Below, one piece after another: positions 1 through 64,000 of a DNA stretch of 64,000 nucleotides (within the stretch, counting starts at the first letter, position 1; the number at the start of each line of letters is the position of its first letter). The notes beneath the pieces are model-generated. The model was not told where the DNA came from and made no database searches. It saw nothing but the letters and a program-made list of their open reading frames with translations. Source of the stretch: Motilibacter rhizosphaerae (GTDB lineage Bacteria > Actinomycetota > Actinomycetes > Motilibacterales > Motilibacteraceae); contig NZ_SGXD01000001.1 of the NCBI RefSeq assembly GCF_004216915.1, positions 806,001 to 870,000 on the forward strand, read 5' to 3'. The position numbers and the translations under genes are program-made.

Positions 1-833
1 TCACGGTGCTGGCGCTGTTCGCCCCCTGGATCGCGCCGTACGACTTCGACACCTACACCTCGGGCGGCACGCGGTTCGGCAAGCTGGCGCACCCCGACTC
101 GCACCACTGGTTCGGTACCACGGTGCAGTCGCTGGACGTGCTGTCCCGCGTGGTCTTCGGGGCGCGTACGGCCATGGAGGTCGTGCTGCTGGCGGTCATC
201 TTCTCGATCGTCATCGGCGTGCCGCTCGGGCTCGTCTCCGGCTACCGGGGCGGCTGGGTCGACCGGGTCCTCGTCCTCATCACCGACGCGCTGTTCGCGT
301 TCCCCTACCTGCTGCTGGCCATCGTCATCGCGTTCGCGCTGTCGTCGGGTGCGGGAGGTGGCGTTCTCACCGCCGCGGCGGCGATCACCGTCGTCTACGT
401 GCCGCAGTACTTCCGCGTGGTGCGCGCCAGCACGCTGAGCGCGCGCGAGGCGACGTACGTCGAGGCCGCCCGCGCGATCGGTGCGCGCCCTCGCACGGTC
501 CTCGTGCGCTACCTGTTCGGCAACGTCGTGCAGAGCGTGCCGGTCATCGCGACCCTGAACGCCGCCGACGCCATCCTCACCCTGGCGGGGCTGGGCTTCC
601 TCGGCTACGGCATCCAGCCGACGCAGGCCGCCGAGTGGGGCTACGACCTCCAGCGCGCGATCTCCGACGCGGGCGCCGGCATCTGGTGGACGGCGTTGTG
701 GCCCGGCCTCGCGATCACCCTGCTCGTCGTCGGGCTCACGCTCGTCGGTGAGGGCCTGAACGAGGCCCTGAACCCCTCGCTGCGCCGCCGCGGCACGGTC
801 CCGGCCGTCACCCTCGAGGAGGCCGCGTCGTGA
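1..833 (+). CDS. ABC transporter permease (DppC/OppC type), 5' truncated
   Basis: Inner-membrane permease subunit of a peptide/nickel-type (PepT family) ABC importer. The frame is open to the window edge and the first in-frame GTG at 6 is preceded by coding-like sequence, so the true start lies upstream. The N-terminal OppC-like stretch ends in APWIAPYDFD, followed by several hydrophobic helices and the EAA-type loop around EATYVEAARAIGARPRTVLVRY that contacts the ATPases. The late GLGFLGYGIQP and GEGLNEALNP segments are typical of DppC. Its stop overlaps the next ATPase gene by 4 nt, so the three genes form one operon. The substrate cannot be told; the binding protein and first permease lie outside the window. 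Confidence 0.9.
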   Translation, partial: TVLALFAPWIAPYDFDTYTSGGTRFGKLAHPDSHHWFGTTVQSLDVLSRVVFGARTAMEVVLLAVIFSIVIGVPLGLVSGYRGGWVDRVLVLITDALFAFPYLLLAIVIAFALSSGAGGGVLTAAAAITVVYVPQYFRVVRASTLSAREATYVEAARAIGARPRTVLVRYLFGNVVQSVPVIATLNAADAILTLAGLGFLGYGIQPTQAAEWGYDLQRAISDAGAGIWWTALWPGLAITLLVVGLTLVGEGLNEALNPSLRRRGTVPAVTLEEAAS

Positions 834-1843
834 GCGCGCTGACGGTCTCCTGCCTGCGGGTCGTCTACGCGGGGCGGCGGCCCGTACGCGCCGTCGACGG
901 TGTGAGCATCGAGCTGCAGCCCGGCGAGTCCCTCGGCCTGGTCGGGGAGTCCGGGTGCGGCAAGAGCACGCTGGGCAAGGCACTCCTCGGGCTGCTACCC
1001 GACGGTGCGCGCATGGAGGGCAGCGTCAGCGTCGGCGACCAGGAGCTGGTCGGTCTGTCGCCGCGCAAGCTGCGCCGGCTGCGCGGCAAGCAGGTCGGCC
1101 TCGTCTTCCAGGAGCCGATGACCCGCCTCGACCCGTTGATGAAGGTCAGCGAGCACTTCGAGGAGCTGCTCCGCACCCACGAGCGCAAGCTGTCGCGCAA
1201 GGAGCGCCGTGAGCGCGCGCTCGAAGCGCTGCGTGCCACAGGGATCCCGGCCAGCCGCTACGACCAGTACCCGCACGAGTTCTCCGGCGGCATGCGGCAG
1301 CGCATCATGATCGCGCTCACCCTCGTGCTGCGTCCCGCCGTCGTCGTCGCCGACGAGCCGACGACGGCGCTGGACGTGCTGGTGGAGGCGCAGATCCTCG
1401 CGCTGCTCGCGGAGCTGCGCCGGCAGTCCGGTACGGCGCTGCTGCTCATCACGCACAACCTCGGCATCGTCGCTGAGGCCTGCGACCGCGTCGCGGTGAT
1501 GTACGCCGGGCGCATCATGGAGGAAGGCCCGTCGCAGCAGGTGTTCCGGGAGCCTGCGCACCCGTACACGCGGGAGCTGATGCGCTCCACCATCTCGCTC
1601 AGCACGACCGAGCTGCACAGCATCCCGGGCTCGCCGCCGGACCTCTCCGAGCCCATCCCCGGGTGCCCGTTCGCCGCGCGCTGTCCCGACGCCATGCGGG
1701 CCTGCCCCGTCCGCAACCCCGGCGAGGTGCGCACCGCCGGCGGCCAGCGCGTGAGCTGCTGGTTGCACCGCCTGCACGACCTCAGCGGCGCCGAGCGCGA
1801 GCCGCTGCCCCGACAGGAGCTGGCCGTTGCCGACGAAGCTTGA
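830..1843 (+). CDS. Peptide ABC transporter ATP-binding protein (DppD/OppD type)
   Basis: Cytoplasmic ATPase of a peptide-type importer, 337 aa. Walker A GESGCGKST lies at residues 39-47, a signature SGGMRQR near 155, and Walker B VVVADEPTTALD near 170. The C-terminal oligopeptide_HPY-type segment carries the usual PGCPFAARCPDAM cysteine motif. The GTG start overlaps the permease stop (GTGA), indicating translational coupling. It pairs with the second ATPase immediately downstream, as in Dpp/Opp systems where two different ATPases form the motor. Function is firm at family level; substrate is unknown. Confidence 0.93.
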   Translation: MSALTVSCLRVVYAGRRPVRAVDGVSIELQPGESLGLVGESGCGKSTLGKALLGLLPDGARMEGSVSVGDQELVGLSPRKLRRLRGKQVGLVFQEPMTRLDPLMKVSEHFEELLRTHERKLSRKERRERALEALRATGIPASRYDQYPHEFSGGMRQRIMIALTLVLRPAVVVADEPTTALDVLVEAQILALLAELRRQSGTALLLITHNLGIVAEACDRVAVMYAGRIMEEGPSQQVFREPAHPYTRELMRSTISLSTTELHSIPGSPPDLSEPIPGCPFAARCPDAMRACPVRNPGEVRTAGGQRVSCWLHRLHDLSGAEREPLPRQELAVADEA

Positions 1844-3161
1844 CCTGACCAAGCACGACGCACCGGGGGACGCAACGGCGCCCTTCGTCGAGGTGCGCGA
1901 CCTGCTCGTGCACTTCGACCTGCGCGGCAGCGTGCTCTCCCGCCTCCTGGGCCGCTCGCAGGCCAAGGTGCGCGCCGTCGACGGCGTGAGCTTCACGATC
2001 GGCCGGGGCGAGGTGCTCGGGCTCGTCGGCGAGTCGGGCAGCGGCAAGACGACCCTGGGGCGCGCCCTGCTCGGTCTCGTGCCCTCGACGAGCGGCAGCA
2101 TCCGCATCGGCGGGACCGAGCTCGCCGGGCGCAGCGAGCGCAAGCTGCGCCCGCTGCGCCGTCGTGTGCAGATGGTGTTCCAGGACCCGCACGCCGCGCT
2201 CAACCCGGCCATGACGATCCGCACGGCCGTCGCGCACCCGCTGCGGATCCACAAGGTGACCAAGCGGGGCGAGGAGACCGAGAAGCGGGTGCGGCAGGCG
2301 CTCGAGACCGTCGGGCTCACGCCCCCCGAGCGCTACCTCGACGCGCTGCCGGAGAACCTCTCCGGCGGCCAGAAGCAGCGTGCCGTCATGGCCCGTGCGG
2401 CGGTGCTCGACCCCGAGCTGCTCGTCGCGGACGAGCCGGTCTCGATGCTCGACATGAGCGTGCGCGCGAAGATCCTCCAGCTCATGCTGGACCTCCGCGA
2501 CCGGCTCGGGCTGACGTACGTCTACATCACGCACGACCTGGCCACGGCCAAGCTGTTCTGCACCAACGTCGCGATCCTCTACCTCGGCAAGATCGTCGAG
2601 GTCGGGCCCACAGCCGAGATCTTCGCGAGCCCGCGCCACCCGTACACCCGTGCGCTGGTCGCGGCGATCCCCGAGCCCGGCGAGCGTACGGAGGTGCCGC
2701 GCGACCTGCCGCGCGGCGAGATCCCCGACGCCGTACGCCCTCCCGCCGGCTGCTCGTTCCACCCGCGCTGCCCCAAGGCCTTCGCCCCCTGCGGGTGGGA
2801 GGGGCGCGACCTCGCGGCCGCCCTGGAAGCGCGCTGGGCGCAGGTCGGCACCGCGACGTACGCCGAGGAGCGCCAGCTCGTCGGGGACCTCAAGGCCCTC
2901 GACCAGCCCGGCCGGCGCCTCTTCCTGCGCGCGCCGGCCGAGGTCGAGCCCGAGAAGGTGCTGCGGCTGCTGGAGAAGGCGCGCGACGAGGCGCCGGAGG
3001 AGCGGTTCTGGCTAGGCGTCCGCACCATGCGGACCGTGGAGCGCGGCGTCGAGGTCGAGCTGCACGACCCGGTGGCGCCGACGCTGCTGCGCGCGGGCAG
3101 GGCCGAGATCGCCTGCCACCTCTACGATCCTCAGCTCGCGCCGCTGGCCCCGTCGGTCTGA
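1827..3161 (+). CDS. Peptide ABC transporter ATP-binding protein (DppF/OppF type) with C-terminal extension
   Basis: Second ATPase of the importer, 444 aa. Walker A GESGSGKTT is at residues 68-76, followed by the Q-loop VFQDP, signature LSGGQKQR and Walker B LLVADEPVSMLD. The HPY-type cysteine region (PAGCSFHPRCPKAF) ends near residue 318. About 120 further residues follow, rich in Arg, Glu and Leu, which ordinary DppF proteins of about 330 aa lack. The TTG start at 1827 overlaps the upstream gene by 17 nt; a later start is possible because the first 20 residues are not conserved-looking. The 3' end runs 31 nt into the oppositely oriented regulator gene. Confidence 0.9.
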   Translation: MPTKLDLTKHDAPGDATAPFVEVRDLLVHFDLRGSVLSRLLGRSQAKVRAVDGVSFTIGRGEVLGLVGESGSGKTTLGRALLGLVPSTSGSIRIGGTELAGRSERKLRPLRRRVQMVFQDPHAALNPAMTIRTAVAHPLRIHKVTKRGEETEKRVRQALETVGLTPPERYLDALPENLSGGQKQRAVMARAAVLDPELLVADEPVSMLDMSVRAKILQLMLDLRDRLGLTYVYITHDLATAKLFCTNVAILYLGKIVEVGPTAEIFASPRHPYTRALVAAIPEPGERTEVPRDLPRGEIPDAVRPPAGCSFHPRCPKAFAPCGWEGRDLAAALEARWAQVGTATYAEERQLVGDLKALDQPGRRLFLRAPAEVEPEKVLRLLEKARDEAPEERFWLGVRTMRTVERGVEVELHDPVAPTLLRAGRAEIACHLYDPQLAPLAPSV

Positions 3162-4009
3162 GCCGGGAGCAGCACCTTCAGCCTCTCCAGCGCCGCGCGG
3201 CACTCGTCGTCGGCCGGCGTGTAGGCCACGATGCGGCACCCGGGCATCTCCGCGACGGACAGGCTCGTGGTCACGAAGGCCATGCGCCCGACGACGGGGT
3301 GATCGAAGGTCTTCGAGCGGAAGCCCGGGCCGCGTACCTCGTGGCGGCGCCAGAGCGTCGCGAACTCCGGGCTCGCCGCGCTGAGCCGCTCGACGAACTC
3401 CGCCCACGACGGGTCGTCGAGGTTCTCGACGTAGGCGGAGCGGAAGGTCGCGACCATCTGCGGGCCCTCGCTGTCCCAGTCGAGCAGCCGCTCGCGGATC
3501 GTGGGCTCGGTGAAGCAGCACCAGAGCAGGTTGTAGTGCCCGCAGGGGATCGTGTGGAAGCCGTTGACCAGCCGGGCCTGCGCCGCGTTGACCGCGAGCA
3601 CGTCGTAGCGCGAGTTGAGCAGCGTCGCCGGGGTGGTGCCGAGCGCGTCGAGCACGTGCCGCACGTGCTGCGGGATCTCGGGACGGCGCTCGCCGCGCAT
3701 GGTCACGCTGGGCAGGCCGGCGAGGCGGTAGAGGTGCTCGTGCTCCGCCGGGTCGAGCCGGAGCACCCGGGCCACGGCGTCGAGCACCTGGGTGCTGACG
3801 TTGATGGGCCGGCCCTGCTCGAGCCAGGTGTACCAGGTGACCCCCACCCCGGCGAGCTGCGCGAGCTCCTCCCGCCGCAGGCCCGGCGTACGCCGCCGAG
3901 CGCCCGCCGGCAGCCCGACCTCGGCGGGCGTGACACCCTCGCGACGGGCGCGCAGGAAGCCGGAGAGCTCGGCGCGGCGGATGCCGGGTGCGGCGGTCAT
4001 GGTGCTCAC
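3131..4009 (-). CDS. XRE-family regulator with MmyB-like ligand-binding domain
   Basis: DNA-binding regulator of 292 aa. The N-terminal helix-turn-helix spans roughly residues 10-80, with RRTPGLRREELAQLAGVGVTWYTWLEQG, the hallmark of this actinobacterial family. The remainder matches the MmyB-like sensor domain (NILLNSRYDVLAVN-like core, here LLNSRYDVLAVNAAQARL, and the late FRSKTFDHPVVG segment). Members usually regulate a divergent neighbouring gene, often an oxidoreductase or exporter, in response to a small hydrophobic ligand. Here the divergent neighbour is an MFS exporter, and CTGG/CCAG dyads lie between the two. Start is GTG at 4009; an ATG three codons later is possible. Confidence 0.88.
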   Translation of the reverse strand: MSTMTAAPGIRRAELSGFLRARREGVTPAEVGLPAGARRRTPGLRREELAQLAGVGVTWYTWLEQGRPINVSTQVLDAVARVLRLDPAEHEHLYRLAGLPSVTMRGERRPEIPQHVRHVLDALGTTPATLLNSRYDVLAVNAAQARLVNGFHTIPCGHYNLLWCCFTEPTIRERLLDWDSEGPQMVATFRSAYVENLDDPSWAEFVERLSAASPEFATLWRRHEVRGPGFRSKTFDHPVVGRMAFVTTSLSVAEMPGCRIVAYTPADDECRAALERLKVLLPAQTDGASGAS

Positions 4010-4035
4010 CCGCCCAGTCTGCGCCCGCTCGCATG

Positions 4036-4085
4036 CTGGTGCCAGGTGCCACCAGTACCAGGATCAGCGGGCTCCTGGTACCAGG
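4036..4085. promoter_or_regulatory. Candidate operator cluster between MmyB-like regulator and MFS gene
   Basis: The 101 bp divergent region holds a perfect 12 bp palindrome CCTGGTACCAGG at 4074-4085, a near-palindrome CTGGTGCCAG at 4036-4045, and a half-related ACCAGTACCAGG at 4051-4062. Repetition of CTGG/CCAG half-sites between a divergent regulator and its neighbour suggests binding sites for the regulator. This is inference from symmetry and position. Confidence 0.55.
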
Positions 4086-4110
4086 CTGGCGCCCGTCCGA
4101 GGGTGGGCCC

Positions 4111-5550
4111 ATGACGACGTCCACCACGACTCCCCGCATACCGTCCGCGCGGCCCACCGTGTCCGAACCGCGCCCGGACCGCCGCTGGCTCGTCCTCGGC
4201 CTGCTCGTCACCGGCCTGTTCATGGCGATGGTCGACGCCACCATCGTCAACGTGGCGCTCGGCAGCATCCGCGCCGACCTCGACGTCTCGGGCGCCGGCC
4301 TCGAGCTCGTCGTCAGCGGCTACACCATCGCGTACGCCATGCTGCTCATCACCGGCGCCCGCCTCGGCGACCTGCTCGGTGCGCGGCGCATCTTCCTCAC
4401 CGGGCTCGCAGTCTTCACCGCGGCGTCCCTCGTCTGCGGCGTCGCCCCGACCACCGGCGTGCTCATCGCCGCCCGCTTCGTCCAGGGAGCCGGTGCCGCG
4501 GGCATGGTGCCGCAGATCCTCGCCGTCATCCAGCAGCGCTTCACCGGCCCCGACCGGGCGCGGGCGCTCAGCGTCTACGGCGCGGTCATCGCCGGCGGCG
4601 CGGTGTGCGGCCAGGTGCTCGGCGGCCTGCTCGTGAGCGCCGACCTCTTCGGCACCGGCTGGCGCCCGGCGTTCCTCGTCAACGTGCCCGTCGGTCTGGC
4701 GCTGCTCGTGCTGGTGCCGCGCTTCGTCCCCTCGGACCACGTGCCGCGCGGGCGCCGGCTCGACCTGCCGGGGCTGGTGACCGCCAGCGGCGGCGTGCTC
4801 CTCGTCGTGCTGCCGCTCGTGCTCGGCCGCGAGGAGGGCTGGCCGGCCTGGACCTGGGCCTCGATGGCCGTCGGTGCCGTGCTGCTGGTGGCGTTCGTCG
4901 TCGTGGAGCGGCGGGTGGCGGCGCGCGGCGGCGACCCGCTGCTCGACGTCTCCGTGGTCCGCACGCCGGGGATGCGCGGCGGGTTCGTCGCCCTCGGCGC
5001 CGGGATGCTGGCGTACGGCGGCTTCCTCTTCGCCACCAGCCTGCACCTGCAGGCCGGGCTGGGCGACAGCGCGCTGCACGCCGGGCTGGTCTTCGCTCCC
5101 GCTGCCGCGACGTTCGGCTCCGTCGGGTACGCGTGGCGCAGCCTCCCCGCGCGGCTCCACCCGTGGCTGCCCGTCGTGGGCCTGCCGGTCGCCGGGCTCG
5201 GGTACGCGCTGCTGGCCCTCACGCTGCACGGCGGCTCCCAGCCGCTCGCGCTCCTCGTGCCCGTGCAGCTCGTCACCGGCGTCGGGATGGGGCTGACCTT
5301 CAGCCCGCTGCTGACGCTGTCGCTGGTGCGCGTGCCGGTCGTGCGCGCGGCGGACGCGAGCGGGCTGCTGGCGACGACGTTCCAGCTCTCGCTCGTGCTC
5401 GGCGTCACGCTGATCGGCGGGCGCTACCTCGACCTCGCACCGTCCGGGACCGGCTCGGCGGTCGCCGAGGCGCTGGTGGTGTGCGCGCTGGTGACGCTGG
5501 TCGGCACGGCCGGCGCGTACGCGGTGGCCCGCGAGGCGCGGCGCCGCTAG
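4111..5550 (+). CDS. MFS drug exporter, DHA2 (EmrB/QacA-like) family
   Basis: Membrane efflux transporter of 479 aa, probably proton-coupled, for toxic organic compounds. The first helix carries LFMAMVDATIVNVALGSI, the DHA2 motif, followed by the motif-A-like GARLGDLLGARRIF and a motif-C-like helix (IAGGAVCGQVLGGLL). The number of hydrophobic stretches fits a 12-14 helix protein. The ATG at 4111 was chosen because the in-frame region upstream overlaps the divergent regulator and its dyads. The stop shares a CTAG tetramer with the stop of the convergent AraC gene. Control by the MmyB-like regulator is likely from position. Confidence 0.9.
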   Translation: MTTSTTTPRIPSARPTVSEPRPDRRWLVLGLLVTGLFMAMVDATIVNVALGSIRADLDVSGAGLELVVSGYTIAYAMLLITGARLGDLLGARRIFLTGLAVFTAASLVCGVAPTTGVLIAARFVQGAGAAGMVPQILAVIQQRFTGPDRARALSVYGAVIAGGAVCGQVLGGLLVSADLFGTGWRPAFLVNVPVGLALLVLVPRFVPSDHVPRGRRLDLPGLVTASGGVLLVVLPLVLGREEGWPAWTWASMAVGAVLLVAFVVVERRVAARGGDPLLDVSVVRTPGMRGGFVALGAGMLAYGGFLFATSLHLQAGLGDSALHAGLVFAPAAATFGSVGYAWRSLPARLHPWLPVVGLPVAGLGYALLALTLHGGSQPLALLVPVQLVTGVGMGLTFSPLLTLSLVRVPVVRAADASGLLATTFQLSLVLGVTLIGGRYLDLAPSGTGSAVAEALVVCALVTLVGTAGAYAVAREARRR

Positions 5551-5972
5551 TCCCCTGCGGGCCTCGTCCACCTCATCGTGAAGGTGGTCGGGGCCCGCCG
5601 GTCCTGCTGCGCGACCTGGGCGCGGTAGGCCGTGGGGGTCGCCCCGACGATGGCGGTGAAGGTGCGGCTGAACGTCCCCAGGCTGGTGAAGCCGACGGCG
5701 TCGCAGACTGCGGTGACAGTCGAACCAGTGGTCTGCAGCAGGAACATCGCGCGCTCGACCCGGCGCCGCTGGAGGTAGTGGTACGGCGTCTCACCGAACA
5801 CCCGGGTGAACTCCCGGATGAAGTGCGCACGGGACATGAGGGCGATGCGGGCGAGCGCGTCGACGTCGAGCGGCTCGGCGTACCTCCGGTCCATGGCGTC
5901 GCGCGCCCGCAGCAGCCGCCGGTTGACGTCCTCGATGCGCGCGCTCACAGCGGCATCTTCGCGGGCGCGCAT
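5547..5972 (-). CDS. AraC-family transcriptional regulator (short)
   Basis: A 141 aa protein that is almost only the AraC DNA-binding domain. It has two helix-turn-helix units around LDVDALARIALMSRAHFIREFTRVFG and TVTAVCDAVGFTSLGTFSRTF, and lacks the large sensor domain of typical 270-300 aa AraC proteins. The ATG at 5972 is preferred to the upstream frame because AGGAG sits about 8 nt before it. It is divergent from a VOC gene, so it probably controls that gene. Effector unknown. Confidence 0.87.
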   Translation of the reverse strand: MRAREDAAVSARIEDVNRRLLRARDAMDRRYAEPLDVDALARIALMSRAHFIREFTRVFGETPYHYLQRRRVERAMFLLQTTGSTVTAVCDAVGFTSLGTFSRTFTAIVGATPTAYRAQVAQQDRRAPTTFTMRWTRPAGD

Positions 5973-6055
5973 ATCGAGCACTCCTGGATAACGCTCGGCG
6001 CGGTCGCCCTGCCTACGTTGGAGCACGTCAGCGATCTGCTCCGAAGGGGAACCCC

Positions 6056-6463
6056 GTGCTCACGTCCAACAACCTGTCGTCCATCTTCGTCCTCGACCAG
6101 GACGAGGCGCTCCGGTTCTACACCCAGGTCCTCGGCCTCGAGGTGAGTGCGGACGTCGACTTCGGGCCCATGCGCTGGCTCACTGTCCGCGTGCCCGGGA
6201 CCGACCACGAGATCCTGCTGGAGCGCCCGGGCATGCCGGCGCACGACGAGGCCACGGCCGGGGCGATCCGCGACCTCGTGACGAAGGGCGCCGGCGGGGG
6301 GTGGCTCGCCTTCACGACCGACGACGTGCAGGCGACGTTCGAGGCCGTCGTCGCGGCGGGCGCCGAGGTCACGCAGGAGCCGATGGAGCAGCCGTACGGT
6401 ACGGACTTCGGGATCCGCGACCCCTTCGGGAACGCCATCCGCATCGGCCGGCTGAACCGCTGA
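6056..6463 (+). CDS. VOC-family (glyoxalase/bleomycin-resistance fold) protein
   Basis: A 135 aa single-chain member of the vicinal oxygen chelate superfamily. It shows the two beta-alpha-beta repeats: first half SSIFVLDQDEALRFYTQVLGLE, second half GGWLAFTTDDVQATFEAVVAAGAEV ending IRDPFGNAIRIGRLN. Members are metal-dependent lyases, dioxygenases or binding proteins for toxic metabolites; which applies cannot be told. GTG start at 6056 follows a GAAGGGGA ribosome-binding stretch. It is divergent from the short AraC regulator, a common two-gene arrangement. Confidence 0.87.
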   Translation: MLTSNNLSSIFVLDQDEALRFYTQVLGLEVSADVDFGPMRWLTVRVPGTDHEILLERPGMPAHDEATAGAIRDLVTKGAGGGWLAFTTDDVQATFEAVVAAGAEVTQEPMEQPYGTDFGIRDPFGNAIRIGRLNR

Positions 6464-6546
6464 CGCGCGCGACGGCAGCGTGTGCGCCTGAGCCGGTCCG
6501 CACCGGCACAGCGCCCGGTGCCGTGCGCAGGCGGCAGACTCGCGGG

Positions 6547-7299
6547 GTGCGGGACTTCGCGGACCTGGTCGCCGAGGCGGACGCCGCCCCCATCGCCGGC
6601 TGGGACTTCTCCTGGCTCGACGGGCGGGCGACCGAGGAGCGACCGCCCTGGGGGTACGCGCGGATGATGGCGCGGCGCTGGGCCGGCGCGTCCGCGGCCC
6701 TGGACCTGCAGACGGGGGGCGGGGAGGTGCTGGCGGAGGCCGGCGCGTACCCGCCGGTGGCGGTCGCGACGGAGGTCTGGCCGGTGAACCTCGCGGTGGC
6801 GACGCGCAGACTGCACCCGCTCGGCGTCGCCGTGGTCGGCCACGACGGCGTGGCGCCGCTGCCCTTCGCGGACGGTGCCTTCGACCTCGTGACGAGCCGG
6901 CACCCCGTCAGCACGGACTGGGCGGAGGTGGGCCGGGTGCTGGCGCCGGGAGGGTCGTACCTCTCCCAGCAGGTCGGGCCCGCGAGCATGGTGGAGCTCA
7001 GCGAGGCCTTCCTCGGCCCGCTCCCGGAGGCGGACCAGTGGCGGCGGCCCGAGGACGCCGTCAGTGCCGCGCGCGCCGCGGGGCTGGAGCTCGTCGACCT
7101 CCGCGAGGCGACCCTGCGCGCGGAGTTCCACGACGTGGGCGCGGTGGTGTGGATCCTGCGGCAGTGCCCCTGGTGGGTCCCGGAGTTCTCGGTCGGCCGC
7201 TACGCGGACGCGCTGCGGCGACTGGACGAGCGGATGCGCGACGGCGGCCCGTTCGTCGCGCACTCGACGCGGTTCCTGCTGGAGCTGCGCCGGGCCTGA
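6547..7299 (+). CDS. SAM-dependent methyltransferase-like protein
   Basis: A 250 aa cytoplasmic protein with a methyltransferase-like core: LDLQTGGGEVLAEAG (glycine-rich SAM loop), a PLPFADGAFDLVTSRH motif typical of class I methyltransferases, and EVGRVLAPGGSYLSQQVG after it. The substrate is unknown. GTG at 6547 was chosen because upstream in-frame sequence runs out of the preceding VOC gene; CAGACT six bases before it resembles the leaderless -10 boxes elsewhere in the window. Its 3' end faces the MoxR/DUF58 cluster across a repeat-containing gap. Confidence 0.82.
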   Translation: MRDFADLVAEADAAPIAGWDFSWLDGRATEERPPWGYARMMARRWAGASAALDLQTGGGEVLAEAGAYPPVAVATEVWPVNLAVATRRLHPLGVAVVGHDGVAPLPFADGAFDLVTSRHPVSTDWAEVGRVLAPGGSYLSQQVGPASMVELSEAFLGPLPEADQWRRPEDAVSAARAAGLELVDLREATLRAEFHDVGAVVWILRQCPWWVPEFSVGRYADALRRLDERMRDGGPFVAHSTRFLLELRRA

Positions 7300-7414
7300 G
7301 CGGGCGCGGGCCGGGTGCCGTGGGCCCGGCGCGGTCCGTCTGGATGTCGGGGTCGTCGCGGCCCGACCGCACCAACTGGGCCCCGGCAGCACCAGATCCC
7401 GTGCTGTCGGTGCT

Positions 7415-7461
7415 CACCTCGTGCGGCCGGCCGCGACGTTGATCGGGCAGCCTGATCAACT
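7415..7461 (-). repeat. Palindromic repeat family B, partial copy
   Basis: This 47 bp segment, read on the minus strand, matches 31398-31444 with only two mismatches. It begins AGTTGATCAGG and contains CGTCGCGGCCG and CCGCACGAGGTG. It lies in a convergent intergenic gap (7300-7455) and runs into the 3' end of the membrane-protein gene, supplying that gene's last codon AGT and stop TGA. The remaining gap holds G/C-rich sequence without a clear gene. Confidence 0.8.
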
Positions 7462-7965
7462 TTCGGCCCGGGCCGCGCGCAGGAGCAGCGCCACAGCGCC
7501 CAGCAGGACGAGCGCCACGACCCGCAGCCACGGGTGCGGCGCGGAGGACCCCAGCGGGACCGCGACGAGCGCGAGGGCCTGGGCCACGAGCTGGGGCACC
7601 GCTGCTTCCCGCAGGCAGCCGAGCACGACCGCCAGCTCCACCCGTGCCCGCCAGCCGACGACAGCCGCCAGCAGGCTCGCGCCGAGCACGAGGTGCACCA
7701 GGGCGACCAGCACGACGGTCCGCCAGAGCGACGCGCCCGTCGCCGGCAGGACCACGCCGACCGCGAGCAGGACGCCGGCCGCCGCGCCGCCTCCCGGGCG
7801 CCAGGCCAGCGCCGCGGCGCTCAGCAGGACCAGGACCAGCCAGGGCGAGCGCAGCGGGCCTGGAGCGGCGAGCAGGCCGGCAGCCAGTGCGGCGAGCGGC
7901 GGCACGAGCCGCACCACCCAGCCGGGCAGCGGCCGCTCCAGGGACAGCTCGAGCGTGGCGCTCAC
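7456..7965 (-). CDS. Multi-pass membrane protein of unknown function, last gene of the MoxR/DUF58 cluster
   Basis: A 169 aa very hydrophobic protein with about five predicted membrane helices (for example VVRLVPPLAALAAGLLAAPG and TVVLVALVHLVLGASLLAAV) and few charged residues. I do not recognise a named family. The GTG start at 7965 overlaps the DUF58 stop by 4 nt, so it is translationally coupled to that cluster and probably assembles with it in the membrane. Its final Ser codon and stop lie inside the family B repeat, so the C-terminus may have been set by repeat insertion. Confidence 0.75.
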   Translation of the reverse strand: MSATLELSLERPLPGWVVRLVPPLAALAAGLLAAPGPLRSPWLVLVLLSAAALAWRPGGGAAAGVLLAVGVVLPATGASLWRTVVLVALVHLVLGASLLAAVVGWRARVELAVVLGCLREAAVPQLVAQALALVAVPLGSSAPHPWLRVVALVLLGAVALLLRAARAES

Positions 7966-9224
7966 CGCCGCCGCTCCAGCCGCGACAGCGCGAGCAGCTC
8001 GCGCTCGGGCGTCCCGCTCCAGCGCACGGCGGGGATGCCGGCCGTGGCGAGCGCGGCCAGCCGGTCCGTACGCGCCAGCTCGGCGACCCGCAGCGCCAGC
8101 CGGTGCCGCCGCTCGAGCCGGCGCGTCTCCAGCTGCGGCAGCACGTCGACCGCGAAGACGCGGTGCCCGGTCGCGCGCCACTGGCGCGCGAGGTCGGCTG
8201 CGGAGTCGTCGAGGAAGGTCGACAGCACGTAGACCAGTGCGCCCGAGGTCAGCTGCGGGGCACGCACGCGCGCGAGCGACTGTGCCTCGGGAGCGGTGCG
8301 CGCGAGCTGGTCGAGCAGCCGGTCGAGGTGGCGGCGGCCGGCCCCGGCGCGTACGGGCCGGCGGCGCAGCCCGAGGTCCTCCAGCGCGACGCGGTCGCCG
8401 GCGGCGAGGTAGTGCTGGGCGAGCGAGGCGGCTGCCTCACGGGCCAGCTCGAGCGAGGTCGTCCCGGCCGGCAGCTCGGCGCGCGCCCAGGTGCGCGGGT
8501 CGGGCCCGAGGTCGTCGCGGGAGTCGAGCACGATCGCGACCGTGGCCTCGGCGAGCACGGAGGTGCGCCGGACGTACAGCTCCTGCAGGTCGGGGGAGCG
8601 GCGCGCGGTCGTGCGCCAGTCGATGCGGTTGAGCCGGTCGCCCGGGCCGAAGGGGTGGACGTCGTGCAGCGAGCCGCCCTCGCCGACCCGCCGCGCCTCG
8701 TGGCTGCCGCTGAGCCCGCGCAGCCGGGCGGGCAGCGGGGCGAGCGGGAGGCGGCGGGCGACCGGCGCGACCGGGACGACCGGCGGCTCCAGCCGGCCGA
8801 CGCCGCCGCGGGTGGCCGCCCCCGGCCCGAGCCCGACGTGCTCGAGGAGGGGGGCGGGCAGCGGACCCGTGCGCCCGGCGCCGGTCGTCACCGCGAGCTG
8901 CCGTGTGCCGCCGACCGCGACGACGGCCTCGGCGGGCGAGCGGCCCGGCACAGACGCGCGGACCACGAGCGCCGGGACGTCGGTGGGGGCCTCCAGCTCG
9001 GCGAGCGCGGTGATCCGGCCCTCGGCGTCGACCGTCGTGGCCGCCCGGCCCGTCGCCCCGGTGGTCGGCCGGCGCCGCAGCAGGCGCTCCGCCGCCAGCA
9101 GCGGCGCCACCGCGAGCACCGCGACGTCGACCCTCCCGCCGACCACGCCGTAGACCAGCACGACGAGCGCCGCCGCGCCGACCAGCACGACCTCCGGCGC
9201 GGGCGCCCACGCCGGGCGGCTCAC
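7962..9224 (-). CDS. DUF58 domain-containing protein
   Basis: A 420 aa protein with two N-terminal membrane helices (residues 11-45) and a DUF58 domain. The signature FGPGDRLNRIDWRTTARR is at residues 192-209, followed by a von Willebrand A-like portion (TVAIVLDSRDDL). DUF58 proteins are nearly always encoded beside MoxR AAA ATPases and are thought to be clients or partners in a membrane-linked assembly or stress system. It overlaps the MoxR stop by 4 nt and is followed by a coupled membrane protein. Family assignment is firm; molecular role is not known. Confidence 0.92.
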   Translation of the reverse strand: MSRPAWAPAPEVVLVGAAALVVLVYGVVGGRVDVAVLAVAPLLAAERLLRRRPTTGATGRAATTVDAEGRITALAELEAPTDVPALVVRASVPGRSPAEAVVAVGGTRQLAVTTGAGRTGPLPAPLLEHVGLGPGAATRGGVGRLEPPVVPVAPVARRLPLAPLPARLRGLSGSHEARRVGEGGSLHDVHPFGPGDRLNRIDWRTTARRSPDLQELYVRRTSVLAEATVAIVLDSRDDLGPDPRTWARAELPAGTTSLELAREAAASLAQHYLAAGDRVALEDLGLRRRPVRAGAGRRHLDRLLDQLARTAPEAQSLARVRAPQLTSGALVYVLSTFLDDSAADLARQWRATGHRVFAVDVLPQLETRRLERRHRLALRVAELARTDRLAALATAGIPAVRWSGTPERELLALSRLERRR

Positions 9225-10198
9225 GCCGGGACGGCTGCCGGCGCGGGCACCCGGCCGAGCAGCTCCTGCACGACGGTCTCGGTCGAGGCGCCCGACGCCC
9301 AGGTCGACACCGTCAGCGTGAGCCGGTGGGCGAGCGCCGCGACCGCGACCTCCTTGACGTCCTCGGGCAGCACGTACGTCCGTCCCGCCAGCACCGCGAC
9401 CGCCCGCGCGAGCAGCACGAGCGCCTGCGAGCCGCGGGGCGACGCGCCGACCTCGACGGCCGAGTGCCCGCGCGTGGCGGCGGCGAGGGCGACGCAGTAG
9501 CGGACGACGTCGTGCTCGACCTCGACCGCCTCCACGCCGGCCTGCATCGCCCGCAGCGTCTCGGCGTCCACGACTTGGCCGACGGGCGCGGCCTCCTGGC
9601 GTCGGGAGAGCCGTCGCAGCAGCACGTCGCTCTCCTGCTCGGCGTCCGGGTAGCCCACGGACAGCCGCACCATGAAGCGGTCCAACTGTGCCTCGGGCAG
9701 CGGGTAGGTCCCCTCGTACTCCACGGGGTTCGACGTCGCGACCACGTGGAACGGCGCCGGCAGCGCGTAGGTCGTGCCGTCGACCGTCACCTGGCGCTCC
9801 GCCATCGCCTCGAGCAGCGCCGACTGCGTCTTCGGTGCCGTGCGGTTGATCTCGTCGGCGAGCAGCAGGCCGGTGAAGACCGGGCCGGGCCGGAACTCGA
9901 AGCGGCTCTGCGCCGGGTCGTAGACGTTGGACCCGGTGATGTCGAGCGGCAGCAGGTCAGGGGTGCACTGCAGGCGGCGGAAGTCGAGGCCGAGCGCGGA
10001 GGCCAGCGAGCGCGCCGCCAGCGTCTTGCCGAGGCCGGGGACGTCCTCGAAGAGCACGTGGCCGCCGGCGAGCACCGCCGCCAGCGCCGTACGCAGCGGT
10101 CGGGCCATCCCGACGACGGCCGTGCCGACCTCGTCCAGCACCGCGGTGCCGAGGCGGGCGACCTCGTCGACGGCCAGCGGGGTGACGGTCTCGCTCAC
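9221..10198 (-). CDS. MoxR-family AAA+ ATPase
   Basis: A 325 aa cytoplasmic AAA+ ATPase. Walker A DVPGLGKT lies at residues 52-59, Walker B LLADEINR at 111-118, sensor 1 in VVATSNPVEYEGTYPLPEAQLDRF, and a C-terminal lid includes the SPRGSQALVLLARA motif. MoxR proteins act as chaperones for maturation of VWA/DUF58-type partners. GTG at 10198 is chosen because it overlaps the upstream gene's stop by 4 nt, as in the other junctions of this operon. Confidence 0.93.
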   Translation of the reverse strand: MSETVTPLAVDEVARLGTAVLDEVGTAVVGMARPLRTALAAVLAGGHVLFEDVPGLGKTLAARSLASALGLDFRRLQCTPDLLPLDITGSNVYDPAQSRFEFRPGPVFTGLLLADEINRTAPKTQSALLEAMAERQVTVDGTTYALPAPFHVVATSNPVEYEGTYPLPEAQLDRFMVRLSVGYPDAEQESDVLLRRLSRRQEAAPVGQVVDAETLRAMQAGVEAVEVEHDVVRYCVALAAATRGHSAVEVGASPRGSQALVLLARAVAVLAGRTYVLPEDVKEVAVAALAHRLTLTVSTWASGASTETVVQELLGRVPAPAAVPA

Positions 10199-10707
10199 GC
10201 GGGGCTCCTGTCGGTGGCGGGAGAGGGGCACAGCTCCTCGAGCACCTCGATGGTGTGCTCGACGTCGGAGGGGCGGGGCAGGACACCGCCGGGGGAGGTG
10301 AGCGTCGCCCAGGCGCGCTCGCCGAGCAGGGCGCGGGCGGCGTCGGCCGCGGGCCCCGGGGCCGCGTCCTCGAACGAGACGTCCACCCCCGCACGCCGCA
10401 GCCGCTCGCGCGCGACCGGGCGCAGCAGGCGCAGGGCCTCCTCGCTGACCCGCCCGTGCACGCCGGACAGGCTCCAGGCGAAGCGGTCGAGCTCGCGGCG
10501 GCCCCCGAGCCGCTCCTGCACCTCGGGCGGCGGGAGGGGGGCGGTGCGGGCGCCGGCGCTGCGCTGGAGGAGCAGTGCGGCGAGCAGGGCGGGCGGGACG
10601 AGCGCGAGCGCCACGGCGTACGGCGCCTGCAGGTGCGCGACGAGCCCGGCCGCCAGCAGGACCGCGGCTCCTCCGGCGAGCAGGAGACCGGCGCGGCGGG
10701 GGCTCAC
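10195..10707 (-). CDS. Unrecognised membrane-anchored protein in MoxR cluster
   Basis: A 170 aa protein with two N-terminal hydrophobic helices (GLLLAGGAAVLLAAGLVAHL and YAVALALVPPALLAALLL) followed by a soluble Arg/Glu/Leu-rich domain of about 115 residues. I do not recognise the family. In related clusters this slot, between DUF4129 and MoxR, often carries a DUF4350 protein, but this one is much shorter and shows no match I can see. 4 nt overlaps on both sides show it is an integral member of the operon. Confidence 0.7.
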   Translation of the reverse strand: MSPRRAGLLLAGGAAVLLAAGLVAHLQAPYAVALALVPPALLAALLLQRSAGARTAPLPPPEVQERLGGRRELDRFAWSLSGVHGRVSEEALRLLRPVARERLRRAGVDVSFEDAAPGPAADAARALLGERAWATLTSPGGVLPRPSDVEHTIEVLEELCPSPATDRSPA

Positions 10708-11387
10708 GCCGGCACCTCGGCGAGCCCGCGGCGCAGCTCGTCGAGGAAGGCCCGCGCGGCGCTCACGCCCTCCTCGGTCACGGGCTCGCTGGAGAAGCGG
10801 GCGCGCTGGTAGAGCGCGAGCAGGCCGCGGGTCGCGGCGGCGTCGGCACCGGTGCGGTCGAGGACGTCGAGCGCGAACTCTGTCGGCGTCGCCGACTCCA
10901 CGCGGGGCACACCGGACTCGGCGGCCGCCTGCTCGAGCGCGACCCAGGCACCGATGACAGCGTCGCGGGGGACGCGGGCTCCGGCCACCGCCCGCTCGGC
11001 CGCCTCCACGGCGTCGGCGACCTGCCGCGTGCCGAGTGCCTGCCCGGGCAGCTCCTCGGCCAGCGGCGCGGGCAGCGGCAGCCGGGCGCGCACGCGGGTG
11101 GCGGCACGTAGCAGGACGACGGCGACGGCGATGAGCACGACGACGACGCCGGCGAGCACGGCGAGCCAGACCGGGCCGAGCGGCAGGCCGGAGGGGTCCC
11201 GGGAGGACGACCCCCTCGGCAGCGGGCGCGGGGGCGGCGGGTGCGGGACCGGGACGCGCGGCGGCGGGAGCCCCGGGAGCTGCACGTGCCCGCGCCAGGG
11301 ACCGCCGGCCGCGGTGGCGAGCACGACGAGCGCGACCAGCGCCGGCAGCAGGACGCCGGCGGCCGCGGGAGGGGGGCGCCGGGGCAC
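10704..11387 (-). CDS. DUF4129 domain-containing membrane protein
   Basis: First gene of the five-gene MoxR/DUF58 operon, 227 aa. An N-terminal helix (VLLPALVALVVLATAAG) and a second helix near residues 72-94 flank a proline-rich extracytoplasmic loop. The cytoplasmic C-terminus has the DUF4129 pattern ESATPTEFALDVLDRTGAD...LLALYQRARFSSEPVTEEGVSAARAFLDEL. DUF4129 domains are common in MoxR/DUF58 loci. GTG start at 11387 lies six bases after TAGCCT, so the operon mRNA may be leaderless. Confidence 0.85.
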   Translation of the reverse strand: MPRRPPPAAAGVLLPALVALVVLATAAGGPWRGHVQLPGLPPPRVPVPHPPPPRPLPRGSSSRDPSGLPLGPVWLAVLAGVVVVLIAVAVVLLRAATRVRARLPLPAPLAEELPGQALGTRQVADAVEAAERAVAGARVPRDAVIGAWVALEQAAAESGVPRVESATPTEFALDVLDRTGADAAATRGLLALYQRARFSSEPVTEEGVSAARAFLDELRRGLAEVPA

Positions 11388-11393
11388 GCCCGC

Positions 11394-11399
11394 AGGCTA
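11394..11399 (-). promoter_or_regulatory. Leaderless-type -10 box for the MoxR/DUF58 operon
   Basis: TAGCCT on the minus strand ends six bases before the GTG start of the DUF4129 gene. Its first three bases are the TAG stop codon of the upstream MarR gene, so stop codon and promoter element overlap. Inference from spacing. Confidence 0.5.
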
Positions 11400-11885
11400 G
11401 CCGCGCGCGGGGAGAGCGCTCCCGCCGGGGACCTGCTGGGCGGCGAGCAGCTTGCGCGACAGCCGGCCGAGCGTCGCGAAGTCCTCCGGCCCGAGCGCGT
11501 CGACGAGGTGGCGGCGGACGGCGGCCACGTGCCCGGGGGCTGCCTCCTCGAGGGCGGCGAACCCCTCGTCGGTGAGCACCGCGAGCTGGCCGCGGCGGTC
11601 GGCGGGGCAGGGCTCGCGGCGTACCCAGCCCTTCTCCTCGAGCCGGGCCACGGCGTGGGAGAGCCGGCTGCGCGAGGAGGTCAGCCGGTCGGCGAGCTCG
11701 GACATGCGCAGCCGCCGGTCGGGCGCCTCGGAGAGCTGGACGAGCACCTCGTAGTACCCGTGCGGCATGCCCGCCTCGTCCTGGAGCTGGCGCTCGATCG
11801 CCTCGCTGAAGCTGGCGACCCCGGCAAGGAAGGCCCGCCAGTCGGCCTGCTCCGCGGTGCTCAGCCACTTCGTGCCGGATGTCAT
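11397..11885 (-). CDS. MarR-family transcriptional regulator
   Basis: A 162 aa winged-helix regulator. The DNA-binding region is around LRMSELADRLTSSRSRLSHAVARLEEKGWVRREPCPADRRGQLAVLTDEG, with the DR wing motif present, flanked by helical dimerisation segments. It is divergent from a VOC protein gene, with two TTGA-N4-TCAA sites in between, one abutting its own -10. Autoregulation and control of the VOC gene are therefore likely. Ligand unknown. Confidence 0.9.
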   Translation of the reverse strand: MTSGTKWLSTAEQADWRAFLAGVASFSEAIERQLQDEAGMPHGYYEVLVQLSEAPDRRLRMSELADRLTSSRSRLSHAVARLEEKGWVRREPCPADRRGQLAVLTDEGFAALEEAAPGHVAAVRRHLVDALGPEDFATLGRLSRKLLAAQQVPGGSALPARG

Positions 11886-11891
11886 GCGTCC

Positions 11892-11897
11892 AGAGTA
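11892..11897 (-). promoter_or_regulatory. Leaderless-type -10 box of marR gene
   Basis: TACTCT on the minus strand ends six bases before the ATG at 11885. The first MarR-type dyad begins one base upstream of it, so bound repressor would block this promoter. Inference from spacing. Confidence 0.5.
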
Positions 11898-11898
11898 G

Positions 11899-11949
11899 TT
11901 GAATTCTCAAGCGGTCGGTGGAATACTGGGGTTGCGGTTGAGAGTTCAA
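11899..11949. promoter_or_regulatory. Two MarR-type operators (TTGA-N4-TCAA)
   Basis: Two 12 bp dyads, TTGAATTCTCAA at 11899-11910 and TTGAGAGTTCAA at 11938-11949, lie 39 bp apart (start to start) in the 101 bp gap between the divergent marR and VOC genes. Both match the TTGA-N4-TCAA symmetry commonly bound by MarR dimers. One touches the marR -10 box; the other would cover the VOC promoter. Binding is inferred. Confidence 0.68.
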
Positions 11950-11986
11950 CCATCTGTCCAACCGCTCGGACCCCGAGGAGCCCGCC

Positions 11987-12514
11987 GTGCCGATCACCCG
12001 CCTCAACCACGCGGTGCTCTTCGTGCGCGACGTGCAGCGCAGCGCGGCGTTCTACCAGGACGTGCTCGGCTTCCGCGAGGTCCGCTTCGAGGGGGCCGCC
12101 ATCCCGGGCGCGGCGTTCCTCCAGGCACCCGGCTCGACGAACGACCACGACCTCGGCCTGTTCGCCATCGGCTCCGCGGCCGGCGCCTCCCAGGCGGGGC
12201 GCGCGACCGTGGGGCTCTACCACCTCGCGTGGGAGGTGGACACGCTCGACGAGCTCCAGCGGCTCGCCGGCGCCCTCTCGGCGGCCGGCGCCCTGGTCGG
12301 CGCGTCGGACCACTCCACGACCAAGAGCCTGTACGCGCAGGACCCCGACGGCCTCGAGCTCGAGATCGCCTGGGTCGTTCCCGCGGACCTGCTCGACGAC
12401 GCGGCCCTCGCCGGCCGCAGCAGCATCCGCCCGCTGGACCTCGCGCGTGAGACCGCGCGCTACGGCGGGCAGACCCGGGGTGGGCTCGGCATCTCCGTGC
12501 CCGTCGCCGGCTGA
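11987..12514 (+). CDS. VOC-family (catechol dioxygenase-like fold) protein
   Basis: A 175 aa VOC superfamily protein. The first module is ITRLNHAVLFVRDVQRSAAFYQDVLGFREV and the second is YHLAWEVDTLDELQRLAGALSAAGALVGASDH, ending YAQDPDGLELEIAW. His in LNHAVLF, His in YHLAWEV and Glu in LELEIAW fit the usual 2-His-1-Glu metal site, so it is probably a metal enzyme such as an extradiol dioxygenase or glyoxalase relative. The GTG start follows GAGGAG. It is probably induced when the divergent MarR protein binds its ligand. Confidence 0.88.
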   Translation: MPITRLNHAVLFVRDVQRSAAFYQDVLGFREVRFEGAAIPGAAFLQAPGSTNDHDLGLFAIGSAAGASQAGRATVGLYHLAWEVDTLDELQRLAGALSAAGALVGASDHSTTKSLYAQDPDGLELEIAWVVPADLLDDAALAGRSSIRPLDLARETARYGGQTRGGLGISVPVAG

Positions 12515-12552
12515 GACCACCACCACCCACCACCACCCAGAGCGAGGACGCC

Positions 12553-13110
12553 ATGAGCCAGACCACGAACGAGACCGCCGCCCTGACCGGCACCTGGACC
12601 ATCGACCCGGCGCACAGCGTGGTCGGCTTCGTCGCCCGTCACGCGATGGTGACCAAGGTCCGCGGCCGCTTCCGCGACGTCGAGGGCCAGATCTCGATCG
12701 TCGCGCACGAGCCGAAGCAGTCCTCGGCCACCGTGAAGCTCGCCGTCTCGAGCGTCGACACCGGCCAGCAGCAGCGCGACGACCACCTGCGCAGCGGTGA
12801 CTTCTTCGACGCCGAGAAGTACGGGGAGATCACCTTCACCTCCTCCGACGTCGAGGTCGACGGCACCGAGGTCAAGCTCACCGGCGACCTCACCATCAAG
12901 GACGTCACCAAGCCCGTCACGCTCGAGCTCGAGTACACCGGCACCGCGGTCGACCCGTTCGGCAACACCCGCGCCGGGTTCGAGGGCGAGACCACGGTCA
13001 ACCGCAAGGACTGGGGCCTGACCTGGAACGCCGCGCTCGAGACCGGCGGCGTCCTCGTCAGCGAGAAGGTCACCCTCGAGTTCGACATCTCGCTCATCAA
13101 GAGCGCCTGA
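12553..13110 (+). CDS. YceI-family protein
   Basis: A 185 aa lipocalin-like YceI domain protein. The opening GTWTIDPAHSVVGFVARHAMVTKVRGRF and the later DFFDAEKYGEITFTSS and GDLTIKDVTKPVTLELEY are strong family marks. YceI proteins bind isoprenoid or other amphiphilic molecules. Unlike the E. coli protein it has no signal peptide, as is usual for the short actinobacterial forms. The 38 bp upstream of the ATG contain two ACC-rich tandem repeats. A strong hairpin terminator follows at 13138. Confidence 0.93.
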   Translation: MSQTTNETAALTGTWTIDPAHSVVGFVARHAMVTKVRGRFRDVEGQISIVAHEPKQSSATVKLAVSSVDTGQQQRDDHLRSGDFFDAEKYGEITFTSSDVEVDGTEVKLTGDLTIKDVTKPVTLELEYTGTAVDPFGNTRAGFEGETTVNRKDWGLTWNAALETGGVLVSEKVTLEFDISLIKSA

Positions 13111-13137
13111 CGCCTGCTCGTCCCCTGCGCTCCACCT

Positions 13138-13167
13138 GCGCCCGGTCCGCTGCTGCGGGCCGGGCGC
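13138..13167 (+). terminator. Hairpin terminator after the yceI-like gene
   Basis: A 13 bp stem (GCGCCCGGTCCGC paired to GCGGGCCGGGCGC, one G-T wobble) closes a TGCT loop 27 bp after the stop. No T tract follows, as is common in high G+C actinobacteria. Confidence 0.7.
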
Positions 13168-13175
13168 TCGTGCGT

Positions 13176-13284
13176 GGTCCCCGACGTCGTGTGCCTGGGC
13201 GGCGGTCAGGGCGCGCACCAGGTCCCCAACGTTGTGTGCCTGAGTGGGGGTCATAGCGCGCACCAGGCACACGACGTCGGGTGC
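13176..13284. repeat. Imperfect 45 bp tandem repeat with terminal inverted core (family C)
   Basis: Two imperfect 45 bp copies (13176-13220, 13221-13265) share GGTCCCC, ACGT and TGTGCCTG blocks and end in GCGCGCACCA. A third partial copy follows to 13284. Positions 13266-13281 are the exact reverse complement of 13180-13195 (16 bp), so the array can also fold into a large hairpin. It fills the gap before the ProA-like gene and ends about 10 bp before that gene's -10 box. Confidence 0.72.
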
Positions 13285-13293
13285 AGCGCCCCA

Positions 13294-13299
13294 TACGCT
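13294..13299 (+). promoter_or_regulatory. Leaderless-type -10 box of the ProA-like gene
   Basis: TACGCT ends six bases before the GTG at 13306, the spacing expected when transcription begins at the start codon. It also supports choosing 13306 over upstream in-frame codons that run through the repeat array. Confidence 0.5.
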
Positions 13300-13305
13300 T
13301 GGCGT

Positions 13306-14598
13306 GTGACCGCCGTCTCCGCCGCCCCCGAGAACGACGCCGCGACCAGCGCCGTCCGCACCGCCGCCGCTGCCGCCGCTGCTGCCGCCGTCGTGCTGCG
13401 CACCGCGCCCGACGAGCAGGTCCGTACGGCGCTGCTGGCCGCCGCCCGCCGGCTGGGCGAGGCCGAGGGCGCAGTGCTCGCGGCCAACGCGCAGGACGTC
13501 GCCGCCGCGGAGGCGGGCGGCATGTCGGCCGGGCTGCTCGACCGCCTCCGGCTCGACGCCGGCCGCCTCGAGGGCGCCGAGCAGCAGCTGCTCGAGCTCG
13601 CCGGCACCGAGCCGGCCGCCCGCCTGCGCCACGTGCGCGACCTGCCCGACGGCTCGCGCGTCTACGAGCGCCGCGTCCCCGTCGGCGTCATCGGCGCGAC
13701 CTACGAGGCCCGTCCGGCCGTCACGCTCGACGTCGCCGGGCAGGTGCTGCGGGCGCGGAGCGCGGCGGTGCTGCGTACCGGCTCGGCGGCGCTCGGCACC
13801 GCGGCTGTCCTCGTCGACGAGGTCGTCGCGCCGGCGCTGCACGAGGCGGGGCTGCCGGAGGGCGCGGTCTCGCTCGTGCGCGAGCCCGGCCACGCGGCCG
13901 CCGAGGCGCTGGTGACGCAGCCCGACCTGGTCCCGCTCGTCATCGTGCGCGGCTCGGGCGACACGACCCGCCGGCTCTCCGCGCTCGGCGCCTCCGCCGG
14001 GGTGCGCGTGCTCGCCCACGCCGACGGCGGCGGGGTGCTGTACGCCGACGCCTCCGCCGACCCCGAGCAGTTCCGCGCCCTGCTCGCGAGCGGCGTCGAC
14101 CGGCTCGGCGTCTGCAACCGGCTCAACCTGCTGCTCGTGCACCGCGACCGCTTCGACGAGCTCAGCGGCGTCGCGAGCGAGGTCCTCGGCGGGCTCGGCG
14201 TGCAGGCGCTGCTGCCCCCGCACGAGCAGCGGCTCGGCCACGAGTGGGCGCTCGACTCGGGGCGCGAGGCGAGTGTGACCGTCGCTCCGGTCGACGGGCC
14301 GGTGGAGGCCGCCGCGCTCGCGAGCCGCGAGACCAGCGGCATCGCCGCGACCGTCTGCGCCACCGACGAGGCCGCCGCCCTCGCCTTCCTCGGGGCGTGG
14401 GACGGGACCGGCGCGTTCTGGGGCACGACGACGCGGCTGCTCGACGGCTACAAGCTGCTCGGCGTGCCCGAGACCGGCATCAGCGTCGACCGCTTCCCGG
14501 GCCCGCGCGGCCCGGTGACCTTCCCCGACCTGGCGCTGCGCCAGTTCGTCGTGCTCCCGCCGGACGCGGGCGCGGTGGTCGACGGGCTGGCGGGATAG
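13306..14598 (+). CDS. Divergent glutamate-5-semialdehyde dehydrogenase (ProA-like)
   Basis: A 430 aa aldehyde-dehydrogenase fold protein closest to ProA, the NADPH-dependent enzyme that makes glutamate 5-semialdehyde in proline synthesis. RVPVGVIGATYEARPAVTLDVAG (residues 123-145) matches the ProA cofactor region and Cys270 in RLGVCNRLNLLLVH matches the catalytic cysteine. It departs from housekeeping ProA: the ETGTGNCHVY-type segment is AHADGGGVLYAD, and the C-terminal QKLHARGPMGL-type motif is replaced by VDRFPGPRGPVTFPD. It may be a paralogue with another substrate. No proB or proC neighbour is present. Confidence 0.75.
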   Translation: MTAVSAAPENDAATSAVRTAAAAAAAAAVVLRTAPDEQVRTALLAAARRLGEAEGAVLAANAQDVAAAEAGGMSAGLLDRLRLDAGRLEGAEQQLLELAGTEPAARLRHVRDLPDGSRVYERRVPVGVIGATYEARPAVTLDVAGQVLRARSAAVLRTGSAALGTAAVLVDEVVAPALHEAGLPEGAVSLVREPGHAAAEALVTQPDLVPLVIVRGSGDTTRRLSALGASAGVRVLAHADGGGVLYADASADPEQFRALLASGVDRLGVCNRLNLLLVHRDRFDELSGVASEVLGGLGVQALLPPHEQRLGHEWALDSGREASVTVAPVDGPVEAAALASRETSGIAATVCATDEAAALAFLGAWDGTGAFWGTTTRLLDGYKLLGVPETGISVDRFPGPRGPVTFPDLALRQFVVLPPDAGAVVDGLAG

Positions 14599-14627
14599 AC
14601 CCGGACGTACGGGAAGGAAACGGCCGC

Positions 14628-14644
14628 TGTCGTCGTTGACGACA
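14628..14644. other. Short perfect dyad upstream of the DUF4230 gene
   Basis: TGTCGTC and GACGACA form a perfect 7 bp inverted repeat around GTT, 35 bp before the TTG start at 14680. It may be an operator or a weak hairpin; position alone suggests regulation. Confidence 0.35.
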
Positions 14645-14679
14645 ACGACCCCCCGCACCTCCTCCCTCGAGGACCTGCC

Positions 14680-15342
14680 TTGGCGCTTCCCGCCGCCTCC
14701 CCGGTCTCTGCTCCCCGCCGCCTCGCCCGTGGCCTGACCGTGCTCGTCGCCGCTGTCGTGCTCGTGCTCGCCGGCAAGGGCGTGGGCCTGCTCGACCTCA
14801 AGCTGCCGTTCTCCGCGACGCACACGGACAACAGCGGCCCGGCGCTGATGAAGTCGCTGCGCGACCTCAAGGACTTCCACGGCGCGACCGCGCAGTACCA
14901 GCAGGTCGTCGACATCGACAACGGCTACCGCTACGTCCCGGGCTTCATCGCCGGTGAGTCCACGACGTTCCTCGCGACCGGGACCGTGGACGGCGTGGTC
15001 GACTTCTCGCACCTCGGCGCCGACGCCGTCACCGTGAGCGGCAAGCAGGTGACGATCACCCTGCCGGCGCCGCAGCTCGGCCCGGCACGACTCGACGCCG
15101 CGCAGAGCAAGGTCCTCTCGCGCAGCCGCGGCGTGGTCGACCGCGTCGAGTCCGTCGTCGGCGACGGCTCGAGCGACACGGAGTACTGGAAGGCGGGCCA
15201 GCAGAAGATCGCGGCGGCCGCGGCGAGCGACCCCAGCATCCTGCAGCGCACCGAGGACAGCACCCGCGCCACGCTCAGCGCGCTCGTGCACTCGCTCGGC
15301 TACGACTCCGTCTCGGTGGTCTTCGCCCCCGCGCAGCAGTGA
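14680..15342 (+). CDS. DUF4230 domain-containing membrane-anchored protein
   Basis: A 220 aa protein with one N-terminal membrane helix (LTVLVAAVVLVLAGKGVGLL, about residues 19-38) and an extracytoplasmic domain. The domain matches DUF4230: FHGATAQYQQVVDIDNGYRYVPGFIAGESTTFLATGTVDGVVDFSHL near residues 66-112 and a late TRATLSALVHSLGYDSVSVVF. The function of this family is not established. TTG at 14680 is chosen since no in-frame ATG or GTG lies between the upstream stop and the helix. Confidence 0.82.
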   Translation: MALPAASPVSAPRRLARGLTVLVAAVVLVLAGKGVGLLDLKLPFSATHTDNSGPALMKSLRDLKDFHGATAQYQQVVDIDNGYRYVPGFIAGESTTFLATGTVDGVVDFSHLGADAVTVSGKQVTITLPAPQLGPARLDAAQSKVLSRSRGVVDRVESVVGDGSSDTEYWKAGQQKIAAAAASDPSILQRTEDSTRATLSALVHSLGYDSVSVVFAPAQQ

Positions 15343-15371
15343 TCTACGACCGGCGGGGGTAGGCCTCCCGC

Positions 15372-16670
15372 GTGGAGCTCCTCGCTGGTCGGTACCGCGT
15401 CCTCGACGTCCTCGGGCGCGGTGGGTCCGGGGTCGTGCACGCCGGGGACGACGTGGTCCTCGGACGGCGCGTCGCGCTCAAGCGGCTGCACCTCGCGCCC
15501 GCGACCGCGGACGACGACACCCGCGGCCGGGCGCTGCAGGAGGCCCGGGCCGCGGCCCGCGTGGTGAGCCCGTCGGTGGTCCGCGTCTTCGACGTCGTCG
15601 AGGACCAGGGCGTCGTCTGGGTCGTCATGGAGCTCGTCGACGCGCGCGGGCTCGACGCCGTTCTCCGCGACGGACCGCTGGACCCCGCGGACGCGGCGCG
15701 CGTCGGGCTGGGCGTGCTCGACGCCCTCGACGCCGTGCACCGCGCCGGGCTCGTCCACCGCGACGTGAAGCCCGGCAACATCCTCGTCCGGCCCGACGGC
15801 TCGGTCCTGCTGACCGACTTCGGCATCGCCCGGGCGCCGAGCGACCCCTCGCTCACGGTGACGGGCGCGATCGTCGGGTCGCCGGCGTACCTCTGCCCGG
15901 AGCGAGCCGCCGGACGGCCCGCCACGCCCGCCTCGGACCTCTGGGGACTCGGCGCGACGCTGTACGCCGCGGTCGAGGGCCGCCCGGCGTTCCAGCGCGA
16001 GGGCGAGGTGCCGACGCTGTTCGCGGTGCTCCACGACGAGCCGGAGCTGACCGCGCGTTCGGGGGCCCTCGGACCCGTCATCGCCCGCATGCTGCGCAAG
16101 GACCCGCTCGAGCGCCCCGGCTCGGCGGAGGTGCGCGAGTGGCTGACTGCGGTCGCTACCGGCGCCACGCCCGTGCTGCCGGGTGATGAGCCGGCGCCTC
16201 GGCGGCGCCGTCCGCTGCTCGCTCTCCTGGCCGCCACCCCCGCCGTCGCTGCGGCGGCCTTCGTGCTCGGCGTCGTGCTGCACGCCGGCGCAGGCGGTCC
16301 GGCCGCTCCGGCGCAGGCCGCCGTGCCCAGCCCGACGCCGTCCGCCGCCGCGCCCGCCGCCGTCGCGGTGGACGTGCGGCCCGCGGCGGCGAGCACCCCC
16401 GCGGCTCCCCGGTCCGTACGCCGCGCCCCGGTGGTCCGGCACCCGTCAGCCGCGCCCTCGGCCCCGGTCCGGCACCCGGCGGTGCAGGCCCCGGCCCCCG
16501 CTCACCGCGGACCTGCCCGAGGGCCGGTGCGCGCGCCAGGTCGCGGGAAGAAGGCCGGTCCGCATCCCGGGAAGCACGGCGGTCACCCGGGGAAGCACCC
16601 CGGGCATCCCGGGGGGCACGGCGGTGGGCACCCCGGGAAGCACGGCGGCGGGAACGGCACCGCCGTCTGA
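15372..16670 (+). CDS. Membrane Ser/Thr protein kinase (PknB type) with Gly/His/Lys-rich tail
   Basis: A 432 aa eukaryotic-type kinase. Glycine loop GRGGSG is at residues 15-20, catalytic Lys37 in [14 protein letters not shown] at 129-136, DFG at 149-151, and APE-like CPE after the activation loop. One membrane helix (about 281-307) leads to an extracytoplasmic tail of about 125 residues, first Ala/Pro-rich, then repeats of HPGKHGG-type motifs. There are no PASTA domains, so the ligand is unlikely to be muropeptide. The tail could bind metal ions or anionic polymers; that is a guess. GTG start follows TAGGCCT. Confidence 0.9.
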
Positions 16671-16671
16671 C

Positions 16672-17340
16672 TCAGCCGGCGAGGCGCTCCGCCGTGCCGG
16701 CCTTCGCGGCGACCTCGGCGCCGTGCGCCTCGGCCAGCTCGTGCCCGCGGCGCGCGTTCTCCCGGGCCTGGTCGACGAACGCCGCCATCGCCGGGTTGAC
16801 CTCGGCGAGCGTGAGCTCGACCTCGCTGACGTGCAGGTCGAGGCCGAGCACGTCGCCGAGCACACGGCGGTACCACGGCGTGGCGTGGTCCCAGCCGAAC
16901 TTGGGGGTGCCCTCGCCGTACGCGCCGCCGCGGGCGACGACGAGCGCGGCCGGGCGGCCGGTGGTCACGGGGGTCGAGCCCGGGGCGAAGCGCGGGTCGG
17001 TGAGGAGCAGGTCGAGCCACGCCTTGACGTGCGCGTCGACGCCCCAGTTGTAGAGCGGGAGCGCGAACACGTACGCGTCCGCCGCGGCCACCTCGTCGGC
17101 GAGGGAGGTGGCGAGCCGAACGGCGGAGCGGGTCTCGTCGCTCCACTCCGGCTCCGGCGTCCAGCGCGCGCCGACCGCGGCGGCCCACGCGTCGGAGGGC
17201 AGCGGGTGGGCGCCGAGGTCGCGCCGGACGACGTGCTCGTCGCCCGAGGAGCGCAGGTACGCCTGCTCGGCGGTGTCGGCGACCGCGCGGGTCACGGACT
17301 GGGGGCCGCGGATGCTGGCGTCGAGGCGGAACAGGGTCAT
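16672..17340 (-). CDS. FMN-dependent NADH azoreductase-like flavodoxin-fold protein
   Basis: A 222 aa flavodoxin-like quinone/azo reductase that would reduce quinones or azo compounds with NAD(P)H and FMN. It has the LDASIRGPQSVTRAVAD phosphate-binding start, YVFALPLYNWGVDAHVKAWLD (FMN loop with the PLYNWG motif), and ARGGAYGEGTPKFGWDHATPWYRRVLGDVLGL. ATG follows GGAGGAG. It is divergent from a MarR gene, as often seen for quinone-responsive MarR/azoreductase pairs. A sigma70-type promoter with an overlapping dyad lies upstream. Confidence 0.9.
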   Translation of the reverse strand: MTLFRLDASIRGPQSVTRAVADTAEQAYLRSSGDEHVVRRDLGAHPLPSDAWAAAVGARWTPEPEWSDETRSAVRLATSLADEVAAADAYVFALPLYNWGVDAHVKAWLDLLLTDPRFAPGSTPVTTGRPAALVVARGGAYGEGTPKFGWDHATPWYRRVLGDVLGLDLHVSEVELTLAEVNPAMAAFVDQARENARRGHELAEAHGAEVAAKAGTAERLAG

Positions 17341-17368
17341 GGGAGCTCCTCCGGATCGGTCTGTCCTC

Positions 17369-17399
17369 CAGATGCTATGCCAAGCAGAACATCTGTCAA
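17369..17399 (-). promoter_or_regulatory. Sigma70-type promoter with overlapping dyad for azoreductase gene
   Basis: On the minus strand, TTGACA (17399-17394) and TAGCAT (17377-17372) are spaced by 16 bp, 31 bp upstream of the ATG. CAGATG and CATCTG half-sites at 17369-17374 and 17390-17395 overlap both promoter hexamers, a likely operator for the divergent MarR protein. Confidence 0.65.
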
Positions 17400-17463
17400 C
17401 CGTTCCTTCTGCTCGTCAGCGCAGCTCCTCGTCAGAGCCCTCCCCGCGCGCCGCGGCCGGTGC

Positions 17464-17469
17464 TAGCGT
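17464..17469 (+). promoter_or_regulatory. Leaderless-type -10 box of marR gene
   Basis: TAGCGT ends six bases before the GTG at 17476. Inference from spacing. Confidence 0.5.
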
Positions 17470-17475
17470 CGAAGC

Positions 17476-17973
17476 GTGACCACCACCGAGCCCTCCGCCG
17501 CGGTACGCCGCGACCTGGGCTCGGCGCTGGGCGTGGTGCTGCGGCAGTGGCTGAAGGCGTCGTCCGAGGCGTCGGCCGGGGTTCCCGGCGCGCACCGGGG
17601 CTGGCAGGTGCTCGACGCAGCGGTCCGCGGCGAGGCGACGAGCCAGACCGCGCTGGGCCAGCGCTTCGGCATCGACCGGACCGTGCTGACGTACCTGCTC
17701 GACGACCTCGAGCGGGCCGGCCTCGTCACGCGCCAGCCCGACCCCGACGACCGGCGCAACCGCCGCATCGTCGCGACGCCGCTCGGCGTGGAGCGCCACC
17801 GTGGCGTGGGCGAGGCCCTGGCCGACGTCGATGCGAAGGTGCTGAGCCCGCTCGACGCCGAGGAGGCCGCGCGGCTGCGCCAGCTGCTCGACCGGCTGGC
17901 CGGCGACTCCACGGTCACGGCGTGCGAGGTCGCCCAGGACCTGGCGTGCACGGAGGAGCCCCCGCGCCGCTAA
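17476..17973 (+). CDS. MarR-family transcriptional regulator
   Basis: A 165 aa winged-helix regulator. The DNA-binding portion includes SQTALGQRFGIDRTVLTYLLDDLERAGLVTRQPDPDDRRNRRIVATPLG, with the DDRRNR wing. It is divergent from the azoreductase-like gene and probably represses it until a quinone or electrophile binds. One Cys (TACEVAQDLACTEE has two, near the C-terminus) might sense oxidants, but this is speculation. The gene ends at a palindromic repeat array. Confidence 0.9.
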   Translation: MTTTEPSAAVRRDLGSALGVVLRQWLKASSEASAGVPGAHRGWQVLDAAVRGEATSQTALGQRFGIDRTVLTYLLDDLERAGLVTRQPDPDDRRNRRIVATPLGVERHRGVGEALADVDAKVLSPLDAEEAARLRQLLDRLAGDSTVTACEVAQDLACTEEPPRR

Positions 17974-17988
17974 GGGTGCCCCACCCTC

Positions 17989-18106
17989 GTGATCATGCAG
18001 GTCCTGGGTCCCCACTTCGCCGTGATCAGCACTTCCTGTGGGCCCACTCCCCGTGATCATGCACTTCCTGTGGGTCCACTCCCCGTGATCATGCACTTCT
18101 TGGCCG
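17989..18106 (+). repeat. Palindromic repeat family A, left array of four units
   Basis: Four units of about 31-33 bp, each starting with GTGATCATGCA (17989, 18022, 18053, 18085) followed by a T/C-rich TTCCTG and a CCCAC-type block. The second unit has lost two bases of its core. There are no unique spacers, so this is not a CRISPR array. It lies in the 428 bp convergent gap between the marR and GTPase genes and is mirrored by the inverted array at 18219. The 110 bp between the arrays shows no gene or clear signal. Confidence 0.82.
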
Positions 18107-18218
18107 CAGCCTGCCGGTCCCCGACCGTGCGTCGAGGCACCGGTACGAGCGACAGCCCGTCTGGACGGGCGCCGCGCTTCCACCTCCCCAGGGCCAGCGT
18201 CGGCTCTCGGCCGCGAAG

Positions 18219-18382
18219 TGCATGATCACCGGGGAGTGGGCGCTCCAAGATCTGCATGATCACGGGCAAAGTGGGGGCGCCGCAGGATCTGCATGATCAC
18301 GAGCACGTTGGGGCTCCAGGATCTGCATGATCGCGAGCACGTGGGCGCCCCAAGATGTGCATGATCACGGGGGAGTGGGGCG
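18219..18382 (-). repeat. Palindromic repeat family A, right array of five inverted units
   Basis: Five units with core TGCATGATCAC at 18219, 18253, 18290, 18324 (one base changed) and 18358, spaced 34-37 bp and inverted relative to the left array. Each is followed by a GTGGG-type block. Left and right arrays could pair into long hairpins in transcripts from either flanking gene, so the block might act as a bidirectional terminator. Confidence 0.82.
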
Positions 18383-18401
18383 GGGGCGGCGCTAGCGCGG
18401 G

Positions 18402-20012
18402 TCAGCCCGCGCGGCGCAGTGCCTCGCGCACCACGGCGTACCGCTGGAGCTCGTCCTTCACCGGCGCGACGACCAGCACCTCGCCCACCTCGGCCACGGC
18501 GTCGCGCAGCCGCCCGCCCGCGCGACGAGCAGCCCGCCGGCCGGCGCGGCGGCCCAGCGCGGAGCCGAGCGAGGCGATGAGGAGGCCGGCGAGCACGCCG
18601 AGGACGAGCAGCGTCGTGGGCAGCGGGATCCGGCCGACGTCGTACGTCGGGGGCTCGGGCAGGCGCACCCAGTCGACGACGAACAGCGCGGCGAGCCAGA
18701 GCAGGCCGACGACGGCGGCGGCGGTGACGACCCACTGCAGCGCGGCCAGGGGCGGCACCCACCACGGGCGGCGGGCCGCGCTCACCGGCGTCCCGCTGAC
18801 CGCCCGGTCGAGCGCGTCGTCGAGGTCGCCGCTGCGGGAGCGGGCGGCGGCGCGTACGGCCTGGGCCCACCGGTCGGGCAGCGGCGCGGACGCCGCGTCG
18901 GCGAGCCCGCGGACCGCGGCGTCCACCCCCGCGCGCGCCACGGGCGAGGCCGGCGGCAGCGAGCTGCGCGACCCCTCGACGGCGGCGTCGACGCGCAGCC
19001 GGGACAGCGGGTCGCGGCGCAGCCTGCCGGCCCAGCGCGTGACGGGCCAGCCCGTGGCGGCGTGCACCTGGCGCCGGACGCTCTGCTCGACCGCCGCCTC
19101 GACCGCGGGGACGCCGCCGGCGACGGCGAGCGCCTCGCGCAGCCGGGCCCGCTCGGCCCGGCCGACGGTGCCGCCGGCCGGCGGCGAACCGGTCCCCAGG
19201 TCGCGGTCCAGCTCCTCGACCGCCCGGTCGACGTCGGCGGTGAGCCGCTCGACCGCGGCGGTACGCCGGGCGACCGCCCCCGCGAGCGCCTCCTGCAGCT
19301 CCGCCACCCCCTCGCCGGTCCGCGCCGAGACGCTCACCAGCGCGACGTCGGCGAGCCCGTCCGCGCGGAGCAGCCGGCGCAGGTCCGCGGCACACACCTC
19401 GGCGTCCTCGGGGGTGAGCAGGTCGACCTGGTTGAGCGCGACGAGCGTCACCGCCCGGTGGGCGCGCAGCCGCTGGAGGTAGCGCTCGTGGAGGGCGGCG
19501 TCGGCGTACTTCTGCGGGTCGACGACCCACACGAGCAGGTCCACGAGCTCGACGAGCCGATCGACCTCGAGCCGGTGGTCGAGCGCGGTGGAGTCGTGGT
19601 CGGGCAGGTCGAGCAGGACGAGCCCGGCGAGCTCCTCCGAGCCGTCGACGACGTGGCGCTCGGGTACGCCCAGCCAGTCGAGCAGCGGCCCGGCCCCCGC
19701 CGGGCCCCAGAGCGCGGCCACGGAGTGGCTCGTGGTCGGGCGGCGCACGCCGGGGGGCGAGACCTCGGTGCCGGCAAGAGCGTTGACCAGCGTCGACTTG
19801 CCGCTGCCGGTGCCGCCCGCGACCGCGACGACGGTGTGCTCGCCAGAGAGCCGCAGCCGCGCACCGGCGCGGTCGAGCACGGCGCGCGCCGAGTCGAGCA
19901 GCTCGGGGTCGAAGCCGCCGCCGCCCAGCCGGACCACGGTGTCGAGCGCCTCGACGCGGCTGGCGAGGTCCGGCCCCCCACGACGGCGGCGGGAGAGCAG
20001 CCGGGTCACCAC
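18402..20012 (-). CDS. Dynamin-like GTPase with two membrane helices (second of a DynA/DynB-type pair)
   Basis: A 536 aa GTPase. P-loop GGTGSGKST is at residues 66-74, switch region RPTTSHSVAALWG, G3 LLDLPDHDS and G4 NQVD (in LVALNQVDLL). Two hydrophobic helices near residues 415-445 and 465-487 anchor it in the membrane. In Streptomyces a tandem pair of dynamin-like proteins, DynA and DynB, supports septum constriction during sporulation; the architecture and adjacency here suggest orthologues. It overlaps the upstream GTPase by a few bases (GTG at 20012 or 20009). Confidence 0.78.
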   Translation of the reverse strand: MVTRLLSRRRRGGPDLASRVEALDTVVRLGGGGFDPELLDSARAVLDRAGARLRLSGEHTVVAVAGGTGSGKSTLVNALAGTEVSPPGVRRPTTSHSVAALWGPAGAGPLLDWLGVPERHVVDGSEELAGLVLLDLPDHDSTALDHRLEVDRLVELVDLLVWVVDPQKYADAALHERYLQRLRAHRAVTLVALNQVDLLTPEDAEVCAADLRRLLRADGLADVALVSVSARTGEGVAELQEALAGAVARRTAAVERLTADVDRAVEELDRDLGTGSPPAGGTVGRAERARLREALAVAGGVPAVEAAVEQSVRRQVHAATGWPVTRWAGRLRRDPLSRLRVDAAVEGSRSSLPPASPVARAGVDAAVRGLADAASAPLPDRWAQAVRAAARSRSGDLDDALDRAVSGTPVSAARRPWWVPPLAALQWVVTAAAVVGLLWLAALFVVDWVRLPEPPTYDVGRIPLPTTLLVLGVLAGLLIASLGSALGRRAGRRAARRAGGRLRDAVAEVGEVLVVAPVKDELQRYAVVREALRRAG

Positions 20013-21706
20013 CGGCGCACGTCCTCGCTCGCCGCGCGCAGCTCCGCCGACGGCGTGCCCGAGGGCAGCGCGTCGAGCAGCTCGGTGAACCGCCGCTCCT
20101 CCTGCTCGAGCAGCGCGCCCACCCGCCGGGAGAGGTCGGCGCGGGCGGTGGCGGCCAGGCGGCGTACGGCCTCGTCACCGAGCAGCGCCTCCAGCACCTT
20201 CTGCCCGAGCGCCGAGGCACCCCCGGCGACGAGCAGCTCGCCGCCGGTCAGCCCGCCGGTGCTGGCGAACACAGCGACCATGACGACGAGGGCGGCGCCG
20301 TTGACGCCGTACGACAGCGCCCGTGCCGACGCCCGCCGGCCGGCGCCCTCGGAGCGCACCAGGTCGAGGACCGCGCCCTGCCAGTCGCGCACGAGGCGAC
20401 CGCTCGCGCCGGCCAGACCAGGCGTCGAGCGGGCGAGGGTCCCGGTGCGCTCCCCGAGCAGGTCACGGCCGCCGGGCCGCTGCAGCCAGCGCGCGACGGT
20501 CCGCTCCGCTGCAGCGTCAGCCGCTTCCCGGACGAGGGTCTCGACGCCCGACTCGAGCGCGACGCCGAGCCGCTCGTCGGGTGCGGGCCGCCCGCGCACG
20601 GTGCTGACGACCCGGTCGCGCAGCCGCCCCATCCGCGACTCGAGGTGACGCAGCAGCTCGCCCGTCCCGACGACCTCCTGCCAGCGGGCGAGCACCTCGC
20701 CGCGCAGCACGGAGCCGTCCTCGAGGGCGGTGTCGACGCGGTCGGCGGCCTCCGCGTACGCCGCCCGGGCCTCCGTGCGCAGGCCCGCGAGCGCGCGCTC
20801 GGACTCGTCGGAGGCGTCGGCGAGCGCCCCCACCCGCACCGGGTACGTCGCCAGCACTCCCGCGAGCGTGCGCTGCACGAGCTCGGCGCGGGCGGCGGCG
20901 TCGCGGGCCAGGCCGTGGAGCCAGTCGGCGAGCGGGGCGACGACCTCGACCGGCAGCAGCCCCTCGACGAGCGGGACCTCGTCGACGGTGAACACCGGCG
21001 CGCCGGCGAGCCCGTGCTCGGCGAGCATCTGCTGCAGGTGCGGGCGGATCTCGCTCGCAGCCCCAGCAGGTACGCGGTCGAGCACGACCGCCAGCGCCGC
21101 GCTGCGCTCGCTGGCCTCCTGGAGGAGCGCCCACGGCACGGCGTCGGCGTACCTCGCGGCGGTCGTCACGAACACCCAGAGGTCGGCCGCGGCGAGCAGC
21201 TGACCGGCGAGCTCGCGGTTCTCGCGGACGACGCTGTCGATGTCGGGGGCGTCGAGCAGCGCGAGGCCCTCGGGTACGCGGTCGCTCGCGACCAGCGTCA
21301 GCGACCGCGGGTCACCGGCGGGGGCGGCGCCGGGTGCGGCGCTCTGCCGGGCGAGCCCGGGCAGGATGCGCTCGCCGGTGAAGGCGTCGCGGTCGACGGG
21401 GGCGTGGGCGAGGACCGCGGAGCGGGTCGTCGGGCGGAGCACGCCGGGCGCGGTGACCGTCGCGCGCAGCAGGGAGTTCACGAGCGTGGACTTGCCGGCG
21501 CCGGTGGAGCCTCCGACGACGCAGAGCAGCGGGGCGTCGAGGTCGCGCAGCCGCGGGAGGACGTAGTCGTCGAGCTGGTCGAGGAGCTCCTGGCGCAGGC
21601 GCCGGGCGGACGCACCGGCAGCGTCACCCAGGGGGAGCGCGGTGCCCGCGACCGCGGCTCGCAAGTGCTCGACCGCGGGGAGGACCGCGGGGGCCCCCTC
21701 GCCCAT
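20006..21706 (-). CDS. Dynamin-like GTPase (first of a DynA/DynB-type pair)
   Basis: A 566 aa GTPase. P-loop GGSTGAGKST is at residues 65-74, then LRPTTRSAVLAH (G2), LALLDAPDIDS (G3) and VVLDRVP near the G4 position. A hydrophobic segment near residues 475-515 (GAALVVMVAVFASTGGLTGG) could insert in the membrane, and the C-terminus is helical. ATG at 21706 follows GGAGGAGGT at good spacing; a GTG at 21742 would add 12 residues. Overlap with the second GTPase gene implies a co-translated heteromer, probably at the division septum. Confidence 0.78.
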   Translation of the reverse strand: MGEGAPAVLPAVEHLRAAVAGTALPLGDAAGASARRLRQELLDQLDDYVLPRLRDLDAPLLCVVGGSTGAGKSTLVNSLLRATVTAPGVLRPTTRSAVLAHAPVDRDAFTGERILPGLARQSAAPGAAPAGDPRSLTLVASDRVPEGLALLDAPDIDSVVRENRELAGQLLAAADLWVFVTTAARYADAVPWALLQEASERSAALAVVLDRVPAGAASEIRPHLQQMLAEHGLAGAPVFTVDEVPLVEGLLPVEVVAPLADWLHGLARDAAARAELVQRTLAGVLATYPVRVGALADASDESERALAGLRTEARAAYAEAADRVDTALEDGSVLRGEVLARWQEVVGTGELLRHLESRMGRLRDRVVSTVRGRPAPDERLGVALESGVETLVREAADAAAERTVARWLQRPGGRDLLGERTGTLARSTPGLAGASGRLVRDWQGAVLDLVRSEGAGRRASARALSYGVNGAALVVMVAVFASTGGLTGGELLVAGGASALGQKVLEALLGDEAVRRLAATARADLSRRVGALLEQEERRFTELLDALPSGTPSAELRAASEDVRRW

Positions 21707-21840
21707 GCTCCCCGCACCTCCTCCGCGCGCCGACCGCGCCATCCTCGCACGGGGCGGTGCGCCGGTCGGCCCGTACGCCGCGCGTCGTGATGTCGGATTC
21801 CCGCCAGCGCAGGGGGCGACCGCGGGGAGAGGATGGGCGC

Positions 21841-23310
21841 GTGGACGAGGACGACGAGCGCCGCTACCGGGCGGTGCAGGCGAAGGACCCGCGCTTCGAC
21901 GGCTGGTTCTTCACGGCCGTCACCTCGACGGGGATCTACTGCCGGCCCTCCTGCCCGGCGCTGACGCCCCGGCGCGACAACGTGCGCTTCCTGCCGAGCG
22001 CGGCCGCGGCCCAGGCGGCGGGCTTCCGCGCCTGCAAGCGGTGCCGCCCGGACGCCTCGCCGGGCTCACCCGAGTGGGACGTGCGCGCCGACCTCGTGGC
22101 CCGGGCGATGCGGCTGCTGCGCGACGGGGTCGTGGACCGCGACGGCGTCCCCGGGCTGGCGGCCCGGCTCGGCTACAGCACCCGGCAGGTCGAGCGGGCG
22201 CTGCAGGAGGAGCTCGGCGCCGGGCCGCTCGCGCTCGCGCGGGCCCAGCGGGCGCAGACCGCGCGGCTGCTGCTCGAGACGACCGCGCTGCCCATCACCG
22301 ACGTGGCGCTGGCGGCGGGGTTCGGCAGCGTGCGGCAGTTCAACGACACGGTCCGCGAGGTGTTCGCGATGCCGCCCGGCGAGCTGCGCCGGCGGGCGCG
22401 GACGGCGCCAGCGGCCGCGGGCGCGCTGGCGCTCCGGCTGCCCTACCGCGCGCCGCTCCACCCCGACAACCTCTTCGGCCACCTCGTCGCGACGGCCGTG
22501 CCGGGCGTCGAGGAGTGGCGGGACGGGGCCTACCGGCGGACGCTGCGGCTCCCGCACGGCAGCGGCGTCGTCGCGCTGGCTCCCGCCGACGGCCACGTCG
22601 CCTGCGAGCTCGTCCTCTCCGACCTGCGCGACCTGCAGACGGCCATCAGCCGCTGCCGCCACCTGCTCGACCTCGACGCCGACCCGGTGGCCGTCGACGG
22701 CGCGCTGGCGGGGGACCCGGTGCTCGCGCCGCTCGTCGCGGCCGCGCCGGGACGGAGGGTGCCGCGCACGGTGGACCCCGACGAGCTCGCCGTGCGGGCC
22801 GTGCTCGGGCAGCAGGTGTCGACGGCGGCGGCCCGGACGCACGCCGCCCGGCTGGTCCGCGCGCACGGTACGCCGGTCGCCGACCCGGTCGGGGGCCTGA
22901 GCGCGCTGTTCCCGTCGGCGGCCGAGCTCGCGGCCCTCGACCCGGAGTCGCTGGCCCTGCCGCGCGCCCGGCGGCGGGCCCTCGTGGGCCTCGTCGCGGC
23001 GCTCGCCGACGGGGAGGTCCGCCTGGACCCGGGCAGCGACTGGGGCTCCGCCAGGGCGGGGCTGCTCGCCCTGCCGGGCATCGGCCCGTGGACGACCGAG
23101 GTCGTCGCCATGCGCGGCCTCGGTGACCCCGACGCCTTCCTCGCCGGCGACCTCGGCGTCCGCCTCGCGGCCGAGGGGCTGGGACTTCCCTCGTCGCCGA
23201 GTGGGCTGACGGCGCGGGCGGCCGCCTGGCGCCCTTGGCGGGCGTACGCCGTCCAGCACCTGTGGGGCACCAGCGAGCACCCCGTCAACGTCCTTCCGAC
23301 CAGCGCGTGA
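21841..23310 (+). CDS. alkA: Ada-AlkA fusion: DNA-3-methyladenine glycosylase with Ada-type regulatory domains
   Basis: A 489 aa alkylation-response protein. The Ada zinc domain has Cys34, Cys38, Cys65 and Cys68; the first should accept methyl groups from phosphotriesters. An AraC-type helix-turn-helix follows (PGLAARLGYSTRQVERALQEELGAG). The C-terminal AlkA part has the N-terminal AlkA fold and a helix-hairpin-helix LPGIGPWTTEVVAMRGLGDPDAFLAGDLG with a catalytic Asp. It lacks the O6-methyltransferase domain, which is supplied by the next gene. GTG at 21841 is favoured because the zinc domain begins shortly after. It is divergent from the GTPase pair. Confidence 0.93.
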   Translation: MDEDDERRYRAVQAKDPRFDGWFFTAVTSTGIYCRPSCPALTPRRDNVRFLPSAAAAQAAGFRACKRCRPDASPGSPEWDVRADLVARAMRLLRDGVVDRDGVPGLAARLGYSTRQVERALQEELGAGPLALARAQRAQTARLLLETTALPITDVALAAGFGSVRQFNDTVREVFAMPPGELRRRARTAPAAAGALALRLPYRAPLHPDNLFGHLVATAVPGVEEWRDGAYRRTLRLPHGSGVVALAPADGHVACELVLSDLRDLQTAISRCRHLLDLDADPVAVDGALAGDPVLAPLVAAAPGRRVPRTVDPDELAVRAVLGQQVSTAAARTHAARLVRAHGTPVADPVGGLSALFPSAAELAALDPESLALPRARRRALVGLVAALADGEVRLDPGSDWGSARAGLLALPGIGPWTTEVVAMRGLGDPDAFLAGDLGVRLAAEGLGLPSSPSGLTARAAAWRPWRAYAVQHLWGTSEHPVNVLPTSA

Positions 23311-23324
23311 CGCAGGAGGAACCC

Positions 23325-23822
23325 ATGCAGCGCACCACGTACGTCGAGAGTCCCGTCGGCCGGCTGAGGCTCGTCGGCGATGACGGCGCCCTCGTCAGCC
23401 TCCACATGGAGGACCAGCGCCACGCCGCCCCGCACGAGCTCGTCGACGACGACGGACCCGCTGGCTTCGAAGCGGTCGTCGAGCAGCTCGCCGCGTACTT
23501 CGCCGGGGAGCTGCGGGCCTTCGACGTCGTGCTCGCCCCGCGAGGAACGCCCTTCCAGCAGCGGGTCTGGGCGGTGCTCCGCGAGATCCCCTTCGGGCAG
23601 ACCATGTCCTACGGCGAGATCGCGCTCGCCCTCGGCCAGCCGACCGCCTCCCGGGCGGTCGGGCTGGCGAACGGACGCAACCCCGTCGGCATCATCGTGC
23701 CGTGCCACCGGGTGATCGGGGCCGGGGGCAAGCTGGTCGGCTACGCGGGAGGCCTGACGCGCAAGCAGTTCCTGCTCGAGCACGAGCGCCGGCACAGCGA
23801 GGAGCTGCTGCCGTTCGGCTAG
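23325..23822 (+). CDS. ogt: Methylated-DNA-protein-cysteine methyltransferase
   Basis: A 165 aa suicide repair enzyme that removes methyl groups from O6-methylguanine. The active site PCHRV places the acceptor at Cys127, the helix-turn-helix recognition segment is GQTMSYGEIALALGQPTASRAVGLANGRNP, and the N-terminal RNase-H-like domain is intact. ATG at 23325 follows AGGAGGA, 14 bp after the alkA stop, so the two genes form an adaptive-response-like operon that the Ada domain of the upstream protein could autoregulate. Confidence 0.96.
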   Translation: MQRTTYVESPVGRLRLVGDDGALVSLHMEDQRHAAPHELVDDDGPAGFEAVVEQLAAYFAGELRAFDVVLAPRGTPFQQRVWAVLREIPFGQTMSYGEIALALGQPTASRAVGLANGRNPVGIIVPCHRVIGAGGKLVGYAGGLTRKQFLLEHERRHSEELLPFG

Positions 23823-23892
23823 GCATGTCCGCCGCTGCCCGCGGGTAGTCCTTCCTGCGGCAAGCAGATCGGCTGTGACGAGGAGTGCGCTC

Positions 23893-24711
23893 GTGAAGAC
23901 GTGGTTCATCACCGGGACGTCGCGCGGCTTCGGCCGCGAGTGGGCAGAGGCCGCGCTGCAGCGCGGCGACAGGGTCGCGGCGACCGCGCGCGACGCGAGC
24001 TCGCTCAAGGACCTCGAGGAGCAGTACGGCGACGCCGTCCTCGCCCGCGCGCTGGACGTGACCGACCCGACGGCCGTCCGCACCGTGGTCGACGAGGCGG
24101 CGCGGCACTTCGGCCGCCTCGACGTCGTGGTCAACAACGCGGGCTACGGCCAGTTCGGCATGCTCGAGGAGCTCAGCGAGGACGAGCTGCGGGCGCAGAT
24201 CGAGACCAACGTCTTCGGTGCCCTCTGGGTGACGCAGGCGGCCCTGCCGCACCTGCGGGAGCAGCGAGGGGGCCACATCCTGCAGGTCTCCAGCATCGGC
24301 GGCATCTCCGCGTTCCCCGGGCTCGGCGCGTACCACGCGTCGAAGTGGGCCCTGGAGGGCTTCAGCCAGGCGCTGGCGCAGGAGGTCGCCGACTTCGGCA
24401 TCAAGGTCACCCTCATCGAGCCGGGCGGCTTCAGCACCGACTGGGGCGGCGCCTCCGCGAAGCACGCCCAGCAGCTGGCGGCCTACGACGAGGTGCGCGC
24501 CAAGGTGGCCGAGCAGCGCAAGCAGCGCGTGGCCGAGCCGGGCGACCCGAAGGCCTCCGCTGCCGCCGTCCTCGCCCTCGTCGACAGCGAAGAGCCTCCC
24601 CTGCGCGTCTTCTTCGGCAAGGCCCCGCTCGGCATCGCGACCGCGGACTACGAGCGGCGGCTCGCCGGCTGGCGCGAGTGGCAGTGGCTCGCGGAGCAGG
24701 CGCAGGGGTAG
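23893..24711 (+). CDS. Short-chain dehydrogenase/reductase (classical SDR)
   Basis: A 272 aa NAD(P)-dependent oxidoreductase. It has the cofactor motif TGTSRGFG near the N-terminus, NNAGYG, catalytic Ser in VSSIGG, and YHASK with the Tyr and Lys. Arg after the glycine motif (TSRG) and R in ATARD favour NADP. GTG at 23893 is preferred because GAGGAG lies 7 nt before it; GTG at 23875 is an alternative. Substrate unknown. The gene ends 6 bp before the convergent MFS gene. Confidence 0.92.
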   Translation: MKTWFITGTSRGFGREWAEAALQRGDRVAATARDASSLKDLEEQYGDAVLARALDVTDPTAVRTVVDEAARHFGRLDVVVNNAGYGQFGMLEELSEDELRAQIETNVFGALWVTQAALPHLREQRGGHILQVSSIGGISAFPGLGAYHASKWALEGFSQALAQEVADFGIKVTLIEPGGFSTDWGGASAKHAQQLAAYDEVRAKVAEQRKQRVAEPGDPKASAAAVLALVDSEEPPLRVFFGKAPLGIATADYERRLAGWREWQWLAEQAQG

Positions 24712-24717
24712 CCGCTC

Positions 24718-26160
24718 TCACGCGGCGAGGGCGGGAGCGCGGAACGCGATGCGTGAGTCTCCCTTGCGCAGCAGGGAGAGCGCGAGCACGGCGAGCAGGG
24801 AGCCCGCGCCTCCGACGTACGCCAGCGCGTGCCCGGTCGCGACCGCAGCGCGAGCGGGGTCGCCGTCCAGCACCCCGGCGTACGCGACGCCCGCCGCCGC
24901 GAGCGCGACGCTCCCGCCCACCTGGCGCAGCAGGATGACCATGCCCATCGCGCCTGCGGTCTGCTGCGGGGCCACGGAGGTCTGCATCGCGACCTGCAGC
25001 CCGGAGAGCGAGGGGCCGACCCCGACGCCGATGCAGGCCATGAGCAGCAGGCCGACGGCGTCGGGCGTCGAGCGCGCGAAGCCCAGGTAGCCCAGGAGTG
25101 CTGCGCCGGCGAGCAGTTGTCCGGCGAGGACGGGCGCGCGGAAGTCCGGCCGCCTGCGCAGCACCGCGCCCGTGCCGTTGACCGAGACGATGAGTCCGAG
25201 CAGCAGGGGGTAGACGAGCAGGCCGGACGAGGTCGCGCTCGCGTGCCTGGCCAGCTGGTAGTAGCGCGGCAGCAGCAGCATCGCGGCGAACAGCCCCGAG
25301 ACGCCGGTCGTCGCGGCGGCCACGATGACAGCGCGCCGGCGCTCCCGGAGCAGGGCCAGCGGCAGGACCGGTGCGGCGGCGCGCCGCTCGACGGCGACGA
25401 GGACCGCGGCCACGAAGACACCTGCGATGAGCGCGCCGCCGGTGCGCAGCTCGAGCCAGCCCGGCAGTGCGCCGGACGGCGACGGCTGCGCGCGCTCGCT
25501 GAGCCCGACGAGCACGAGCCCCAGCGCGAGGGTGAGCGTGGCGATGCCGGCGAGGTCGACGGGGACGCTGCGGCCCTCGTGCCGGCCCACGCCCGCCGGC
25601 AGGTACGCGACGACCGCCGCCACGGCGAGGACCCCGACGGGGAGGTTGACGAGGAACACCGCGCGCCAGCCGACGGTGTCGGTGAGCAGCCCGCCGAGCA
25701 GCGGGCCGCCGATCCAGCTGACGCCCATGAGGCCGGCGAGGACCCCTTGCAGCGCCGCGCTCCTGCGCCCGGCGTACAGGTCGGCGACGAGGATGAACGA
25801 CAGCCCCTCGAGCGCGCCCGCGCCACAGCCCTGGAGCCCGCGCCACAGGACCAGCTGGTCCATGCTCGTCGCCGTCGCGCTGAGCAGCGAGCCCAGCAGG
25901 AACAGCGCCATGCCGGTCAGCAGCATCGCCTTGCGGCCGTAGCGGTCGGAGAGCCGCGCGTAGACCGGCAGCGTCACGGTCGCGGGGACGAGGTACGCCG
26001 TCACCACCCACACGTAGCGCGACTCGCCGCCCAGCGACCGGACCATGTGCGGCAGCGCGGTGCCGACGACGGTCTGGTCGAGCATCGCGAGCAGCAGGCC
26101 CGAGACGACGGCGGCGAGGAGGAGGCGCTGCTGCCGCGCGGGAAGCACGTCGGGAGTCAT
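24718..26160 (-). CDS. MFS drug exporter, DHA2 family
   Basis: A 480 aa proton-coupled efflux protein. The first helix carries GLLLAMLDQTVVGTALPHMVRSLGG, followed by ARLSDRYGRKAMLLTGM (motif A) and GLMGVSWIGGPLLGGLLTDTVGWRAVFLVNLPVG (motif C region), typical of DHA2 exporters. ATG at 26160 is chosen; the extended frame upstream crosses the operator region. It is divergent from a PadR gene whose dyad lies between the two, so it is probably a PadR-controlled, drug-inducible pump like LmrCD-type systems. Confidence 0.92.
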   Translation of the reverse strand: MTPDVLPARQQRLLLAAVVSGLLLAMLDQTVVGTALPHMVRSLGGESRYVWVVTAYLVPATVTLPVYARLSDRYGRKAMLLTGMALFLLGSLLSATATSMDQLVLWRGLQGCGAGALEGLSFILVADLYAGRRSAALQGVLAGLMGVSWIGGPLLGGLLTDTVGWRAVFLVNLPVGVLAVAAVVAYLPAGVGRHEGRSVPVDLAGIATLTLALGLVLVGLSERAQPSPSGALPGWLELRTGGALIAGVFVAAVLVAVERRAAAPVLPLALLRERRRAVIVAAATTGVSGLFAAMLLLPRYYQLARHASATSSGLLVYPLLLGLIVSVNGTGAVLRRRPDFRAPVLAGQLLAGAALLGYLGFARSTPDAVGLLLMACIGVGVGPSLSGLQVAMQTSVAPQQTAGAMGMVILLRQVGGSVALAAAGVAYAGVLDGDPARAAVATGHALAYVGGAGSLLAVLALSLLRKGDSRIAFRAPALAA

Positions 26161-26176
26161 GGGCCCAGCGTGCTGG

Positions 26177-26218
26177 TGTCTGCACTGACATGTCAAGACT
26201 TATATGTCAGCGCAGACA
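26177..26218. promoter_or_regulatory. 15 bp inverted repeat, likely PadR operator
   Basis: TGTCTGCACTGACAT (26177-26191) and ATGTCAGCGCAGACA (26204-26218) are inverted copies with one mismatch, separated by 12 bp. A perfect TGACATGTCA palindrome is nested at 26186-26195. The element fills most of the 72 bp between the divergent MFS and PadR start codons, so one bound regulator could shut both promoters. Confidence 0.75.
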
Positions 26219-26220
26219 GG

Positions 26221-26226
26221 TAGGCT
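26221..26226 (+). promoter_or_regulatory. Leaderless-type -10 box of padR gene
   Basis: TAGGCT ends six bases before the ATG at 26233 and begins 2 bp after the operator arm, which fits autorepression. Confidence 0.5.
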
Positions 26227-26232
26227 CGCAGC

Positions 26233-26742
26233 ATGTCCCTCCGGCACGCGATCCTCGGCCTGCTCGAGGTGCAGCCCGCCACGGGCTACGCGCTCGCGTC
26301 GCGCTTCGAGCAGTCGCTCGGCAGCGCCTGGCACGCGACCCACAGCCAGATCTACCCCGAGCTCGCCCGCCTGCTGGACGACGGCCTCGTGCGCGTCGCC
26401 GGCGAGGGGGCGCGGCGGAGCAAGACCTACGCCATCACCGACGAGGGCCGCGCCGCGCTGCGCGACTGGCTGCTCGAGAGCGAGCCGAACCGCGCGACCC
26501 GCTCCGAGACGATCCTGCGCTGGTTCCTCCTCCAGACGCTCCCGCGCGACCAGCGCGTGGCCGCCCTCGAGCGCGAGCGCGCCTCGGTCGGGGAGCAGGT
26601 CACCGAGCTGCAGGCGCTGCTCGAGGTCCTCGCCGACGGCGACCCGCACCCGTTCGCCCCCAATGCCGAGCTCGGCCTGCGCATCAACACCGTCATGGCC
26701 GCCTGGCTGGACGAGCAGATCACGGCGGCACGCGGGCGGTGA
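26233..26742 (+). CDS. PadR-family transcriptional regulator
   Basis: A 169 aa regulator. The N-terminal winged helix has the family opening LRHAILGLLEVQPATGYALASRFEQSLGSAWHATHSQIYPELARLLDDGLVRV and a KTYAITDEGRAALRDWL wing. The C-terminal coiled region (residues 95-160) is the Vir_act_alpha_C-type dimerisation arm. It is divergent from an MFS exporter, the standard arrangement for PadR-controlled pumps. A membrane-protein gene follows after 5 bp and may be co-transcribed. Confidence 0.94.
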   Translation: MSLRHAILGLLEVQPATGYALASRFEQSLGSAWHATHSQIYPELARLLDDGLVRVAGEGARRSKTYAITDEGRAALRDWLLESEPNRATRSETILRWFLLQTLPRDQRVAALERERASVGEQVTELQALLEVLADGDPHPFAPNAELGLRINTVMAAWLDEQITAARGR

Positions 26743-26747
26743 CCCGT

Positions 26748-27809
26748 ATGTCGGAGCAGGGGGGAGCAGTGGAGGGGGAGCGAGTGACGCGCGTCGGCTG
26801 GTCGTGGCGCCTGCTCGCCCTCCTCACCGCGCTCGCCACCGTCGTCGTCGCGTGGCACTGGCACGACGTGGTGCACCCGGACTGGCGGATCGCGCACCAC
26901 GCGCGCAACCTGCTCTTCTCGCACCGCGCCCTGCACGTCTACGCCGACGACGTCGACGCGCAGATGGGGCCGCTGGCGCTGGTGTTCTCGTGGCTCCCGC
27001 GCGCGGCGTACCTCGTGCTGGTGGCGCTCTCCGCCGGGCTGGTCGTGCTGCTGGGCGCGCGCTGCTCGGGGCGGCGGTCCCCGGGGGTGGTGGGCGTGCT
27101 CGGTGCCGCCGCGCTGGTCTACCCGTGGGCGCAGCTCGCCTGGAAGGGGCACGCGGACGACGCGCTGGTCGCCCTCGGAGCCCTCGGTGTCGTCGCCGCG
27201 CTGCGCGCCGGCCGGCGGTGGTGGGCGCTGGGGGCGTTCGCCGTCGCCGCGGCCGCCAAGCCCACCGCGCTGGCGGTGCTGCCCGTGCTCCTCGCCGACC
27301 GGGTGCTGCTCGTCGCGGGCGCCGCCGTGCTCGCCGCGGTCTACGCGCCGTTCGCGACCGTCGACCTGCCGGCGTTCCTCAAGGCCGGGCGCGGAGTCAT
27401 GCACACGGCGCCCGGCAGCCTGCCGGACATCATCGGTGCGAAGCGGTTCCACCGGCCGCCGCGCTGGATCCGCCCCACCGAGGCCGTGCTCGGGCTCGCC
27501 GGGTCGACATCTGGCGCGCTGCGCGGTCGCCCCGTCGAGGGGCTGCTGCTCGCCTTCACCGCCCGGGCGCTCGTCGAGACCAACCCGGCCCCGGCGTACT
27601 CGATCCCGCTGGTGGCGTGGAGCCTCGCGCTGGGCGAGCGGCGGCTGCGCCTGCTCGTGCTGGCGGCGGCGAGCTTCTGGCTCGCGGACCTCGACCTCGA
27701 CGGCGGCTCGGGCTGGCCGCGGCTGATCTGCCTGCTGCTGCTGGGGTACGTCGCGCTGCGGGCGACGCTCGACCCTCCGGCTACGAGGCGACCCGCTCGG
27801 AGCGGGTGA
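26748..27809 (+). CDS. Polytopic membrane protein, GT-C/GT87-like, function unknown
   Basis: A 353 aa integral membrane protein with about nine hydrophobic helices and a short Asp-containing loop near the start (WHWHDVVHPDWRIAHHARNLL). The layout recalls GT-C mannosyltransferases of the GT87 kind, but I do not see a decisive motif. ATG at 26748 is given; GTG at 26784 after GGAGGGGGAG is an equally good start. The 3' end overlaps the convergent XRE gene by 29 nt. Confidence 0.65.
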   Translation: MSEQGGAVEGERVTRVGWSWRLLALLTALATVVVAWHWHDVVHPDWRIAHHARNLLFSHRALHVYADDVDAQMGPLALVFSWLPRAAYLVLVALSAGLVVLLGARCSGRRSPGVVGVLGAAALVYPWAQLAWKGHADDALVALGALGVVAALRAGRRWWALGAFAVAAAAKPTALAVLPVLLADRVLLVAGAAVLAAVYAPFATVDLPAFLKAGRGVMHTAPGSLPDIIGAKRFHRPPRWIRPTEAVLGLAGSTSGALRGRPVEGLLLAFTARALVETNPAPAYSIPLVAWSLALGERRLRLLVLAAASFWLADLDLDGGSGWPRLICLLLLGYVALRATLDPPATRRPARSG

Positions 27810-28041
27810 CCTCGCTCCACACCTCGTCGAGCGAGAGCCCGAGCACGACCGCGACGGCGGCGACGGTGGTGAAGGCCGGCGTGGCGACGCGCCCCGACTC
27901 GATCTTGCGCAGGGTCTCCGGCGAGATCCCCGCAGCCAGTGCGGTGTCGAGCATGGGACGCGTCCCGCGCGCGCGGCGCAGCAGGGCCCCGAGGCGCTGC
28001 CCGCGCTCGACGTCGGCTGTGCTCAGCGGCAACCGGACCAT
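27781..28041 (-). CDS. Small XRE-type helix-turn-helix regulator
   Basis: An 86 aa protein that is essentially one HTH_XRE domain: QRLGALLRRARGTRPMLDTALAAGISPETLRKIESGRVATPAFTTVAAVAVVLGLSLDEVW. It lacks any sensor domain. It is divergent from a type I methionine aminopeptidase gene, with a pair of 10 bp direct repeats between the start codons. ATG at 28041 lies seven bases after TACCAT. The frame stays open far downstream of the start on the other side, but that is antisense shadow of davB. Confidence 0.85.
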   Translation of the reverse strand: MVRLPLSTADVERGQRLGALLRRARGTRPMLDTALAAGISPETLRKIESGRVATPAFTTVAAVAVVLGLSLDEVWSEVTRSERVAS

Positions 28042-28048
28042 GCCCCTG

Positions 28049-28054
28049 ATGGTA
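28049..28054 (-). promoter_or_regulatory. Leaderless-type -10 box of XRE gene
   Basis: TACCAT on the minus strand ends seven bases before the ATG at 28041. Inference from spacing. Confidence 0.45.
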
Positions 28055-28056
28055 GA

Positions 28057-28080
28057 CCGGGATAGTATGGCCGGGATAGT
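28057..28080. promoter_or_regulatory. Direct repeats CCGGGATAGT, likely XRE operator
   Basis: Two exact copies of CCGGGATAGT at 28057-28066 and 28071-28080 (14 bp period) lie in the 57 bp divergent region between the XRE gene and map. They sit between the two likely promoters and are the natural binding site candidate for the small XRE protein. Confidence 0.65.
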
Positions 28081-28098
28081 CGTACCGAAGGAGCTGTC

Positions 28099-28869
28099 GT
28101 GATCGAGATCCTGAGCCCGCCGGAGATCGCCCGCGCGCGCGAGACGGGCGCCCTCGTCGCCGGCATCCTGCAGACGCTCAAGGGCCGCAGCACCGTCGGT
28201 ACCAACCTGCTCGAGATCGACGAGTGGACCCGGCAGATGATCGTCGACGCGGGTGCGCTGTCCTGCTACGTCGACTACGCGCCGTCGTTCGGGCGGGGGC
28301 CGTTCGCGCACTGGATCTGCACCTCGGTCAACGACGCCGTGCTCCACGGCCGCCCGCACGACTACGCGCTGCGCGACGGCGACCTGCTCTCGCTCGACCT
28401 CGCGGTGTCCCTGGGCGGCATCGTCGCTGACTCCGCCATCAGCTTCGTCGTCGGGGAGTCCCGGCCGGCCGAGAGCCTGGCCCTCATCTCCGCGACCGAG
28501 CGCGCGCTCGCGGCCGCGATCTCGGTCGTGCGGGCGGGGGCGCGGCTCGGCGACATCTCCGCGGCCATCGGCACGGTGCTCCAGGGGGCGGGCTACCGCA
28601 TCAACACCGACTTCGGCGGCCACGGCGTCGGCTCGACGATGCACCAGGACCCCCACGTCCCCAACGCCGGCAAGGCCGGGCGCGGCTACAAGCTGCGGCC
28701 CGGCTTGCTGCTCGCCATCGAGCCCTGGGTCATGGCCGACACCGACGAGCTCGTCACCGACGACGACGGGTGGACGCTGAAGAGCGCCACCGGCTGCCTG
28801 ACGGCCCACAGCGAGCACACCGTGGCCATCGGGTACGACGGCGTGGAAGTGCTGACGCTGCCGCGCTAG
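28099..28869 (+). CDS. map: Type I methionine aminopeptidase
   Basis: A 256 aa dinuclear metallo-aminopeptidase that trims initiator Met from nascent proteins. Metal ligands are visible: Asp in LLSLDLAVSLGG and VADSAISF, His in GHGVGSTMHQDP, Glu in LLLAIEPWVM and Glu in AHSEHTVAI. GTG at 28099 follows AAGGAG. It may be a second, regulated Map, since the divergent XRE regulator and tandem operator repeats would be unusual for a housekeeping copy. Its TAG stop shares a CTAG tetramer with the stop of convergent davB. Confidence 0.94.
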   Translation: MIEILSPPEIARARETGALVAGILQTLKGRSTVGTNLLEIDEWTRQMIVDAGALSCYVDYAPSFGRGPFAHWICTSVNDAVLHGRPHDYALRDGDLLSLDLAVSLGGIVADSAISFVVGESRPAESLALISATERALAAAISVVRAGARLGDISAAIGTVLQGAGYRINTDFGGHGVGSTMHQDPHVPNAGKAGRGYKLRPGLLLAIEPWVMADTDELVTDDDGWTLKSATGCLTAHSEHTVAIGYDGVEVLTLPR

Positions 28870-30557
28870 TCCTCGCCGAACGAGAACGGCTTGAGCTCGT
28901 CGAAGCGGTCGCCCGGCCCGGGGTTGCCCGGCGCGCTCGAGCCGCCGAGGTGGTGGACCACGCCCCACACGGCGTTGAGCGCCGTCTGCACCGCGCCCTC
29001 GGCCCAGCCCGCGGTCCACGAGATGTCGTCGCCCGCGAGGAACAGCCCGCGGTACGCCTCCGGCAGCCGGTCCTGGACGAAGTGCGTGAACAACCGCTCC
29101 TGGTAGCGGTAGTGGCCGGGCAGGTTCGCCTTGAAGGCGCCCATGAAGTCCGGCTCGGTCTCCCAGGAGATCGCCTCGGGGGTCGCGATGATGTGCCGGC
29201 GGACGTCGACGTCCGGGTAGACCGCCTGCAGCGAGGTGAGGATGACGTCGAGGCGCTCCTGAGTCGAGAGCGGCAGCCACTTCAGCGAATCGTCGGACCA
29301 TGTGTAGGACAGGCACATCACGGCCGGACGATCGGGGCCGTCGTCCAGTAGGTAGGTGCCGCGAGGCATCCGGTCGGTGAGCGTCATGCTCATCCGGTCG
29401 CGTCCGCGGTCGTCCTGGTCGAGCCAGAAGGGCCTGTCCACCAGCGCGAACAGCTTGGACGAGCCCATGTAGTGCGTACGCTCGATCGCCGTCCACGTGT
29501 CCGTGGGGAACAGCGACTCGTCGACGGTGATCCGGCTGAGCAGCATCCAGCTCTGCGCGGTGAAGACCGCTGCTGGGTAGCTGCGGATGGTCCCGTCGGT
29601 GTCGGTGACCGTCAGGTTGCCGGGCGCGGTGCGGTGCAGCGCGCGTACGGCCGGGCGGGGGACGCCGCCGGGGTGGAGGTCGCGCAGGCTCGTGCCCGGC
29701 TCCCAGTGCGACAGGTCGTGCGGTGCACGCCGCCACAGCCGCTGCGGCAGCAGTTGGCTGCCGCCGACGATCGAGCGGTGGTCCTCGTCGGCGTTCGTGA
29801 ACACCACGCGGAGGATCTCGAGGATCGAGTTGGGGTAGTCGGTGTCCCAACCGCCGGTGCCGAAGCCGACCTGCCCGAAGACCTCGCGCCGCCGGAACGA
29901 CGCGAACATCGGGGACTCGCAGAGGAAGCCGTAGAACGTCTGGTTGTCGTAGCGCTGGACCAGGCCGTCCCAGATCGCTTTGATGGTCGGGACATCGCGG
30001 TCGCGGATCGCGTCCTGCATCTCGTCGAGGCGGGCGAGGGAGACGAGCGTGTCGCGCCACGCGTCGGCGACCTCGCGGTAGAGGTCGGGCAGGTCGTCCA
30101 GGGTGCGCGCGTAGTGGCTGACGCCCTTGAGGTCGATGACGGTGCTGGGCGTCGCCGGGGAGAGCGGGTTGGGGAACGGCTTGGTGCGCAGGCCGACCTT
30201 GTCGACGTAGTGGAAGAACGACCGTGACGACGGGGGGAAGCGCATCGCGCCCATCTCCGCGACCGTGCCCGGGTGGCCGTCGAAGGCGACCGAGCGCAGC
30301 CGGCCACCGATCTCGCCGGCCTCGTAGACGACGGGCTTCAAGCCGAGGCGCAGCAGCTCGTACGCCGTCACCATGCCCGACAGGCCGCCGCCGATCACCG
30401 CGACCTCGGTGCCGTGCACGTCCGCCGGGACGCTGCCGAGCCCGGCGGGAGAGGCGAGGTAGTCGTCGTACGGGAAGGGGAAGTCGGGCCCGAACATGGT
30501 GATCGGCGGGCGGTCGGGTCCCTGCTCGGTGACGCCGACGGGGATCGCTGCGGTCAC
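28866..30557 (-). CDS. davB: L-lysine 2-monooxygenase
   Basis: A 563 aa FAD enzyme that oxidatively decarboxylates L-lysine to 5-aminovaleramide. The opening PPITMFGPDFPFPYDDYLASPAGLGS is near identical in pattern to Pseudomonas putida DavB, and the FAD motif VIGGGLSGM is at residues 54-62. Other shared blocks include GGRLRSVAFDG, the EVFGQVGFGTGGWDTDYPNSILEI segment, the SMTLTDRMPRGTYL block and a C-terminal AGDDISWTAGWAEGAVQTALNAVWG. GTG at 30557 overlaps the davA stop by 4 nt, so the two steps are translationally coupled. I am confident of the family; lysine specificity is inferred from this similarity and the davA partner. Confidence 0.93.
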   Translation of the reverse strand: MTAAIPVGVTEQGPDRPPITMFGPDFPFPYDDYLASPAGLGSVPADVHGTEVAVIGGGLSGMVTAYELLRLGLKPVVYEAGEIGGRLRSVAFDGHPGTVAEMGAMRFPPSSRSFFHYVDKVGLRTKPFPNPLSPATPSTVIDLKGVSHYARTLDDLPDLYREVADAWRDTLVSLARLDEMQDAIRDRDVPTIKAIWDGLVQRYDNQTFYGFLCESPMFASFRRREVFGQVGFGTGGWDTDYPNSILEILRVVFTNADEDHRSIVGGSQLLPQRLWRRAPHDLSHWEPGTSLRDLHPGGVPRPAVRALHRTAPGNLTVTDTDGTIRSYPAAVFTAQSWMLLSRITVDESLFPTDTWTAIERTHYMGSSKLFALVDRPFWLDQDDRGRDRMSMTLTDRMPRGTYLLDDGPDRPAVMCLSYTWSDDSLKWLPLSTQERLDVILTSLQAVYPDVDVRRHIIATPEAISWETEPDFMGAFKANLPGHYRYQERLFTHFVQDRLPEAYRGLFLAGDDISWTAGWAEGAVQTALNAVWGVVHHLGGSSAPGNPGPGDRFDELKPFSFGED

Positions 30558-31333
30558 GGGTAGAGGTCCGTACGACGGTCGGCGAGGTAGGGGTTCTGCC
30601 GCCGGGACTCCGCGACGAGGGTGGCGTCGATCTCGGCCAGCAGCAGGGTCTCCTCGCCTCCCGCGACGTCCAGCACGTCGCCGTCGGGAGCGACGATGAT
30701 GCTGGACCCGACGTAGGTGAGCGTGCTCTCGCTGCCGATCCGGTTGGTGTACGCGATGTAGACCTGGCTCTCCCACGCCCTCGTGGGCACGAGCGCCTGG
30801 GCGATCGAGCGGTACGGCTCCATCAGTCCCGTCGGCACGATGAGCAGCTCGGTCCCGGCGAGCGCGTGGGCGCGGACGACCTCGGGGAACTCGACGTCGT
30901 AGCAGGTGAGCACGCCGATCTGCAGGCCCTGGAGGGAGAACTGCTCCAGCAGCCGGTCCCCGGGGATGAAGAGACCGCGGTCGAGGTCGCCGAACAGGTG
31001 CGTCTTGCGGTACCTCGACAGGGGCTCCCCGTCGGGCCCGATCACCTGCGTGGCGTTGTAGACGCCCTCGGCTGCGCGCTCAGGATAGCCGTAGGAGATG
31101 GCGATGCCGAGGCGGCGCGCGACCGTGGCGACCCGCTGGGCGATCGGCCCGTCGGGCGGCTCGGCCTCACGGGCGACGCGCTCGCCGATGTCGTAGCCCG
31201 TCGCGCTCATCTCGGGGGTGACGAGCAGGTGCGCACCCTCCGCAGCAGCCTGCTCCGCCGCCCGCTCGATGGCATCGAGGCCCGCCGCGAGGTCGGGTGC
31301 CTCGCGAGGACCCTGGTACGCCGCCAGCCGCAC
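30554..31333 (-). CDS. davA: 5-aminovaleramidase (nitrilase superfamily)
   Basis: A 259 aa carbon-nitrogen hydrolase. The catalytic triad is Glu41 (VTPEM), Lys110 (YRKTHLFGDLDRG) and Cys144 (VLTCYDVEFP). The start RLAAYQGPR and the YGYPERAAEG block resemble P. putida DavA, which hydrolyses 5-aminovaleramide to 5-aminovalerate and ammonia. It precedes davB in the operon. GTG at 31333 follows GGAGGAGG. The later genes davT and davD are not in the window. Confidence 0.92.
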   Translation of the reverse strand: MRLAAYQGPREAPDLAAGLDAIERAAEQAAAEGAHLLVTPEMSATGYDIGERVAREAEPPDGPIAQRVATVARRLGIAISYGYPERAAEGVYNATQVIGPDGEPLSRYRKTHLFGDLDRGLFIPGDRLLEQFSLQGLQIGVLTCYDVEFPEVVRAHALAGTELLIVPTGLMEPYRSIAQALVPTRAWESQVYIAYTNRIGSESTLTYVGSSIIVAPDGDVLDVAGGEETLLLAEIDATLVAESRRQNPYLADRRTDLYP

Positions 31334-31397
31334 GCCGCGCCTCCTCCGTACCGTCGGGGCCTGCCGGCCGAACCTAGCACCGCGCGCCCGGCCGTGA

Positions 31398-31506
31398 AGT
31401 TGATCAGGCTGCCCGATCATCGTCGCGGCCGACCGCACGAGGTGGTCGCCGAAGGGGTGGAATCCCGTCGGTGCGGCGACCACCTCGTGCGGCTACCTGA
31501 TCAACT
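31398..31506. repeat. Palindromic repeat family B, complete hairpin element
   Basis: An approximately 109 bp element bounded by AGTTGATCAGG and its exact inverse CCTGATCAACT. Nested inside is a perfect 19 bp inverted repeat (31433-31451 with 31474-31492) containing GCACGAGGTGGTC. Its first 47 bp recur inverted at 7415-7461. It lies upstream of davA in the 421 bp gap before the alcohol dehydrogenase gene's 3' end. No ORF fits inside, so it resembles a REP/MITE-like element. Confidence 0.82.
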
Positions 31507-31570
31507 GCCTCGCCGCGTCCGCGCACGCGTCCGCGTCCCGCACCTGCCTCGCCGGGGCCCGGACCCCAGG

Positions 31571-31755
31571 AACTGCATGATCACCGCGTAGTGGGGGCTG
31601 CCGCGGCTGGGCCCTCATGAACTGCATGATCACCGCGTAGTGGGGGCTGCCGCGGCTGGGCCCTCATGAACTGCATGATCACCGCGTAGTGGGGGTGGCG
31701 AAGTCGATGCGGTCCGGGGCGCCCACAACCTGCATGATCACCGCGCAGCGGGGGT
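31571..31755 (-). repeat. Palindromic repeat family A, 49 bp tandem array
   Basis: Two exact 49 bp units (31571-31619, 31620-31668) and a 27 bp third copy begin AACTGCATGATCACCGC. A fourth, variant copy starts at 31727 and runs to the stop codon of the alcohol dehydrogenase gene. The core TGCATGATCAC is that of the arrays at 17989-18382. Each unit carries an intergenic GTGGGGG block. Exact identity of the first copies implies recent duplication. Confidence 0.85.
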
Positions 31756-32927
31756 CAGGGGACGAACACCGGCCGCACGCACCCGTCCTTCTTCTCCTTG
31801 AACAGCTCGTACCCCTTCGGCGCGTCCGCGAGCGGCATCACGTGCGTACCGAAGAGCTCGGTCCGCAGTTCGCCGCGCGCCATCCGCTCGAGCAGCATCG
31901 GGATGTAGCGCGGCCCGTGCATCTGCGCCCCGCGCACGGTCAGGCCCTTGTTCATCATCGCGCCGAGCGGGAACTTGTCGACGACGCCGCCGAACACGCC
32001 GAGCAGGAACACGCTGCCTCCCTTGCGGCACGAGTAGATCGCCTCGCGCGCCGCGGTGGTGCGGTCGGTCTGCAGGCGGAGCTGCTGCTTCACCTGGTCG
32101 TACGCGTTCTGCACCCCCTCGCTGTGCGCCTCCATGCCGACCGCCTCGATGCAGACGTCGGGGCCGCGGCCGCCCGACATCTCGCGCAGCGCGTCGTCGA
32201 CGTCGACCTGCGAGTAGTCCAGCGTCTCGACGCCCTCGGAGAACTGGCCGGCCAGCGCGAGCCGCTCCGGGAAGCGGTCGATGATGATGACGCGCGAGGC
32301 ACCCAGCAGCTCGGACGCGCGCGCGGCCACCTGGCCGACCGCACCCGCGCCCCACACGGCCACGACGTCGCCCTCCTTCACCCCGCCGCGGTCGGCGCCC
32401 ATCCACCCGGTCGGCCCCGCGTCGGAGGCGAAGACCGCGCGGTCGTCAGCGACGGAGTCCGGCACCACGAACGCGGTCCCGTCGGCGTACGGCACCCGGA
32501 TGTACTCCGCGTGCGCCCCCGCGTTGCCGCCCATCGCGTGCGAGTAGCCGAAGCACCCGCCGGCCGCGTGGCCCCAGAGCGCCTCGGTGATCGCGGGGTT
32601 CGTGTTGGCGTTGTCGCAGAGGGAGTAGAGCTCCTGCTTGCAGTACCAGCACTTCCCGCAGGCCATGAACGAGCTGACCGCCACGCGGTCGCCGACGTGG
32701 AGCTTCTGCACACCCGAGCCGGTCTCGACGACGTCGCCGATGAACTCGTGGCCGATGACATCGCCCTTCTCCATCGCCGGGATGTAGCCCCCGAGCAGGT
32801 GGAGGTCCGACCCGCAGGCCACGGAGCGGCGTACGCGCAGGATGACGTCGTGGGTGTTCTGGAGGTGCGGGTCCGGGACCTTCTTGACCGCGAGCTCGTT
32901 GATCCCCTGCCAGGTCAGCGCCTTCAC
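31755..32927 (-). CDS. Zinc-dependent alcohol dehydrogenase (glutathione-independent formaldehyde dehydrogenase-like)
   Basis: A 390 aa medium-chain dehydrogenase. Catalytic-zinc ligands appear as Cys in ACGSDLH, the GHEFIGDV block, and a structural-zinc cysteine loop MACGKCWYCKQELYSLC. The NAD fold follows (VAVWGAGAVGQVAARASELLGASRVIIID, with the terminal Asp favouring NAD). The sequence resembles the class that oxidises formaldehyde or alcohols, but the substrate is not fixed. GTG at 32927 overlaps the upstream small gene by 4 nt. Its stop abuts a family A repeat. Confidence 0.9.
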   Translation of the reverse strand: MKALTWQGINELAVKKVPDPHLQNTHDVILRVRRSVACGSDLHLLGGYIPAMEKGDVIGHEFIGDVVETGSGVQKLHVGDRVAVSSFMACGKCWYCKQELYSLCDNANTNPAITEALWGHAAGGCFGYSHAMGGNAGAHAEYIRVPYADGTAFVVPDSVADDRAVFASDAGPTGWMGADRGGVKEGDVVAVWGAGAVGQVAARASELLGASRVIIIDRFPERLALAGQFSEGVETLDYSQVDVDDALREMSGGRGPDVCIEAVGMEAHSEGVQNAYDQVKQQLRLQTDRTTAAREAIYSCRKGGSVFLLGVFGGVVDKFPLGAMMNKGLTVRGAQMHGPRYIPMLLERMARGELRTELFGTHVMPLADAPKGYELFKEKKDGCVRPVFVP

Positions 32928-33277
32928 TTGTGCCCCAGCCTCTCCGCACGCCCGGTGATCGCCCGCAGGGGCGCGTTGAGGAGCGTCTTCTCGCTCGTGC
33001 CGGGCGAGTCCGCCTGGAGCAGCTCCCCCACCTCGATCAGCTGCTTGGTCTCGCGCAGCAGCTGGCGGAGGTCGGCGTCGGACGGGCCGCCGGGCCGCGG
33101 GTGCGCGGCGAGCTCGCTCCCGCGGTCGCCGGGCGCGGGACGCAGCTTCCAGTCGACGTCGTCGCGGCCCGCCAGGGGAGGCGGCACGACGACCTCGCCC
33201 GGGGGTACGGCGACCGTCACCACCTGCCAGCGGTCGTCGGTGGGGGTGCGGTCGCGGTGCAGCAGCTTGCCGAGCAT
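32924..33277 (-). CDS. Small conserved-looking protein coupled to alcohol dehydrogenase, unknown
   Basis: A 117 aa soluble protein without recognised domain. The N-terminal half is Pro/Val-rich (VAVPPGEVVVPPPLAGRDDVDWKLRPAPGD) and the C-terminal half is helical (DADLRQLLRETKQLIEVGELLQADS). Small proteins in this position next to such zinc dehydrogenases occur in other actinobacteria, but I cannot name the family. Coupled to the dehydrogenase by a 4 nt overlap. ATG at 33277 is the most likely start. Confidence 0.65.
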   Translation of the reverse strand: MLGKLLHRDRTPTDDRWQVVTVAVPPGEVVVPPPLAGRDDVDWKLRPAPGDRGSELAAHPRPGGPSDADLRQLLRETKQLIEVGELLQADSPGTSEKTLLNAPLRAITGRAERLGHK

Positions 33278-33317
33278 GCCGCCCCCATGCCCCGGGGTGG
33301 AGATCGACACGCACGCG

Positions 33318-34745
33318 TCAGGAGGGGATGCGGACCGCCGCGCTCGTCCCCGCGTCGTGGGACCGGTCGACACCGCCGGTGACGAGCCACGCGCTCGCTC
33401 CGGGGCGCACGGGCAGCGAGGCGGAGAAGCGGCCGTGCCGGACCGGCAGGACCGCGACGTCCGCGTAGCCGCCCCGGAACGCGCGGCGGTAGAGCGTCAC
33501 CGTCCCCGTACGCGCTGGTGCCACCGTCCCGCGGAAGACCATGCGGTCGCCGCGCCGGACGGCCGTCAGCGTCAGCACGGCCCGCGCCCGCGTGGTCGTG
33601 ATGGCCAACGGAGCGCCGTCCGCGTTGACGACCCGGATGCGCGTGTGGCGCGAGCCGGGGACCAGCGCGTGCACCACCCCTCCGAGGACGGGCGCCGTCG
33701 CGACCGTCCGCCACTCCCCGCCGACCTGGTGCTGGAGGCCCACGGTCGTGGAGCCGGGTCCTTCGAGGCGGACGGACAGGTCCACCGCCAGCGTGCCGAG
33801 GGGCGGGGACGGTGCCCAGGGGACGCCGTACGCGGGCCGCACGTCGACGGGCAGCGGCGCCCGGGCGACCGGCGGGAGCGCTGCGGGCAGCGCCACCAGG
33901 GGGGCGACGCCGTCGGGCAGCTCCGCGGCGACGGGGATGACCGCGCTCCCGTCGGCGGGGAGCAGCTCGACCGTGGCGTGCGGGAGGTCGCCGACGGCGA
34001 GCCAGACACCCGCTGCCGTGTCCCCGAAGGCCCTGACCGAGGACGCGCTCGGCGCCAGGTCGTTCCCGGCCTCGTCGCGCACCGCGGTCCGCCGGCAGCC
34101 CTCGTCCTCGCAGGTGGTGAGCACGAGCGTGGCGGGAGCCCGGAAGTCGACGCGCTGCACGGCGCGGGTCGTGGGCACGTCACGCGAGAGACCGGTGGCG
34201 GGATCGGCGATCCCGACGCCACCCCCCGCAGCCCAGGCGACCCGCGTGCCGTCCGGGGAGACGGCGACGCTCGACGCGCCCGCGGAGCCGAAGACGGCCG
34301 GAGTCGTGGTCCCCGTCGCCAGGTCGACGTCGACCAGGAGATGGGGCTTCTCCTCGAGGTCGACCTCCGGCGAGAGCCACGCCCGTGAGCCGTCCGGCGT
34401 GAGCGCCAGGGCCGACGCCGCGGGCAGGTCGAGGCGCCGGGTCGCCCCGGTGGCCGTGGAGACCACGACGTCGATGCCGTCGTCCGCGAGCAGCAGCGTG
34501 CTCCCGTCGTGGCTCGCCGTCGCGCGCAGGGAGGACGACACGGTGTCCGCGACGCGGACGGGTGACCCGCCGGGGAGCGACGTCGACACGAGGCTGGCGC
34601 CGTCACCCCCGCCCTCGGGGTGCTGCGTGCCCACGACGGTGAGCTGCGGAGCGTCCGCCGCCCGCGCCGCGGGCAGCGACGCGGGGAGGGTCGCGGCGAG
34701 CGCGGCCAGCGCCGTCAGCGACACTCCGGCGGTACGGCGCCTCAC
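33318..34745 (-). CDS. Secreted beta-propeller-like (TolB/WD40-type) protein
   Basis: A 475 aa exported protein. A signal peptide (about 20 residues, SLTALAALAATLPASLPAARA, cut near AARAAD) is followed by repeats with blade-like motifs such as ATASHDGSTLLLADDG, ALTPDGSRAWLS and AVSPDGTRVAWAAG, then by a C-terminal beta-sandwich-like region (TGTVTLYRRAFRGGYADVAVL). Function unknown; beta-propellers of this kind often bind proteins or glycans at the surface. GTG at 34745 overlaps the preceding secreted-protein gene by 4 nt. Confidence 0.75.
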   Translation of the reverse strand: MRRRTAGVSLTALAALAATLPASLPAARAADAPQLTVVGTQHPEGGGDGASLVSTSLPGGSPVRVADTVSSSLRATASHDGSTLLLADDGIDVVVSTATGATRRLDLPAASALALTPDGSRAWLSPEVDLEEKPHLLVDVDLATGTTTPAVFGSAGASSVAVSPDGTRVAWAAGGGVGIADPATGLSRDVPTTRAVQRVDFRAPATLVLTTCEDEGCRRTAVRDEAGNDLAPSASSVRAFGDTAAGVWLAVGDLPHATVELLPADGSAVIPVAAELPDGVAPLVALPAALPPVARAPLPVDVRPAYGVPWAPSPPLGTLAVDLSVRLEGPGSTTVGLQHQVGGEWRTVATAPVLGGVVHALVPGSRHTRIRVVNADGAPLAITTTRARAVLTLTAVRRGDRMVFRGTVAPARTGTVTLYRRAFRGGYADVAVLPVRHGRFSASLPVRPGASAWLVTGGVDRSHDAGTSAAVRIPS

Positions 34746-35902
34746 GACCCGCTCCCGCTGGTGAACGCCTCGATGCGGCTGACCAGGTCCACGCCCGTAG
34801 CGGTCCCGAGCTGGCGCGCGGCGTCGACCGTGCTGAACGCCGCGGTCGCGGGGTCGCGCCCCGACGCGCTCCACAGCGCACTGATGGCGGCGCCGTGCAG
34901 TCGGGCGGCGCGGCTCTCCGGAGGCTCCGGGTAGAACGTCCAGCTCGCCGCCTGCGCCGCGCCCCAGAGGATGCGCGTCTCGAGCACGAGGGCGGGCGGG
35001 AACGGCGGCGGCACGGCCGCCCCCACGTCCGGCAGGTACGCGCGGACGGCGGGCTGCCGGGACAGCCCCCCGGCCTGCACCGCCTGCCGCGCGGCGTACG
35101 CGGCGGTGGCCCGCTGCTGCTCGGGTGACGCGGCCCGGAGCGTGGCGGCCAGCCGCTCGGCCCGCTCCTGGTCGCCGTACCAGGCGAAGCGCAGGACGGT
35201 GTCCGGCGCCGGAGGAGGAGGCGTGGACCAGAGCGGCAACAGCAGGTTGCGCGGCACGAGAGCGTCGACTCCAGCAGCGGTGAGCCGGACACCGGAGGTC
35301 CGCTCGGCGAGGGCCAGGGCGCCCGACCTCCCACCGATCGTGCCGTCGCGCTGGAAGCGGAACCCGCTGGTGAACGGCCGCAGGGCGCGCGCGTCCGCGG
35401 CAGTCGGGACGTCGAGGTCGGAGTCGAGCCGGACGGCGACCCGACCGTCCACCGCGTAGTCGAACTCCTGGTCGGCGTTGACGTTCCAGAAGACCGCGAC
35501 CGCCGCTCGGCCGGCGGAGACCCGGGCCAGCAGACCGGGGTCCACGCAGTCGTAGGCGTTGACCTCCGCCAGCAGCACGGAGCCCGAGGGCGCCTGGCCG
35601 AGCGCGGCGAAGCGCGAGCCCTCCGGCGGGTGCGCGACCGGCGAGCCCTCCGGGAACCCGCCGTCGGCGCGCAGCGCGTGGCCCGGCGTGCTGCGCAGGA
35701 CGTAGAGGAAGCACCCCGCCTCGTCGTACTGCCCGAGGTCGAGCCGGGCGTAGTCGGCGGGCTGGGCCGCCCGGCTCGTGGGCGCGTCCAGCCTGGCCAC
35801 GATAGGGCCGCGCGCGGCGTGCGCCGGGCGGCTCCAGCACGCGGCGGCGGGGGCGAGCAGGGCCAGCGCGACCCCGAGGGCCGCCGTCCTCGGGCGCGAC
35901 AT
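34742..35902 (-). CDS. Secreted protein of unknown function
   Basis: A 386 aa exported protein with a signal peptide (ALGVALALLAPAAACWSRPAHA, likely cut after AHA at about residue 30). The mature part is rich in Ala, Arg and aromatic residues, with no motif I recognise; NVNADQEFDYAVDGRVAVRLDSD looks like a short beta-strand-rich section. It is co-transcribed with the downstream beta-propeller protein, so the two may act together outside the cell. ATG at 35902 lies seven bases after TAGGGT. Confidence 0.7.
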   Translation of the reverse strand: MSRPRTAALGVALALLAPAAACWSRPAHAARGPIVARLDAPTSRAAQPADYARLDLGQYDEAGCFLYVLRSTPGHALRADGGFPEGSPVAHPPEGSRFAALGQAPSGSVLLAEVNAYDCVDPGLLARVSAGRAAVAVFWNVNADQEFDYAVDGRVAVRLDSDLDVPTAADARALRPFTSGFRFQRDGTIGGRSGALALAERTSGVRLTAAGVDALVPRNLLLPLWSTPPPPAPDTVLRFAWYGDQERAERLAATLRAASPEQQRATAAYAARQAVQAGGLSRQPAVRAYLPDVGAAVPPPFPPALVLETRILWGAAQAASWTFYPEPPESRAARLHGAAISALWSASGRDPATAAFSTVDAARQLGTATGVDLVSRIEAFTSGSGS

Positions 35903-35909
35903 GCGCGTC

Positions 35910-35915
35910 ACCCTA
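35910..35915 (-). promoter_or_regulatory. Leaderless-type -10 box of the secreted-protein unit
   Basis: TAGGGT on the minus strand ends seven bases before the ATG at 35902. It probably drives both secreted-protein genes. Confidence 0.5.
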
Positions 35916-35971
35916 GGGGCGGCCCGGGTCGCGCGGCCGGGGTTTCCCCGCACCTGCGCCATCCTGGGGAC

Positions 35972-36364
35972 ATGGCCGACGACACGCGCGCCGTGCCCTG
36001 TCCCTGCGGGACCGGTCTCGAGCTGGACGCGTGCTGCGGCCGGTACCTCGCCGGCGAGCCCGCCCCCACAGCCGAGGCCCTCATGCGCTCGCGCTTCACG
36101 GCGTACGCGCGCGCCGACGTCGCGCACCTGCTGCGCACCTGGCACCCCACCACCCGGCCGGCGCGCCTGGTGCTCGACCCGGACCTCGCCTGGGAGCGGC
36201 TGGTGGTGCTCGACGTCGTGCCCGGCGGCCTGTTCGACGACACCGGCGAGGTGGAGTTCGTGGCGACGTACCGGCAGGGCGGGCGGCGGGGCCGGCTGGC
36301 CGAGCGCAGCCGCTTCACCAGGGTGGAGGGCGCCTGGGCCTACGTCGACGGCGACGTACGCTGA
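35972..36364 (+). CDS. YchJ-family protein (UPF0225, SEC-C zinc motif)
   Basis: A 130 aa protein. The opening [21 protein letters not shown] has the CxC...CC SEC-C-type zinc motif; [26 protein letters not shown] and [18 protein letters not shown] match YchJ. Function of the family is not established. ATG at 35972 is preceded by CATCCT and GGGGAC, close to the leaderless spacing used nearby. It is followed after 5 bp by a sterol-carrier-like gene. Confidence 0.92.
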
Positions 36365-36369
36365 CGCCC

Positions 36370-36723
36370 GTGCCCGCTCGTCGCCGCGTCCCCGTCGCCG
36401 AGGGTCGGGCCGCCGTAGCCCGGGCACTCGAGACCGACGCGCCGGCGGACCTCAAGACGGCCTGCCGCTACCTCTGCGAGGAGCTCGCCGCCCGCGCCCC
36501 CGGCCGCAGCGTCGAGGTCCGCGTCCCGCCGTACGCCGCGGTGCAGGCCGTCGAGGGCCCGCGCCACACCCGGGGCACCCCGCCCGCGGTCATCGAGACC
36601 GACCCGCGCACGTGGCTGGCCCTGGCCACCGGTCGGCTGCAGTGGGCCGACGCGGTGGCACAGGGCCAGGTGGACGCGAGTGGTGAGCGGACGGACCTCG
36701 GGGCCTACCTCCCGCTGGTCTGA
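36370..36723 (+). CDS. Sterol carrier (SCP2)-like family protein
   Basis: A 117 aa protein resembling the small sterol-carrier-like proteins encoded near purF in many actinobacteria. Visible features are [27 protein letters not shown] and [30 protein letters not shown], the SCP2-type lipid-binding strand-helix end. It may bind lipids or other hydrophobic ligands; no catalytic residues are expected. It is likely in an operon with the YchJ-like gene. The last 19 nt overlap the convergent MMPL gene. Confidence 0.75.
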
Positions 36724-38957
36724 AGCCGCCCGCGGCGCGGGGTCCACCAGGCGCGCTCGCCGAGCATCGCCATCGTGGCCGGCAGCAGCACCGCCCGCAC
36801 GACCGTCGCGTCCAGCAGGACCGCGACCGCGAGGCCGACACCGAGCTGCTTGAACTCCAGCAGCGACAGCGTCCCGAAGATCGAGAACACCGCGACCATG
36901 ATGACGGCGGCGCTCGTGACGACCCCGGCCGTACGCGTGATGCCGAGCCGGACCGCCTCAGCAGCAGGCACTCCGGCGAGGTGCGCCTCCCGGATCCGGC
37001 TCACGACGAGGACCGTGTAGTCCATCGAGAGCCCGAAGAGCATGACGAAGGCGAACAGCGGCAGCCAGGACACGATCCGGCCGTTGCCGTGGAAGTCGAG
37101 CAGGCCCTCGGCCCAGTGGCCCTGGAAGACCAGCACCAGCAGGCCGTACGCCGCACCGACCGACAGCATGTTCAGCCCCATGGACAGCAGGGCCACGACC
37201 GGGGCGCGGAAGGAGACGAGCAGCACCAGGAAGGTCACGCCCAGGACGAAGAGCAGTACCAGCGGCAGGGAGCGCGCCATGCCGTCGTTCCAGTCGACGT
37301 CCTGCGCGGTGCTGCCGGTCACGCCCCAGGACGAGTGCGGCACCGCGTCGAGGCTGCTGCGGCCGACGTCGCCGCGCAGGGCGGTGAGGGCGTCGTGGGC
37401 GCTGCCGCTGGAGGCGGACACCGCGAGCGGCAGCGTGAGCCGGGCGGCATCGCCCGAGTGGGAGAACTGGATGTCGGGACCGCCGGTGCTCGGCCGGAAG
37501 GCGTCGCGGCCCGCGGCCTTGCCGGCGAGGTCGGTGAGGGCCGTGGTCGTGGCCCCGCGGTCGAGCGTGGTGCCCTTGTCGGCGGCGACGACCACGCTCA
37601 TCGACTGCTCGGTGTCGTGGAACGACGCGACGAGCCGGTCGTAGGTCTGCATCACCGGCAGCGAGCGGGGGAGCGACTCGGTGCCCGAGCTGCCGAGCTT
37701 CATGCCGAGCACGGGAGCGGCGAGGACGAGGAGCAGACCTGCGGCGACGAGCGCGGACTTCTGCGGCGCCCGCAGGACCGGGCGGAGGATCGCGCCCCAG
37801 AGCCGCGACTCACCGGCGTGCGTGCTGTCGAGCTTGCGGGAGAAGCGCTTGTGCAGGAAGGGGATCCGCGGCTTGTCCAGCGCGCCGCCCAGCAGCGAGA
37901 GCAGGGCGGGGAGCGCCGTCACCGAGCCGGTCATCGCCACCGCGACGACGAGCACCGCGCCGACCCCCATCGAGCGGAAGTCCGCCGCACCAGCGAGGAA
38001 CAGCCCGGCCATCGAGACCATCACGGCCAGCCCGCTCACGACGATCGCGTGCCCGGCCGTCTCCGCCGCCCGCTCGATCGCGTCACGGCGGGCGGCACCG
38101 CGGGCGCGCTCCTCCCGCTCGCGGCGGACGTAGAACAGCGAGTAGTCCACGCCCACCGCCATGCCGACGAGCAGCACGACGCTGGAGAGCTGCGGGGTCA
38201 CCGGCAGCAGGTGCGAGACCAGCGCGGAGATCCCGAGCGCGGCCATCACCGACGACAGCGCGAGCAGCACGGGCACGGACGCCGCCACCAGGGCGCCGAA
38301 CACCACGACGAGGATGACCAGCGTCACCGGGATCGAGGTGATCTCGGCCTTCGAGAAGTCGGCCGCCACGCGGTCGTCGATCGCCTTCGGCAGCGAGGCG
38401 TCACCGACCTGCTCGACGCGCACGTCGCGGTGCTCGGCCTGCGTGGCGGCGACGGCCCTCTCCAGCGCGGGGAGGGCGTCCTCGGCGGCCGTGGCGGCCT
38501 GGTCGGCGTCGGCACCGGCGCGTACGGCGATGGTGACGGGGAGCAGGACGGCCTTCCCGTCCGCGCTCGTCACCGGCGTGCCCACCCCGGCGACCTGGGG
38601 GAGCGAGCGGAGCCGCTGGGCGGCGTCCGCGGCGGCGGCTGGTCCCGCCGGGCCCACCCGGCCCCCGGACCTGCTGGTGACGAGGACGTTCTCGACGGGC
38701 TTCTCGTCGAAGGAGGTGGCCGCCACGATGCGGTCCATGTGCCCGGACTGGCCGGTGCCGGAGTCGGCGCTGCTGAGCTGCCGGGTGCCGGTCGCGCCGC
38801 CGAGCACGACGGCCGCGGCCACGAAGAGCACCCAGAGCAGGAAGGCCGACCAACGGTGCCGCGCGCTCCACGCGGCGACCCGCGTGGTGCGGGAGCGCCG
38901 GGCTCGTGGCCCGGCAGGAGGGGTCTGGACGGGGCGGGTGGGGGTGGAGATCGTCAT
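36705..38957 (-). CDS. MMPL-family RND-type membrane transporter
   Basis: A 750 aa integral membrane transporter, with a first helix near residues 35-52, a large extracytoplasmic loop, five helices, a second large loop and five more helices. The conserved MMPL motifs [20 protein letters not shown] and [19 protein letters not shown] mark the proton-relay helices. Such proteins export lipids or other hydrophobic molecules. There is no adjacent lipid-synthesis gene, so substrate cannot be proposed. ATG at 38957 follows GAGGGT by six bases. Confidence 0.92.
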
Positions 38958-39095
38958 GGGTCAACCCTCGTCACCGCGGGCCCCTGCGTCTGTGCCGCTG
39001 GCTGGCGGACTGCACCTCCGCCGGGCCGCAGGGGAGGGGGTGGGGCCAGCCCCACCCCGCCCGCGCCACGGGCGGCGTGAGGTGCCCCGACCCCC

Positions 39096-39101
39096 TACCG
39101 T
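39096..39101 (+). promoter_or_regulatory. Leaderless-type -10 box of small membrane protein gene
   Basis: TACCGT ends six bases before the GTG at 39108. Inference from spacing. Confidence 0.45.
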
Positions 39102-39107
39102 GGGGGC

Positions 39108-39419
39108 GTGGTCCGTACGCGCTCGCCGAGGTACTCGCGCTTCCTCATCGCCGGCGCCGCCGTCGGCGTCGTCGTCGGGTTCGTGCTCGCCGAGGCCCGG
39201 CACACCGCCGCCACCTCGCCCGGAGTGGCGGTCGTCTACACCGCGGGGTTCGCCGGCGCCATCGGCGCCATCCTCTTCGGCCTCCTCGCCGTGCTGCTCG
39301 ACCGCCCGGACCCGGGAGGACCCCACCGCCCCGACCGGGCAGGGCCCGACAGGCCAGACCAGGCAGACGCACCGGGACGTACCGACGACCCGGCGCAGCG
39401 CGAGGCCGACGCCCCGTAG
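39108..39419 (+). CDS. Small two-helix membrane protein with proline/aspartate tail
   Basis: A 103 aa protein. Two hydrophobic helices (FLIAGAAVGVVVGFVLA and VVYTAGFAGAIGAILFGLLAVLLD) are followed by a repetitive tail rich in Asp, Arg and Pro (DRPDPGG, DRAGPDRPDQ). I do not recognise a family. It lies directly upstream of purF; its TAG stop forms the first bases of the likely purF -10 box. Confidence 0.7.
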   Translation: MVRTRSPRYSRFLIAGAAVGVVVGFVLAEARHTAATSPGVAVVYTAGFAGAIGAILFGLLAVLLDRPDPGGPHRPDRAGPDRPDQADAPGRTDDPAQREADAP

Positions 39420-39422
39420 GCT
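39417..39422 (+). promoter_or_regulatory. Leaderless-type -10 box of purF
   Basis: TAGGCT ends seven bases before the ATG at 39430. Its TAG is also the stop codon of the upstream membrane-protein gene, so promoter and stop codon share bases. Confidence 0.55.
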
Positions 39423-39429
39423 TGCCCCC

Positions 39430-40941
39430 ATGGGGCGTGGAGACGGACGGCTGAACCACGACCTCCTCGACGGCGACAAGGGCCCCCAGGACGCGTGCGG
39501 CGTCTTCGGGGTCTGGGCGCCGGGCGAAGAGGTCGCCAAGCTCGCCTACTTCGGGCTCTACGCCCTGCAGCACCGCGGGCAGGAGGCAGCCGGCATCGCG
39601 GTGAGCAACGGCTCGCAGATCCTCGTCTACAAGGACATGGGGCTCGTCAGCCAGGTCTTCGACGAGTCGCACCTCGAGTCGCTCAAGGGCTCGCTCGGCA
39701 TCGGCCACACCCGCTACTCGACGACCGGCGCGAGCACGTGGGAGAACGCCCAGCCCACCTTCCGGTCGACCGGCTCGGGCAGCCTCGCGCTCGCGCACAA
39801 CGGCAACCTCACCAACACCGCCTCGCTGCGCGTCGCCGTCGCGGCGGCCGAGGCGGAGCTCGACGCCACCGACCTGTGGCGCGGCAACACCATCGAGGCG
39901 ACCAACGACACCGACCTCATCGCCGCGCTGCTCGCCCAGGACCCCGACGTCCCGCTCGAGGAGTCCGCGGCGCGGGTCCTCCCGCAGCTGCGCGGCGCGT
40001 ACTCCCTGGTCTTCATGGACGAGACGACGCTGTACGCCGCCCGCGACCCCCAGGGCATCCGCCCGCTGGTCCTCGGCCGGCTGGAGCGCGGCTGGGTCGT
40101 CGCCAGCGAGACTGCCGCCCTCGACATCGTCGGCGCGAGCTTCGTGCGCGAGGTCGAGCCCGGCGAGCTGCTGGTCGTCGACGAGCACGGGCTGCGCTCG
40201 CGGCGCTTCGCGGAGCCCGAGCCCAAGGGCTGCCTGTTCGAGTACGTCTACCTCGCGCGCCCCGACACCCGCATCGCCGGCCGCAGCGTCCACGCCGCGC
40301 GCGTGGAGATCGGGCGGCAGCTCGCTCGGGAGGCGCCGACCGAGGCGGACCTCGTGATCCCGGTCCCCGAGTCCGGGACCCCCGCGGCCGTCGGCTATGC
40401 GCAGGAGAGCGGCATCCCGTTCGGGCTGGGCCTGGTGAAGAACGCCTACGTCGGGCGCACCTTCATCCAGCCGAGCCAGACGATCCGCCAGCTCGGCATC
40501 CGGCTCAAGCTCAACCCGCTGCGCGAGGTCATCGCCGGCAAGCGGCTCGTCGTCGTCGACGACTCGATCGTGCGCGGCAACACCCAGCGCGCGCTGGTCC
40601 GCATGCTGCGCGAGGCGGGCGCTGCGGAGGTGCACGTCCGCATCTCCAGCCCGCCGGTCAAGTGGCCGTGCTTCTACGGCATCGACTTCGCCACGCCCGC
40701 CGAGCTCATCGCCAACGGGCTGACCGTCGACGAGGTGCGCCAGTCGGTCGGCGCCGACTCGCTCGGCTACGTCTCCCTCGAGGGGCTCATCGCCGCCTCG
40801 GAGCAGCCCGCGGAGCGGCTGTGCACGGCGTGCTTCACCGGGAGCTATCCCGTGGCGCTGCCCGAGGACGCCGGGCTCGTCGGCGTGCAGCCGGTCTCCG
40901 TCGTCGAGCGCGTGGCGGACGAGGCGGTGCGGTCCTCGTGA
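39430..40941 (+). CDS. purF: Amidophosphoribosyltransferase
   Basis: First committed enzyme of purine synthesis: PRPP and glutamine give 5-phosphoribosylamine. Length 503 aa. A short propeptide of 22 residues precedes Cys23 (DACGVFGVW), the N-terminal nucleophile of the glutaminase domain. The PRPP-binding loop is LVVVDDSIVRGNTQR. Cysteines at CLFEYVY, WPCFYGID and LCTACFTGSYP fit an iron-sulfur cluster of the B. subtilis type. Overlaps purM by 4 nt. ATG at 39430 agrees with the -10 box at 39417. Confidence 0.97.
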   Translation: MGRGDGRLNHDLLDGDKGPQDACGVFGVWAPGEEVAKLAYFGLYALQHRGQEAAGIAVSNGSQILVYKDMGLVSQVFDESHLESLKGSLGIGHTRYSTTGASTWENAQPTFRSTGSGSLALAHNGNLTNTASLRVAVAAAEAELDATDLWRGNTIEATNDTDLIAALLAQDPDVPLEESAARVLPQLRGAYSLVFMDETTLYAARDPQGIRPLVLGRLERGWVVASETAALDIVGASFVREVEPGELLVVDEHGLRSRRFAEPEPKGCLFEYVYLARPDTRIAGRSVHAARVEIGRQLAREAPTEADLVIPVPESGTPAAVGYAQESGIPFGLGLVKNAYVGRTFIQPSQTIRQLGIRLKLNPLREVIAGKRLVVVDDSIVRGNTQRALVRMLREAGAAEVHVRISSPPVKWPCFYGIDFATPAELIANGLTVDEVRQSVGADSLGYVSLEGLIAASEQPAERLCTACFTGSYPVALPEDAGLVGVQPVSVVERVADEAVRSS

Positions 40942-41987
40942 CGAGCTACGCCGCCGCCGGCGTCGACATCGAGGCGGGCGACCGCGCGGTCGAGCTGATG
41001 AAGGCCTCCGTGCGCCGCGCCACCCGGCCCGAGGTGGTCGGCGGCATCGGCGGGTTCGCCGGGCTCTTCGACGCCTCCGCGCTCGCCGGCTACCGCCGCC
41101 CCCTGCTCGCCACCTCCACCGACGGCGTGGGCACCAAGGTCGCGCTGGCCCAGGCGCTCGACGTCCACGACACGATCGGGCTCGACCTGGTCGCGATGGT
41201 CGTCGACGACCTCGTCGTCTGCGGCGCCGAGCCGCTGTTCATGACCGACTACATCGCCTGCGGCAAGGTCGTCCCCGAGCGGATCGCCGCGATCGTCAGC
41301 GGCATCGCGCAGGGCTGCACGCTCGCCGGCTGCGCGCTGCTCGGCGGCGAGACCGCCGAGCACCCGGGCCTGCTGCACCCCGACGAGTACGACGTGGCGG
41401 GCGCCGCGACCGGCGTCGTCGAGGCCGACGGGCTGCTCGGGGCCGAGCGGATCGTCGCCGGCGACGCCGTGCTCGCGATCGCCTCGAGCGGGCTGCACTC
41501 CAACGGCTACTCGCTGGTGCGCCACGTGCTGCTGGCGGAGTCCTCGGGGCTGACCCTGGACACGCACGTCGACGAGCTCGGCCGCACGCTCGGCGAGGAG
41601 CTGCTCGAGCCCACCCGGATCTACGCCCGGGACTGCCTGGAGCTCGCCCGCACGCGGGAGGTCCACGCGTACTCCCACATCACGGGCGGCGGGCTCGCCG
41701 CCAACGTCGCGCGCGTCGTGCCGGACGGCCTGCACGTGCGCATCGAGCGCAGCACCTGGACCCCGCCGCCGGTCTTCGGGCTGGTCGGCGCGGTCGGCCC
41801 GGTCGAGCGCGGCGAGCTCGAGCGCACGCTCAACATGGGCGTCGGGATGGTCGCCGTGCTGCCGCCGGGCGAGGTCGCCGCGGCCGTGGCGTTCCTCGCC
41901 GAGCGCGGGGTCGCGGCCTGGCAGGCCGGCGAGGTCGTCGAGCAGGCGGGCGACGGCACCGCGGAACTCGTCGGCGACCACGCCTGA
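40938..41987 (+). CDS. purM: Phosphoribosylformylglycinamidine cyclo-ligase (AIR synthetase)
   Basis: Fifth-step purine enzyme that closes the imidazole ring with ATP. Length 349 aa. Family marks: GFAGLFDASALAGYRRPLLATSTDGVGTKVALA, LDLVAMVVDDLVVCGAEPLFMTDYIACGK, ALLGGETAEHPGLL and YSHITGGGLAANVARVVP, with NMGVGM near the end. GTG at 40938 overlaps the purF stop, so the two are co-translated. A strong hairpin follows at 42035. Confidence 0.97.
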   Translation: MTSYAAAGVDIEAGDRAVELMKASVRRATRPEVVGGIGGFAGLFDASALAGYRRPLLATSTDGVGTKVALAQALDVHDTIGLDLVAMVVDDLVVCGAEPLFMTDYIACGKVVPERIAAIVSGIAQGCTLAGCALLGGETAEHPGLLHPDEYDVAGAATGVVEADGLLGAERIVAGDAVLAIASSGLHSNGYSLVRHVLLAESSGLTLDTHVDELGRTLGEELLEPTRIYARDCLELARTREVHAYSHITGGGLAANVARVVPDGLHVRIERSTWTPPPVFGLVGAVGPVERGELERTLNMGVGMVAVLPPGEVAAAVAFLAERGVAAWQAGEVVEQAGDGTAELVGDHA

Positions 41988-42034
41988 CGCTGGACCCGCC
42001 GGTCCCGCAGCGCCGCTCAGCCCCGGGAGACGCG

Positions 42035-42068
42035 CGGGCCTGCCGCACCTCGCGGTGCAGCAGGCCCG
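42035..42068. terminator. Bidirectional hairpin terminator between purM and DUF3073 gene
   Basis: CGGGCCTGC (42035-42043) pairs perfectly with GCAGGCCCG (42060-42068), with an inner GCACC/GGTGC stem. It lies in the 89 bp gap between two convergent gene ends, so it can serve both. Confidence 0.72.
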
Positions 42069-42076
42069 GCAGGAGA

Positions 42077-42274
42077 TCAGCGGGAGGGCGACCAGTCGTC
42101 GTCGTCCTCAGCGTCGTCGTCGGAGTCGTCAGCGCTCGGCAGGGTCGACGTGAGCGGGAAGCCACCGCCGTTCGCGAGCTCCCGCTGCAGCGCCTCGTAG
42201 TCGGTGTCGGGGCTCGAGTACTTCAGCTCCCGGGCGACCTTGGTCTGCTTGGCCTTGGCGCGGCCACGCCCCAT
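42077..42274 (-). CDS. DUF3073 family protein
   Basis: A 65 aa small acidic protein: basic start MGRGRAKAKQTKVARELKYSS, then YEALQRELANG, and a run of acidic residues (DDSDDDAEDDDDW). It matches the actinobacterial DUF3073 family, which commonly sits beside purM and bldC. Function unknown. The GAGGGGG stretch 7 bases before the ATG is the likely ribosome-binding site. Confidence 0.92.
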   Translation of the reverse strand: MGRGRAKAKQTKVARELKYSSPDTDYEALQRELANGGGFPLTSTLPSADDSDDDAEDDDDWSPSR

Positions 42275-42634
42275 GGCTCGACCCCCTCATGCGCTGACGG
42301 GGCGGCCCGACATGGAGCGGCCCCGTGAAAGTCCGGTGTCCTTCGTGGAGCCAACGGTACATGGCGCGCCCCCCCTCCGCCCACTCCCGGACCCCCGACC
42401 ACCCGCTCGGGGTCGCGCGCCGGTCGGCTCGGCGGCGCCGACGCGGTCCTGACCGCCGAGGGGCCCGCGGAGGGTACGGGACGGCCGTCCCGGGACCGAC
42501 CGGGACGGAGTAGTCACTTCCGCCACGGCACGAATAGTCCCGTCGGGCCATATCGGACATCAAGCCCACTGCGGCACCATCGACTCCAGCACGGCCGAAC
42601 GGACGGCCGCGCCTGGTTCGCGGGAGGTTCCACG
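42275..42634. other. Intergenic region upstream of DUF3073 and bldC
   Basis: About 360 bp without a gene between two divergent start codons. It carries promoters for both. TAGTCAC at 42511 and TAGTCC at 42535 are similar motifs 24 bp apart in the bldC-proximal half, in a slightly A/T-richer stretch that continues with CCATATCGG; they may belong to promoter or regulator sites. I see no RNA gene, riboswitch or strong hairpin here. Confidence 0.4.
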
Positions 42635-42841
42635 ATGGCTGCACGGACGAACGAGACCGAGACGCTGCTGACGCCGGCGGAGGTCGCCGAGATGTTCCGC
42701 GTGGACCCCAAGACCGTCACCCGCTGGGCCAAGGCCGGCAAGCTCACCTCGATCCGCACCCTCGGCGGCCACCGCCGCTACCGCGAGGCCGAGGTCCGCG
42801 CCCTCCTGACCGCGGTGCCCGCTCCCCGCGAGGCGGAGTAG
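42635..42841 (+). CDS. bldC: BldC, MerR-like developmental DNA-binding protein
   Basis: A 68 aa protein that is a single winged helix-turn-helix: LLTPAEVAEMFRVDPKTVTRWAKAGKLTSIRTLGGHRRYREAEVRALL. This is nearly the Streptomyces BldC sequence. BldC binds direct repeats as head-to-tail oligomers and delays entry into reproductive development; outside sporulating genera its role is less clear. ATG at 42635 follows GGAGG. Proximity to purF-purM is also as in Streptomyces. A strong terminator follows. Confidence 0.96.
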   Translation: MAARTNETETLLTPAEVAEMFRVDPKTVTRWAKAGKLTSIRTLGGHRRYREAEVRALLTAVPAPREAE

Positions 42842-42854
42842 CCCGCAGCTGCGC

Positions 42855-42896
42855 ACGTGCGCCGCGGCCGCCCGGGGGGACGGCCGCGGCGCACGT
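42855..42896 (+). terminator. Strong hairpin terminator after bldC
   Basis: A perfect 16 bp stem, ACGTGCGCCGCGGCCG (42855-42870) with its inverse at 42881-42896, encloses a 10 nt loop, 14 bp after the bldC stop. It may also serve the convergent hldE-like gene, which ends at 42949. Confidence 0.78.
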
Positions 42897-42948
42897 CTGC
42901 GTCCGTACCCGTCGACCCGGCGAGTCCAGCCGTGGATCCGGCGGCCCG

Positions 42949-44433
42949 TCAGCCGCTGCGGCGCACGCGCTCGAGCAGCGCGGTGGTGGAGCGGTCCTCC
43001 ACCCAGTCGACGATGCGCACCTCGCCACCGAGCTCGCGGACGAGCGGCGCCTCGCGCAGCATGTCCTCGGTGTAGTCCCCGCCCTTGACGTAGACGTCGG
43101 GCCGCACGGTCCGCAGCAGGTCCGTCGGGCTGTCGCCGTCGAAGACCACGACGTGGTCCACGGTGCTGAGGGCCTGGAGCACCGCCACGCGGTCCGCCAC
43201 CGGGTTGACCGGGCGGTCGGGCCCCTTGAGCCGGCGCACGCTCTCGTCGCCGTTGACACCCACGAGCAGGACGTCGCCGAGCCGGCGGGCGGCGTCGAGG
43301 TAGGCCACGTGGCCGGCGTGGAGCACGTCGAAGCAGCCGTTGGTCATGACGATGCGGGCCCCGCGGGCGCGGTAGTCCTCGACGAGCGCCGCGAGCCGCT
43401 CGCGGCCGAGGTGGAGCGGGGCGTGCCGCTCGAGCCGGGCGCGCAGCTCGGGCAGCCGGCACGCGGTGGTGCCGGGCCGGGCGACGACCACGGAGGCGGC
43501 GGTGCACCCGACCTGCGCGGCGTCGGGCAGCTCGGCCCCCGCGGCGAGCGCGACGACCATCGCCGCGGCGAAGGCGTCGCCGGCCCCCGCGCCGACCGGC
43601 GCCGCGACGGGCTCGGCCGGCACCTGCCAGGGCTCGGCGTCGGAGGGCAGCACGAGCGCGCCGTCCCGGTCCAGCGTGACGACCACCGTCGCCGCGCCGC
43701 TCAGCTCGCGCAGCAGGCCGCCGGAGCGCTCGAGGAAGCCCACCCGGTCGCGGGCGAAGGCCTCCGCGTCCGCCGGGCCGAGCACGAGCTCGACCTCCTC
43801 GGAGTCCGGGGTGACGACGTCGGGGCGCAGGTCGTGCCAGGTGCGGATGTCGTGCGCGTCGACCACGAGCAGCGCGCCTGCCGCGCGGGCGGCCCGCTCG
43901 ACCGCGGCGCGGGTCGCCGGGGTCCACAGCCCGCAGGCGTAGTCGGCGGCGAGCACGACCTCGGCTCCGTCGACGGCCGCCTCGACGGCCGCGACGAGGC
44001 GGGCCTCGTCGTCCCCCGTCACCGCGTCGCAGTCGCCGCTGTCGAAGCGCGCCATCAGCTGGCCACGGGCGGTGAGCCGGCGCTTGGTGACGGTGCGGCG
44101 CACCGGCACCGTGACGACCAGCGCGTCGTCGACGCCCTGCGCGCGGAGCAGCGCGCGGGCCTGGCCGCCCTCCTCGTCGTCACCGACGAGCGAGACGAAG
44201 CGCACCTCGGCGCCCAGCGCGGCGACGCCCCGGGCGGCGTTGGCGCCCGCGCCGGGGGCGTACGCCTCCTCCTCCACGCGCACCACGGGCACGACGCCCT
44301 CGCGCGCCAGGCCGCGGGCCGGCCCGCTCAGCCACACGTCGAGGCAGCACTCCCCGACGACGGCGACGCGACGGCCGGCGAAGCGGGCGAGCAGCTCCTG
44401 CCAGGGGGACGCGGGCTCGGGCGGGAGGCTCAC
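42949..44433 (-). CDS. hldE: Bifunctional heptose kinase/adenylyltransferase (HldE-like)
   Basis: A 494 aa two-domain protein that would phosphorylate heptose 7-phosphate at C1 and then transfer AMP to give ADP-heptose. The N-terminal PfkB-type kinase has an anion-hole GAGAGDAF at residues 281-288. The C-terminal nucleotidyltransferase has NGCFDVLHAGHVAYLD with the HxGH motif at 372-375 and ends WVEDRSTTALLERV, as in E. coli HldE. GTG at 44433 overlaps the upstream GT9 gene by 4 nt. No gmhA, gmhB or hldD is visible in the window. Confidence 0.92.
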   Translation of the reverse strand: MSLPPEPASPWQELLARFAGRRVAVVGECCLDVWLSGPARGLAREGVVPVVRVEEEAYAPGAGANAARGVAALGAEVRFVSLVGDDEEGGQARALLRAQGVDDALVVTVPVRRTVTKRRLTARGQLMARFDSGDCDAVTGDDEARLVAAVEAAVDGAEVVLAADYACGLWTPATRAAVERAARAAGALLVVDAHDIRTWHDLRPDVVTPDSEEVELVLGPADAEAFARDRVGFLERSGGLLRELSGAATVVVTLDRDGALVLPSDAEPWQVPAEPVAAPVGAGAGDAFAAAMVVALAAGAELPDAAQVGCTAASVVVARPGTTACRLPELRARLERHAPLHLGRERLAALVEDYRARGARIVMTNGCFDVLHAGHVAYLDAARRLGDVLLVGVNGDESVRRLKGPDRPVNPVADRVAVLQALSTVDHVVVFDGDSPTDLLRTVRPDVYVKGGDYTEDMLREAPLVRELGGEVRIVDWVEDRSTTALLERVRRSG

Positions 44434-45584
44434 GCCGCGCTCCTCTCGGTCAGGGCCAGCGCCGCGGCCGCGACGGCGCGCGGGTCGAGGTCGAGGCAGG
44501 GGGGTGCGCCATCGGGGGTCTGCCCCGTGAACGGGCAGGTGAACGCTCGGCAGGGCGAGCACGCGGTCGGCACCCGGAGGACGGCGGCGCGCGTGCTCCG
44601 GGGAGCGTACTGGCCCTCCTCCTCGGTGCCGGCGAACAGCGCGACGAGCGGGACGCGCACGGCGTCGGCGAGGTGCATGCCGCCGGAGTTGTTGGTCACC
44701 GCGAGCGCGGCGCCCTCGAGCAGCGCGGCGAGCCCGTCGAGCCCGAGCGCCCCGACCAGCGCGGTCCCGCCCGCCGGGGTCGCCGCCTCGACGAGCGCGC
44801 GCTCCTTCGGCGTCCCGGCCACCACGACGTGCAGCCCCTCGGCGGTGAGCAGCCCCCCCAGCTCGCGGAACCGCGCGGCCGGCCAGCGGCGCGAGGAGCA
44901 GGAGGCGCCCGGCAGCACCACGGCGTACGGGCCGGTGGCGCCGAGCGCCGCGGCCGCCTGCTCCCGTGCCGCCTCGCTGACGACGACGCGCAGGTCGGTG
45001 CCGTCGGGCTCGGGGAGCCCGAGCCGGGAGAGCAGGTGCACCGCGCGGTCGACCTGGTGCAGGCCGTCCTCGGGCGCCGGCACCCACGTGGAGAGCAGTG
45101 CGCCGCCGAACTCCTTGGACATGCCGAGCCGGACCGGGATGCCGGCCAGGAGCGCGACGTAGGCCGGCGGCCAGGGCGACTGCGAGAAGCTCGTGAACAG
45201 CACCGCGGCGTCGTACGCGCCGGCGCGCACCCGCTCGACGAGCTCGAGCTCCGCCGCCGGGTCGGGCGCGGGAGCGACGCCGGCGTGCTGCCAGGTCGGG
45301 CTCGCGACGAGGACGTCGTCGACCTCGGCCAGCAGGTCGGCCGCGGGCGCGCCGGCGGGCGAGGTCAGCAGCGTCACGTGCGCCTCGGGGCAGGCGGCGC
45401 GCAGCTGGCGCAGCGCCGGGCCGAGCATGACGACGTCACCGGCGTTGTCCGGGCGCACGACGAGGACGCGGTGCAGGGCGGCCCAGTCGACGGGCAGCCC
45501 GGCCAGCGCTCCGGGGTGCTCACCCAGGGCGCGGTCGGGGAGGGGCGTCACTCCTGCGGGCGTACCCTGCTCGTCAAGATCCAC
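44430..45584 (-). CDS. Glycosyltransferase family 9 (heptosyltransferase-like)
   Basis: A 384 aa GT-B enzyme of the heptosyltransferase family. It has RVLVVRPDNAGDVVMLGPALRQL at the start, VLPGASCSSRRWPAARFRELGGLL, NNSGGMHLADAVRVPLVALFAG, and a cysteine-rich end ACSPCRAFTCPF. It probably uses ADP-heptose made by the coupled HldE-like protein. GTG at 45584 is preferred since GAGGAT lies seven bases upstream; GTG at 45551 is an alternative. It is divergent, across about 54 bp, from a GT4 gene of the same cluster. Confidence 0.88.
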   Translation of the reverse strand: MDLDEQGTPAGVTPLPDRALGEHPGALAGLPVDWAALHRVLVVRPDNAGDVVMLGPALRQLRAACPEAHVTLLTSPAGAPAADLLAEVDDVLVASPTWQHAGVAPAPDPAAELELVERVRAGAYDAAVLFTSFSQSPWPPAYVALLAGIPVRLGMSKEFGGALLSTWVPAPEDGLHQVDRAVHLLSRLGLPEPDGTDLRVVVSEAAREQAAAALGATGPYAVVLPGASCSSRRWPAARFRELGGLLTAEGLHVVVAGTPKERALVEAATPAGGTALVGALGLDGLAALLEGAALAVTNNSGGMHLADAVRVPLVALFAGTEEEGQYAPRSTRAAVLRVPTACSPCRAFTCPFTGQTPDGAPPCLDLDPRAVAAAALALTERSAA

Positions 45585-45638
45585 CCCTCCATCCTCTCGT
45601 GGCGGTTCGCCCGGGACCCCCCGGGAAGGACGCGGCCC

Positions 45639-46799
45639 GTGCGCACCGCCCTGCTGACCGGCCGGTTCGCGCCGCGCCACGACGGGGTCGCGGACTACGT
45701 CGCCCGCCTGCGGGATGCGCTCGCGGAGCAGGGCGCCGAGCCGCTGGTGGTCTCGGCGCGCGGGTCGGAGGGCGCGGACGCCGAGGTGTGCGACCGCTTC
45801 GACCTGCGCGGCGTGCGCGAGGCGGCGCGGGCGCTGGACCGGCTGGCCCCCGACGTCGTCCACGTGCAGTTCGCGCCGTCGGCGTACTCCTTCTCCCCGT
45901 GGGTCGGCCTGCTCCCGGCGCTCGTCTCCCGCCCCGTCGTCACCACGCTGCACGAGTACGGCTGGTGGACGGGACTCCCGCGCGTGCCCGCGCCGGTGTG
46001 GGGCGCCCTCGAGCCGCGCGTCGACCGGGAGACGCTGCTGCTCGGCCCGCGCAGCGCCGAGCTCCTCGCGACCAATGCGGGGCACGCGGCGCAGGTCCGG
46101 GAGCGGCTCGGCCGCACGCCTCGGCTGGTCCCGATCGGCCCCAACGTCCGCGCCTCCGCGCTCTCCCGGGACGAGGCGCGCGCGGCGGTCACGGCCCGTT
46201 GGGGTGTGCCTCCAGCGGCGGACCTCCTGGTGTTCTTCGGGTTCGTCCACCCCGTCAAGGGCGTGCGCTACCTGCTCGAAGGGCTCGCGACGGTCCGCGC
46301 CGAGCTCGGCCGCGACGTCCGGCTCGTCGTGGCCGGCGGCTTCGAGTCGCTCGCCCTGCCGGGCCAGGAGGCGACCGACTTCCGCGCCGAGCTCGTGGCG
46401 CACGCAGCGTCCTGCGGCGTGACCGGCGCCGTGGTCTTCACCGACCACGTGCCCGAGGACGAGGTCGCGACGCTGCTGCGGGCGAGCGACGCGGTCGTGC
46501 TGCCGCTGACCGCGGGCGTCACCTCCAAGAGCGGGGCGCTGCTCGCCGCGCTCGACTCCGGCTGCTGCACCGTCGCGACCCTCCCGGACAGCAGCACCGA
46601 CGGCGTCGCCGAGGTCGTCGCCCCCATCGCCGCCCGCCGTGACGGTGCGGCCGTCGCCGACGCGCTGAGCCGGGTGCTGCTCGACGAGGACCTGCGCGCG
46701 GACCTGCGCTGCCGTGCGCTCGCCCGCGCGGCGGAGCACTCGTGGGCGTCCATCGCCGAGCGCCACCTGGAGGCCTACCGCGCGGTGCTCGGCCCGTGA
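45639..46799 (+). CDS. Glycosyltransferase family 4
   Basis: A 386 aa retaining GT-B glycosyltransferase. The N-terminal fold begins RTALLTGRFAPRHDGVADYVARL, and the C-terminal nucleotide-sugar domain has LVFFGFVHPVKGVRYLLEGLA, VVFTDHVPEDEVATLLRASDAVVLPLTAGVTSKSGALLAAL with the GT4 E/K-type loop region. Acceptor and donor unknown; context suggests a heptose-containing glycan. GTG at 45639. Overlaps the following GT9 gene by 4 nt. Confidence 0.9.
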   Translation: MRTALLTGRFAPRHDGVADYVARLRDALAEQGAEPLVVSARGSEGADAEVCDRFDLRGVREAARALDRLAPDVVHVQFAPSAYSFSPWVGLLPALVSRPVVTTLHEYGWWTGLPRVPAPVWGALEPRVDRETLLLGPRSAELLATNAGHAAQVRERLGRTPRLVPIGPNVRASALSRDEARAAVTARWGVPPAADLLVFFGFVHPVKGVRYLLEGLATVRAELGRDVRLVVAGGFESLALPGQEATDFRAELVAHAASCGVTGAVVFTDHVPEDEVATLLRASDAVVLPLTAGVTSKSGALLAALDSGCCTVATLPDSSTDGVAEVVAPIAARRDGAAVADALSRVLLDEDLRADLRCRALARAAEHSWASIAERHLEAYRAVLGP

Positions 46800-47764
46800 C
46801 CGAGGTCCTCGTCGTCGAGCTGCTCGGCGGGCTCGGCGACGTGCTGCTCGCGCTGCCCTCGGTGGTCGCGCTGTCGCGTACGCACGGGAGCCCGGTCGAC
46901 GTCGTCACCTTCACGCCGGGTGACGCGCTGCTGCGCCACGACCCCACGGTGGGCTCCGTCTTCGCGACCAGCGACCACAGCGAGGGTGCGCCGCGCCGGT
47001 TCCTCGAGGAGGTGCTCGCGCGCAAGCGCTATGACGTGATCGTCAGCACCACGGCGTACGACGGGATCGGGGAGCTGTGCGCCGCCTCGGCGCCCGTGAG
47101 CGCGACGAGCCTGTGGCGCGGGGCGCCCGACGGGCACCTGGTCGACCGCCGGTTCCTCGCGCTGCTGGCCGACGACGGCGTCATCGCCCCGGCGTACGCC
47201 GACGAGCCGCTGCGCCTCGTGCTCACGCCCGACGAGGCCGCGGCGGGGGAGGCCGCGCTAGGGGACGTCCGCCGTCCGGCGGTCCTCGTCCCCGGCTCGG
47301 GCATGCCGGTGAAGGAGTGGGGCGGCGCGCGCTTCGCCGCGCTCGCAGCGGGTCTCGCGGGCGCGGGCTACGACGTGCTGACCGCCGGGCTGGAGGTCCC
47401 CGCGGAGCTCGCCGGTCTGCCGCGGCTGCCCCCGGGGGACCTGCGCCACCTCGCCGCCGTGCTGGCGGCGGTGGGGACGCGCGGCGGCGTCGTCGTCGGC
47501 GGGGACACCGGGCCGGTCCGGATCGCCGCCGCCGTCGGCTGCCGCGTCGTCGGGCTGTTCGGTCCGACGTCCGCCGGCCGCTACGGCTTCTCCGCCGCCA
47601 CCGCGAGCAACCTGCAGGGGTGGCCCGGCTGCCCGGTGCGGCTGCCGTCGGCCATCACCGAGCAGGAGTGCTGGTGGACCGGCCGCTGCCCGTACGCGCC
47701 GGAGCCCGCCTGCCTCGCCGACCTCGCCGTCGAGCGGGTGCTCGCCGCCGCGGTGGGGGACTGA
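46796..47764 (+). CDS. Glycosyltransferase family 9 (second heptosyltransferase-like)
   Basis: A 322 aa GT9 enzyme: LVVELLGGLGDVLLALPSVVALSR, LVPGSGMPVKEWGGARFAALA, GGDTGPVRIAAAVGCRVVGLFGPTSAGRYG. It ends with the cysteine-containing CPYAPEPACLADL seen in the family. GTG at 46796 overlaps the GT4 stop. Together with the divergent GT9 and HldE-like genes it indicates synthesis of a heptose-bearing surface polymer or glycolipid. Confidence 0.88.
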   Translation: MTEVLVVELLGGLGDVLLALPSVVALSRTHGSPVDVVTFTPGDALLRHDPTVGSVFATSDHSEGAPRRFLEEVLARKRYDVIVSTTAYDGIGELCAASAPVSATSLWRGAPDGHLVDRRFLALLADDGVIAPAYADEPLRLVLTPDEAAAGEAALGDVRRPAVLVPGSGMPVKEWGGARFAALAAGLAGAGYDVLTAGLEVPAELAGLPRLPPGDLRHLAAVLAAVGTRGGVVVGGDTGPVRIAAAVGCRVVGLFGPTSAGRYGFSAATASNLQGWPGCPVRLPSAITEQECWWTGRCPYAPEPACLADLAVERVLAAAVGD

Positions 47765-47777
47765 CGTCCTCGGTGCG

Positions 47778-48110
47778 TCAGCCCTGGCGGACCGACACGC
47801 CGCCGAGCGCGCCGTAGCAGCGCAGCCGCACGAGCGGGCCGTCGCCCGAGGGAGCGCTCTGCTTGGTGATGAGCGGCAGCGCGAACCCCTCGACCTCGAC
47901 CCGCACCCCCGCCGGCACGCGCACGGACATGCCGCCCACGAGCGAGATCTTCGTGATGGTGCTGACGGGCGGCAGCGTGGCGGAGGTGAGGTCGAGGCTG
48001 ACGCCGCCGACCGCTGTCACGACCAGCGTGTCCTCGGCCAGCTCGAAGGCGCCGGACTTGCTGTAGCCGCCCAGGAGGGCGAAGTGCCGTGCGGAGGAGT
48101 TCGAGGCCAT
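47778..48110 (-). CDS. LiaF-like C-terminal domain protein (cell-wall-stress type)
   Basis: A 110 aa small soluble beta-rich protein. The sequence HFALLGGYSKSGAFELAEDTLVVTAVGGVSLDLTSATLPPVSTITKISLVGGMSVRVPAGVRVEVEGFAL has the alternating VGGxxxDL pattern of the LiaF C-terminal domain. It lacks the DUF1707 and membrane parts. The ATG at 48110 lies six bases after TACGGT. Role by analogy: sensing or buffering envelope stress; not demonstrable from sequence. Confidence 0.72.
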   Translation of the reverse strand: MASNSSARHFALLGGYSKSGAFELAEDTLVVTAVGGVSLDLTSATLPPVSTITKISLVGGMSVRVPAGVRVEVEGFALPLITKQSAPSGDGPLVRLRCYGALGGVSVRQG

Positions 48111-48116
48111 GGCCGC

Positions 48117-48122
48117 ACCGTA
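48117..48122 (-). promoter_or_regulatory. Leaderless-type -10 box of LiaF-like gene
   Basis: TACGGT on the minus strand ends six bases before the ATG at 48110. Inference from spacing. Confidence 0.45.
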
Positions 48123-48165
48123 GGGGGTGCGTACCGGCGCGCACAACGGGCCACGCGCAGACGGC

Positions 48166-48199
48166 GCAGGCCCCGGTCCGCCGACGGACCGGGGCCTGC
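48166..48199 (-). terminator. Perfect hairpin terminator after the sugar ABC operon
   Basis: A perfect 15 bp stem starting GCAGGCCCCGGTCCG encloses a CCGA loop, 16 bp beyond the permease stop. It separates this operon from the LiaF-like gene downstream. Confidence 0.8.
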
Positions 48200-48214
48200 G
48201 GTGAGCAGCCGCCG

Positions 48215-49423
48215 TCAGGTGCCGGACTTCCGCCGGTTGTAGATGTCGAAGCCGACGGCGGCGAGCAGCACGAGGCCCTTGACGATCTGCTGGATGTCGG
48301 TGCCGATGCTCACCAGCGACATGCCGTTGTTGAGGACGCCGAGCACGAGGCCGCCGATCACGGCGCCGAGGACGGTGCCGACGCCGCCGCTGGACGACGC
48401 GCCGCCGACGAAGGCCGCGGCGATGGCCTCGAGCTCCATGTTGACGCCGGCCTGCGGCGTGCCGGCGTTGAGCCGGGCGGCGAAGACGATGCCGGCGAAG
48501 GCGGCGAGCAGCCCCATGTTGACGAAGACCAGGAAGGTCACCCGCTGGTTCTTGACCCCGCTGAGCTTCGCGGCGGAGGCGTTGCCGCCGATCGCGTAGA
48601 CGTGGCGGCCGATCACGCTGACCCGCATGACGAACGCGTAGACGACGAGCATCGCGATCGTGATGAGCCCGATGATGGGGATGCCCTTGTAGCTCGCGAG
48701 GATGAACGCGAAGGTGAGGATGGCGGCCGAGATCAGCAGCGTCTTCGCGGCGAACATCCACAGCGGCGTCGTGCCGAAGCCGTAGCGGACCTGCGCGCGG
48801 CGCTGGCGCAGCTCCAGCCCGACGACGGCGACGACCGCGAGCACGGCGAGGATGATCGTGGGCCAGTGGTAGACCTGGTTCTTGCCGAGGTCGGGCAGGA
48901 AGCCCTTGCTGATGTCCTGGAAGCCCTGCGGGAAGCCGGCGATCGTGCTGCCGTCGAGGAGCTTCTGCGTCGCGCCGCGGAAGACCAGCATGCCGGCGAG
49001 GGTGACGATGAACGACGGGATCCCGACGTACGCCACCCAGAACCCCTGCCAGGCACCGATGAGAGCGCCCAGTGCGCAGCAGAACACGACCGTGAGCTGC
49101 CAGGGCCAGTGGTGCGAGATGGTGAGGTCGGCGGCCAGCGCGCCGATGAAGCCGGCGATGGAGCCGACCGAGAGGTCGATGTGCCCGGCGATGATGACGA
49201 CCACCATGCCGATGGCCAGGATGAGGATGTAGCCGTTCTGCGCCAGCAGGTTCGTGACGTTCTGCGGGTTGAGCAGGATGCCCGACCAGACCTGGAAGAT
49301 CACGACGATGATGGCGAGCGCGGCGACCATGCCGTACTGCCGCACGTTGCCGCGCAGGGCCTCCGCGAGACCGCCGCCGGCCGTCGTCGTGTCGGAGGGG
49401 CGCACTGCCTCTTGGATCGCCAT
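48215..49423 (-). CDS. mmsB: Multiple-monosaccharide ABC transporter permease (MmsB/GguB type)
   Basis: A 402 aa membrane subunit of a CUT2-family sugar importer with about ten helices. GMVVVIIAGHIDLSVGSIAGFIGALAAD is the typical CUT2 segment, and the AVFVGGASSSGG-type motif occurs as AAFVGGASSSGGVGTVLGAVIGGLVLGVLNNGMSL. Its start abuts the ATPase stop without a gap. With the ChvE-like binding protein it should import arabinose or related sugars for the adjacent ara genes. Followed by a strong terminator. Confidence 0.93.
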   Translation of the reverse strand: MAIQEAVRPSDTTTAGGGLAEALRGNVRQYGMVAALAIIVVIFQVWSGILLNPQNVTNLLAQNGYILILAIGMVVVIIAGHIDLSVGSIAGFIGALAADLTISHHWPWQLTVVFCCALGALIGAWQGFWVAYVGIPSFIVTLAGMLVFRGATQKLLDGSTIAGFPQGFQDISKGFLPDLGKNQVYHWPTIILAVLAVVAVVGLELRQRRAQVRYGFGTTPLWMFAAKTLLISAAILTFAFILASYKGIPIIGLITIAMLVVYAFVMRVSVIGRHVYAIGGNASAAKLSGVKNQRVTFLVFVNMGLLAAFAGIVFAARLNAGTPQAGVNMELEAIAAAFVGGASSSGGVGTVLGAVIGGLVLGVLNNGMSLVSIGTDIQQIVKGLVLLAAVGFDIYNRRKSGT

Positions 49424-50953
49424 CTAGCTGTGCTCCTTCATCATGAAGCGCATGAGTGTCTCCTGGGTCGCCTGCTCGCGGGGGACTTCCCCGGTGAGGC
49501 GCCCGGCGTTGAGGGTGTAGATCCGGTCGCACAGGCCCAGCAGCTCGGGCAGCTCGGAGGAGATGACGAGGACCGCCTTCCCCTGCGCCGCGAGCTCGTT
49601 GATGAGCACGTAGATGTCGTACTTCGCGCCCACGTCGATGCCCCGGGTCGGCTCGTCGAGGATGAGCACGTCGGGGTCGGCGAGCATCCACTTGCTGAGC
49701 ACGACCTTCTGCTGGTTGCCCCCGGACAGCTTGCCCGTGACCGCGCGGACCGTCGGGGCCTTGATGCCCATGCTGCGGCGGTAGCGCTCCGCGACGACGG
49801 CCTCCTCGCGGTCGTCCACGAGGCCGCGGCTGGAGACCTTGCCGAGCGAGGCGAGCGAGATGTTGCGGGCGATGTCGTCGATGAGGTTGAGGCCGTAGTG
49901 CTTGCGGTCCTCCGTCGCGTACGCGATGCCGTGCTCGATCGCCTGCGACACCGTGCGGGTGGAGATCTCCTTGCCGTCCTTCAGGACCGTGCCGCTGATG
50001 GCGCGGCCGTAGGTCCGCCCGAAGACGCTCATCGCGAGCTCGGTGCGCCCCGCCCCCATGAGTCCGGCGAGACCGACGATCTCGCCGCGGCGTACGTGCA
50101 GGGAGACGGAGTCGACGACCTTGCGGTGCTGGTCGATCGGGTGGTGGACGGTCCAGTCGCGCACCTCGAACACGACGTCGCCGAGCTGCGGGGTCCGCTC
50201 GGGGAACCGGTGCGCGAGGTCGCGCCCGACCATCCCGCGGATGATCCGGTCCTCGGTCGTGGACGGGGACGACACGTCCAGCGTCTCGATGGTCTGGCCG
50301 TCCCGCAGGATGGTGATGCGGTCGGCGACGCGGGTGATCTCGTTGAGCTTGTGGGAGATGATCACCGAGGTGATGCCCTCGTCCCGCAGCCCGGCGATGA
50401 GGTCGAGCAGGTGCCGGCTGTCCTCGTCGTTCAGCGCCGCGGTCGGCTCGTCGAGGATGAGCAGCTTCACCTCCTTCGACAGCGCCTTCGCGATCTCCAC
50501 GAGCTGCTGCTTGCCGACGCCGATGTCCGCCACGCGGGTGAGCGGCTTCTCGGCCAGCCCCACGCGCCGCAGGAGCTGGGCCGCCTGCACCTGCGTCTCG
50601 TGCCAGCTGACGACGCCACGGGTCGCGCGCTCGTTGCCGAGGAAGATGTTCTCCGCGATGGAGAGGTAGGGGATGAGCGCGAGCTCCTGGTGGATGATGA
50701 CGATGCCGCGGGCCTCGCTCGAGGCGATGCCCTTAAACTCGCACACCTCGCCCTCGAAGACGATCTCGCCCTCGTAGGTCCCGTGCGGGTAGACCCCGCT
50801 GAGCACCTTCATGAGGGTGGACTTGCCGGCACCGTTCTCCCCGCAGATCGCGTGGATCTCCCCCCGGGTGACGTCGAGGTTGACGTCGGCGAGGGCCTTC
50901 ACGCCGGGGAAGGTCTTGGTGATGCCGCGCATCTGCAGCAGCTGCTCTGTCAT
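49424..50953 (-). CDS. mmsA: Multiple-monosaccharide ABC transporter ATPase, two nucleotide-binding domains (MmsA/GguA type)
   Basis: A 509 aa fused ATPase. The first domain has Walker [10 protein letters not shown] at residues 38-46, and [25 protein letters not shown]. The second has GLMGAGRTE in place of a classical P-loop (typical of CUT2 proteins) and [16 protein letters not shown] with [19 protein letters not shown]. It drives sugar import with the MmsB permease. A large hairpin lies between it and the upstream binding-protein gene. Confidence 0.94.
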
Positions 50954-50987
50954 CCCTGGTCCTCTGGCTCGTGGCTGCCGTGACGTG

Positions 50988-51023
50988 CCCGTGGAGGGGC
51001 GGGGCCGCCCACCCCTCCACGGG
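50988..51023 (-). other. Intercistronic hairpin between binding protein and ATPase genes
   Basis: CCCGTGGAGGGG (50988-50999) pairs with CCCCTCCACGGG (51012-51023), with an inner GGG/CCC. It lies 10 bp beyond the binding-protein stop. In sugar operons such structures protect the binding-protein message or cause partial termination, giving excess binding protein; the same role is inferred. Confidence 0.65.
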
Positions 51024-51032
51024 GTCCGTGGG

Positions 51033-52172
51033 CTACTTGAGCTGGTCGGCGGTGTAGTAGCCGCCCTGCACGAGGACCTGCTCGTAGTTCGCCTTGTCGA
51101 CGCTCACCGGCTGGAGGAGGTACGCCGGGACGACCTTGACGCCGTTGTCGTAGCTCTTGTCGTCGTTCGTCTGCGGGGTCTTGCCCTTGAGCACGTCGTC
51201 GACCATGGTCACGGCCTGCTTGGCCAGCAGGCGGGTGTCCTTGTAGACCGTCTGCGTCTGCTCGCCGGAGATGATCTCCTTGACGGAGGCGAGCTCGGCG
51301 TCCTGGCCGGTGATGACCGGGAGCTTCTTCGACCCGGAGCCGTAGCCCACGCCCTTGAGCGCCTCGATGATGCCGCGGGAGATGCCGTCGTACGGCGAGA
51401 GGACCGCGTCGAGGTTCTGCGAGGTGTAGGACTTGGACAGGATGTTGTCCATGCGGTCCTGGGCCTTCGCGCCGTCCCAGCGCAGGGTGGCGACCTGGGC
51501 GAACTTGGTCTGGCCGCTCTTCACGACGAGCTTGCCCGAGGAGATGTAGGGCTGCAGCACGCTCATCGCGCCGTTGAAGAAGAACCCGGCGTTGTTGTCG
51601 TCGGGCGAGCCGGCGAACAGCTCGATCGTGAAGGGACCCTTGCCGCTCTTCAGGCCGAGCTTGTCCTCGATGTAGCCCGCCTGCAGCACGCCGACCTTGA
51701 AGTTGTCGAAGGTCGCGTAGTAGTCGACGTTCTTCGTGTTGCGGATGAGCCGGTCGTACGAGATCACCGGGATCTTCGCGTCCGCCGCCTTCTGCAGCGT
51801 GTCCGTGAGCGACGAGCCGTCGATCGCGGCGATGACGAGGGCCTTCTCGCCCTTCGTGATCATGTTCTCGATCTGCGACACCTGGTTCTGGACGTTGTCG
51901 TCGCCGTACTGCAGGTCGGTCTTGTAGCCCATGGCCTGGAACTGCTTGACCATGTTGTTGCCGTCGTTGATCCAGCGCTCCGAGGACTTCGTGGGCATCG
52001 CGATGCCGATCGTGCCGCCGGCGCCACCCGCGGCCGCCGCGGAGCTCCCCGCCGGTGCGGAGCCGGCACTGCCGGAGGACGCGGTGGTGCCGGTGCTGCG
52101 TCCGCAGGCGGCCGTGGCGCTGAGCACGACGGCGACGCCGACCAAGGCAAAGCGGTTCAGAGAGGTACGCAC
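51033..52172 (-). CDS. chvE: ChvE-like sugar-binding lipoprotein
   Basis: A 379 aa periplasmic-binding-type lipoprotein. The signal peptide ends LSATAACG with Cys23 as the lipidation site, followed by a Ser/Gly/Ala linker. The fold I sugar-binding domain begins [24 protein letters not shown] and includes [31 protein letters not shown] and [22 protein letters not shown], as in ChvE and related arabinose/xylose/galactose binders. GTG at 52172 follows GGAGGAGACC. It is divergent from the LacI regulator and ara genes. Confidence 0.93.
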
Positions 52173-52256
52173 GGTCTCCTCCAGTGGAGCTCGTCCGGGG
52201 CTCGAGCGGATGTTCGGCGCGCGGCACGACGTCCGCCACCGGCAGTGGGCCGGGGG

Positions 52257-52272
52257 GTGTGAGCGGTAACAG
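52257..52272. promoter_or_regulatory. Operator site 1 of the arabinose locus
   Basis: GTGTGAGCGGTAACAG resembles the stronger site at 52415 and lies 85 bp upstream of the binding-protein start. It is probably bound by the LacI-family regulator to control the transporter. Confidence 0.65.
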
Positions 52273-52402
52273 TGGAGGAGTGTGCTGGCGGTCTCCTGTG
52301 AGCGTCAAGCGGTCGCGGCCTCTTGTGACCGTTCCGTGTCCGAACCCGACCGGCTCGGTGGGGGGCGGTCGGCAGGCCCCCGGACGGATTCCGCCAGAGC
52401 GC

Positions 52403-52430
52403 TTGACAGCACCGGTGTGAGCGCTAACAC
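52403..52430 (+). promoter_or_regulatory. Promoter and operator site 2 for lacI-araBDA
   Basis: TTGACA (52403-52408) and TAACAC (52425-52430) are spaced 16 bp. The -10 hexamer is inside the near-perfect palindrome GTGTGAGCGCTAACAC (52415-52430), of the TGTTAGCGCTAACA kind used by LacI-family arabinose repressors. Repressor binding would block this promoter. The remaining parts of the 322 bp divergent region show only a partial TGTGAGCG at 52296-52303. Confidence 0.72.
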
Positions 52431-52494
52431 TCTCGACAGGTCGGTTGCTCCTCCGGTGCGGCCGTGTCGGCACCGTCGTCGAGAGGGGAGGGCC

Positions 52495-53517
52495 ATGAGG
52501 CGCGCAGCGACCATGGGTGACGTGGCCTCGCTCGCCGGTGTCTCCCACCAGACGGTCTCCCGGGTGCTCAACGACTCCCCGGCCGTGCGGCCGGAGACGC
52601 GCGAGCGCGTCCTCGCCGCGATCGAGCAGCTCGGCTACCGCCGCAACATCGCCGCCCGCGCCCTCGTCACACGCCGGTCGCAGACGCTCGGCGTCGTCAG
52701 CTTCGGCACGCGGCTCTACGGCCCCACCACCGCCGTGCACGCCATCGAGCAGGCCGCCCGCCAGGCGGGCTACTACGTCAGCATCGCGAGCGAGGAGTTC
52801 CTCGACGCCACCACGCTGCGCGCCGCCCTCGAGCGGCTCGCGGAGCAGGCCGTCGAGGGCATCGTCGTCATCGCCCCGCAGAAGCAGGCGCAGTCCGCGC
52901 TCGCCGAGCTGCCCGACGGCGTGCCGGCCGTGGTCATCGACGGCCACCCGGACTGCGGAGCGCCCCGCGTCTACGTCGACCAGGTCCACGGGGCCGCGGA
53001 CGCCACCCGCCACCTGCTCGACCAGGGCGTGACGACCGTGCACCACGTCGCCGGGCCCCTCGACTGGCTGGAGGCCGACGCCCGCGTCGAGGGCTGGCGC
53101 CAGGTGCTCCAGGACGCGGGGCGCCCGGTCCCGGAGCTCCGTCACCGCGGCGACTGGAGCGCCGGGTCCGGCTACGCCGCCGGCCTCGCGCTCGCCGAGG
53201 ACCCGACGGTCGAGGCGGTCTTCGTCGCCAACGACCCGATGGCGCTCGGCGTGCTGCGCGCGCTGTCGGAGCGGGGCCGCCGCTGCCCCGAGGACATCCT
53301 CGTCGTCGGCTTCGACGACGTCCCCGAGTCCGCGTTCTACCTCCCGCCCCTGACCACCGTCCGCCAGGACTTCCCCGCCCTCGGACGCAAGAGCATCGAC
53401 CTGCTGCTCGCGCAGATCCAGGGCTCCCGCGTCGAGCGCTCCGAGGTCGTCCCAGCCCAGCTGGTCGTCCGCACGAGCTCCCGGCGACCCGAGCCGACCA
53501 CACGGAGGACCCGCTGA
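52495..53517 (+). CDS. LacI-family regulator of the arabinose locus
   Basis: A 340 aa repressor. The N-terminal helix-turn-helix with hinge is TMGDVASLAGVSHQTVSRVLNDSPAVRPETRERVLAAIEQLGYRRNIAARAL, and the C-terminal sugar-binding domain has VFVANDPMALGVLRALSERGRRCPEDILVVGFDD. It is the first gene of the araBDA operon, so it is probably an AraR-like repressor released by arabinose, controlling both this operon and the divergent importer through the two operators. ATG at 52495 follows GGGAGG. Confidence 0.93.
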   Translation: MRRAATMGDVASLAGVSHQTVSRVLNDSPAVRPETRERVLAAIEQLGYRRNIAARALVTRRSQTLGVVSFGTRLYGPTTAVHAIEQAARQAGYYVSIASEEFLDATTLRAALERLAEQAVEGIVVIAPQKQAQSALAELPDGVPAVVIDGHPDCGAPRVYVDQVHGAADATRHLLDQGVTTVHHVAGPLDWLEADARVEGWRQVLQDAGRPVPELRHRGDWSAGSGYAAGLALAEDPTVEAVFVANDPMALGVLRALSERGRRCPEDILVVGFDDVPESAFYLPPLTTVRQDFPALGRKSIDLLLAQIQGSRVERSEVVPAQLVVRTSSRRPEPTTRRTR

Positions 53518-53518
53518 G

Positions 53519-55225
53519 ATGAGCACGCAGGAGACGACCCAGCAGAGCGCCGGCGAGACGTACGTCGTCGGCGTGGACTACGGCACGCTGTCGGGCCGGG
53601 CCGTGGTGGTCCGCGTCTCCGACGGGGCCGAGCTCGGCAGCGGGGTGCTGGAGTACCCCCACGCCGTCCTCGAGGAGGCCCTGCCCGACGGCACCCGGCT
53701 GCGACCCGACTGGGCGCTGCAGGTGCCCGCCGACTACGTCCAGGTCCTCAAGGAGGCGGTGCCGGCCGCGCTGCGCGAGTCCGGCGTCGACCCCTCCCGC
53801 GTGGTCGGCATCGCGACCGACTTCACGGCCTGCACGGTGCTCCCGACGCTGGCCGACGGCACGCCGCTGTGCGAGCTGCCCGAGCTCGCGGGGCGTCCCC
53901 ACGCGTACGTCAAGCTGTGGAAGCACCACGCCGCGCAGGGCCAGGCGGACCGGATCAACGCCCTCGCGCACGAGCGCCGGGAGCCGTGGATCGCCCGCTA
54001 CGGCGGCAAGCTCTCGAGCGAGTGGGAGCTCGCGAAGGGCCTGCAGCTGCTGGAGGAGGACCCGGAGCTCTACGCCCGCACCGAGCGCTGGGTCGAGGCG
54101 GCGGACTGGATCATCTGGCAGCTGTCGGGGACCTACGTGCGCAACGTCTGCACCGCCGGCTACAAGGCCGTGCTCCAGGACGGGGCCTACCCCTCGAAGG
54201 ACTTCCTCGAGGCGCTCCACCCGGAGTTCGGCGGCTTCTTCAGCGGCAAGGTCGAGCAGGAGCTCGCGCCGCTCGGCGCCCGCGCCGGGAGCCTCACGGC
54301 GGAGGCGGCGGCGTGGACGGGCCTGCCCGAGGGCATCGCCGTCGCGGTCGGCAACGTCGACGCGCACGTGACCGCTCCCGCGGCGAAGGCCGTGCAGCCG
54401 GGGCAGATGCTCGCCGTGATGGGCACCAGCACCTGCCACGTCATGAACTCCGACCAGCTGGGCGAGGTGCCCGGCATGTGCGGCGTCGTCCGCGACGGGA
54501 TCACACCGGGCCTGTGGGGCTACGAGGCCGGGCAGTCCGGGGTCGGTGACATCTTCGCGTGGTTCGTCCGCAGCTCGGTGCCGCCGGCGTACGTCGAGGC
54601 CGCGGAGTCCCGCGGCGTCAGCGTCCACGAGCACCTCACCGACCTGGCCGCGCGCCAGGCGGTCGGCGAGCACGGCCTGGTCGCGCTCGACTGGCACTCC
54701 GGCAACCGCTCGGTGCTGGTCGACCACGAGCTCTCCGGCGTCATCGCCGGGCTCACCCTCGGCACGAAGCCGGAGGAGGTCTACCGCGCGCTGCTGGAGT
54801 CCACGGCCTTCGGCACCAGGCGCATCATCGAGGCCTTCGAGGAGTCAGGCGTCCCCGTGCAGGAGCTGGTGGTCGCGGGCGGCCTGCTGAAGAACGCCTT
54901 CCTCATGCAGGTCTACGCCGACGTGACCCGCCGGCCGCTCTCGCTGCTGGCGAGCGCGCAGGGCCCGGCCCTCGGGTCGGCGATCCATGCCGCGGTGGCG
55001 GCCGGGGCCTACCCCGACGTCTACGCCGCGAGCGAGGCGATGGGGCGCAAGGAGGAGGCGGCCTTCGTCCCCGACGAGGAGCGCGCCGCGGCGTACGACC
55101 TGCTCTACGCGGAGTACCGCCGACTGCACGACGCCCTCGGGCCGGACGACGGCCCCCTCGGCGGCCTGCTGCACCGGCTGCGCGCCATCCGCCGCGACGC
55201 CCACGGGAAGGGAGCAGGGGCATGA
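53519..55225 (+). CDS. araB: L-ribulokinase
   Basis: A 568 aa FGGY-family kinase that phosphorylates L-ribulose with ATP. N-terminal YVVGVDYGTLSGRAVVVRV, GIATDFTACTVLP and HAYVKLWKHHAAQ are typical of AraB; WHSGNRSVLVDHELSGVIAGLTLGT and VVAGGLLKNAFLMQVYADV are the conserved C-terminal FGGY motifs. It begins 1 bp after the regulator stop and overlaps araD by 4 nt (ATGA). Confidence 0.97.
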   Translation: MSTQETTQQSAGETYVVGVDYGTLSGRAVVVRVSDGAELGSGVLEYPHAVLEEALPDGTRLRPDWALQVPADYVQVLKEAVPAALRESGVDPSRVVGIATDFTACTVLPTLADGTPLCELPELAGRPHAYVKLWKHHAAQGQADRINALAHERREPWIARYGGKLSSEWELAKGLQLLEEDPELYARTERWVEAADWIIWQLSGTYVRNVCTAGYKAVLQDGAYPSKDFLEALHPEFGGFFSGKVEQELAPLGARAGSLTAEAAAWTGLPEGIAVAVGNVDAHVTAPAAKAVQPGQMLAVMGTSTCHVMNSDQLGEVPGMCGVVRDGITPGLWGYEAGQSGVGDIFAWFVRSSVPPAYVEAAESRGVSVHEHLTDLAARQAVGEHGLVALDWHSGNRSVLVDHELSGVIAGLTLGTKPEEVYRALLESTAFGTRRIIEAFEESGVPVQELVVAGGLLKNAFLMQVYADVTRRPLSLLASAQGPALGSAIHAAVAAGAYPDVYAASEAMGRKEEAAFVPDEERAAAYDLLYAEYRRLHDALGPDDGPLGGLLHRLRAIRRDAHGKGAGA

Positions 55226-55905
55226 CCGCGACCCTCGACACCGACGCCGTCCTGCGGGTCCGCCAGCAGGTCAGCGACCTGCACGCCGAGCTCGTGCGCT
55301 ACGGGCTCGTCGTCTGGACCGCGGGCAACGTCTCGGGCCGCGTCCCGGGGGCGGACCTCTTCGTCATCAAGCCCTCCGGGGTGTCGTACGACGAGCTGAC
55401 GCCCGAGTCGATGATCCTGTGCGACCTCGACGGCACCGTCGTCGAGGGCGCGCACTCGCCGTCGAGCGACACCGCGGCCCACGCGTACGTCTACCGGAAC
55501 ATGCCGGAGGTCGGCGGCGTCGTGCACACGCACTCGACGTACGCGTCGGCGTGGGCCGCGCGCGCCGAGGAGGTGCCCTGCGTGCTCACCGCCATGGCGG
55601 ACGAGTTCGGGGGGCCGATCCCCGTGGGGCCGTTCGCCCTGATCGGCGACGACTCGATCGGCCGGGGCATCGTGGACACCCTGCGCGACAGCAGGTCCCC
55701 CGCGGTGCTCATGCAGAACCACGGCGTCTTCAGCATCGGCAAGGACGCGAAGTCCGCCGTGAAGGCCGCCGTGATGTGCGAGGACGTCGCGCGCACCGTG
55801 CACATCGCCCGGCAGGGCGGCCCGCTCGTGCCGATCCCCCAGGAGTCGGTGGACCGGCTCTACGACCGCTACCAGAACGTCTACGGACAGCCCGGAAAGG
55901 CCTGA
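55222..55905 (+). CDS. araD: L-ribulose-5-phosphate 4-epimerase
   Basis: A 227 aa class II aldolase-fold zinc enzyme that converts L-ribulose 5-phosphate to D-xylulose 5-phosphate. [33 protein letters not shown] (the His-x-His zinc ligands) and [13 protein letters not shown] are diagnostic. ATG at 55222 overlaps araB, and the gene is followed by araA after 7 bp. Confidence 0.96.
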
Positions 55906-55912
55906 TCGACCC

Positions 55913-57418
55913 GTGACCGCATTCGACAACGCCGAGATCTGGTTCCTGACGGGGAGCCAGAACCTCTACGGCGAGGAGACGCTCGTCCAGGTGGCCGAGC
56001 AGTCCCAGCAGGTCGCCGAGCTGCTCTCCTCGACCGGCGAGATCCCCGTGCGCATCGTGTGGAAGCCCGTGCTCAAGACGGCGGACGCGATCCGCCGCGC
56101 GTGCCTCGACGCCACCGCCGACGACTCCTGCATCGGGGTCATCGCGTGGATGCACACCTTCTCCCCGGCGAAGATGTGGATCGCCGGTCTCGACGCCCTG
56201 CGCAAGCCGTTGCTGCACCTGCACACGCAGGCGAACGAGGCGCTGCCGTGGTCCGAGATCGACATGGACTTCATGAACCTCAACCAGGCGGCCCATGGCG
56301 ACCGCGAGTTCGCCGCGCTGGAGACGCGGATGAACGTCGCGCGCAAGACGGTGGCCGGCTACGCCGGCGACCCGCGCGTGGTCTCCCGCGTCGCGGGCTG
56401 GTCGCGCGCGGCCGCGGGGTGGCACGCGAGCCAGCACCTCAAGCTCGTCCGCTTCGGCGACAACATGCGCGACGTCGCCGTGACCGAGGGCGACAAGGTC
56501 GAGGCGCAGCGGGTCTTCGGCGTCTCGGTCAACACCTACGGCGTCAACGACCTCGTCGAGCGCGTCGACCAGGTCGCCGACGCCGAGGTCGACTCCCTCG
56601 TGCAGCAGTACGCCGACGCGTACGCCGTGGTGCCCGAGCTCCTCCCGGGCGGCGAGCGCCACGACTCCCTGCGCTACGGCGCGAAGATCGAGGCCGCGCT
56701 GCGGTCCTTCCTCACCGAGGGCGGCTACACGGCCTTCACGACGAACTTCGAGGACCTCGGCGGCCTGCGCCAGCTCCCCGGCCTCGCCGTGCAGCGCCTC
56801 ATGTCCGACGGCTACGGCTTCGGCGGCGAGGGCGACTGGAAGACCTCCGCGCTGGTGCGGATCCTCAAGGTCATGGCCGAGGGACTGCCTGGCGGCACGT
56901 CGTTCATGGAGGACTACACCTACCACTTCGGGCCCGGCACGCCGAAGGTCCTCGGCGCGCACATGCTCGAGGTCTGCCCCTCCATCGCCTCCGAGAAGCC
57001 GAAGGTCGAGATCCACCCGCTCGGCATCGGCGGCCGGGAGGATCCGGTCCGCCTGGTGTTCGACGCCGCGCCCGGCAGCGCGTTCGTGGTCGGCCTCTCC
57101 GACCTCGGCGAGCGGTTCCGGCTCGTGGCCAACGAGATCGAGGTCGTCGCGCCGGACGAGCCGTTGCCCAAGCTGCCCGTCGCCCGCGCGGTGTGGGAGC
57201 CGAAGCCCGACTTCACGACCGCGGTCGAGGGCTGGCTGCTCGCGGGCGGCCCGCACCACACGGTGCTCTCCGCCGCGCTGCAGCCGGAGGTCCTGCACGA
57301 CTTCGCCGGCATGGCGCGGACCGAGCTGGCGATCCTCGACGGCGAGTCGACGGCCCGCCGCTTCGCCGACGAGCTGCGCTGGAACGCGGCGTACTACCGC
57401 CTCGCGCGCGGCTTCTAG
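55913..57418 (+). CDS. araA: L-arabinose isomerase
   Basis: A 501 aa manganese enzyme that converts L-arabinose to L-ribulose. [14 protein letters not shown] opens the protein, followed by [51 protein letters not shown] and [25 protein letters not shown] with metal-binding Glu and His residues. GTG at 55913. Placed after araD, giving the order regulator-araB-araD-araA. No terminator is visible before the next gene. Confidence 0.97.
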
Positions 57419-57428
57419 CTGCCCGACC

Positions 57429-57434
57429 TAGGAT
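57429..57434 (+). promoter_or_regulatory. Leaderless-type -10 box of serine hydrolase gene
   Basis: TAGGAT ends six bases before the GTG at 57441, in the 22 bp gap after araA. It suggests that the hydrolase has its own promoter in addition to any read-through. Confidence 0.5.
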
Positions 57435-57440
57435 CGGCCG

Positions 57441-58814
57441 GTGGCCGACCTCCCGCGCAGCACCCCGTCCGAGCAGGGCGTGGATCCCGCAGGGGTCCTC
57501 GCCCTGCTCGACGCGCTCGACGCCCACCCGGAGATCTGGCCGCACAGCCTGGTGCTCGTACGCCGTGGTGCCGTCGTCGCCGAGGGCTCGTGGAGCCCGT
57601 GGGACGGGGAGCGCCCGCAGCTCGTCTACTCGCTGAGCAAGGGCTTCACCTCGACCGCCGCCGGGCTGGCGGTCGCCGAGGGGCTGTTCGGGCTCGACGA
57701 CCTCGTCCTCGACCACTACCCCGAGCTCGCGGGGGAGCCGCTCGACGAGCGGTGGGGCCGGCTGCGGGTGCGCCACCTGCTGAGCATGGCCAGCGGGCAC
57801 GCCGCCGACACGGTCGACCACCTGGAGGACAAGGCGCACCCGGTGCGCAGCTTCCTGCGCATCCCGCCGGACGCGGAGCCGGGGACGCTGTTCGCCTACA
57901 ACCAGCCGTGCACGTACACCGTCGGCGAGCTGGTCACGCGGACGAGCGGCGAGGGGCTCACGGACTTCCTGCAGGGCAGGCTGTTCGACCGGATCGGCGT
58001 CCACCACGGCGGGTGGCTGCGCCTGCCCAACGGCCAGGAGGTCGCCTCGAGCGGCTTCTTCACGACGACCGGGTCGGTCGCCCGGCACGGCCTGCTCCTC
58101 CTGCAGCGCGGGCGCTGGGACGGCGAGCAGCTGCTGCCGGAGGCGTGGGTCGACGAGGCGTCGAAGGTGCACGTGCCCACGCCGGACGCCGGAGGTCCGG
58201 ACTGGGAGCAGGGCTACGGCTTCCAGTTCTGGCGCAGCCGGCACGGGTTCCGCGGCGACGGGGCGTTCGGCCAGTACTGCCTGGTGCTGCCCGAGCAGGA
58301 CGCCGTGCTGGCGCTGTTCACCGAGACCACCGACATGGGGGCGGTCCTCGACCTCGTGTGGGAGCACCTGCTGCCCGCCTTCGACCGCGCGCCCGGCGCA
58401 GACGACGTCGCGCTGGCCGCACGCCTCGGCTCGCTCTCCCTGCCTCCCGTCGCGGGAGCGCCGACGGGGGAGGGCTTCGACGCGTACACCGCGAGCAGGG
58501 GCAGCGGTGCCGGACTCACGGTGCGCCGCGACGGCACCGGCTGGGTCATCGGCACCGCCGGCGTCGAGGTGCCCCTCGGGACGGGGGAGTGGCGTACGGC
58601 GACGACCGGGGCCCCCGGCGGCGGGCGGATCACCCTCGCCACGAGCGGGGCCTGGGACGAGCACGGCGACCTGCGTGCCTCGATCGCCTTCGTGGAGACG
58701 CCGCACACGCTCGACGTCACGGCGCGGGCGGACGGGACGGCCGAGCTGACCTGGCGCGCGGGCGCCCCGCTGCACGTCTCCCCGCTGCTGGAGATGCACG
58801 CGCCGGGCGCGTGA
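57441..58814 (+). CDS. Serine beta-lactamase-like hydrolase (class C/esterase fold)
   Basis: A 457 aa protein of the beta-lactamase-related superfamily (EstB/DD-peptidase-like). The SxxK nucleophile motif is SLSKGF, the second motif is AYNQPCTYT, and GYGFQFW with a final GAFGQYCLVLPEQDAVLALFTE resembles the third active-site region. A C-terminal part of about 110 residues is beta-rich. No signal peptide, so it is probably cytosolic. Substrate could be an ester or peptide; it is not a classical resistance enzyme. Confidence 0.85.
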   Translation: MADLPRSTPSEQGVDPAGVLALLDALDAHPEIWPHSLVLVRRGAVVAEGSWSPWDGERPQLVYSLSKGFTSTAAGLAVAEGLFGLDDLVLDHYPELAGEPLDERWGRLRVRHLLSMASGHAADTVDHLEDKAHPVRSFLRIPPDAEPGTLFAYNQPCTYTVGELVTRTSGEGLTDFLQGRLFDRIGVHHGGWLRLPNGQEVASSGFFTTTGSVARHGLLLLQRGRWDGEQLLPEAWVDEASKVHVPTPDAGGPDWEQGYGFQFWRSRHGFRGDGAFGQYCLVLPEQDAVLALFTETTDMGAVLDLVWEHLLPAFDRAPGADDVALAARLGSLSLPPVAGAPTGEGFDAYTASRGSGAGLTVRRDGTGWVIGTAGVEVPLGTGEWRTATTGAPGGGRITLATSGAWDEHGDLRASIAFVETPHTLDVTARADGTAELTWRAGAPLHVSPLLEMHAPGA

Positions 58815-58818
58815 GCGC

Positions 58819-59859
58819 TCAGCGCCCGAGCGTGCTCTCCCGGGCCACCAGGCGGTGCTCGACGAGGAGCTCCTGCCCCGGCACCTGCGCGCCCGACTCG
58901 ACCCGCGCGAGGATCCGGTCGACCGCGAGCGTGCCGAGCGAGCCGCGGTCCTGCGAGATCGTGCTGAGGGTGGGCGTGCTGTAGCGGCCCTCGTCGATGT
59001 CGTCGTAGCCGATGACGGCGATGTCCTCCGGCACGCGCAGCCCGCGCTCGAGGATCGCGCGGACGGCGCCCTGCGCGACCAGGTCGGAGTAGCCGAAGAC
59101 CGCGTCCGGCGGGTCGTCCCGCTCCAGCAGCTGCACCATGCCCTCGTAGCCGTCGCGCCGGTTGAACCGCGGCCGCGGCACGACGAGCGACTCGTCGACC
59201 TCCACGCCGGCCTCGGCGTGCGCCTGCCGGTAGCCCTGCGTCCGCAGCCGGGCGGCGACACCCTCGCGGTCGCGCTGCTCGCCGATCGCGGCGACCCGCC
59301 GCCGGCCGAGACCGAGCAGGTGGGCCGTGGCGTCACGGGCCGCAGCGACGTCGTCGATGCCGATGTGGTCGAAGCCCGGCTCCGCGCGGCGCTCGCCGAG
59401 CACGACCAGCGGCAGGGTCGGGTCGCGCTCGGCGAGGTCCTCCTGGACGAGGCCGAGCGGGGAGAGGATCAGCCCGTCGTAGCGGAAGCTGCCCGCCGCC
59501 CGCGCCAGCAGCGCCCGCTCGTGGTCGGCGTCGCCGTCGGTCTGGTCGATGAGCACGTCGTAGCCGCGCGCCCGGGCCCGCGGGATGATCGCCTGCAGCA
59601 GCTCGGCGAAGTACGGCGTGTCGAGGTAGGGCACGACGACCGCGATCTGCCCGGTGCGGCCGTAGGCGAGGTTGCGCGCGAGGACGTTGGGCCGGTAGCC
59701 CAGCTCGGCGATGGCCGCCTCGACCTTGGCCCGGGTGGCGGGCGTGACGGCCGCGTAGCCGCCGACGACGTTCGAGACCGTACGCGGCGAGACGCCTGCG
59801 AGCGCGGCCACGTCGCGCAGCGTCGCGCCCCCGCCGTCGAGGCGGCGGACGGGAGGCAT
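58819..59859 (-). CDS. LacI-family transcriptional regulator
   Basis: A 346 aa regulator: helix-turn-helix TLRDVAALAGVSPRTVSNVVGGYAAVTPATRAKVEAAIAELGYRPNVLARNL, then a sugar-binding domain with DAVFGYSDLVAQGAVRAILERGLRVPEDIAVIGYDDIDEGRYSTPTLSTISQD. Its target is not obvious: the flanking genes are a convergent hydrolase and a PAP2 protein, so it may act elsewhere. ATG at 59859 lies six bases after TAGGGT. Confidence 0.93.
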   Translation of the reverse strand: MPPVRRLDGGGATLRDVAALAGVSPRTVSNVVGGYAAVTPATRAKVEAAIAELGYRPNVLARNLAYGRTGQIAVVVPYLDTPYFAELLQAIIPRARARGYDVLIDQTDGDADHERALLARAAGSFRYDGLILSPLGLVQEDLAERDPTLPLVVLGERRAEPGFDHIGIDDVAAARDATAHLLGLGRRRVAAIGEQRDREGVAARLRTQGYRQAHAEAGVEVDESLVVPRPRFNRRDGYEGMVQLLERDDPPDAVFGYSDLVAQGAVRAILERGLRVPEDIAVIGYDDIDEGRYSTPTLSTISQDRGSLGTLAVDRILARVESGAQVPGQELLVEHRLVARESTLGR

Positions 59860-59865
59860 GGCCGG

Positions 59866-59871
59866 ACCCTA
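59866..59871 (-). promoter_or_regulatory. Leaderless-type -10 box of LacI-family gene
   Basis: TAGGGT on the minus strand ends six bases before the ATG at 59859. Inference from spacing. Confidence 0.45.
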
Positions 59872-59913
59872 CTGGCCGCGGCGCCCCGGTGCGGGGACCA
59901 CCGCTGAACCGGG

Positions 59914-60834
59914 TCAGTCCTGCACGTCCTCCACGGCCTGCCCCGCCGCGTCGACGACCGGGACGATGACGAGCCACAGCGCCGTCGTCAGCAGGCCGGC
60001 GCCGGCGACGGCGGCGAGCTCCCCCGCGTACGCCGCGACCTGGCGGACCTCGCCCAGCGGGTGGGGGAGCCGGCGGGCGGTGAGGCCGATGAGGCCGGCG
60101 CCGACCACGCCGGTGACCAGCGCGCTCGAGCCGAGGAAGAGCGCGACGACCCGGTGGGTGGGGCCGGGGTGGCCGCGGCCCTCCGGCGGCGGGGAGAGCG
60201 CGACGACGACCGCGGCGGTCAGCGCGCACCACGCGAGCACGACGCCGAACGCGCTGATGACGTCGCTCGGCCGGTGCCACCCGGCGACGACGGTCGCGGC
60301 GCCGGTCACCATCGCGTAGGCGCCGCCGACGAGCGCGACGCCCGGACGCAGGCCGCGGGGGCTGACGAGGACCGCGACCGCGGCGACGGAGGCCGCGACC
60401 GTGGTGTGGCCGCTGGGCAGGGAGTTCTGCGCGCCGTCGAGCCAGGTCGGCCGGTGGAGGAGGCTGTGCTTCAGCGCCTCGGTCGTCAGCGTCGAGCCGG
60501 CGACGATGAGCGCGGCACCGAGCGCCGAGCGCCAGCGGCCCCGCAGCAGGCCGACGGCCATCGCCGCGAGCAGGGCCAGCGCGACCGAGGAGACGGACAC
60601 GACGTCGAGGACCCGCGTGACCGACGTGCCGCCCGCGCGCAGCGCGAGCCCCTTGCCGCCCATCGCCGCCCGCTCCACCTGCTGGCCGGTGAGCGAGCGG
60701 ACGAACACGCGGTACGTCCCGAGCACCCCCAGCAGCGCGAGCGCGCTGAGGAGGAGCAGCAGCCCGACCGTGCGCGGCCGGCCGGCGCCGGACGGCGGGG
60801 CAGCGGCCCTGGAGGGGGCGGTCGCGTACGTCAC
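59914..60834 (-). CDS. PAP2-superfamily membrane phosphatase-like protein with divergent motifs
   Basis: A 306 aa protein with about seven hydrophobic helices. PAP2 motif 2 is intact (SLPSGHTTVAASV, residues 138-150). Motif 1 is KHSLLHRP, one residue shorter than the usual K-x6-RP, and motif 3 is TVVAGWHRPSDV, keeping His187 and Asp191 but lacking the usual Ser-Arg. It may be a lipid phosphatase with changed specificity or a weakened enzyme. GTG start at 60834 is preceded by CATGCT. Divergent from the next gene. Confidence 0.82.
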   Translation of the reverse strand: MTYATAPSRAAAPPSGAGRPRTVGLLLLLSALALLGVLGTYRVFVRSLTGQQVERAAMGGKGLALRAGGTSVTRVLDVVSVSSVALALLAAMAVGLLRGRWRSALGAALIVAGSTLTTEALKHSLLHRPTWLDGAQNSLPSGHTTVAASVAAVAVLVSPRGLRPGVALVGGAYAMVTGAATVVAGWHRPSDVISAFGVVLAWCALTAAVVVALSPPPEGRGHPGPTHRVVALFLGSSALVTGVVGAGLIGLTARRLPHPLGEVRQVAAYAGELAAVAGAGLLTTALWLVIVPVVDAAGQAVEDVQD

Positions 60835-60880
60835 CCCTCGAGCATGCCCGACGGCCCCGTCGGTAGCGCGCAGAGGCGGG

Positions 60881-60886
60881 TAGCGT
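60881..60886 (+). promoter_or_regulatory. Leaderless-type -10 box of unknown gene
   Basis: TAGCGT ends seven bases before the GTG at 60894. This favours 60894 over the GTG at 60885, which overlaps the box. Confidence 0.5.
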
Positions 60887-60893
60887 GCAGAGC

Positions 60894-61331
60894 GTGACCG
60901 AACCGCCCTCCTCGTCCTCGTCCTGGCAGGAGCAGCGCCGGGCGGCGGCGGAGGGCCTGGCGGACGCCGCGGCCCGCAAGCGGGCGGCCGAGGCGGAGCA
61001 GGCCGCCGCCCTGCTGCGGGAGTTCGCCGCCCAGGCGCGCTCCCGCGGACTGAGGACGGCGCAGCTCGCGGCGCGCGGGCACGACGGTCGCTCGACGTAC
61101 CGCACGGGCGTGGAGGGCTGGTACCTCCGCCGCAACCACACGCTGGGCGTCGGCCTCGACGGCGCGTTCTACGTCCTCACCGTGCCCGGCGGGCTGCGGG
61201 CGCGCTTCCGCGGCGTGGAGCTCGCCGCGTCGGACCCGCCCCTGGTCGTGGGCGCCGGCGGCCGCGACGGCGAGTCCATCGCCCTGCCCGAGCTCATCGC
61301 GCTGCGCCTCGCGGCGGGCGACGACTGGTAG
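60894..61331 (+). CDS. Unknown protein with N-terminal coiled coil
   Basis: A 145 aa soluble protein. Residues 10-50 are an Ala/Glu/Arg-rich helix likely to form a coiled coil (RRAAAEGLADAAARKRAAEAEQAAALLREFA). The rest is a compact domain with GWYLRRNHTLGVGLDGAFYVLTVPGGLRARFRGVEL and DGESIALPELIALRLAAGDDW. Similar short proteins are widespread in actinobacteria but I cannot name the family. Neighbours give no clear function. Confidence 0.65.
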   Translation: MTEPPSSSSSWQEQRRAAAEGLADAAARKRAAEAEQAAALLREFAAQARSRGLRTAQLAARGHDGRSTYRTGVEGWYLRRNHTLGVGLDGAFYVLTVPGGLRARFRGVELAASDPPLVVGAGGRDGESIALPELIALRLAAGDDW

Positions 61332-61368
61332 TCCGTGGGCTCGACGGGAGTCGCTGGGGCCCCGGCCC

Positions 61369-61374
61369 TAGGCT
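61369..61374 (+). promoter_or_regulatory. Leaderless-type -10 box pointing at an ATC codon
   Basis: TAGGCT ends six bases before ATC at 61381, which is in frame with the phosphatase gene. By the spacing seen at other genes here, transcription should begin at that ATC. The first conventional codon (GTG) is 45 nt further on. Confidence 0.5.
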
Positions 61375-61425
61375 GGGATCATCGACGACCGCCTCCCCCG
61401 CTGGCTGCGCGCGTTCCGGCAGGAC

Positions 61426-62517
61426 GTGCGCTCGCCCCGGCGCGCGTGGCTGCTCACGGCGGCGCTCGGCTCCGTCGTCCTCATCACCCTCGTCCAGGAC
61501 GGGCTCGGCTCGCGGCTCGTCGTGGTGCCCTGGCTGGCGATCGGACCGTTCGCCGCGTCGCTCGTCTTCCGGTGGTGGACCACGCTGCTGGTCTCGGTCG
61601 TCTCGGTCGGGGCGGTCGTGCTGCTCAGCGGCACGCTCGTGGGGGACCTCGACACCCACCAGGGGATGATCCGCGTTGCGGGCAGCACGGCGCTGGTCGG
61701 CTTCGCCGTGGTGAGCGCCGAGATCCGGACCCGGCGCGAGGACCACATCCGCCGGGTCACCGAGGTGGCCGCCGTCGCGCAGGCGACGATCATCCACCCG
61801 GTGCCCGCCACGGTCGGCGGGCTCAACCTGCACTCGCGCTACGTCAGCGCGAGCGCCGAGGCCCTCGTCGGCGGCGACCTGTACGACGTGGTGGCCGTCG
61901 ACTCCGGCGTCCGGCTGCTGCTCGGCGACGCCCGCGGCAAGGGGCTCGAGGCCGTGCACACCGCAGCCGCCGTGCTCTCCGCCTTCCGGGCGGCCGCCCC
62001 CCGTCCCGAGGTCGACCTCGGCGAGCTCGCGCGGCGCGTGGACGCGGCCATCGCGGCCCGCGCCCGCGACGAGGACTTCGTCACCGCGGTGCTCGCCGAG
62101 ATCGGGCCCGACGGCGCGCTGACCCTCGTGAACTGCGGCCACCCGGAGCCGCTGCGGCTCACCGCCGGCTCGGCGCCCGAGCCGCTCGGCTCGCGGCCGA
62201 CGGTGCCGCTCGGGCTGGGGGTGGACCCCGAGCCGGAGCGGTTCGTGCTGGCCCCCGGCGACCGGCTGCTGCTCTACACCGACGGCCTGCCGGAGGCGCG
62301 GGACCGGTCGGGGGAGTTCTACGACCTGGTCCAGGCCGCCACGCTGCTGACCCCGCGGCCGGGCTCCAGCGGGCCGGCGGGCGCCGAGCACGCGCTCGAC
62401 GAGCTCATGGCGACGGTGACCGACCACGTCGGCGGCCTGCTGACCGACGACGTGGCCGTGCTCCTCGTCGAGCTGCCGCACCCGACCCTCAGCGCCACGA
62501 GCGCCACCGCGTCCTGA
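61426..62517 (+). CDS. Membrane-anchored SpoIIE-type PP2C phosphatase
   Basis: A 363 aa Ser/Thr phosphatase (longer by 15 residues if translation starts at ATC 61381). Three to four N-terminal membrane helices (LLTAALGSVVLITLVQDGLG, LVVVPWLAIGPFAASLVF and TTLLVSVVSVGAVVLLSG) precede the PP2C SpoIIE domain: SAEALVGGDLYDVVAVDSGVRLLLGDARGKGLEAVHTAAAVLSAFRAA, VNCGHPEPLRL, RLLLYTDGLPEARDRSGEFYDL and DDVAVLLVEL with metal-binding Asp residues. Such proteins dephosphorylate anti-anti-sigma factors. No anti-sigma gene is adjacent. The 3' end overlaps the convergent gene by 29 nt. Confidence 0.92.
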   Translation: MRSPRRAWLLTAALGSVVLITLVQDGLGSRLVVVPWLAIGPFAASLVFRWWTTLLVSVVSVGAVVLLSGTLVGDLDTHQGMIRVAGSTALVGFAVVSAEIRTRREDHIRRVTEVAAVAQATIIHPVPATVGGLNLHSRYVSASAEALVGGDLYDVVAVDSGVRLLLGDARGKGLEAVHTAAAVLSAFRAAAPRPEVDLGELARRVDAAIAARARDEDFVTAVLAEIGPDGALTLVNCGHPEPLRLTAGSAPEPLGSRPTVPLGLGVDPEPERFVLAPGDRLLLYTDGLPEARDRSGEFYDLVQAATLLTPRPGSSGPAGAEHALDELMATVTDHVGGLLTDDVAVLLVELPHPTLSATSATAS

Positions 62518-64000
62518 GGGCGGCGAGGCCGGCCAGCCGCTGCTCGTAGCGCGCGCCGACCGCCAGCAGGGCGCAGCCGAGCACGGCCAGCACGAGCCAG
62601 CGCGGCAGCGCCGCGACCGCGGGGCCCACCTGGTCGAGCGCGTCGACGACGAGGACACCGCCGCCCACCGCGAGCGGGGCCTGCAGCCGGGACCGCGCCC
62701 CCACGAGCGTCACGGCCGCCGCGGCCACGGCCACGGCGAGCGGGCGCGCCGCACCCGGCTCCGACAGTCCCTGGAGCAGGCTCGGGACGAGCCCGACGAG
62801 CAGCGCCGGTCCGTACGCGGTCCACGAGCGGGCGTCGGACGACCTCCGCCCGAGCAGGGCGCCCGCGACAGCGAGCGCGACGGCCGGCGGCAGGGTGTAC
62901 GCCTCGACGAGCCGGACCTCCGCGCCGTCCAGCCGCGACCAGGTCGCCGCCGTCAGCAGCAGCCCGGCGACCCAGCCGACCGACCGGCGCTCCGGCACCA
63001 GGGCGACCAGGGCGGCTGCGGCACCGGCCAGGGCGAGGGCGGCGGAGACCGCGGGCTCGAGCTCCTGCTGGCCCACGACGAGCCCGGCGAGGAGGCCCAC
63101 CGCCACCGCTGCCAGCTCGGTCGGGCGGTCCCGGGTCCAGGCGGCGAGGACGACGCCGGCCGCCGCGACCGCGACGGGGGCGAGCGCCGCCCACGCGGGT
63201 GCCGCGCCGGCCGAGTGCGCCGCTGCGGCGGCAGCGAGCGCGCCGGCCGCGAGGGCGGACGGCAGGGCAACCGGGCGCTCCGCCGGGCTCCGCCGCGCGA
63301 GCAGGAGCGCGGCGAGCGCCCCGAGGGAGGCGACGACCGCGGTCAGGCGGGCGTCCCCGGCCGCCCAGGCGAGGCCGACGGTGGCGACGGAAGCTCCGGC
63401 CAGCCGCTCCCACCTGCTCCGCACGAGCAGCGCGGCGGCGCTCCCCACCAGCGCGAGGCCGACGGCGGCGGCGTCCGTGCGCAGCCCCGCGAGCAGCGGG
63501 ACGAGCACGACCGCCGCGGAAATCAGCCCCGCCGCGGCAGCGCGCGCCACCGGACGCCGCTCGGCCGCGTCCCGTGCGGCGAGCAGGGCCAGACCGGCGC
63601 CGAGCAGGAGGGTGGCCACCAGACCGGCGCTCACGTCCAGGTCGGCGTACGCGGTGGTGGCCACCGCGTGCGGCAGCGTCCAGTCCCGGCTGCGGTCGAG
63701 GGCGGTGAGCGGAGCGGCGAGCGCTGCGGCCAGGGCGGGCAGCGTGCCGAGGGCGGCGCAGCCGGCGGCGAGCAGGGCGGCGCACCGCGTACCCGCCCGG
63801 GCGAGGAGGGGGAGCCGGTGGCCGGCCGCGGCGCCCCACAGCACCACGGCGAGCAAGGCGACCAGCGCGAGGACCCGGTCGGCGGCGAGGCGGTGGCCGG
63901 CGGCTGCGGTGACGGCAGCGACGAGGGCGAGGGGGGCCGCGGCGTACCCGACGAGGGCGGCGCGCGGCTTCACCGCGCGGGCCGCGGCGGTGGCGGCAGC
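62489..64000 (-). CDS. Large polytopic membrane protein, C-terminal part (SCO7613-type), truncated at window edge
   Basis: The frame is open from the stop at 62489 to the end of the window, at least 503 residues, and a GTG at 63973 is preceded by equally Ala/Arg-rich codons, so the true start lies beyond. It is almost wholly hydrophobic, with many Ala/Leu/Val helices separated by short Arg-containing loops, like the C-terminal domain of very large actinobacterial membrane proteins of the SCO7613 type. Function unknown. Runs 29 nt into the convergent phosphatase gene. Confidence 0.75.
   Translation of the reverse strand, partial: AAATAAARAVKPRAALVGYAAAPLALVAAVTAAAGHRLAADRVLALVALLAVVLWGAAAGHRLPLLARAGTRCAALLAAGCAALGTLPALAAALAAPLTALDRSRDWTLPHAVATTAYADLDVSAGLVATLLLGAGLALLAARDAAERRPVARAAAAGLISAAVVLVPLLAGLRTDAAAVGLALVGSAAALLVRSRWERLAGASVATVGLAWAAGDARLTAVVASLGALAALLLARRSPAERPVALPSALAAGALAAAAAAHSAGAAPAWAALAPVAVAAAGVVLAAWTRDRPTELAAVAVGLLAGLVVGQQELEPAVSAALALAGAAAALVALVPERRSVGWVAGLLLTAATWSRLDGAEVRLVEAYTLPPAVALAVAGALLGRRSSDARSWTAYGPALLVGLVPSLLQGLSEPGAARPLAVAVAAAAVTLVGARSRLQAPLAVGGGVLVVDALDQVGPAVAALPRWLVLAVLGCALLAVGARYEQRLAGLAALRTRWRSWR

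Follow-up and report, generated by a model that had tools for sequence, protein, structure and literature searches.

The window analysed here is a stretch of 64,000 nucleotides from Motilibacter rhizosphaerae (genome G000), in which a marR-like gene and a gene for a dynamin-like GTPase converge on an intergenic gap filled by two inward-facing groups of a short repeat. The limits which the initial annotation gave for this gap agree exactly with the gene calls, the marR-like gene ending at 17973 (+) and the GTPase gene at 18402 (-). The nine units which it had described there, four on the plus strand followed by five on the minus strand and spaced 31-37 bp start to start, were all recovered; seven of them carry the exact 11-mer core GTGATCATGCA, one has a single substitution and one lacks a single base (Table 1). 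The central spacer, given as 110 bp, has about this length only between unit edges, the innermost cores being 123 bp apart. The core had also been called palindromic; the 11-mer itself is not a palindrome, although the TGATCA and the TGCA within it are. The TTCYTG and CCCAC blocks assigned to each unit are better described as SR-TCYTGGG 3' of the core and a looser C-rich tract before it, so that the consensus unit in this genome reads C-rich tract, CGTGATCATGCA, SR, TCYTGGG, where GTGATCATGCA is usually preceded by C. A CRISPR array was rightly dismissed, as the copies lie in two orientations and there is no repeat-spacer structure.

Table 1. Repeat units and flanking genes at the convergent gap, and the second array in the window.
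Feature	Position	Strand	Source
Convergent gap with two inward-facing half-arrays	17974..18401	.	gene calls, ORFs, core matches
Core copy 1, exact GTGATCATGCA	17989..17999	+	core matches
Core copy 2, degenerate, 1 base missing: GTGATCAGCA	18022..18031	+	sequence
Core copy 3, exact GTGATCATGCA	18053..18063	+	core matches
Core copy 4, exact GTGATCATGCA	18085..18095	+	core matches
Central spacer without core, between half-arrays	18096..18218	.	sequence
Core copy 5, exact GTGATCATGCA	18219..18229	-	core matches
Core copy 6, exact GTGATCATGCA	18253..18263	-	core matches
Core copy 7, exact GTGATCATGCA	18290..18300	-	core matches
Core copy 8, 1 substitution: GCGATCATGCA	18324..18334	-	core matches
Core copy 9, exact GTGATCATGCA	18358..18368	-	core matches
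marR-like gene, 3' end toward array	17476..17973	+	gene calls, ORFs
Dynamin-like GTPase gene, 3' end toward array	18402..20012	-	gene calls, ORFs
Second array, four exact cores at 31574, 31623, 31672, 31731	31574..31741	-	core matches

With up to one mismatch, the 10-mer TGATCATGCA gave 13 matches in the 64-kb window against 0.5 expected and a maximum of 3 in shuffled sequences. A second array, overlooked in the initial annotation, lies directly after the stop codon of a minus-strand gene (31755-32927). It adjoins another long inverted repeat at 31395-31507, with the form AGTTGATCAGG ... CCTGATCAACT and with GACCACCTCGT arms; AGTTGATCAGG occurs 9 times in an 843-kb sample of the genome. Short imperfect repeats around GTCCCCRACGTYGTGTGCCTG, unrelated to the core, were also seen between two genes at 13160-13275.

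The suggestion that the array belongs to a dispersed REP/BIME-like family was followed by counting the core elsewhere in the genome. In 4.3 Mb, TGATCATGCA was found 333 times, where base composition predicts fewer than one copy; the reversed control was found 0 times, although it contains CTAG and may be rare by composition alone. The copies form more than 100 dispersed clusters, the nine-copy array being one of them, and they are intergenic, enriched in convergent gaps and often paired head to head, so that a dispersed family was upheld. Placement was measured in the 843-kb sample, using a home-made codon-usage gene caller whose gene ends are approximate. This sample contained 118 copies of the 10-mer in 48 clusters, with only one copy inside a gene although 91% of the sample is coding; for the exact 11-mer the count was 1 of 117. 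Convergent gaps held 48% of the copies in 19% of the gap length (p about 5e-13 if the copies are treated as independent, which they are not, and about 5e-6 when counted by gaps), and the first sense core lay at a median of 17.5 nt past the stop codon, the null median being 44. The core was nearly invariant (116 exact intergenic 11-mers against 9 copies with one mismatch), and no other AT-containing intergenic 12-mer was equally common in the sample. A search of Rfam gave nothing relevant for the repeat, and the core string returned only primer-like matches in open-access papers. A link to phages (two chance matches) or to plasmids (one chance match in DNA, none in protein) was discarded, as was a role as backup stop codon, the distances from core to stop having no obvious frame preference by eye. 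A region of about 260 kb (G000:C1:337700-598900) has no exact core and is adjoined by core-rich stretches.

Among 395 genomes of the class, the 12-mer CGTGATCATGCA was present in 0-6 copies in most and in tens to hundreds in a few. A scan of genome contigs placed the inverted pair mostly in Actinomycetes among the matches listed, including Planotetraspora, Kineosporia, Actinomadura and Bailinhaonella. The core is constant across actinobacterial families and the flank to its right is lineage-specific; in four other sets the ratios of exact to one-mismatch cores were 112:2, 48:1, 67:3 and 249:32. Two congeneric genomes, G257 and G157, had the same four gaps occupied; one genome has flanks of the CGCCAG type there and the other CGTTCGCCC, although G257 has just one copy in two of these four gaps, and the flank of that copy matches the consensus type only in part. 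An orthologous array in two Planotetraspora species kept its eight units in order with 85 of 88 core bases identical, while its spacers were near the shuffled or random level. Since orthologous positions are kept between species, the copies appear stable rather than freshly mobile. Arrays of this genus contain 130 steps of exactly 53 bp, and 21 of 30 have equal unit numbers on both sides (shuffled mean 10.8); the exact spacing, together with the near-absence of decayed copies, suggests selection for a host function. Copies in tandem gaps were about equally divided between the sense and antisense orientations in Planotetraspora, G033 and G257. The genome G001, from the same genus as M. rhizosphaerae, has one core in a coding-like stretch and no intergenic cores. 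Neither an empty site nor a target duplication of the array was found in genomes of the same family, in which synteny is lost at the repeat gaps.

Some further ideas on the arrangement were tried and given up. A helical-phase rule built on steps of 53 and 22 bp is not general, as G000 and G033 prefer 34-37 bp, and replication-strand polarity fails in G033, where both strands are used within the same gaps. The Micromonospora-like motif TTGATCATGNAGTT occurs only 0-2 times per genome in 246 genomes of the phylum. The core flank at loci L144-L149 of G004 contains GTTGTCCACAG, which resembles an actinobacterial DnaA box.

The initial annotation had also proposed that the element is mobilised in trans and had pointed to a REP-associated transposase (RAYT). 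The RAYT-type transposase domain Y1_Tnp (PF01797) is absent from G000 and from 8 of 9 other genomes. The idea of a partner acting in trans may nevertheless hold in spirit, with another nuclease family as the candidate. This family was found by an adjacency screen combined with a look at lone genes between inward-facing arrays, where members of one family occur in G000, G257, G157 and Planotetraspora; this step was exploratory, because other single genes occupy such places too. In G000 the candidate is a single-copy gene outside the window (G000:C2:101221-102108), where it takes the position of the central spacer between half-arrays, as it can in other genomes. It encodes a protein of about 300 amino acids with a predicted N-terminal AbiEi-type DNA-binding region and a predicted C-terminal Vsr/homing-endonuclease-like domain.

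A profile built from an alignment of five proteins was used to search 11 genomes, and the flanks of the matches were then checked for exact cores. The best homologue was flanked by cores in all ten core-bearing genomes, on both sides in seven and on one side in G003, G140 and G002, whereas none of 20 other homologues had an exact core within 1.5 kb, two of these 20 rows being pieces of one broken G003 gene with repeats of a diverged core, seen by eye, on its left. The difference was significant for all ten genomes (Fisher, 3e-8) and for the six that had not contributed to the profile (4e-6), which are the fair test, G000, G003, G257 and G157 having contributed. In the tree, the core-flanked proteins group in a single clade (support 98/98), from which only that of G075 is excluded. 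By profile search and tree, G001 has no member of the clade and only weak paralogues. G002 has the smallest number of cores (11), and of its gene no more than the C-terminal two thirds could be detected. The same DUF349-type gene precedes the nuclease gene in G000 and, by flanking sequence, in G003 and G002, so that the nuclease gene looks vertically inherited. No recurrent partner gene, such as a methyltransferase or toxin, was noticed beside the nuclease genes. As far as sequence comparison can tell, the pairing of repeat and protein is well supported.

Pfam searches of the partner proteins detected AbiEi and MTES_1575 domains, in several cases with scores short of the curated cut-offs, and the AbiEi-type region matched abortive-infection models in all five proteins. 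A published description places MTES_1575 among the Vsr-type nuclease domains (PMC3710099). The PF04480 (DUF559) model lacked the sensitivity to find the partner gene, and PF18741 and the AbiEi models fit better. An AlphaFold model (pLDDT 90.5) matched the AbiEi antitoxin structure 6y8q (E 1e-6) and, more weakly, the catalytic domain of the homing endonuclease I-Bth0305I (3r3p; E 0.03, TM 0.70 of target). The candidate catalytic residues are E191, D222, E233, D235, H240 and D249, which members of the core-flanked clade all retain where their nuclease domain is intact and could be aligned. In its predicted catalytic fold and its pattern of acidic and His residues, of the EDxHD type, the protein resembles Vsr-like homing endonucleases such as I-Bth0305I; unlike that enzyme it carries an AbiEi-type fusion and is flanked by arrays, not lodged in an intron or intein. 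Its N-terminal matches likewise recall the AbiE type IV toxin-antitoxin system, but the AbiEi-type part is fused to a nuclease domain and no AbiEii toxin partner was noticed.

The explanation which we prefer, with a probability of roughly 0.6, is that the cores are a REP-like repeat family which is spread or homogenised through the action of the AbiEi-Vsr protein, the most likely trans-acting partner of the GTGATCATGCA family. The AbiEi part of the protein would bind the core, the nuclease domain would nick or cut at or near core sites, and repair or recombination would then spread and homogenise the units. Copies would settle at the safest places, directly after stop codons and above all between convergent genes, the unit flanks would change in concert with the enzyme, and inverted pairs, once placed, could act as 3'-end hairpins or roadblocks. 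If binding, cutting and spreading occur as proposed, the system would thus operate as REP and RAYT do, but through an unrelated enzyme. The sequences themselves establish the repeat family with its placement, the tie of one protein clade to flanking cores and the retained nuclease-type residues, whereas mobility, termination and cleavage are inferred. A binding array, one of the functions initially offered, finds indirect support in sequence features, namely the near-invariant core, the rigid spacing and the lack of covariation between arms. A bidirectional terminator, another of these functions, might be formed by paired copies, whose RNA hairpins are strong, but the gap has no U-tract terminator.

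The chief alternative is a role for the host at gene ends, which, although rather unlikely as the whole explanation, could coexist with the AbiEi-Vsr reading. Here a DNA-binding protein, AbiEi-Vsr or another, would sit on arrays after stop codons as a two-way roadblock, insulator or terminator, and the arrays would be kept by selection and would not spread. The closeness of the first sense core to the stop (17.5 nt against 44), the share of copies in convergent gaps (48% in 19% of the gap length) and the near-invariant core fit this, as do the Planotetraspora arrays, with their 53-bp periodicity held while the spacers diverge and symmetric half-arrays in 21 of 30. The sporadic distribution, with a genome of the same genus without intergenic cores and few 12-mers in most of the 395 genomes, and the equality of sense and antisense copies in tandem gaps argue against it. 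Considerably less probable is a function in self-marking or defence, in which the nuclease would ignore or be held by core-bearing DNA and attack core-free DNA, the cores labelling the chromosome as self. The abortive-infection matches in all five proteins, the retained nuclease-type residues and the hundreds of cores per genome would suit such a role; the lack of a recurrent methyltransferase or toxin gene noticed beside the nuclease genes would not, nor would the confinement of the cores to intergenic DNA, where an even spread would be expected.

Plain RNA hairpin terminators, with inverted pairs selected for folding only, are very improbable. In most inverted pairs of G000 the two cores start 30 bp apart, and 19 pairs fold as RNA with strong stems of -31 to -57 kcal/mol. 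However, there is no covariation between the arms (127 identities in 171 positions against 127.4 when shuffled), and complementarity in Planotetraspora is no higher between mirrored spacers than between others (0.41 vs 0.40). As the arms behave like independent draws from a pool of units and mirrored spacers have no extra complementarity, what is kept appears to be the unit sequence and not the pairing. Conservation of the core across families is likewise not required for folding, and no intrinsic terminator (GC hairpin with U-tract) was found in the gap 17974-18401. Classical REP/BIME elements mobilised by a RAYT (Y1 HUH transposase) share layout and location with the arrays (PMC3733652), but this explanation is hardly tenable, being refuted for G000 by the absence of PF01797 unless a transposase has diverged beyond what the model can detect, and no GTAG or CGTC tag was seen at the unit end in the consensus of four genomes. 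A DNA uptake sequence for natural transformation is hardly more tenable: DUS, too, differ between lineages as dialects and stand as inverted pairs where genes end, but they are common within genes (PMC3630211), where the G000 sample has one of 117 exact copies.

The core family and the REP/BIME/REPIN elements of the GTAG superfamily have much in common: short intergenic units in hundreds of copies and in head-to-head dimers, a position near 3' ends and in convergent gaps, element bases that serve as stop codon, species-specific versions and an enzyme gene flanked by repeats (PMC3733652). The core TGA is sometimes the stop codon of the upstream gene in gaps of G033 and of G257/G157, and the TAG of GTAG REPs has been reported in the same role (PMC3733652). 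The core family differs in lacking the GTAG tag and the Y1 transposase, in having AbiEi-Vsr as partner candidate, in keeping its 11-mer across actinobacterial families and in the rigid array spacing of some genera. REP units are each a stem-loop in themselves; a G000 unit can pair weakly by eye (CCCC/GGGG, GATC/GATC), but other lineages have a different right flank. By tag and enzyme it is not a RAYT-type REP, though apparently working much like one. CGTC-tagged REPs are also REP-like, mostly head-to-head dimers with no known transposase (PMC3733652); the core family has no CGTC tag, and a repeat-flanked enzyme gene has been identified for it. Neisseria DNA uptake sequences offer a parallel in their invariant core with lineage dialect and their inverted pairs at terminators (PMC3630211), whereas the core is almost never found in genes.

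Knowledge of REP repeats comes mainly from a single class of enzyme, the Y1 RAYTs. CGTC REPs were reported without a dedicated enzyme, and the string "Actino" was not found in the main text of that paper (PMC3733652). In the open-access literature no link of AbiEi-Vsr proteins (MTES_1575/DUF559 type) to repeats was found described. Together, the repeats and the nuclease suggest an undescribed repeat-plus-enzyme system, similar to REP/RAYT and built on another enzyme. If true, a second, unrelated enzyme would be tied to REP-like repeats, meaning that the pairing of dispersed repeats with a single resident DNA enzyme had more than one origin; a large class of the intergenic repeats found in Actinomycetes would be explained, and the AbiEi-Vsr proteins would gain a testable role, ten protein-repeat pairs being at hand in which binding specificity and coevolution can be tested directly.

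The paralogues allow a wider proposal, to be taken as tentative: actinobacterial genomes have several paralogous AbiEi-Vsr nucleases, and each of these might recognise and maintain a separate family of palindromic intergenic arrays, GTGATCATGCA being one dialect and CAGAATGCTGG of G033 another, with enzyme and sites coevolving. A G033 paralogue is flanked by the second palindromic repeat of that genome, the CAGAATGCTGG family, with an exact inverted match of 36 nt. Inverted flank matches of at least 13 nt were found for 8 of 19 paralogues against 2 of 190 control genes; many AbiEi-Vsr paralogues have no detectable flanking repeats. The second G033 repeat, CAGAATGCTGGGTT...CAACCCAGCATTCTG, often lies inside core arrays (e.g. 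L074, L423). Beside an AbiEi-Vsr paralogue on contig C3 of G000 (L420), a palindrome of the TTGATCGGGGNCCCCGATC type was seen on each side, at about 1255-1275 and 2450-2470, and at L042 a palindrome similar to this type adjoins a core.

Follow-up and report, generated by a model that had tools for sequence, protein, structure and literature searches.

A dispersed REP-like repeat family in Motilibacter rhizosphaerae and other actinomycetes, with an AbiEi-nuclease as its likely trans partner

Background

Among the short repeats of bacterial genomes, REP elements are the best known, and RAYT is the usual REP enzyme. To our knowledge, RAYT is also the only enzyme linked to REP elements. RAYTs have been characterized as present in one copy and inherited vertically (PMC8049555), and one group of elements, the CGTC-tagged REPs, has been reported without a dedicated transposase (PMC3733652). 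REP13E12 is named as a mycobacterial repetitive element (PMC10589994). On the protein side, EDxHD enzymes have restriction-like active sites (PMC3943268), and AbiEi binds paired 23-bp inverted repeats of its own promoter and bends DNA (PMC7319586). Accession numbers of this kind cite excerpts of the papers concerned.

In this report, we describe a family of short repeats found in a window of 64,000 nucleotides (the whole stretch of DNA that was analyzed) and in the genome from which it comes (G000). Our reading is that the family is a REP-like system operated by a nuclease of another class, and the pairing of enzyme and repeat is well supported. Among the papers listed by searches of the open-access literature, none concerns such core repeats by title or abstract, and an earlier description is possible in subscription papers; AbiEi or DUF559 proteins were not joined to dispersed repeats in any paper listed. 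By term search, the word "repeat" is absent from the Kineococcus genome paper (PMC2587704).

Results and discussion

Tandem units beside an alcohol dehydrogenase gene

A preliminary description of the window reported two exact 49-bp units, a partial unit, and a variant fourth copy at the stop codon of an alcohol dehydrogenase gene. TRF and a scan for the 11-bp core TGCATGATCAC recover all of these (Table 1), with an exact tandem repeat at 31570-31695 (period 49, 2.6 copies, 100% matches), although the partial unit measures 28 bp, not the 27 bp counted earlier. The tail of the fourth unit, ending at 31754, abuts the dehydrogenase stop codon at 31755-31757 (reverse strand; TCA on the + strand). 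Pfam domains PF08240 and PF00107 bear out the identity of this 3' neighbor; they occupy residues 155-403, and the real start is therefore possibly further in than the longest-ORF start. The 3' end of the dehydrogenase gene faces the array, whose other neighbor is the start of a carbon-nitrogen hydrolase gene. The exact identity of the two full units had been taken to imply recent duplication, a reading that we uphold: the simplest account of the 49-bp copies is local duplication of recent date inside an array.

The core had also been noted 13 kb away. Two further arrays, opposed to each other, indeed lie there, but the family is not confined to two sites, as the genome-wide counts below demonstrate. 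With at most one mismatch, TGCATGATCAC has 13 matches in the window, 11 of them exact, against 0.22 expected from shuffles. The two arrays near 18 kb jointly fold as one long stem (z -11.8 versus shuffles). At gathering scores, no Rfam family was found in the window, and a search of the plasmid collection found no similar DNA.

Two other features of the window deserve mention. The long palindrome between the tandem array and the next gene resembles DNA upstream of one set of DUF222-HNH genes in G000, and therefore may be a second dispersed element. A separate 45-bp tandem pair is located at 13176-13267 (85% matches by TRF).

Table 1. Positions of repeat units and associated genes (window positions, except for the nuclease gene, which is on contig C2 of G000)
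Feature	Position	Strand	Core	Details	Basis
Array of three exact cores and one degenerate unit	17989-18095	-		Tails toward an upstream + ORF	
Array of five cores (four exact, one mismatched)	18219-18368	+		Opposed to the array at 17989-18095	
Palindrome, ends GTTGATCAGG...CCTGATCAAC	31399-31505			Between the tandem array and the next gene	Sequence, fold, alignment
49-bp unit 1	31570-31618	+	31574-31584		TRF, core scan
49-bp unit 2	31619-31667	+	31623-31633	Same sequence as unit 1	TRF, core scan
Partial unit 3	31668-31695	+	31672-31682	28 bp	TRF, core scan
Variant unit 4	31722-31754	+	31731-31741	CCCACAACC, core, G-rich tail	Sequence, core scan
Zinc-type alcohol dehydrogenase	31755-33314	-			Longest ORF; Pfam
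AbiEi-nuclease gene of G000	C2:101221-102108			295 aa; single gene enclosed by inverted arrays of four and three units	

A repeat family with a preferred orientation

The genome (4,315,149 bases, 15 contigs) contains 159 + 169 = 328 exact copies of TGCATGATCAC, and the reversed control sequence has 0. The 161 units in the fetched stretches give the consensus CCCAnGAnn-TGCATGATCAC-GGGG, after which comes a G-rich tail. A unit consists of the 11-bp core, a preceding half-stem of 9-13 bp that is lineage-specific, and the tail. The consensus has no terminal GTAG or CGTC tag (CGTC occurs inside some stems only), and the units are without a U-run.

Neighboring cores are within 150 bp of each other in 97 pairs, of which 73 are same-strand, 20 head-to-head, and four tail-to-tail; the commonest spacing is 34 bp for same-strand pairs (14 cases) and 31 bp for head-to-head pairs. 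The latter are mostly hairpins, with about 40-46 bp between outer core ends. We rejected the complementarity of inner arms as a sign of hairpin selection, since arms of the same element (complementary at 6.6 of 8 positions) differ little from arms taken from different elements within one genome (6.3). Any head-to-head pair built from a single unit is necessarily palindromic, which makes this measure uninformative.

The tail usually points toward the 3' end of a gene. For 514 genes near cores, drawn from several lineages, 348 cases of a nearest downstream core were scored, and in 296 of them it runs antiparallel to the gene; these orientation counts are approximate, as gene calls came from a simple GC-position heuristic. 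On contig C1, 38 arrays were classed as codirectional (20), convergent (14), or divergent (four), and the adjacent gene pairs of the window, used for comparison, comprise 23, 14, and 13 of these types, respectively; five further C1 arrays, four in called ORFs and one at an edge, fall outside the classing. All four divergent arrays adjoin DUF222 or IS30-like genes. Apparent core-free stretches of contig C1 were dropped from consideration, as cores are present inside such a "gap." One IS30-like transposase gene (G000:C1:336509-337522) is positioned between two parallel cores and was perhaps inserted into an array.

A nuclease gene enclosed by cores

When genes near cores were clustered by similarity, one family stood out because outward-facing arrays bracket it in each of three lineages (G157, Planotetraspora thailandica, and G003). 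Pfam assigns its members AbiEi domains together with MTES_1575 or DUF559, a nuclease domain of the Vsr-like type; some of these matches are below curated cut-offs. The three proteins were used as the query for a partner search in 11 genomes. In 10 of 10 core-bearing genomes, eight of them outside the query, the best match is flanked by cores (at most one mismatch). None of the 20 lower-scoring homologous loci has a core within 1.5 kb; the comparison covers the loci of 30 among the 54 matches listed, and two of the 20 are pieces of one gene. The genome without cores (G001) has no close relative of the nuclease, its best match scoring 1.7e-38 versus 2.9e-130 in G000.

The layout is not uniform. 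G002 has one imperfect core on one side only, and its nuclease gene looks decayed, with an in-frame model match to the C-terminal part alone. In G060 and G075, the arrangement differs somewhat in that one side bears a hairpin, and G004 carries a seemingly intact gene. Outward-facing cores enclose six of the 514 genes near cores, and only two of the six encode the nuclease, the remaining four being a DUF222 gene, a 234-aa ORF, and two short ORFs (90-93 aa).

Genes around the nuclease recur. A RelA/SpoT gene is beside it in G000, G002, G003, and G004, and a DUF349 gene is found at its opposite side in three of these, G000, G002, and G004 (identified by Pfam for the G000 DUF349 gene and both G004 neighbors, otherwise by reading the sequence). 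A ClpX gene is near the nuclease in G256 and G033, with an extra short ORF between them in G256, and a GDP-mannose dehydratase gene is near it in G140 and Planotetraspora. These conserved neighbors look like vertical inheritance of one nuclease gene per genome, as described for RAYTs. No AbiEii (DUF1814) toxin gene is found beside the nuclease: the loci drawn have a single ORF between the arrays, and the scanned neighbors are the four gene types just named, with no toxin among them. G003 also has a second nuclease copy (G003:C1:1035829-1036774), which appears as two overlapping matches, is probably frameshifted, and has no cores nearby.

Predicted structure of the nuclease

A model of the G000 protein built from an alignment of eight sequences has a pLDDT of 91.0 and a pTM of 0.87. 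Residues 1-183 match the AbiEi antitoxin 6y8q (Z 8.1, Foldseek E 4e-6; AbiEi_4 3e-7), and residues from about 186 to 289 match the EDxHD homing endonuclease I-Bth0305I (3r3p; Z 12.1, rmsd 2.8, 94 residues aligned by VIA-align). The C-terminal domain also resembles Vsr (1cw0; Z 9.6) and matches Pfam MTES_1575 at 3e-8, just short of the cut-off. In 10 core-flanked proteins, E191, D222, E233, and D249 are invariant and H240 is nearly so, as judged from conservation and not from residue-by-residue superposition. The protein is predicted to consist of an AbiEi-like, two-domain DNA-binding part fused to a nuclease domain of the Vsr/EDxHD homing type.

Relatives of the nuclease and their own repeats

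With a profile of eight core-flanked proteins, relatives of the nuclease were detected in 197 of 393 genomes (E <=1e-30). For the loci fetched, an inverted repeat of at least 13 bp running from flank to flank is present at 14 of the 23 best relatives that lack an exact core, at nine of 20 lower paralogs, and at seven of 10 core-flanked loci; the flanks of nine of the 23 relatives and 11 of the 20 paralogs are without one. As controls, 24 DUF222 loci gave 0 apart from one run of N, and mismatched flanks gave 4.2% of 500. Variant cores, for example TGCATGATCAA or TTGCTTGATC, are found at three of the 23 relatives, and unrelated repeats at others.

Repeats were read off four nuclease flanks and then counted genome-wide as a test of prediction. 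Copies of AGAATGCTGGGTT number 82 in G033 and 0 in three other genomes, GGCTAGGGCGATC is present 10 times in G001 and 0 times in three other genomes, and GTCTCTCGCGAG has 58 copies in G325, 37 in G310, and 0-1 in six others. Each of the four repeats turned out to form a dispersed family in the genome from which it was read. The AGAATGCTGGGTT family flanks a second nuclease paralog of G033 (G033:C1:1248633-1249376), and its palindrome, which had been noticed before this nuclease was found, nests between core arms at many places in that genome.

A tree was built from 48 proteins; its 11 core-flanked rows require five label changes, versus a shuffled mean of 10.1. The main group holds seven core and three variant-core rows, and TGCATGATCAC is used by three separated branches. 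The core-flanked nucleases are therefore not one clade, which is a point against a simple one-clade history; the core may be of old date, or may have been adopted on more than one occasion.

Distribution of the core and turnover of stems

Among 393 genomes of the class, core counts are highest in G033 (413), G000 (328), G256 (106), G157 (90), and G003 (45), followed by G075 (35), G140 (28), G060 (24), and G360 (19); the G360 cores inspected seem to lie inside coding sequence. G004 has eight exact cores. The only same-genus genome among 60 relatives (G001) has 0, G003 belongs to the same family, and G033 belongs to another. Unit spacing varies widely across the genome, and copy number therefore does change in evolution. 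The lack of cores in the same-genus genome shows turnover between species rather than active tandem duplication.

Opposed cores occur in at least 107 stretches among named genomes, and all 80 listed are actinomycete by title; among the matches listed, carriers are Planotetraspora, Bailinhaonella, Kineosporia, Actinomadura, Quadrisphaera, Microbispora, and several metagenome bins. The core is amplified in several actinomycete families besides that of G000. The inner stem is lineage-specific (GTTGTTCGCG in Actinomadura, GAACCTCCCC in Kineosporia), and the identical outer 11 bp across lineages is a consequence of the search pattern chosen. The core pairs of Planotetraspora and Microbispora are of a non-hairpin kind.

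G157 and G256 belong to one genus and have different inner stems, a wholesale replacement. Four of eight G256 arrays nonetheless sit at the ends of genes whose G157 relatives bear arrays with another inner stem (the G157 side of this comparison comprises 38 clusters, with both nuclease-flanking arrays included), and an AIR-synthase-type gene has an array at its end in G033 too. Because gene-end sites are shared while stems differ, array sites persist while the unit sequence is replaced. In-place conversion or refilling of sites could produce this pattern, and each fits a nuclease acting at the core; a host role of the conserved sites is also compatible.

Further arrays are found in G003 and G033. 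At G003:C9:47885-48247, a 22-bp tandem array includes 16 exact cores with a spacing near two helical turns, and G033 has two fourfold arrays (C1:646607-647010 and C1:650649-651045) with periods of 128-131 bp that contain both repeat families.

Comparison with described systems

Like REP elements and REPINs with their RAYTs, the family comprises hundreds of short intergenic units with head-to-head hairpin dimers, a bias toward gene 3' ends, and lineage-specific families. It also shares one repeat-flanked enzyme gene at a conserved locus, although the enzyme here is a different one, enclosed in 10 of 10 core-bearing genomes (one-sidedly in G002). The Y1 (HUH) transposase domain of RAYTs, PF01797, is found in none of 10 genomes and in five of 14 control genomes, on which basis RAYT was rejected as the partner. 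Besides lacking that transposase and a terminal GTAG tag, the system differs in that its enzyme is predicted to have an unrelated nuclease fold and an AbiEi-like DNA-binding part. CGTC-tagged REPs are likewise short palindromic dimers. They were described in other phyla, however, the word Actinobacteria being absent from that paper (PMC3733652); here, CGTC is not terminal, and a candidate enzyme is present.

I-Bth0305I and Vsr share the fold predicted for residues 188-289, but are intron-borne or mismatch-repair enzymes, and the excerpts of PMC3943268 and PMC6083498 do not describe enclosure by their own dispersed repeats. The AbiE toxin-antitoxin system offers the AbiEi fold predicted for residues 1-183 and a protein known to bind inverted repeats (PMC7319586); in the present case, in contrast, there is no AbiEii toxin gene alongside, a nuclease domain is fused, and repeats are found at either side of the gene as well as throughout the genome. 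REP13E12 and other DUF222-HNH repeated genes are similar in that multiplied HNH genes are surrounded by repeats in G000, but they have no tie to TGCATGATCAC in nine other genomes.

A proposed mode of action

On balance, we favor classing the tandem copies as REP-like units of intergenic DNA that are non-autonomous, with the AbiEi-nuclease as their likely trans partner. That nuclease and repeat are functional partners is very probable, whereas the chances seem even that cutting drives the spread and homogenization of units. We infer binding, cutting, and spreading of units by the nuclease as follows. Two units placed head to head form a hairpin; the AbiEi-like part would bind a unit, and the nuclease would nick or cut at or near it. 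Repair copying would then spread and homogenize units in place. Local tandem gain, such as that of the 49-bp copies, could come from slippage or unequal exchange within an array.

Several observations speak against this pairing of enzyme and repeat. The core-flanked nucleases do not form one clade, and sharing of the core does not track the protein tree strictly; G004 has a seemingly intact gene yet few cores. In addition, DUF222-HNH genes are tied to cores in G000, and the conservation of array positions would suit a host function no less than a selfish one. Further points are the relatives and paralogs whose flanks have no inverted repeat of 13 bp, the deviating layouts of G060, G075, and G002, and the four genes between outward-facing cores that do not encode the nuclease.

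Alternative explanations

The units might instead be 3'-end elements of the host (terminators, mRNA-end protectors, or chromosomal binding sites), with the AbiEi-nuclease mainly a DNA- or RNA-binding regulator that does no spreading. The antiparallel orientation of downstream cores, the scarcity of divergent arrays on contig C1, the strong joint fold of the array pair near 18 kb, and array positions shared from species to species would all suit such elements. The same 3' bias is shared by REP elements (PMC3733652), however, which are thought to be mobile. Moreover, a host element does not readily account for a same-genus genome devoid of cores, inner stems swapped wholesale within one genus, units that have no U-run, or conserved nuclease residues, and we consider it unlikely, though deserving of attention. 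A defensive or self-marking role, in which the nuclease cuts foreign DNA and dispersed units act as decoys, markers, or restraining operators, is much less probable still. The N-terminal part does match several AbiEi models of a defense library, and AbiEi proteins bind inverted repeats (PMC7319586), but a single ORF lies between the arrays with no toxin partner seen, hundreds of gene-end copies exceed what an operator needs, and gene and repeats are both absent in G001.

Two further explanations place the movement of units elsewhere. DUF222-HNH (13E12-type) proteins could be the movers in place of the AbiEi-nuclease, their genes multiplying with upstream arrays. G000 has 27 DUF222 (PF02720) loci, and 23 of these have core arrays within 1.6 kb upstream; the cores upstream of its DUF222-HNH genes are antiparallel in 70 cases and parallel in one, and a downstream core is found at only one gene. 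Beyond this genome, DUF222-HNH is out as a general partner: a core is near two of 26 DUF222 loci from nine other genomes, the same-genus genome combines 12 DUF222 matches with 0 cores, and G033 combines eight with 413. Movement by these proteins therefore appears quite improbable. Separately, three sets of similar DUF222-HNH paralogs in G000 seem to have been multiplied along with core arrays. Least probable of all, in our view, is that the units are a MITE of the ordinary kind, belonging to an insertion sequence, or that they arose by plain slippage without any enzyme of their own. The IS30-like gene between cores on contig C1 would be consistent with the former and the 49-bp copies look like the latter, but that gene is one IS among hundreds of copies, and slippage can neither scatter 328 units nor explain why the same nuclease family is enclosed in 10 genomes.

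Conclusions

Returning to the AbiEi-nuclease as partner, a broader proposal is that actinomycetes have a widespread, RAYT-independent system in which paralogous AbiEi-nucleases each maintain their own dispersed hairpin family. A short core would be recognized and the rest of the unit rewritten in place, such that sites stay fixed while their sequence changes by species; the arguments for and against this wider scheme strike us as evenly poised. If it is true, a second, unrelated enzyme class has REP-type architecture, and enzyme-repeat partnerships arose more than once. It would also supply a candidate cause for repeat-rich actinomycetes, with each nuclease predicting its own genomic target. 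The replacement of stems at fixed sites would be a natural system in which to study bacterial concerted evolution.
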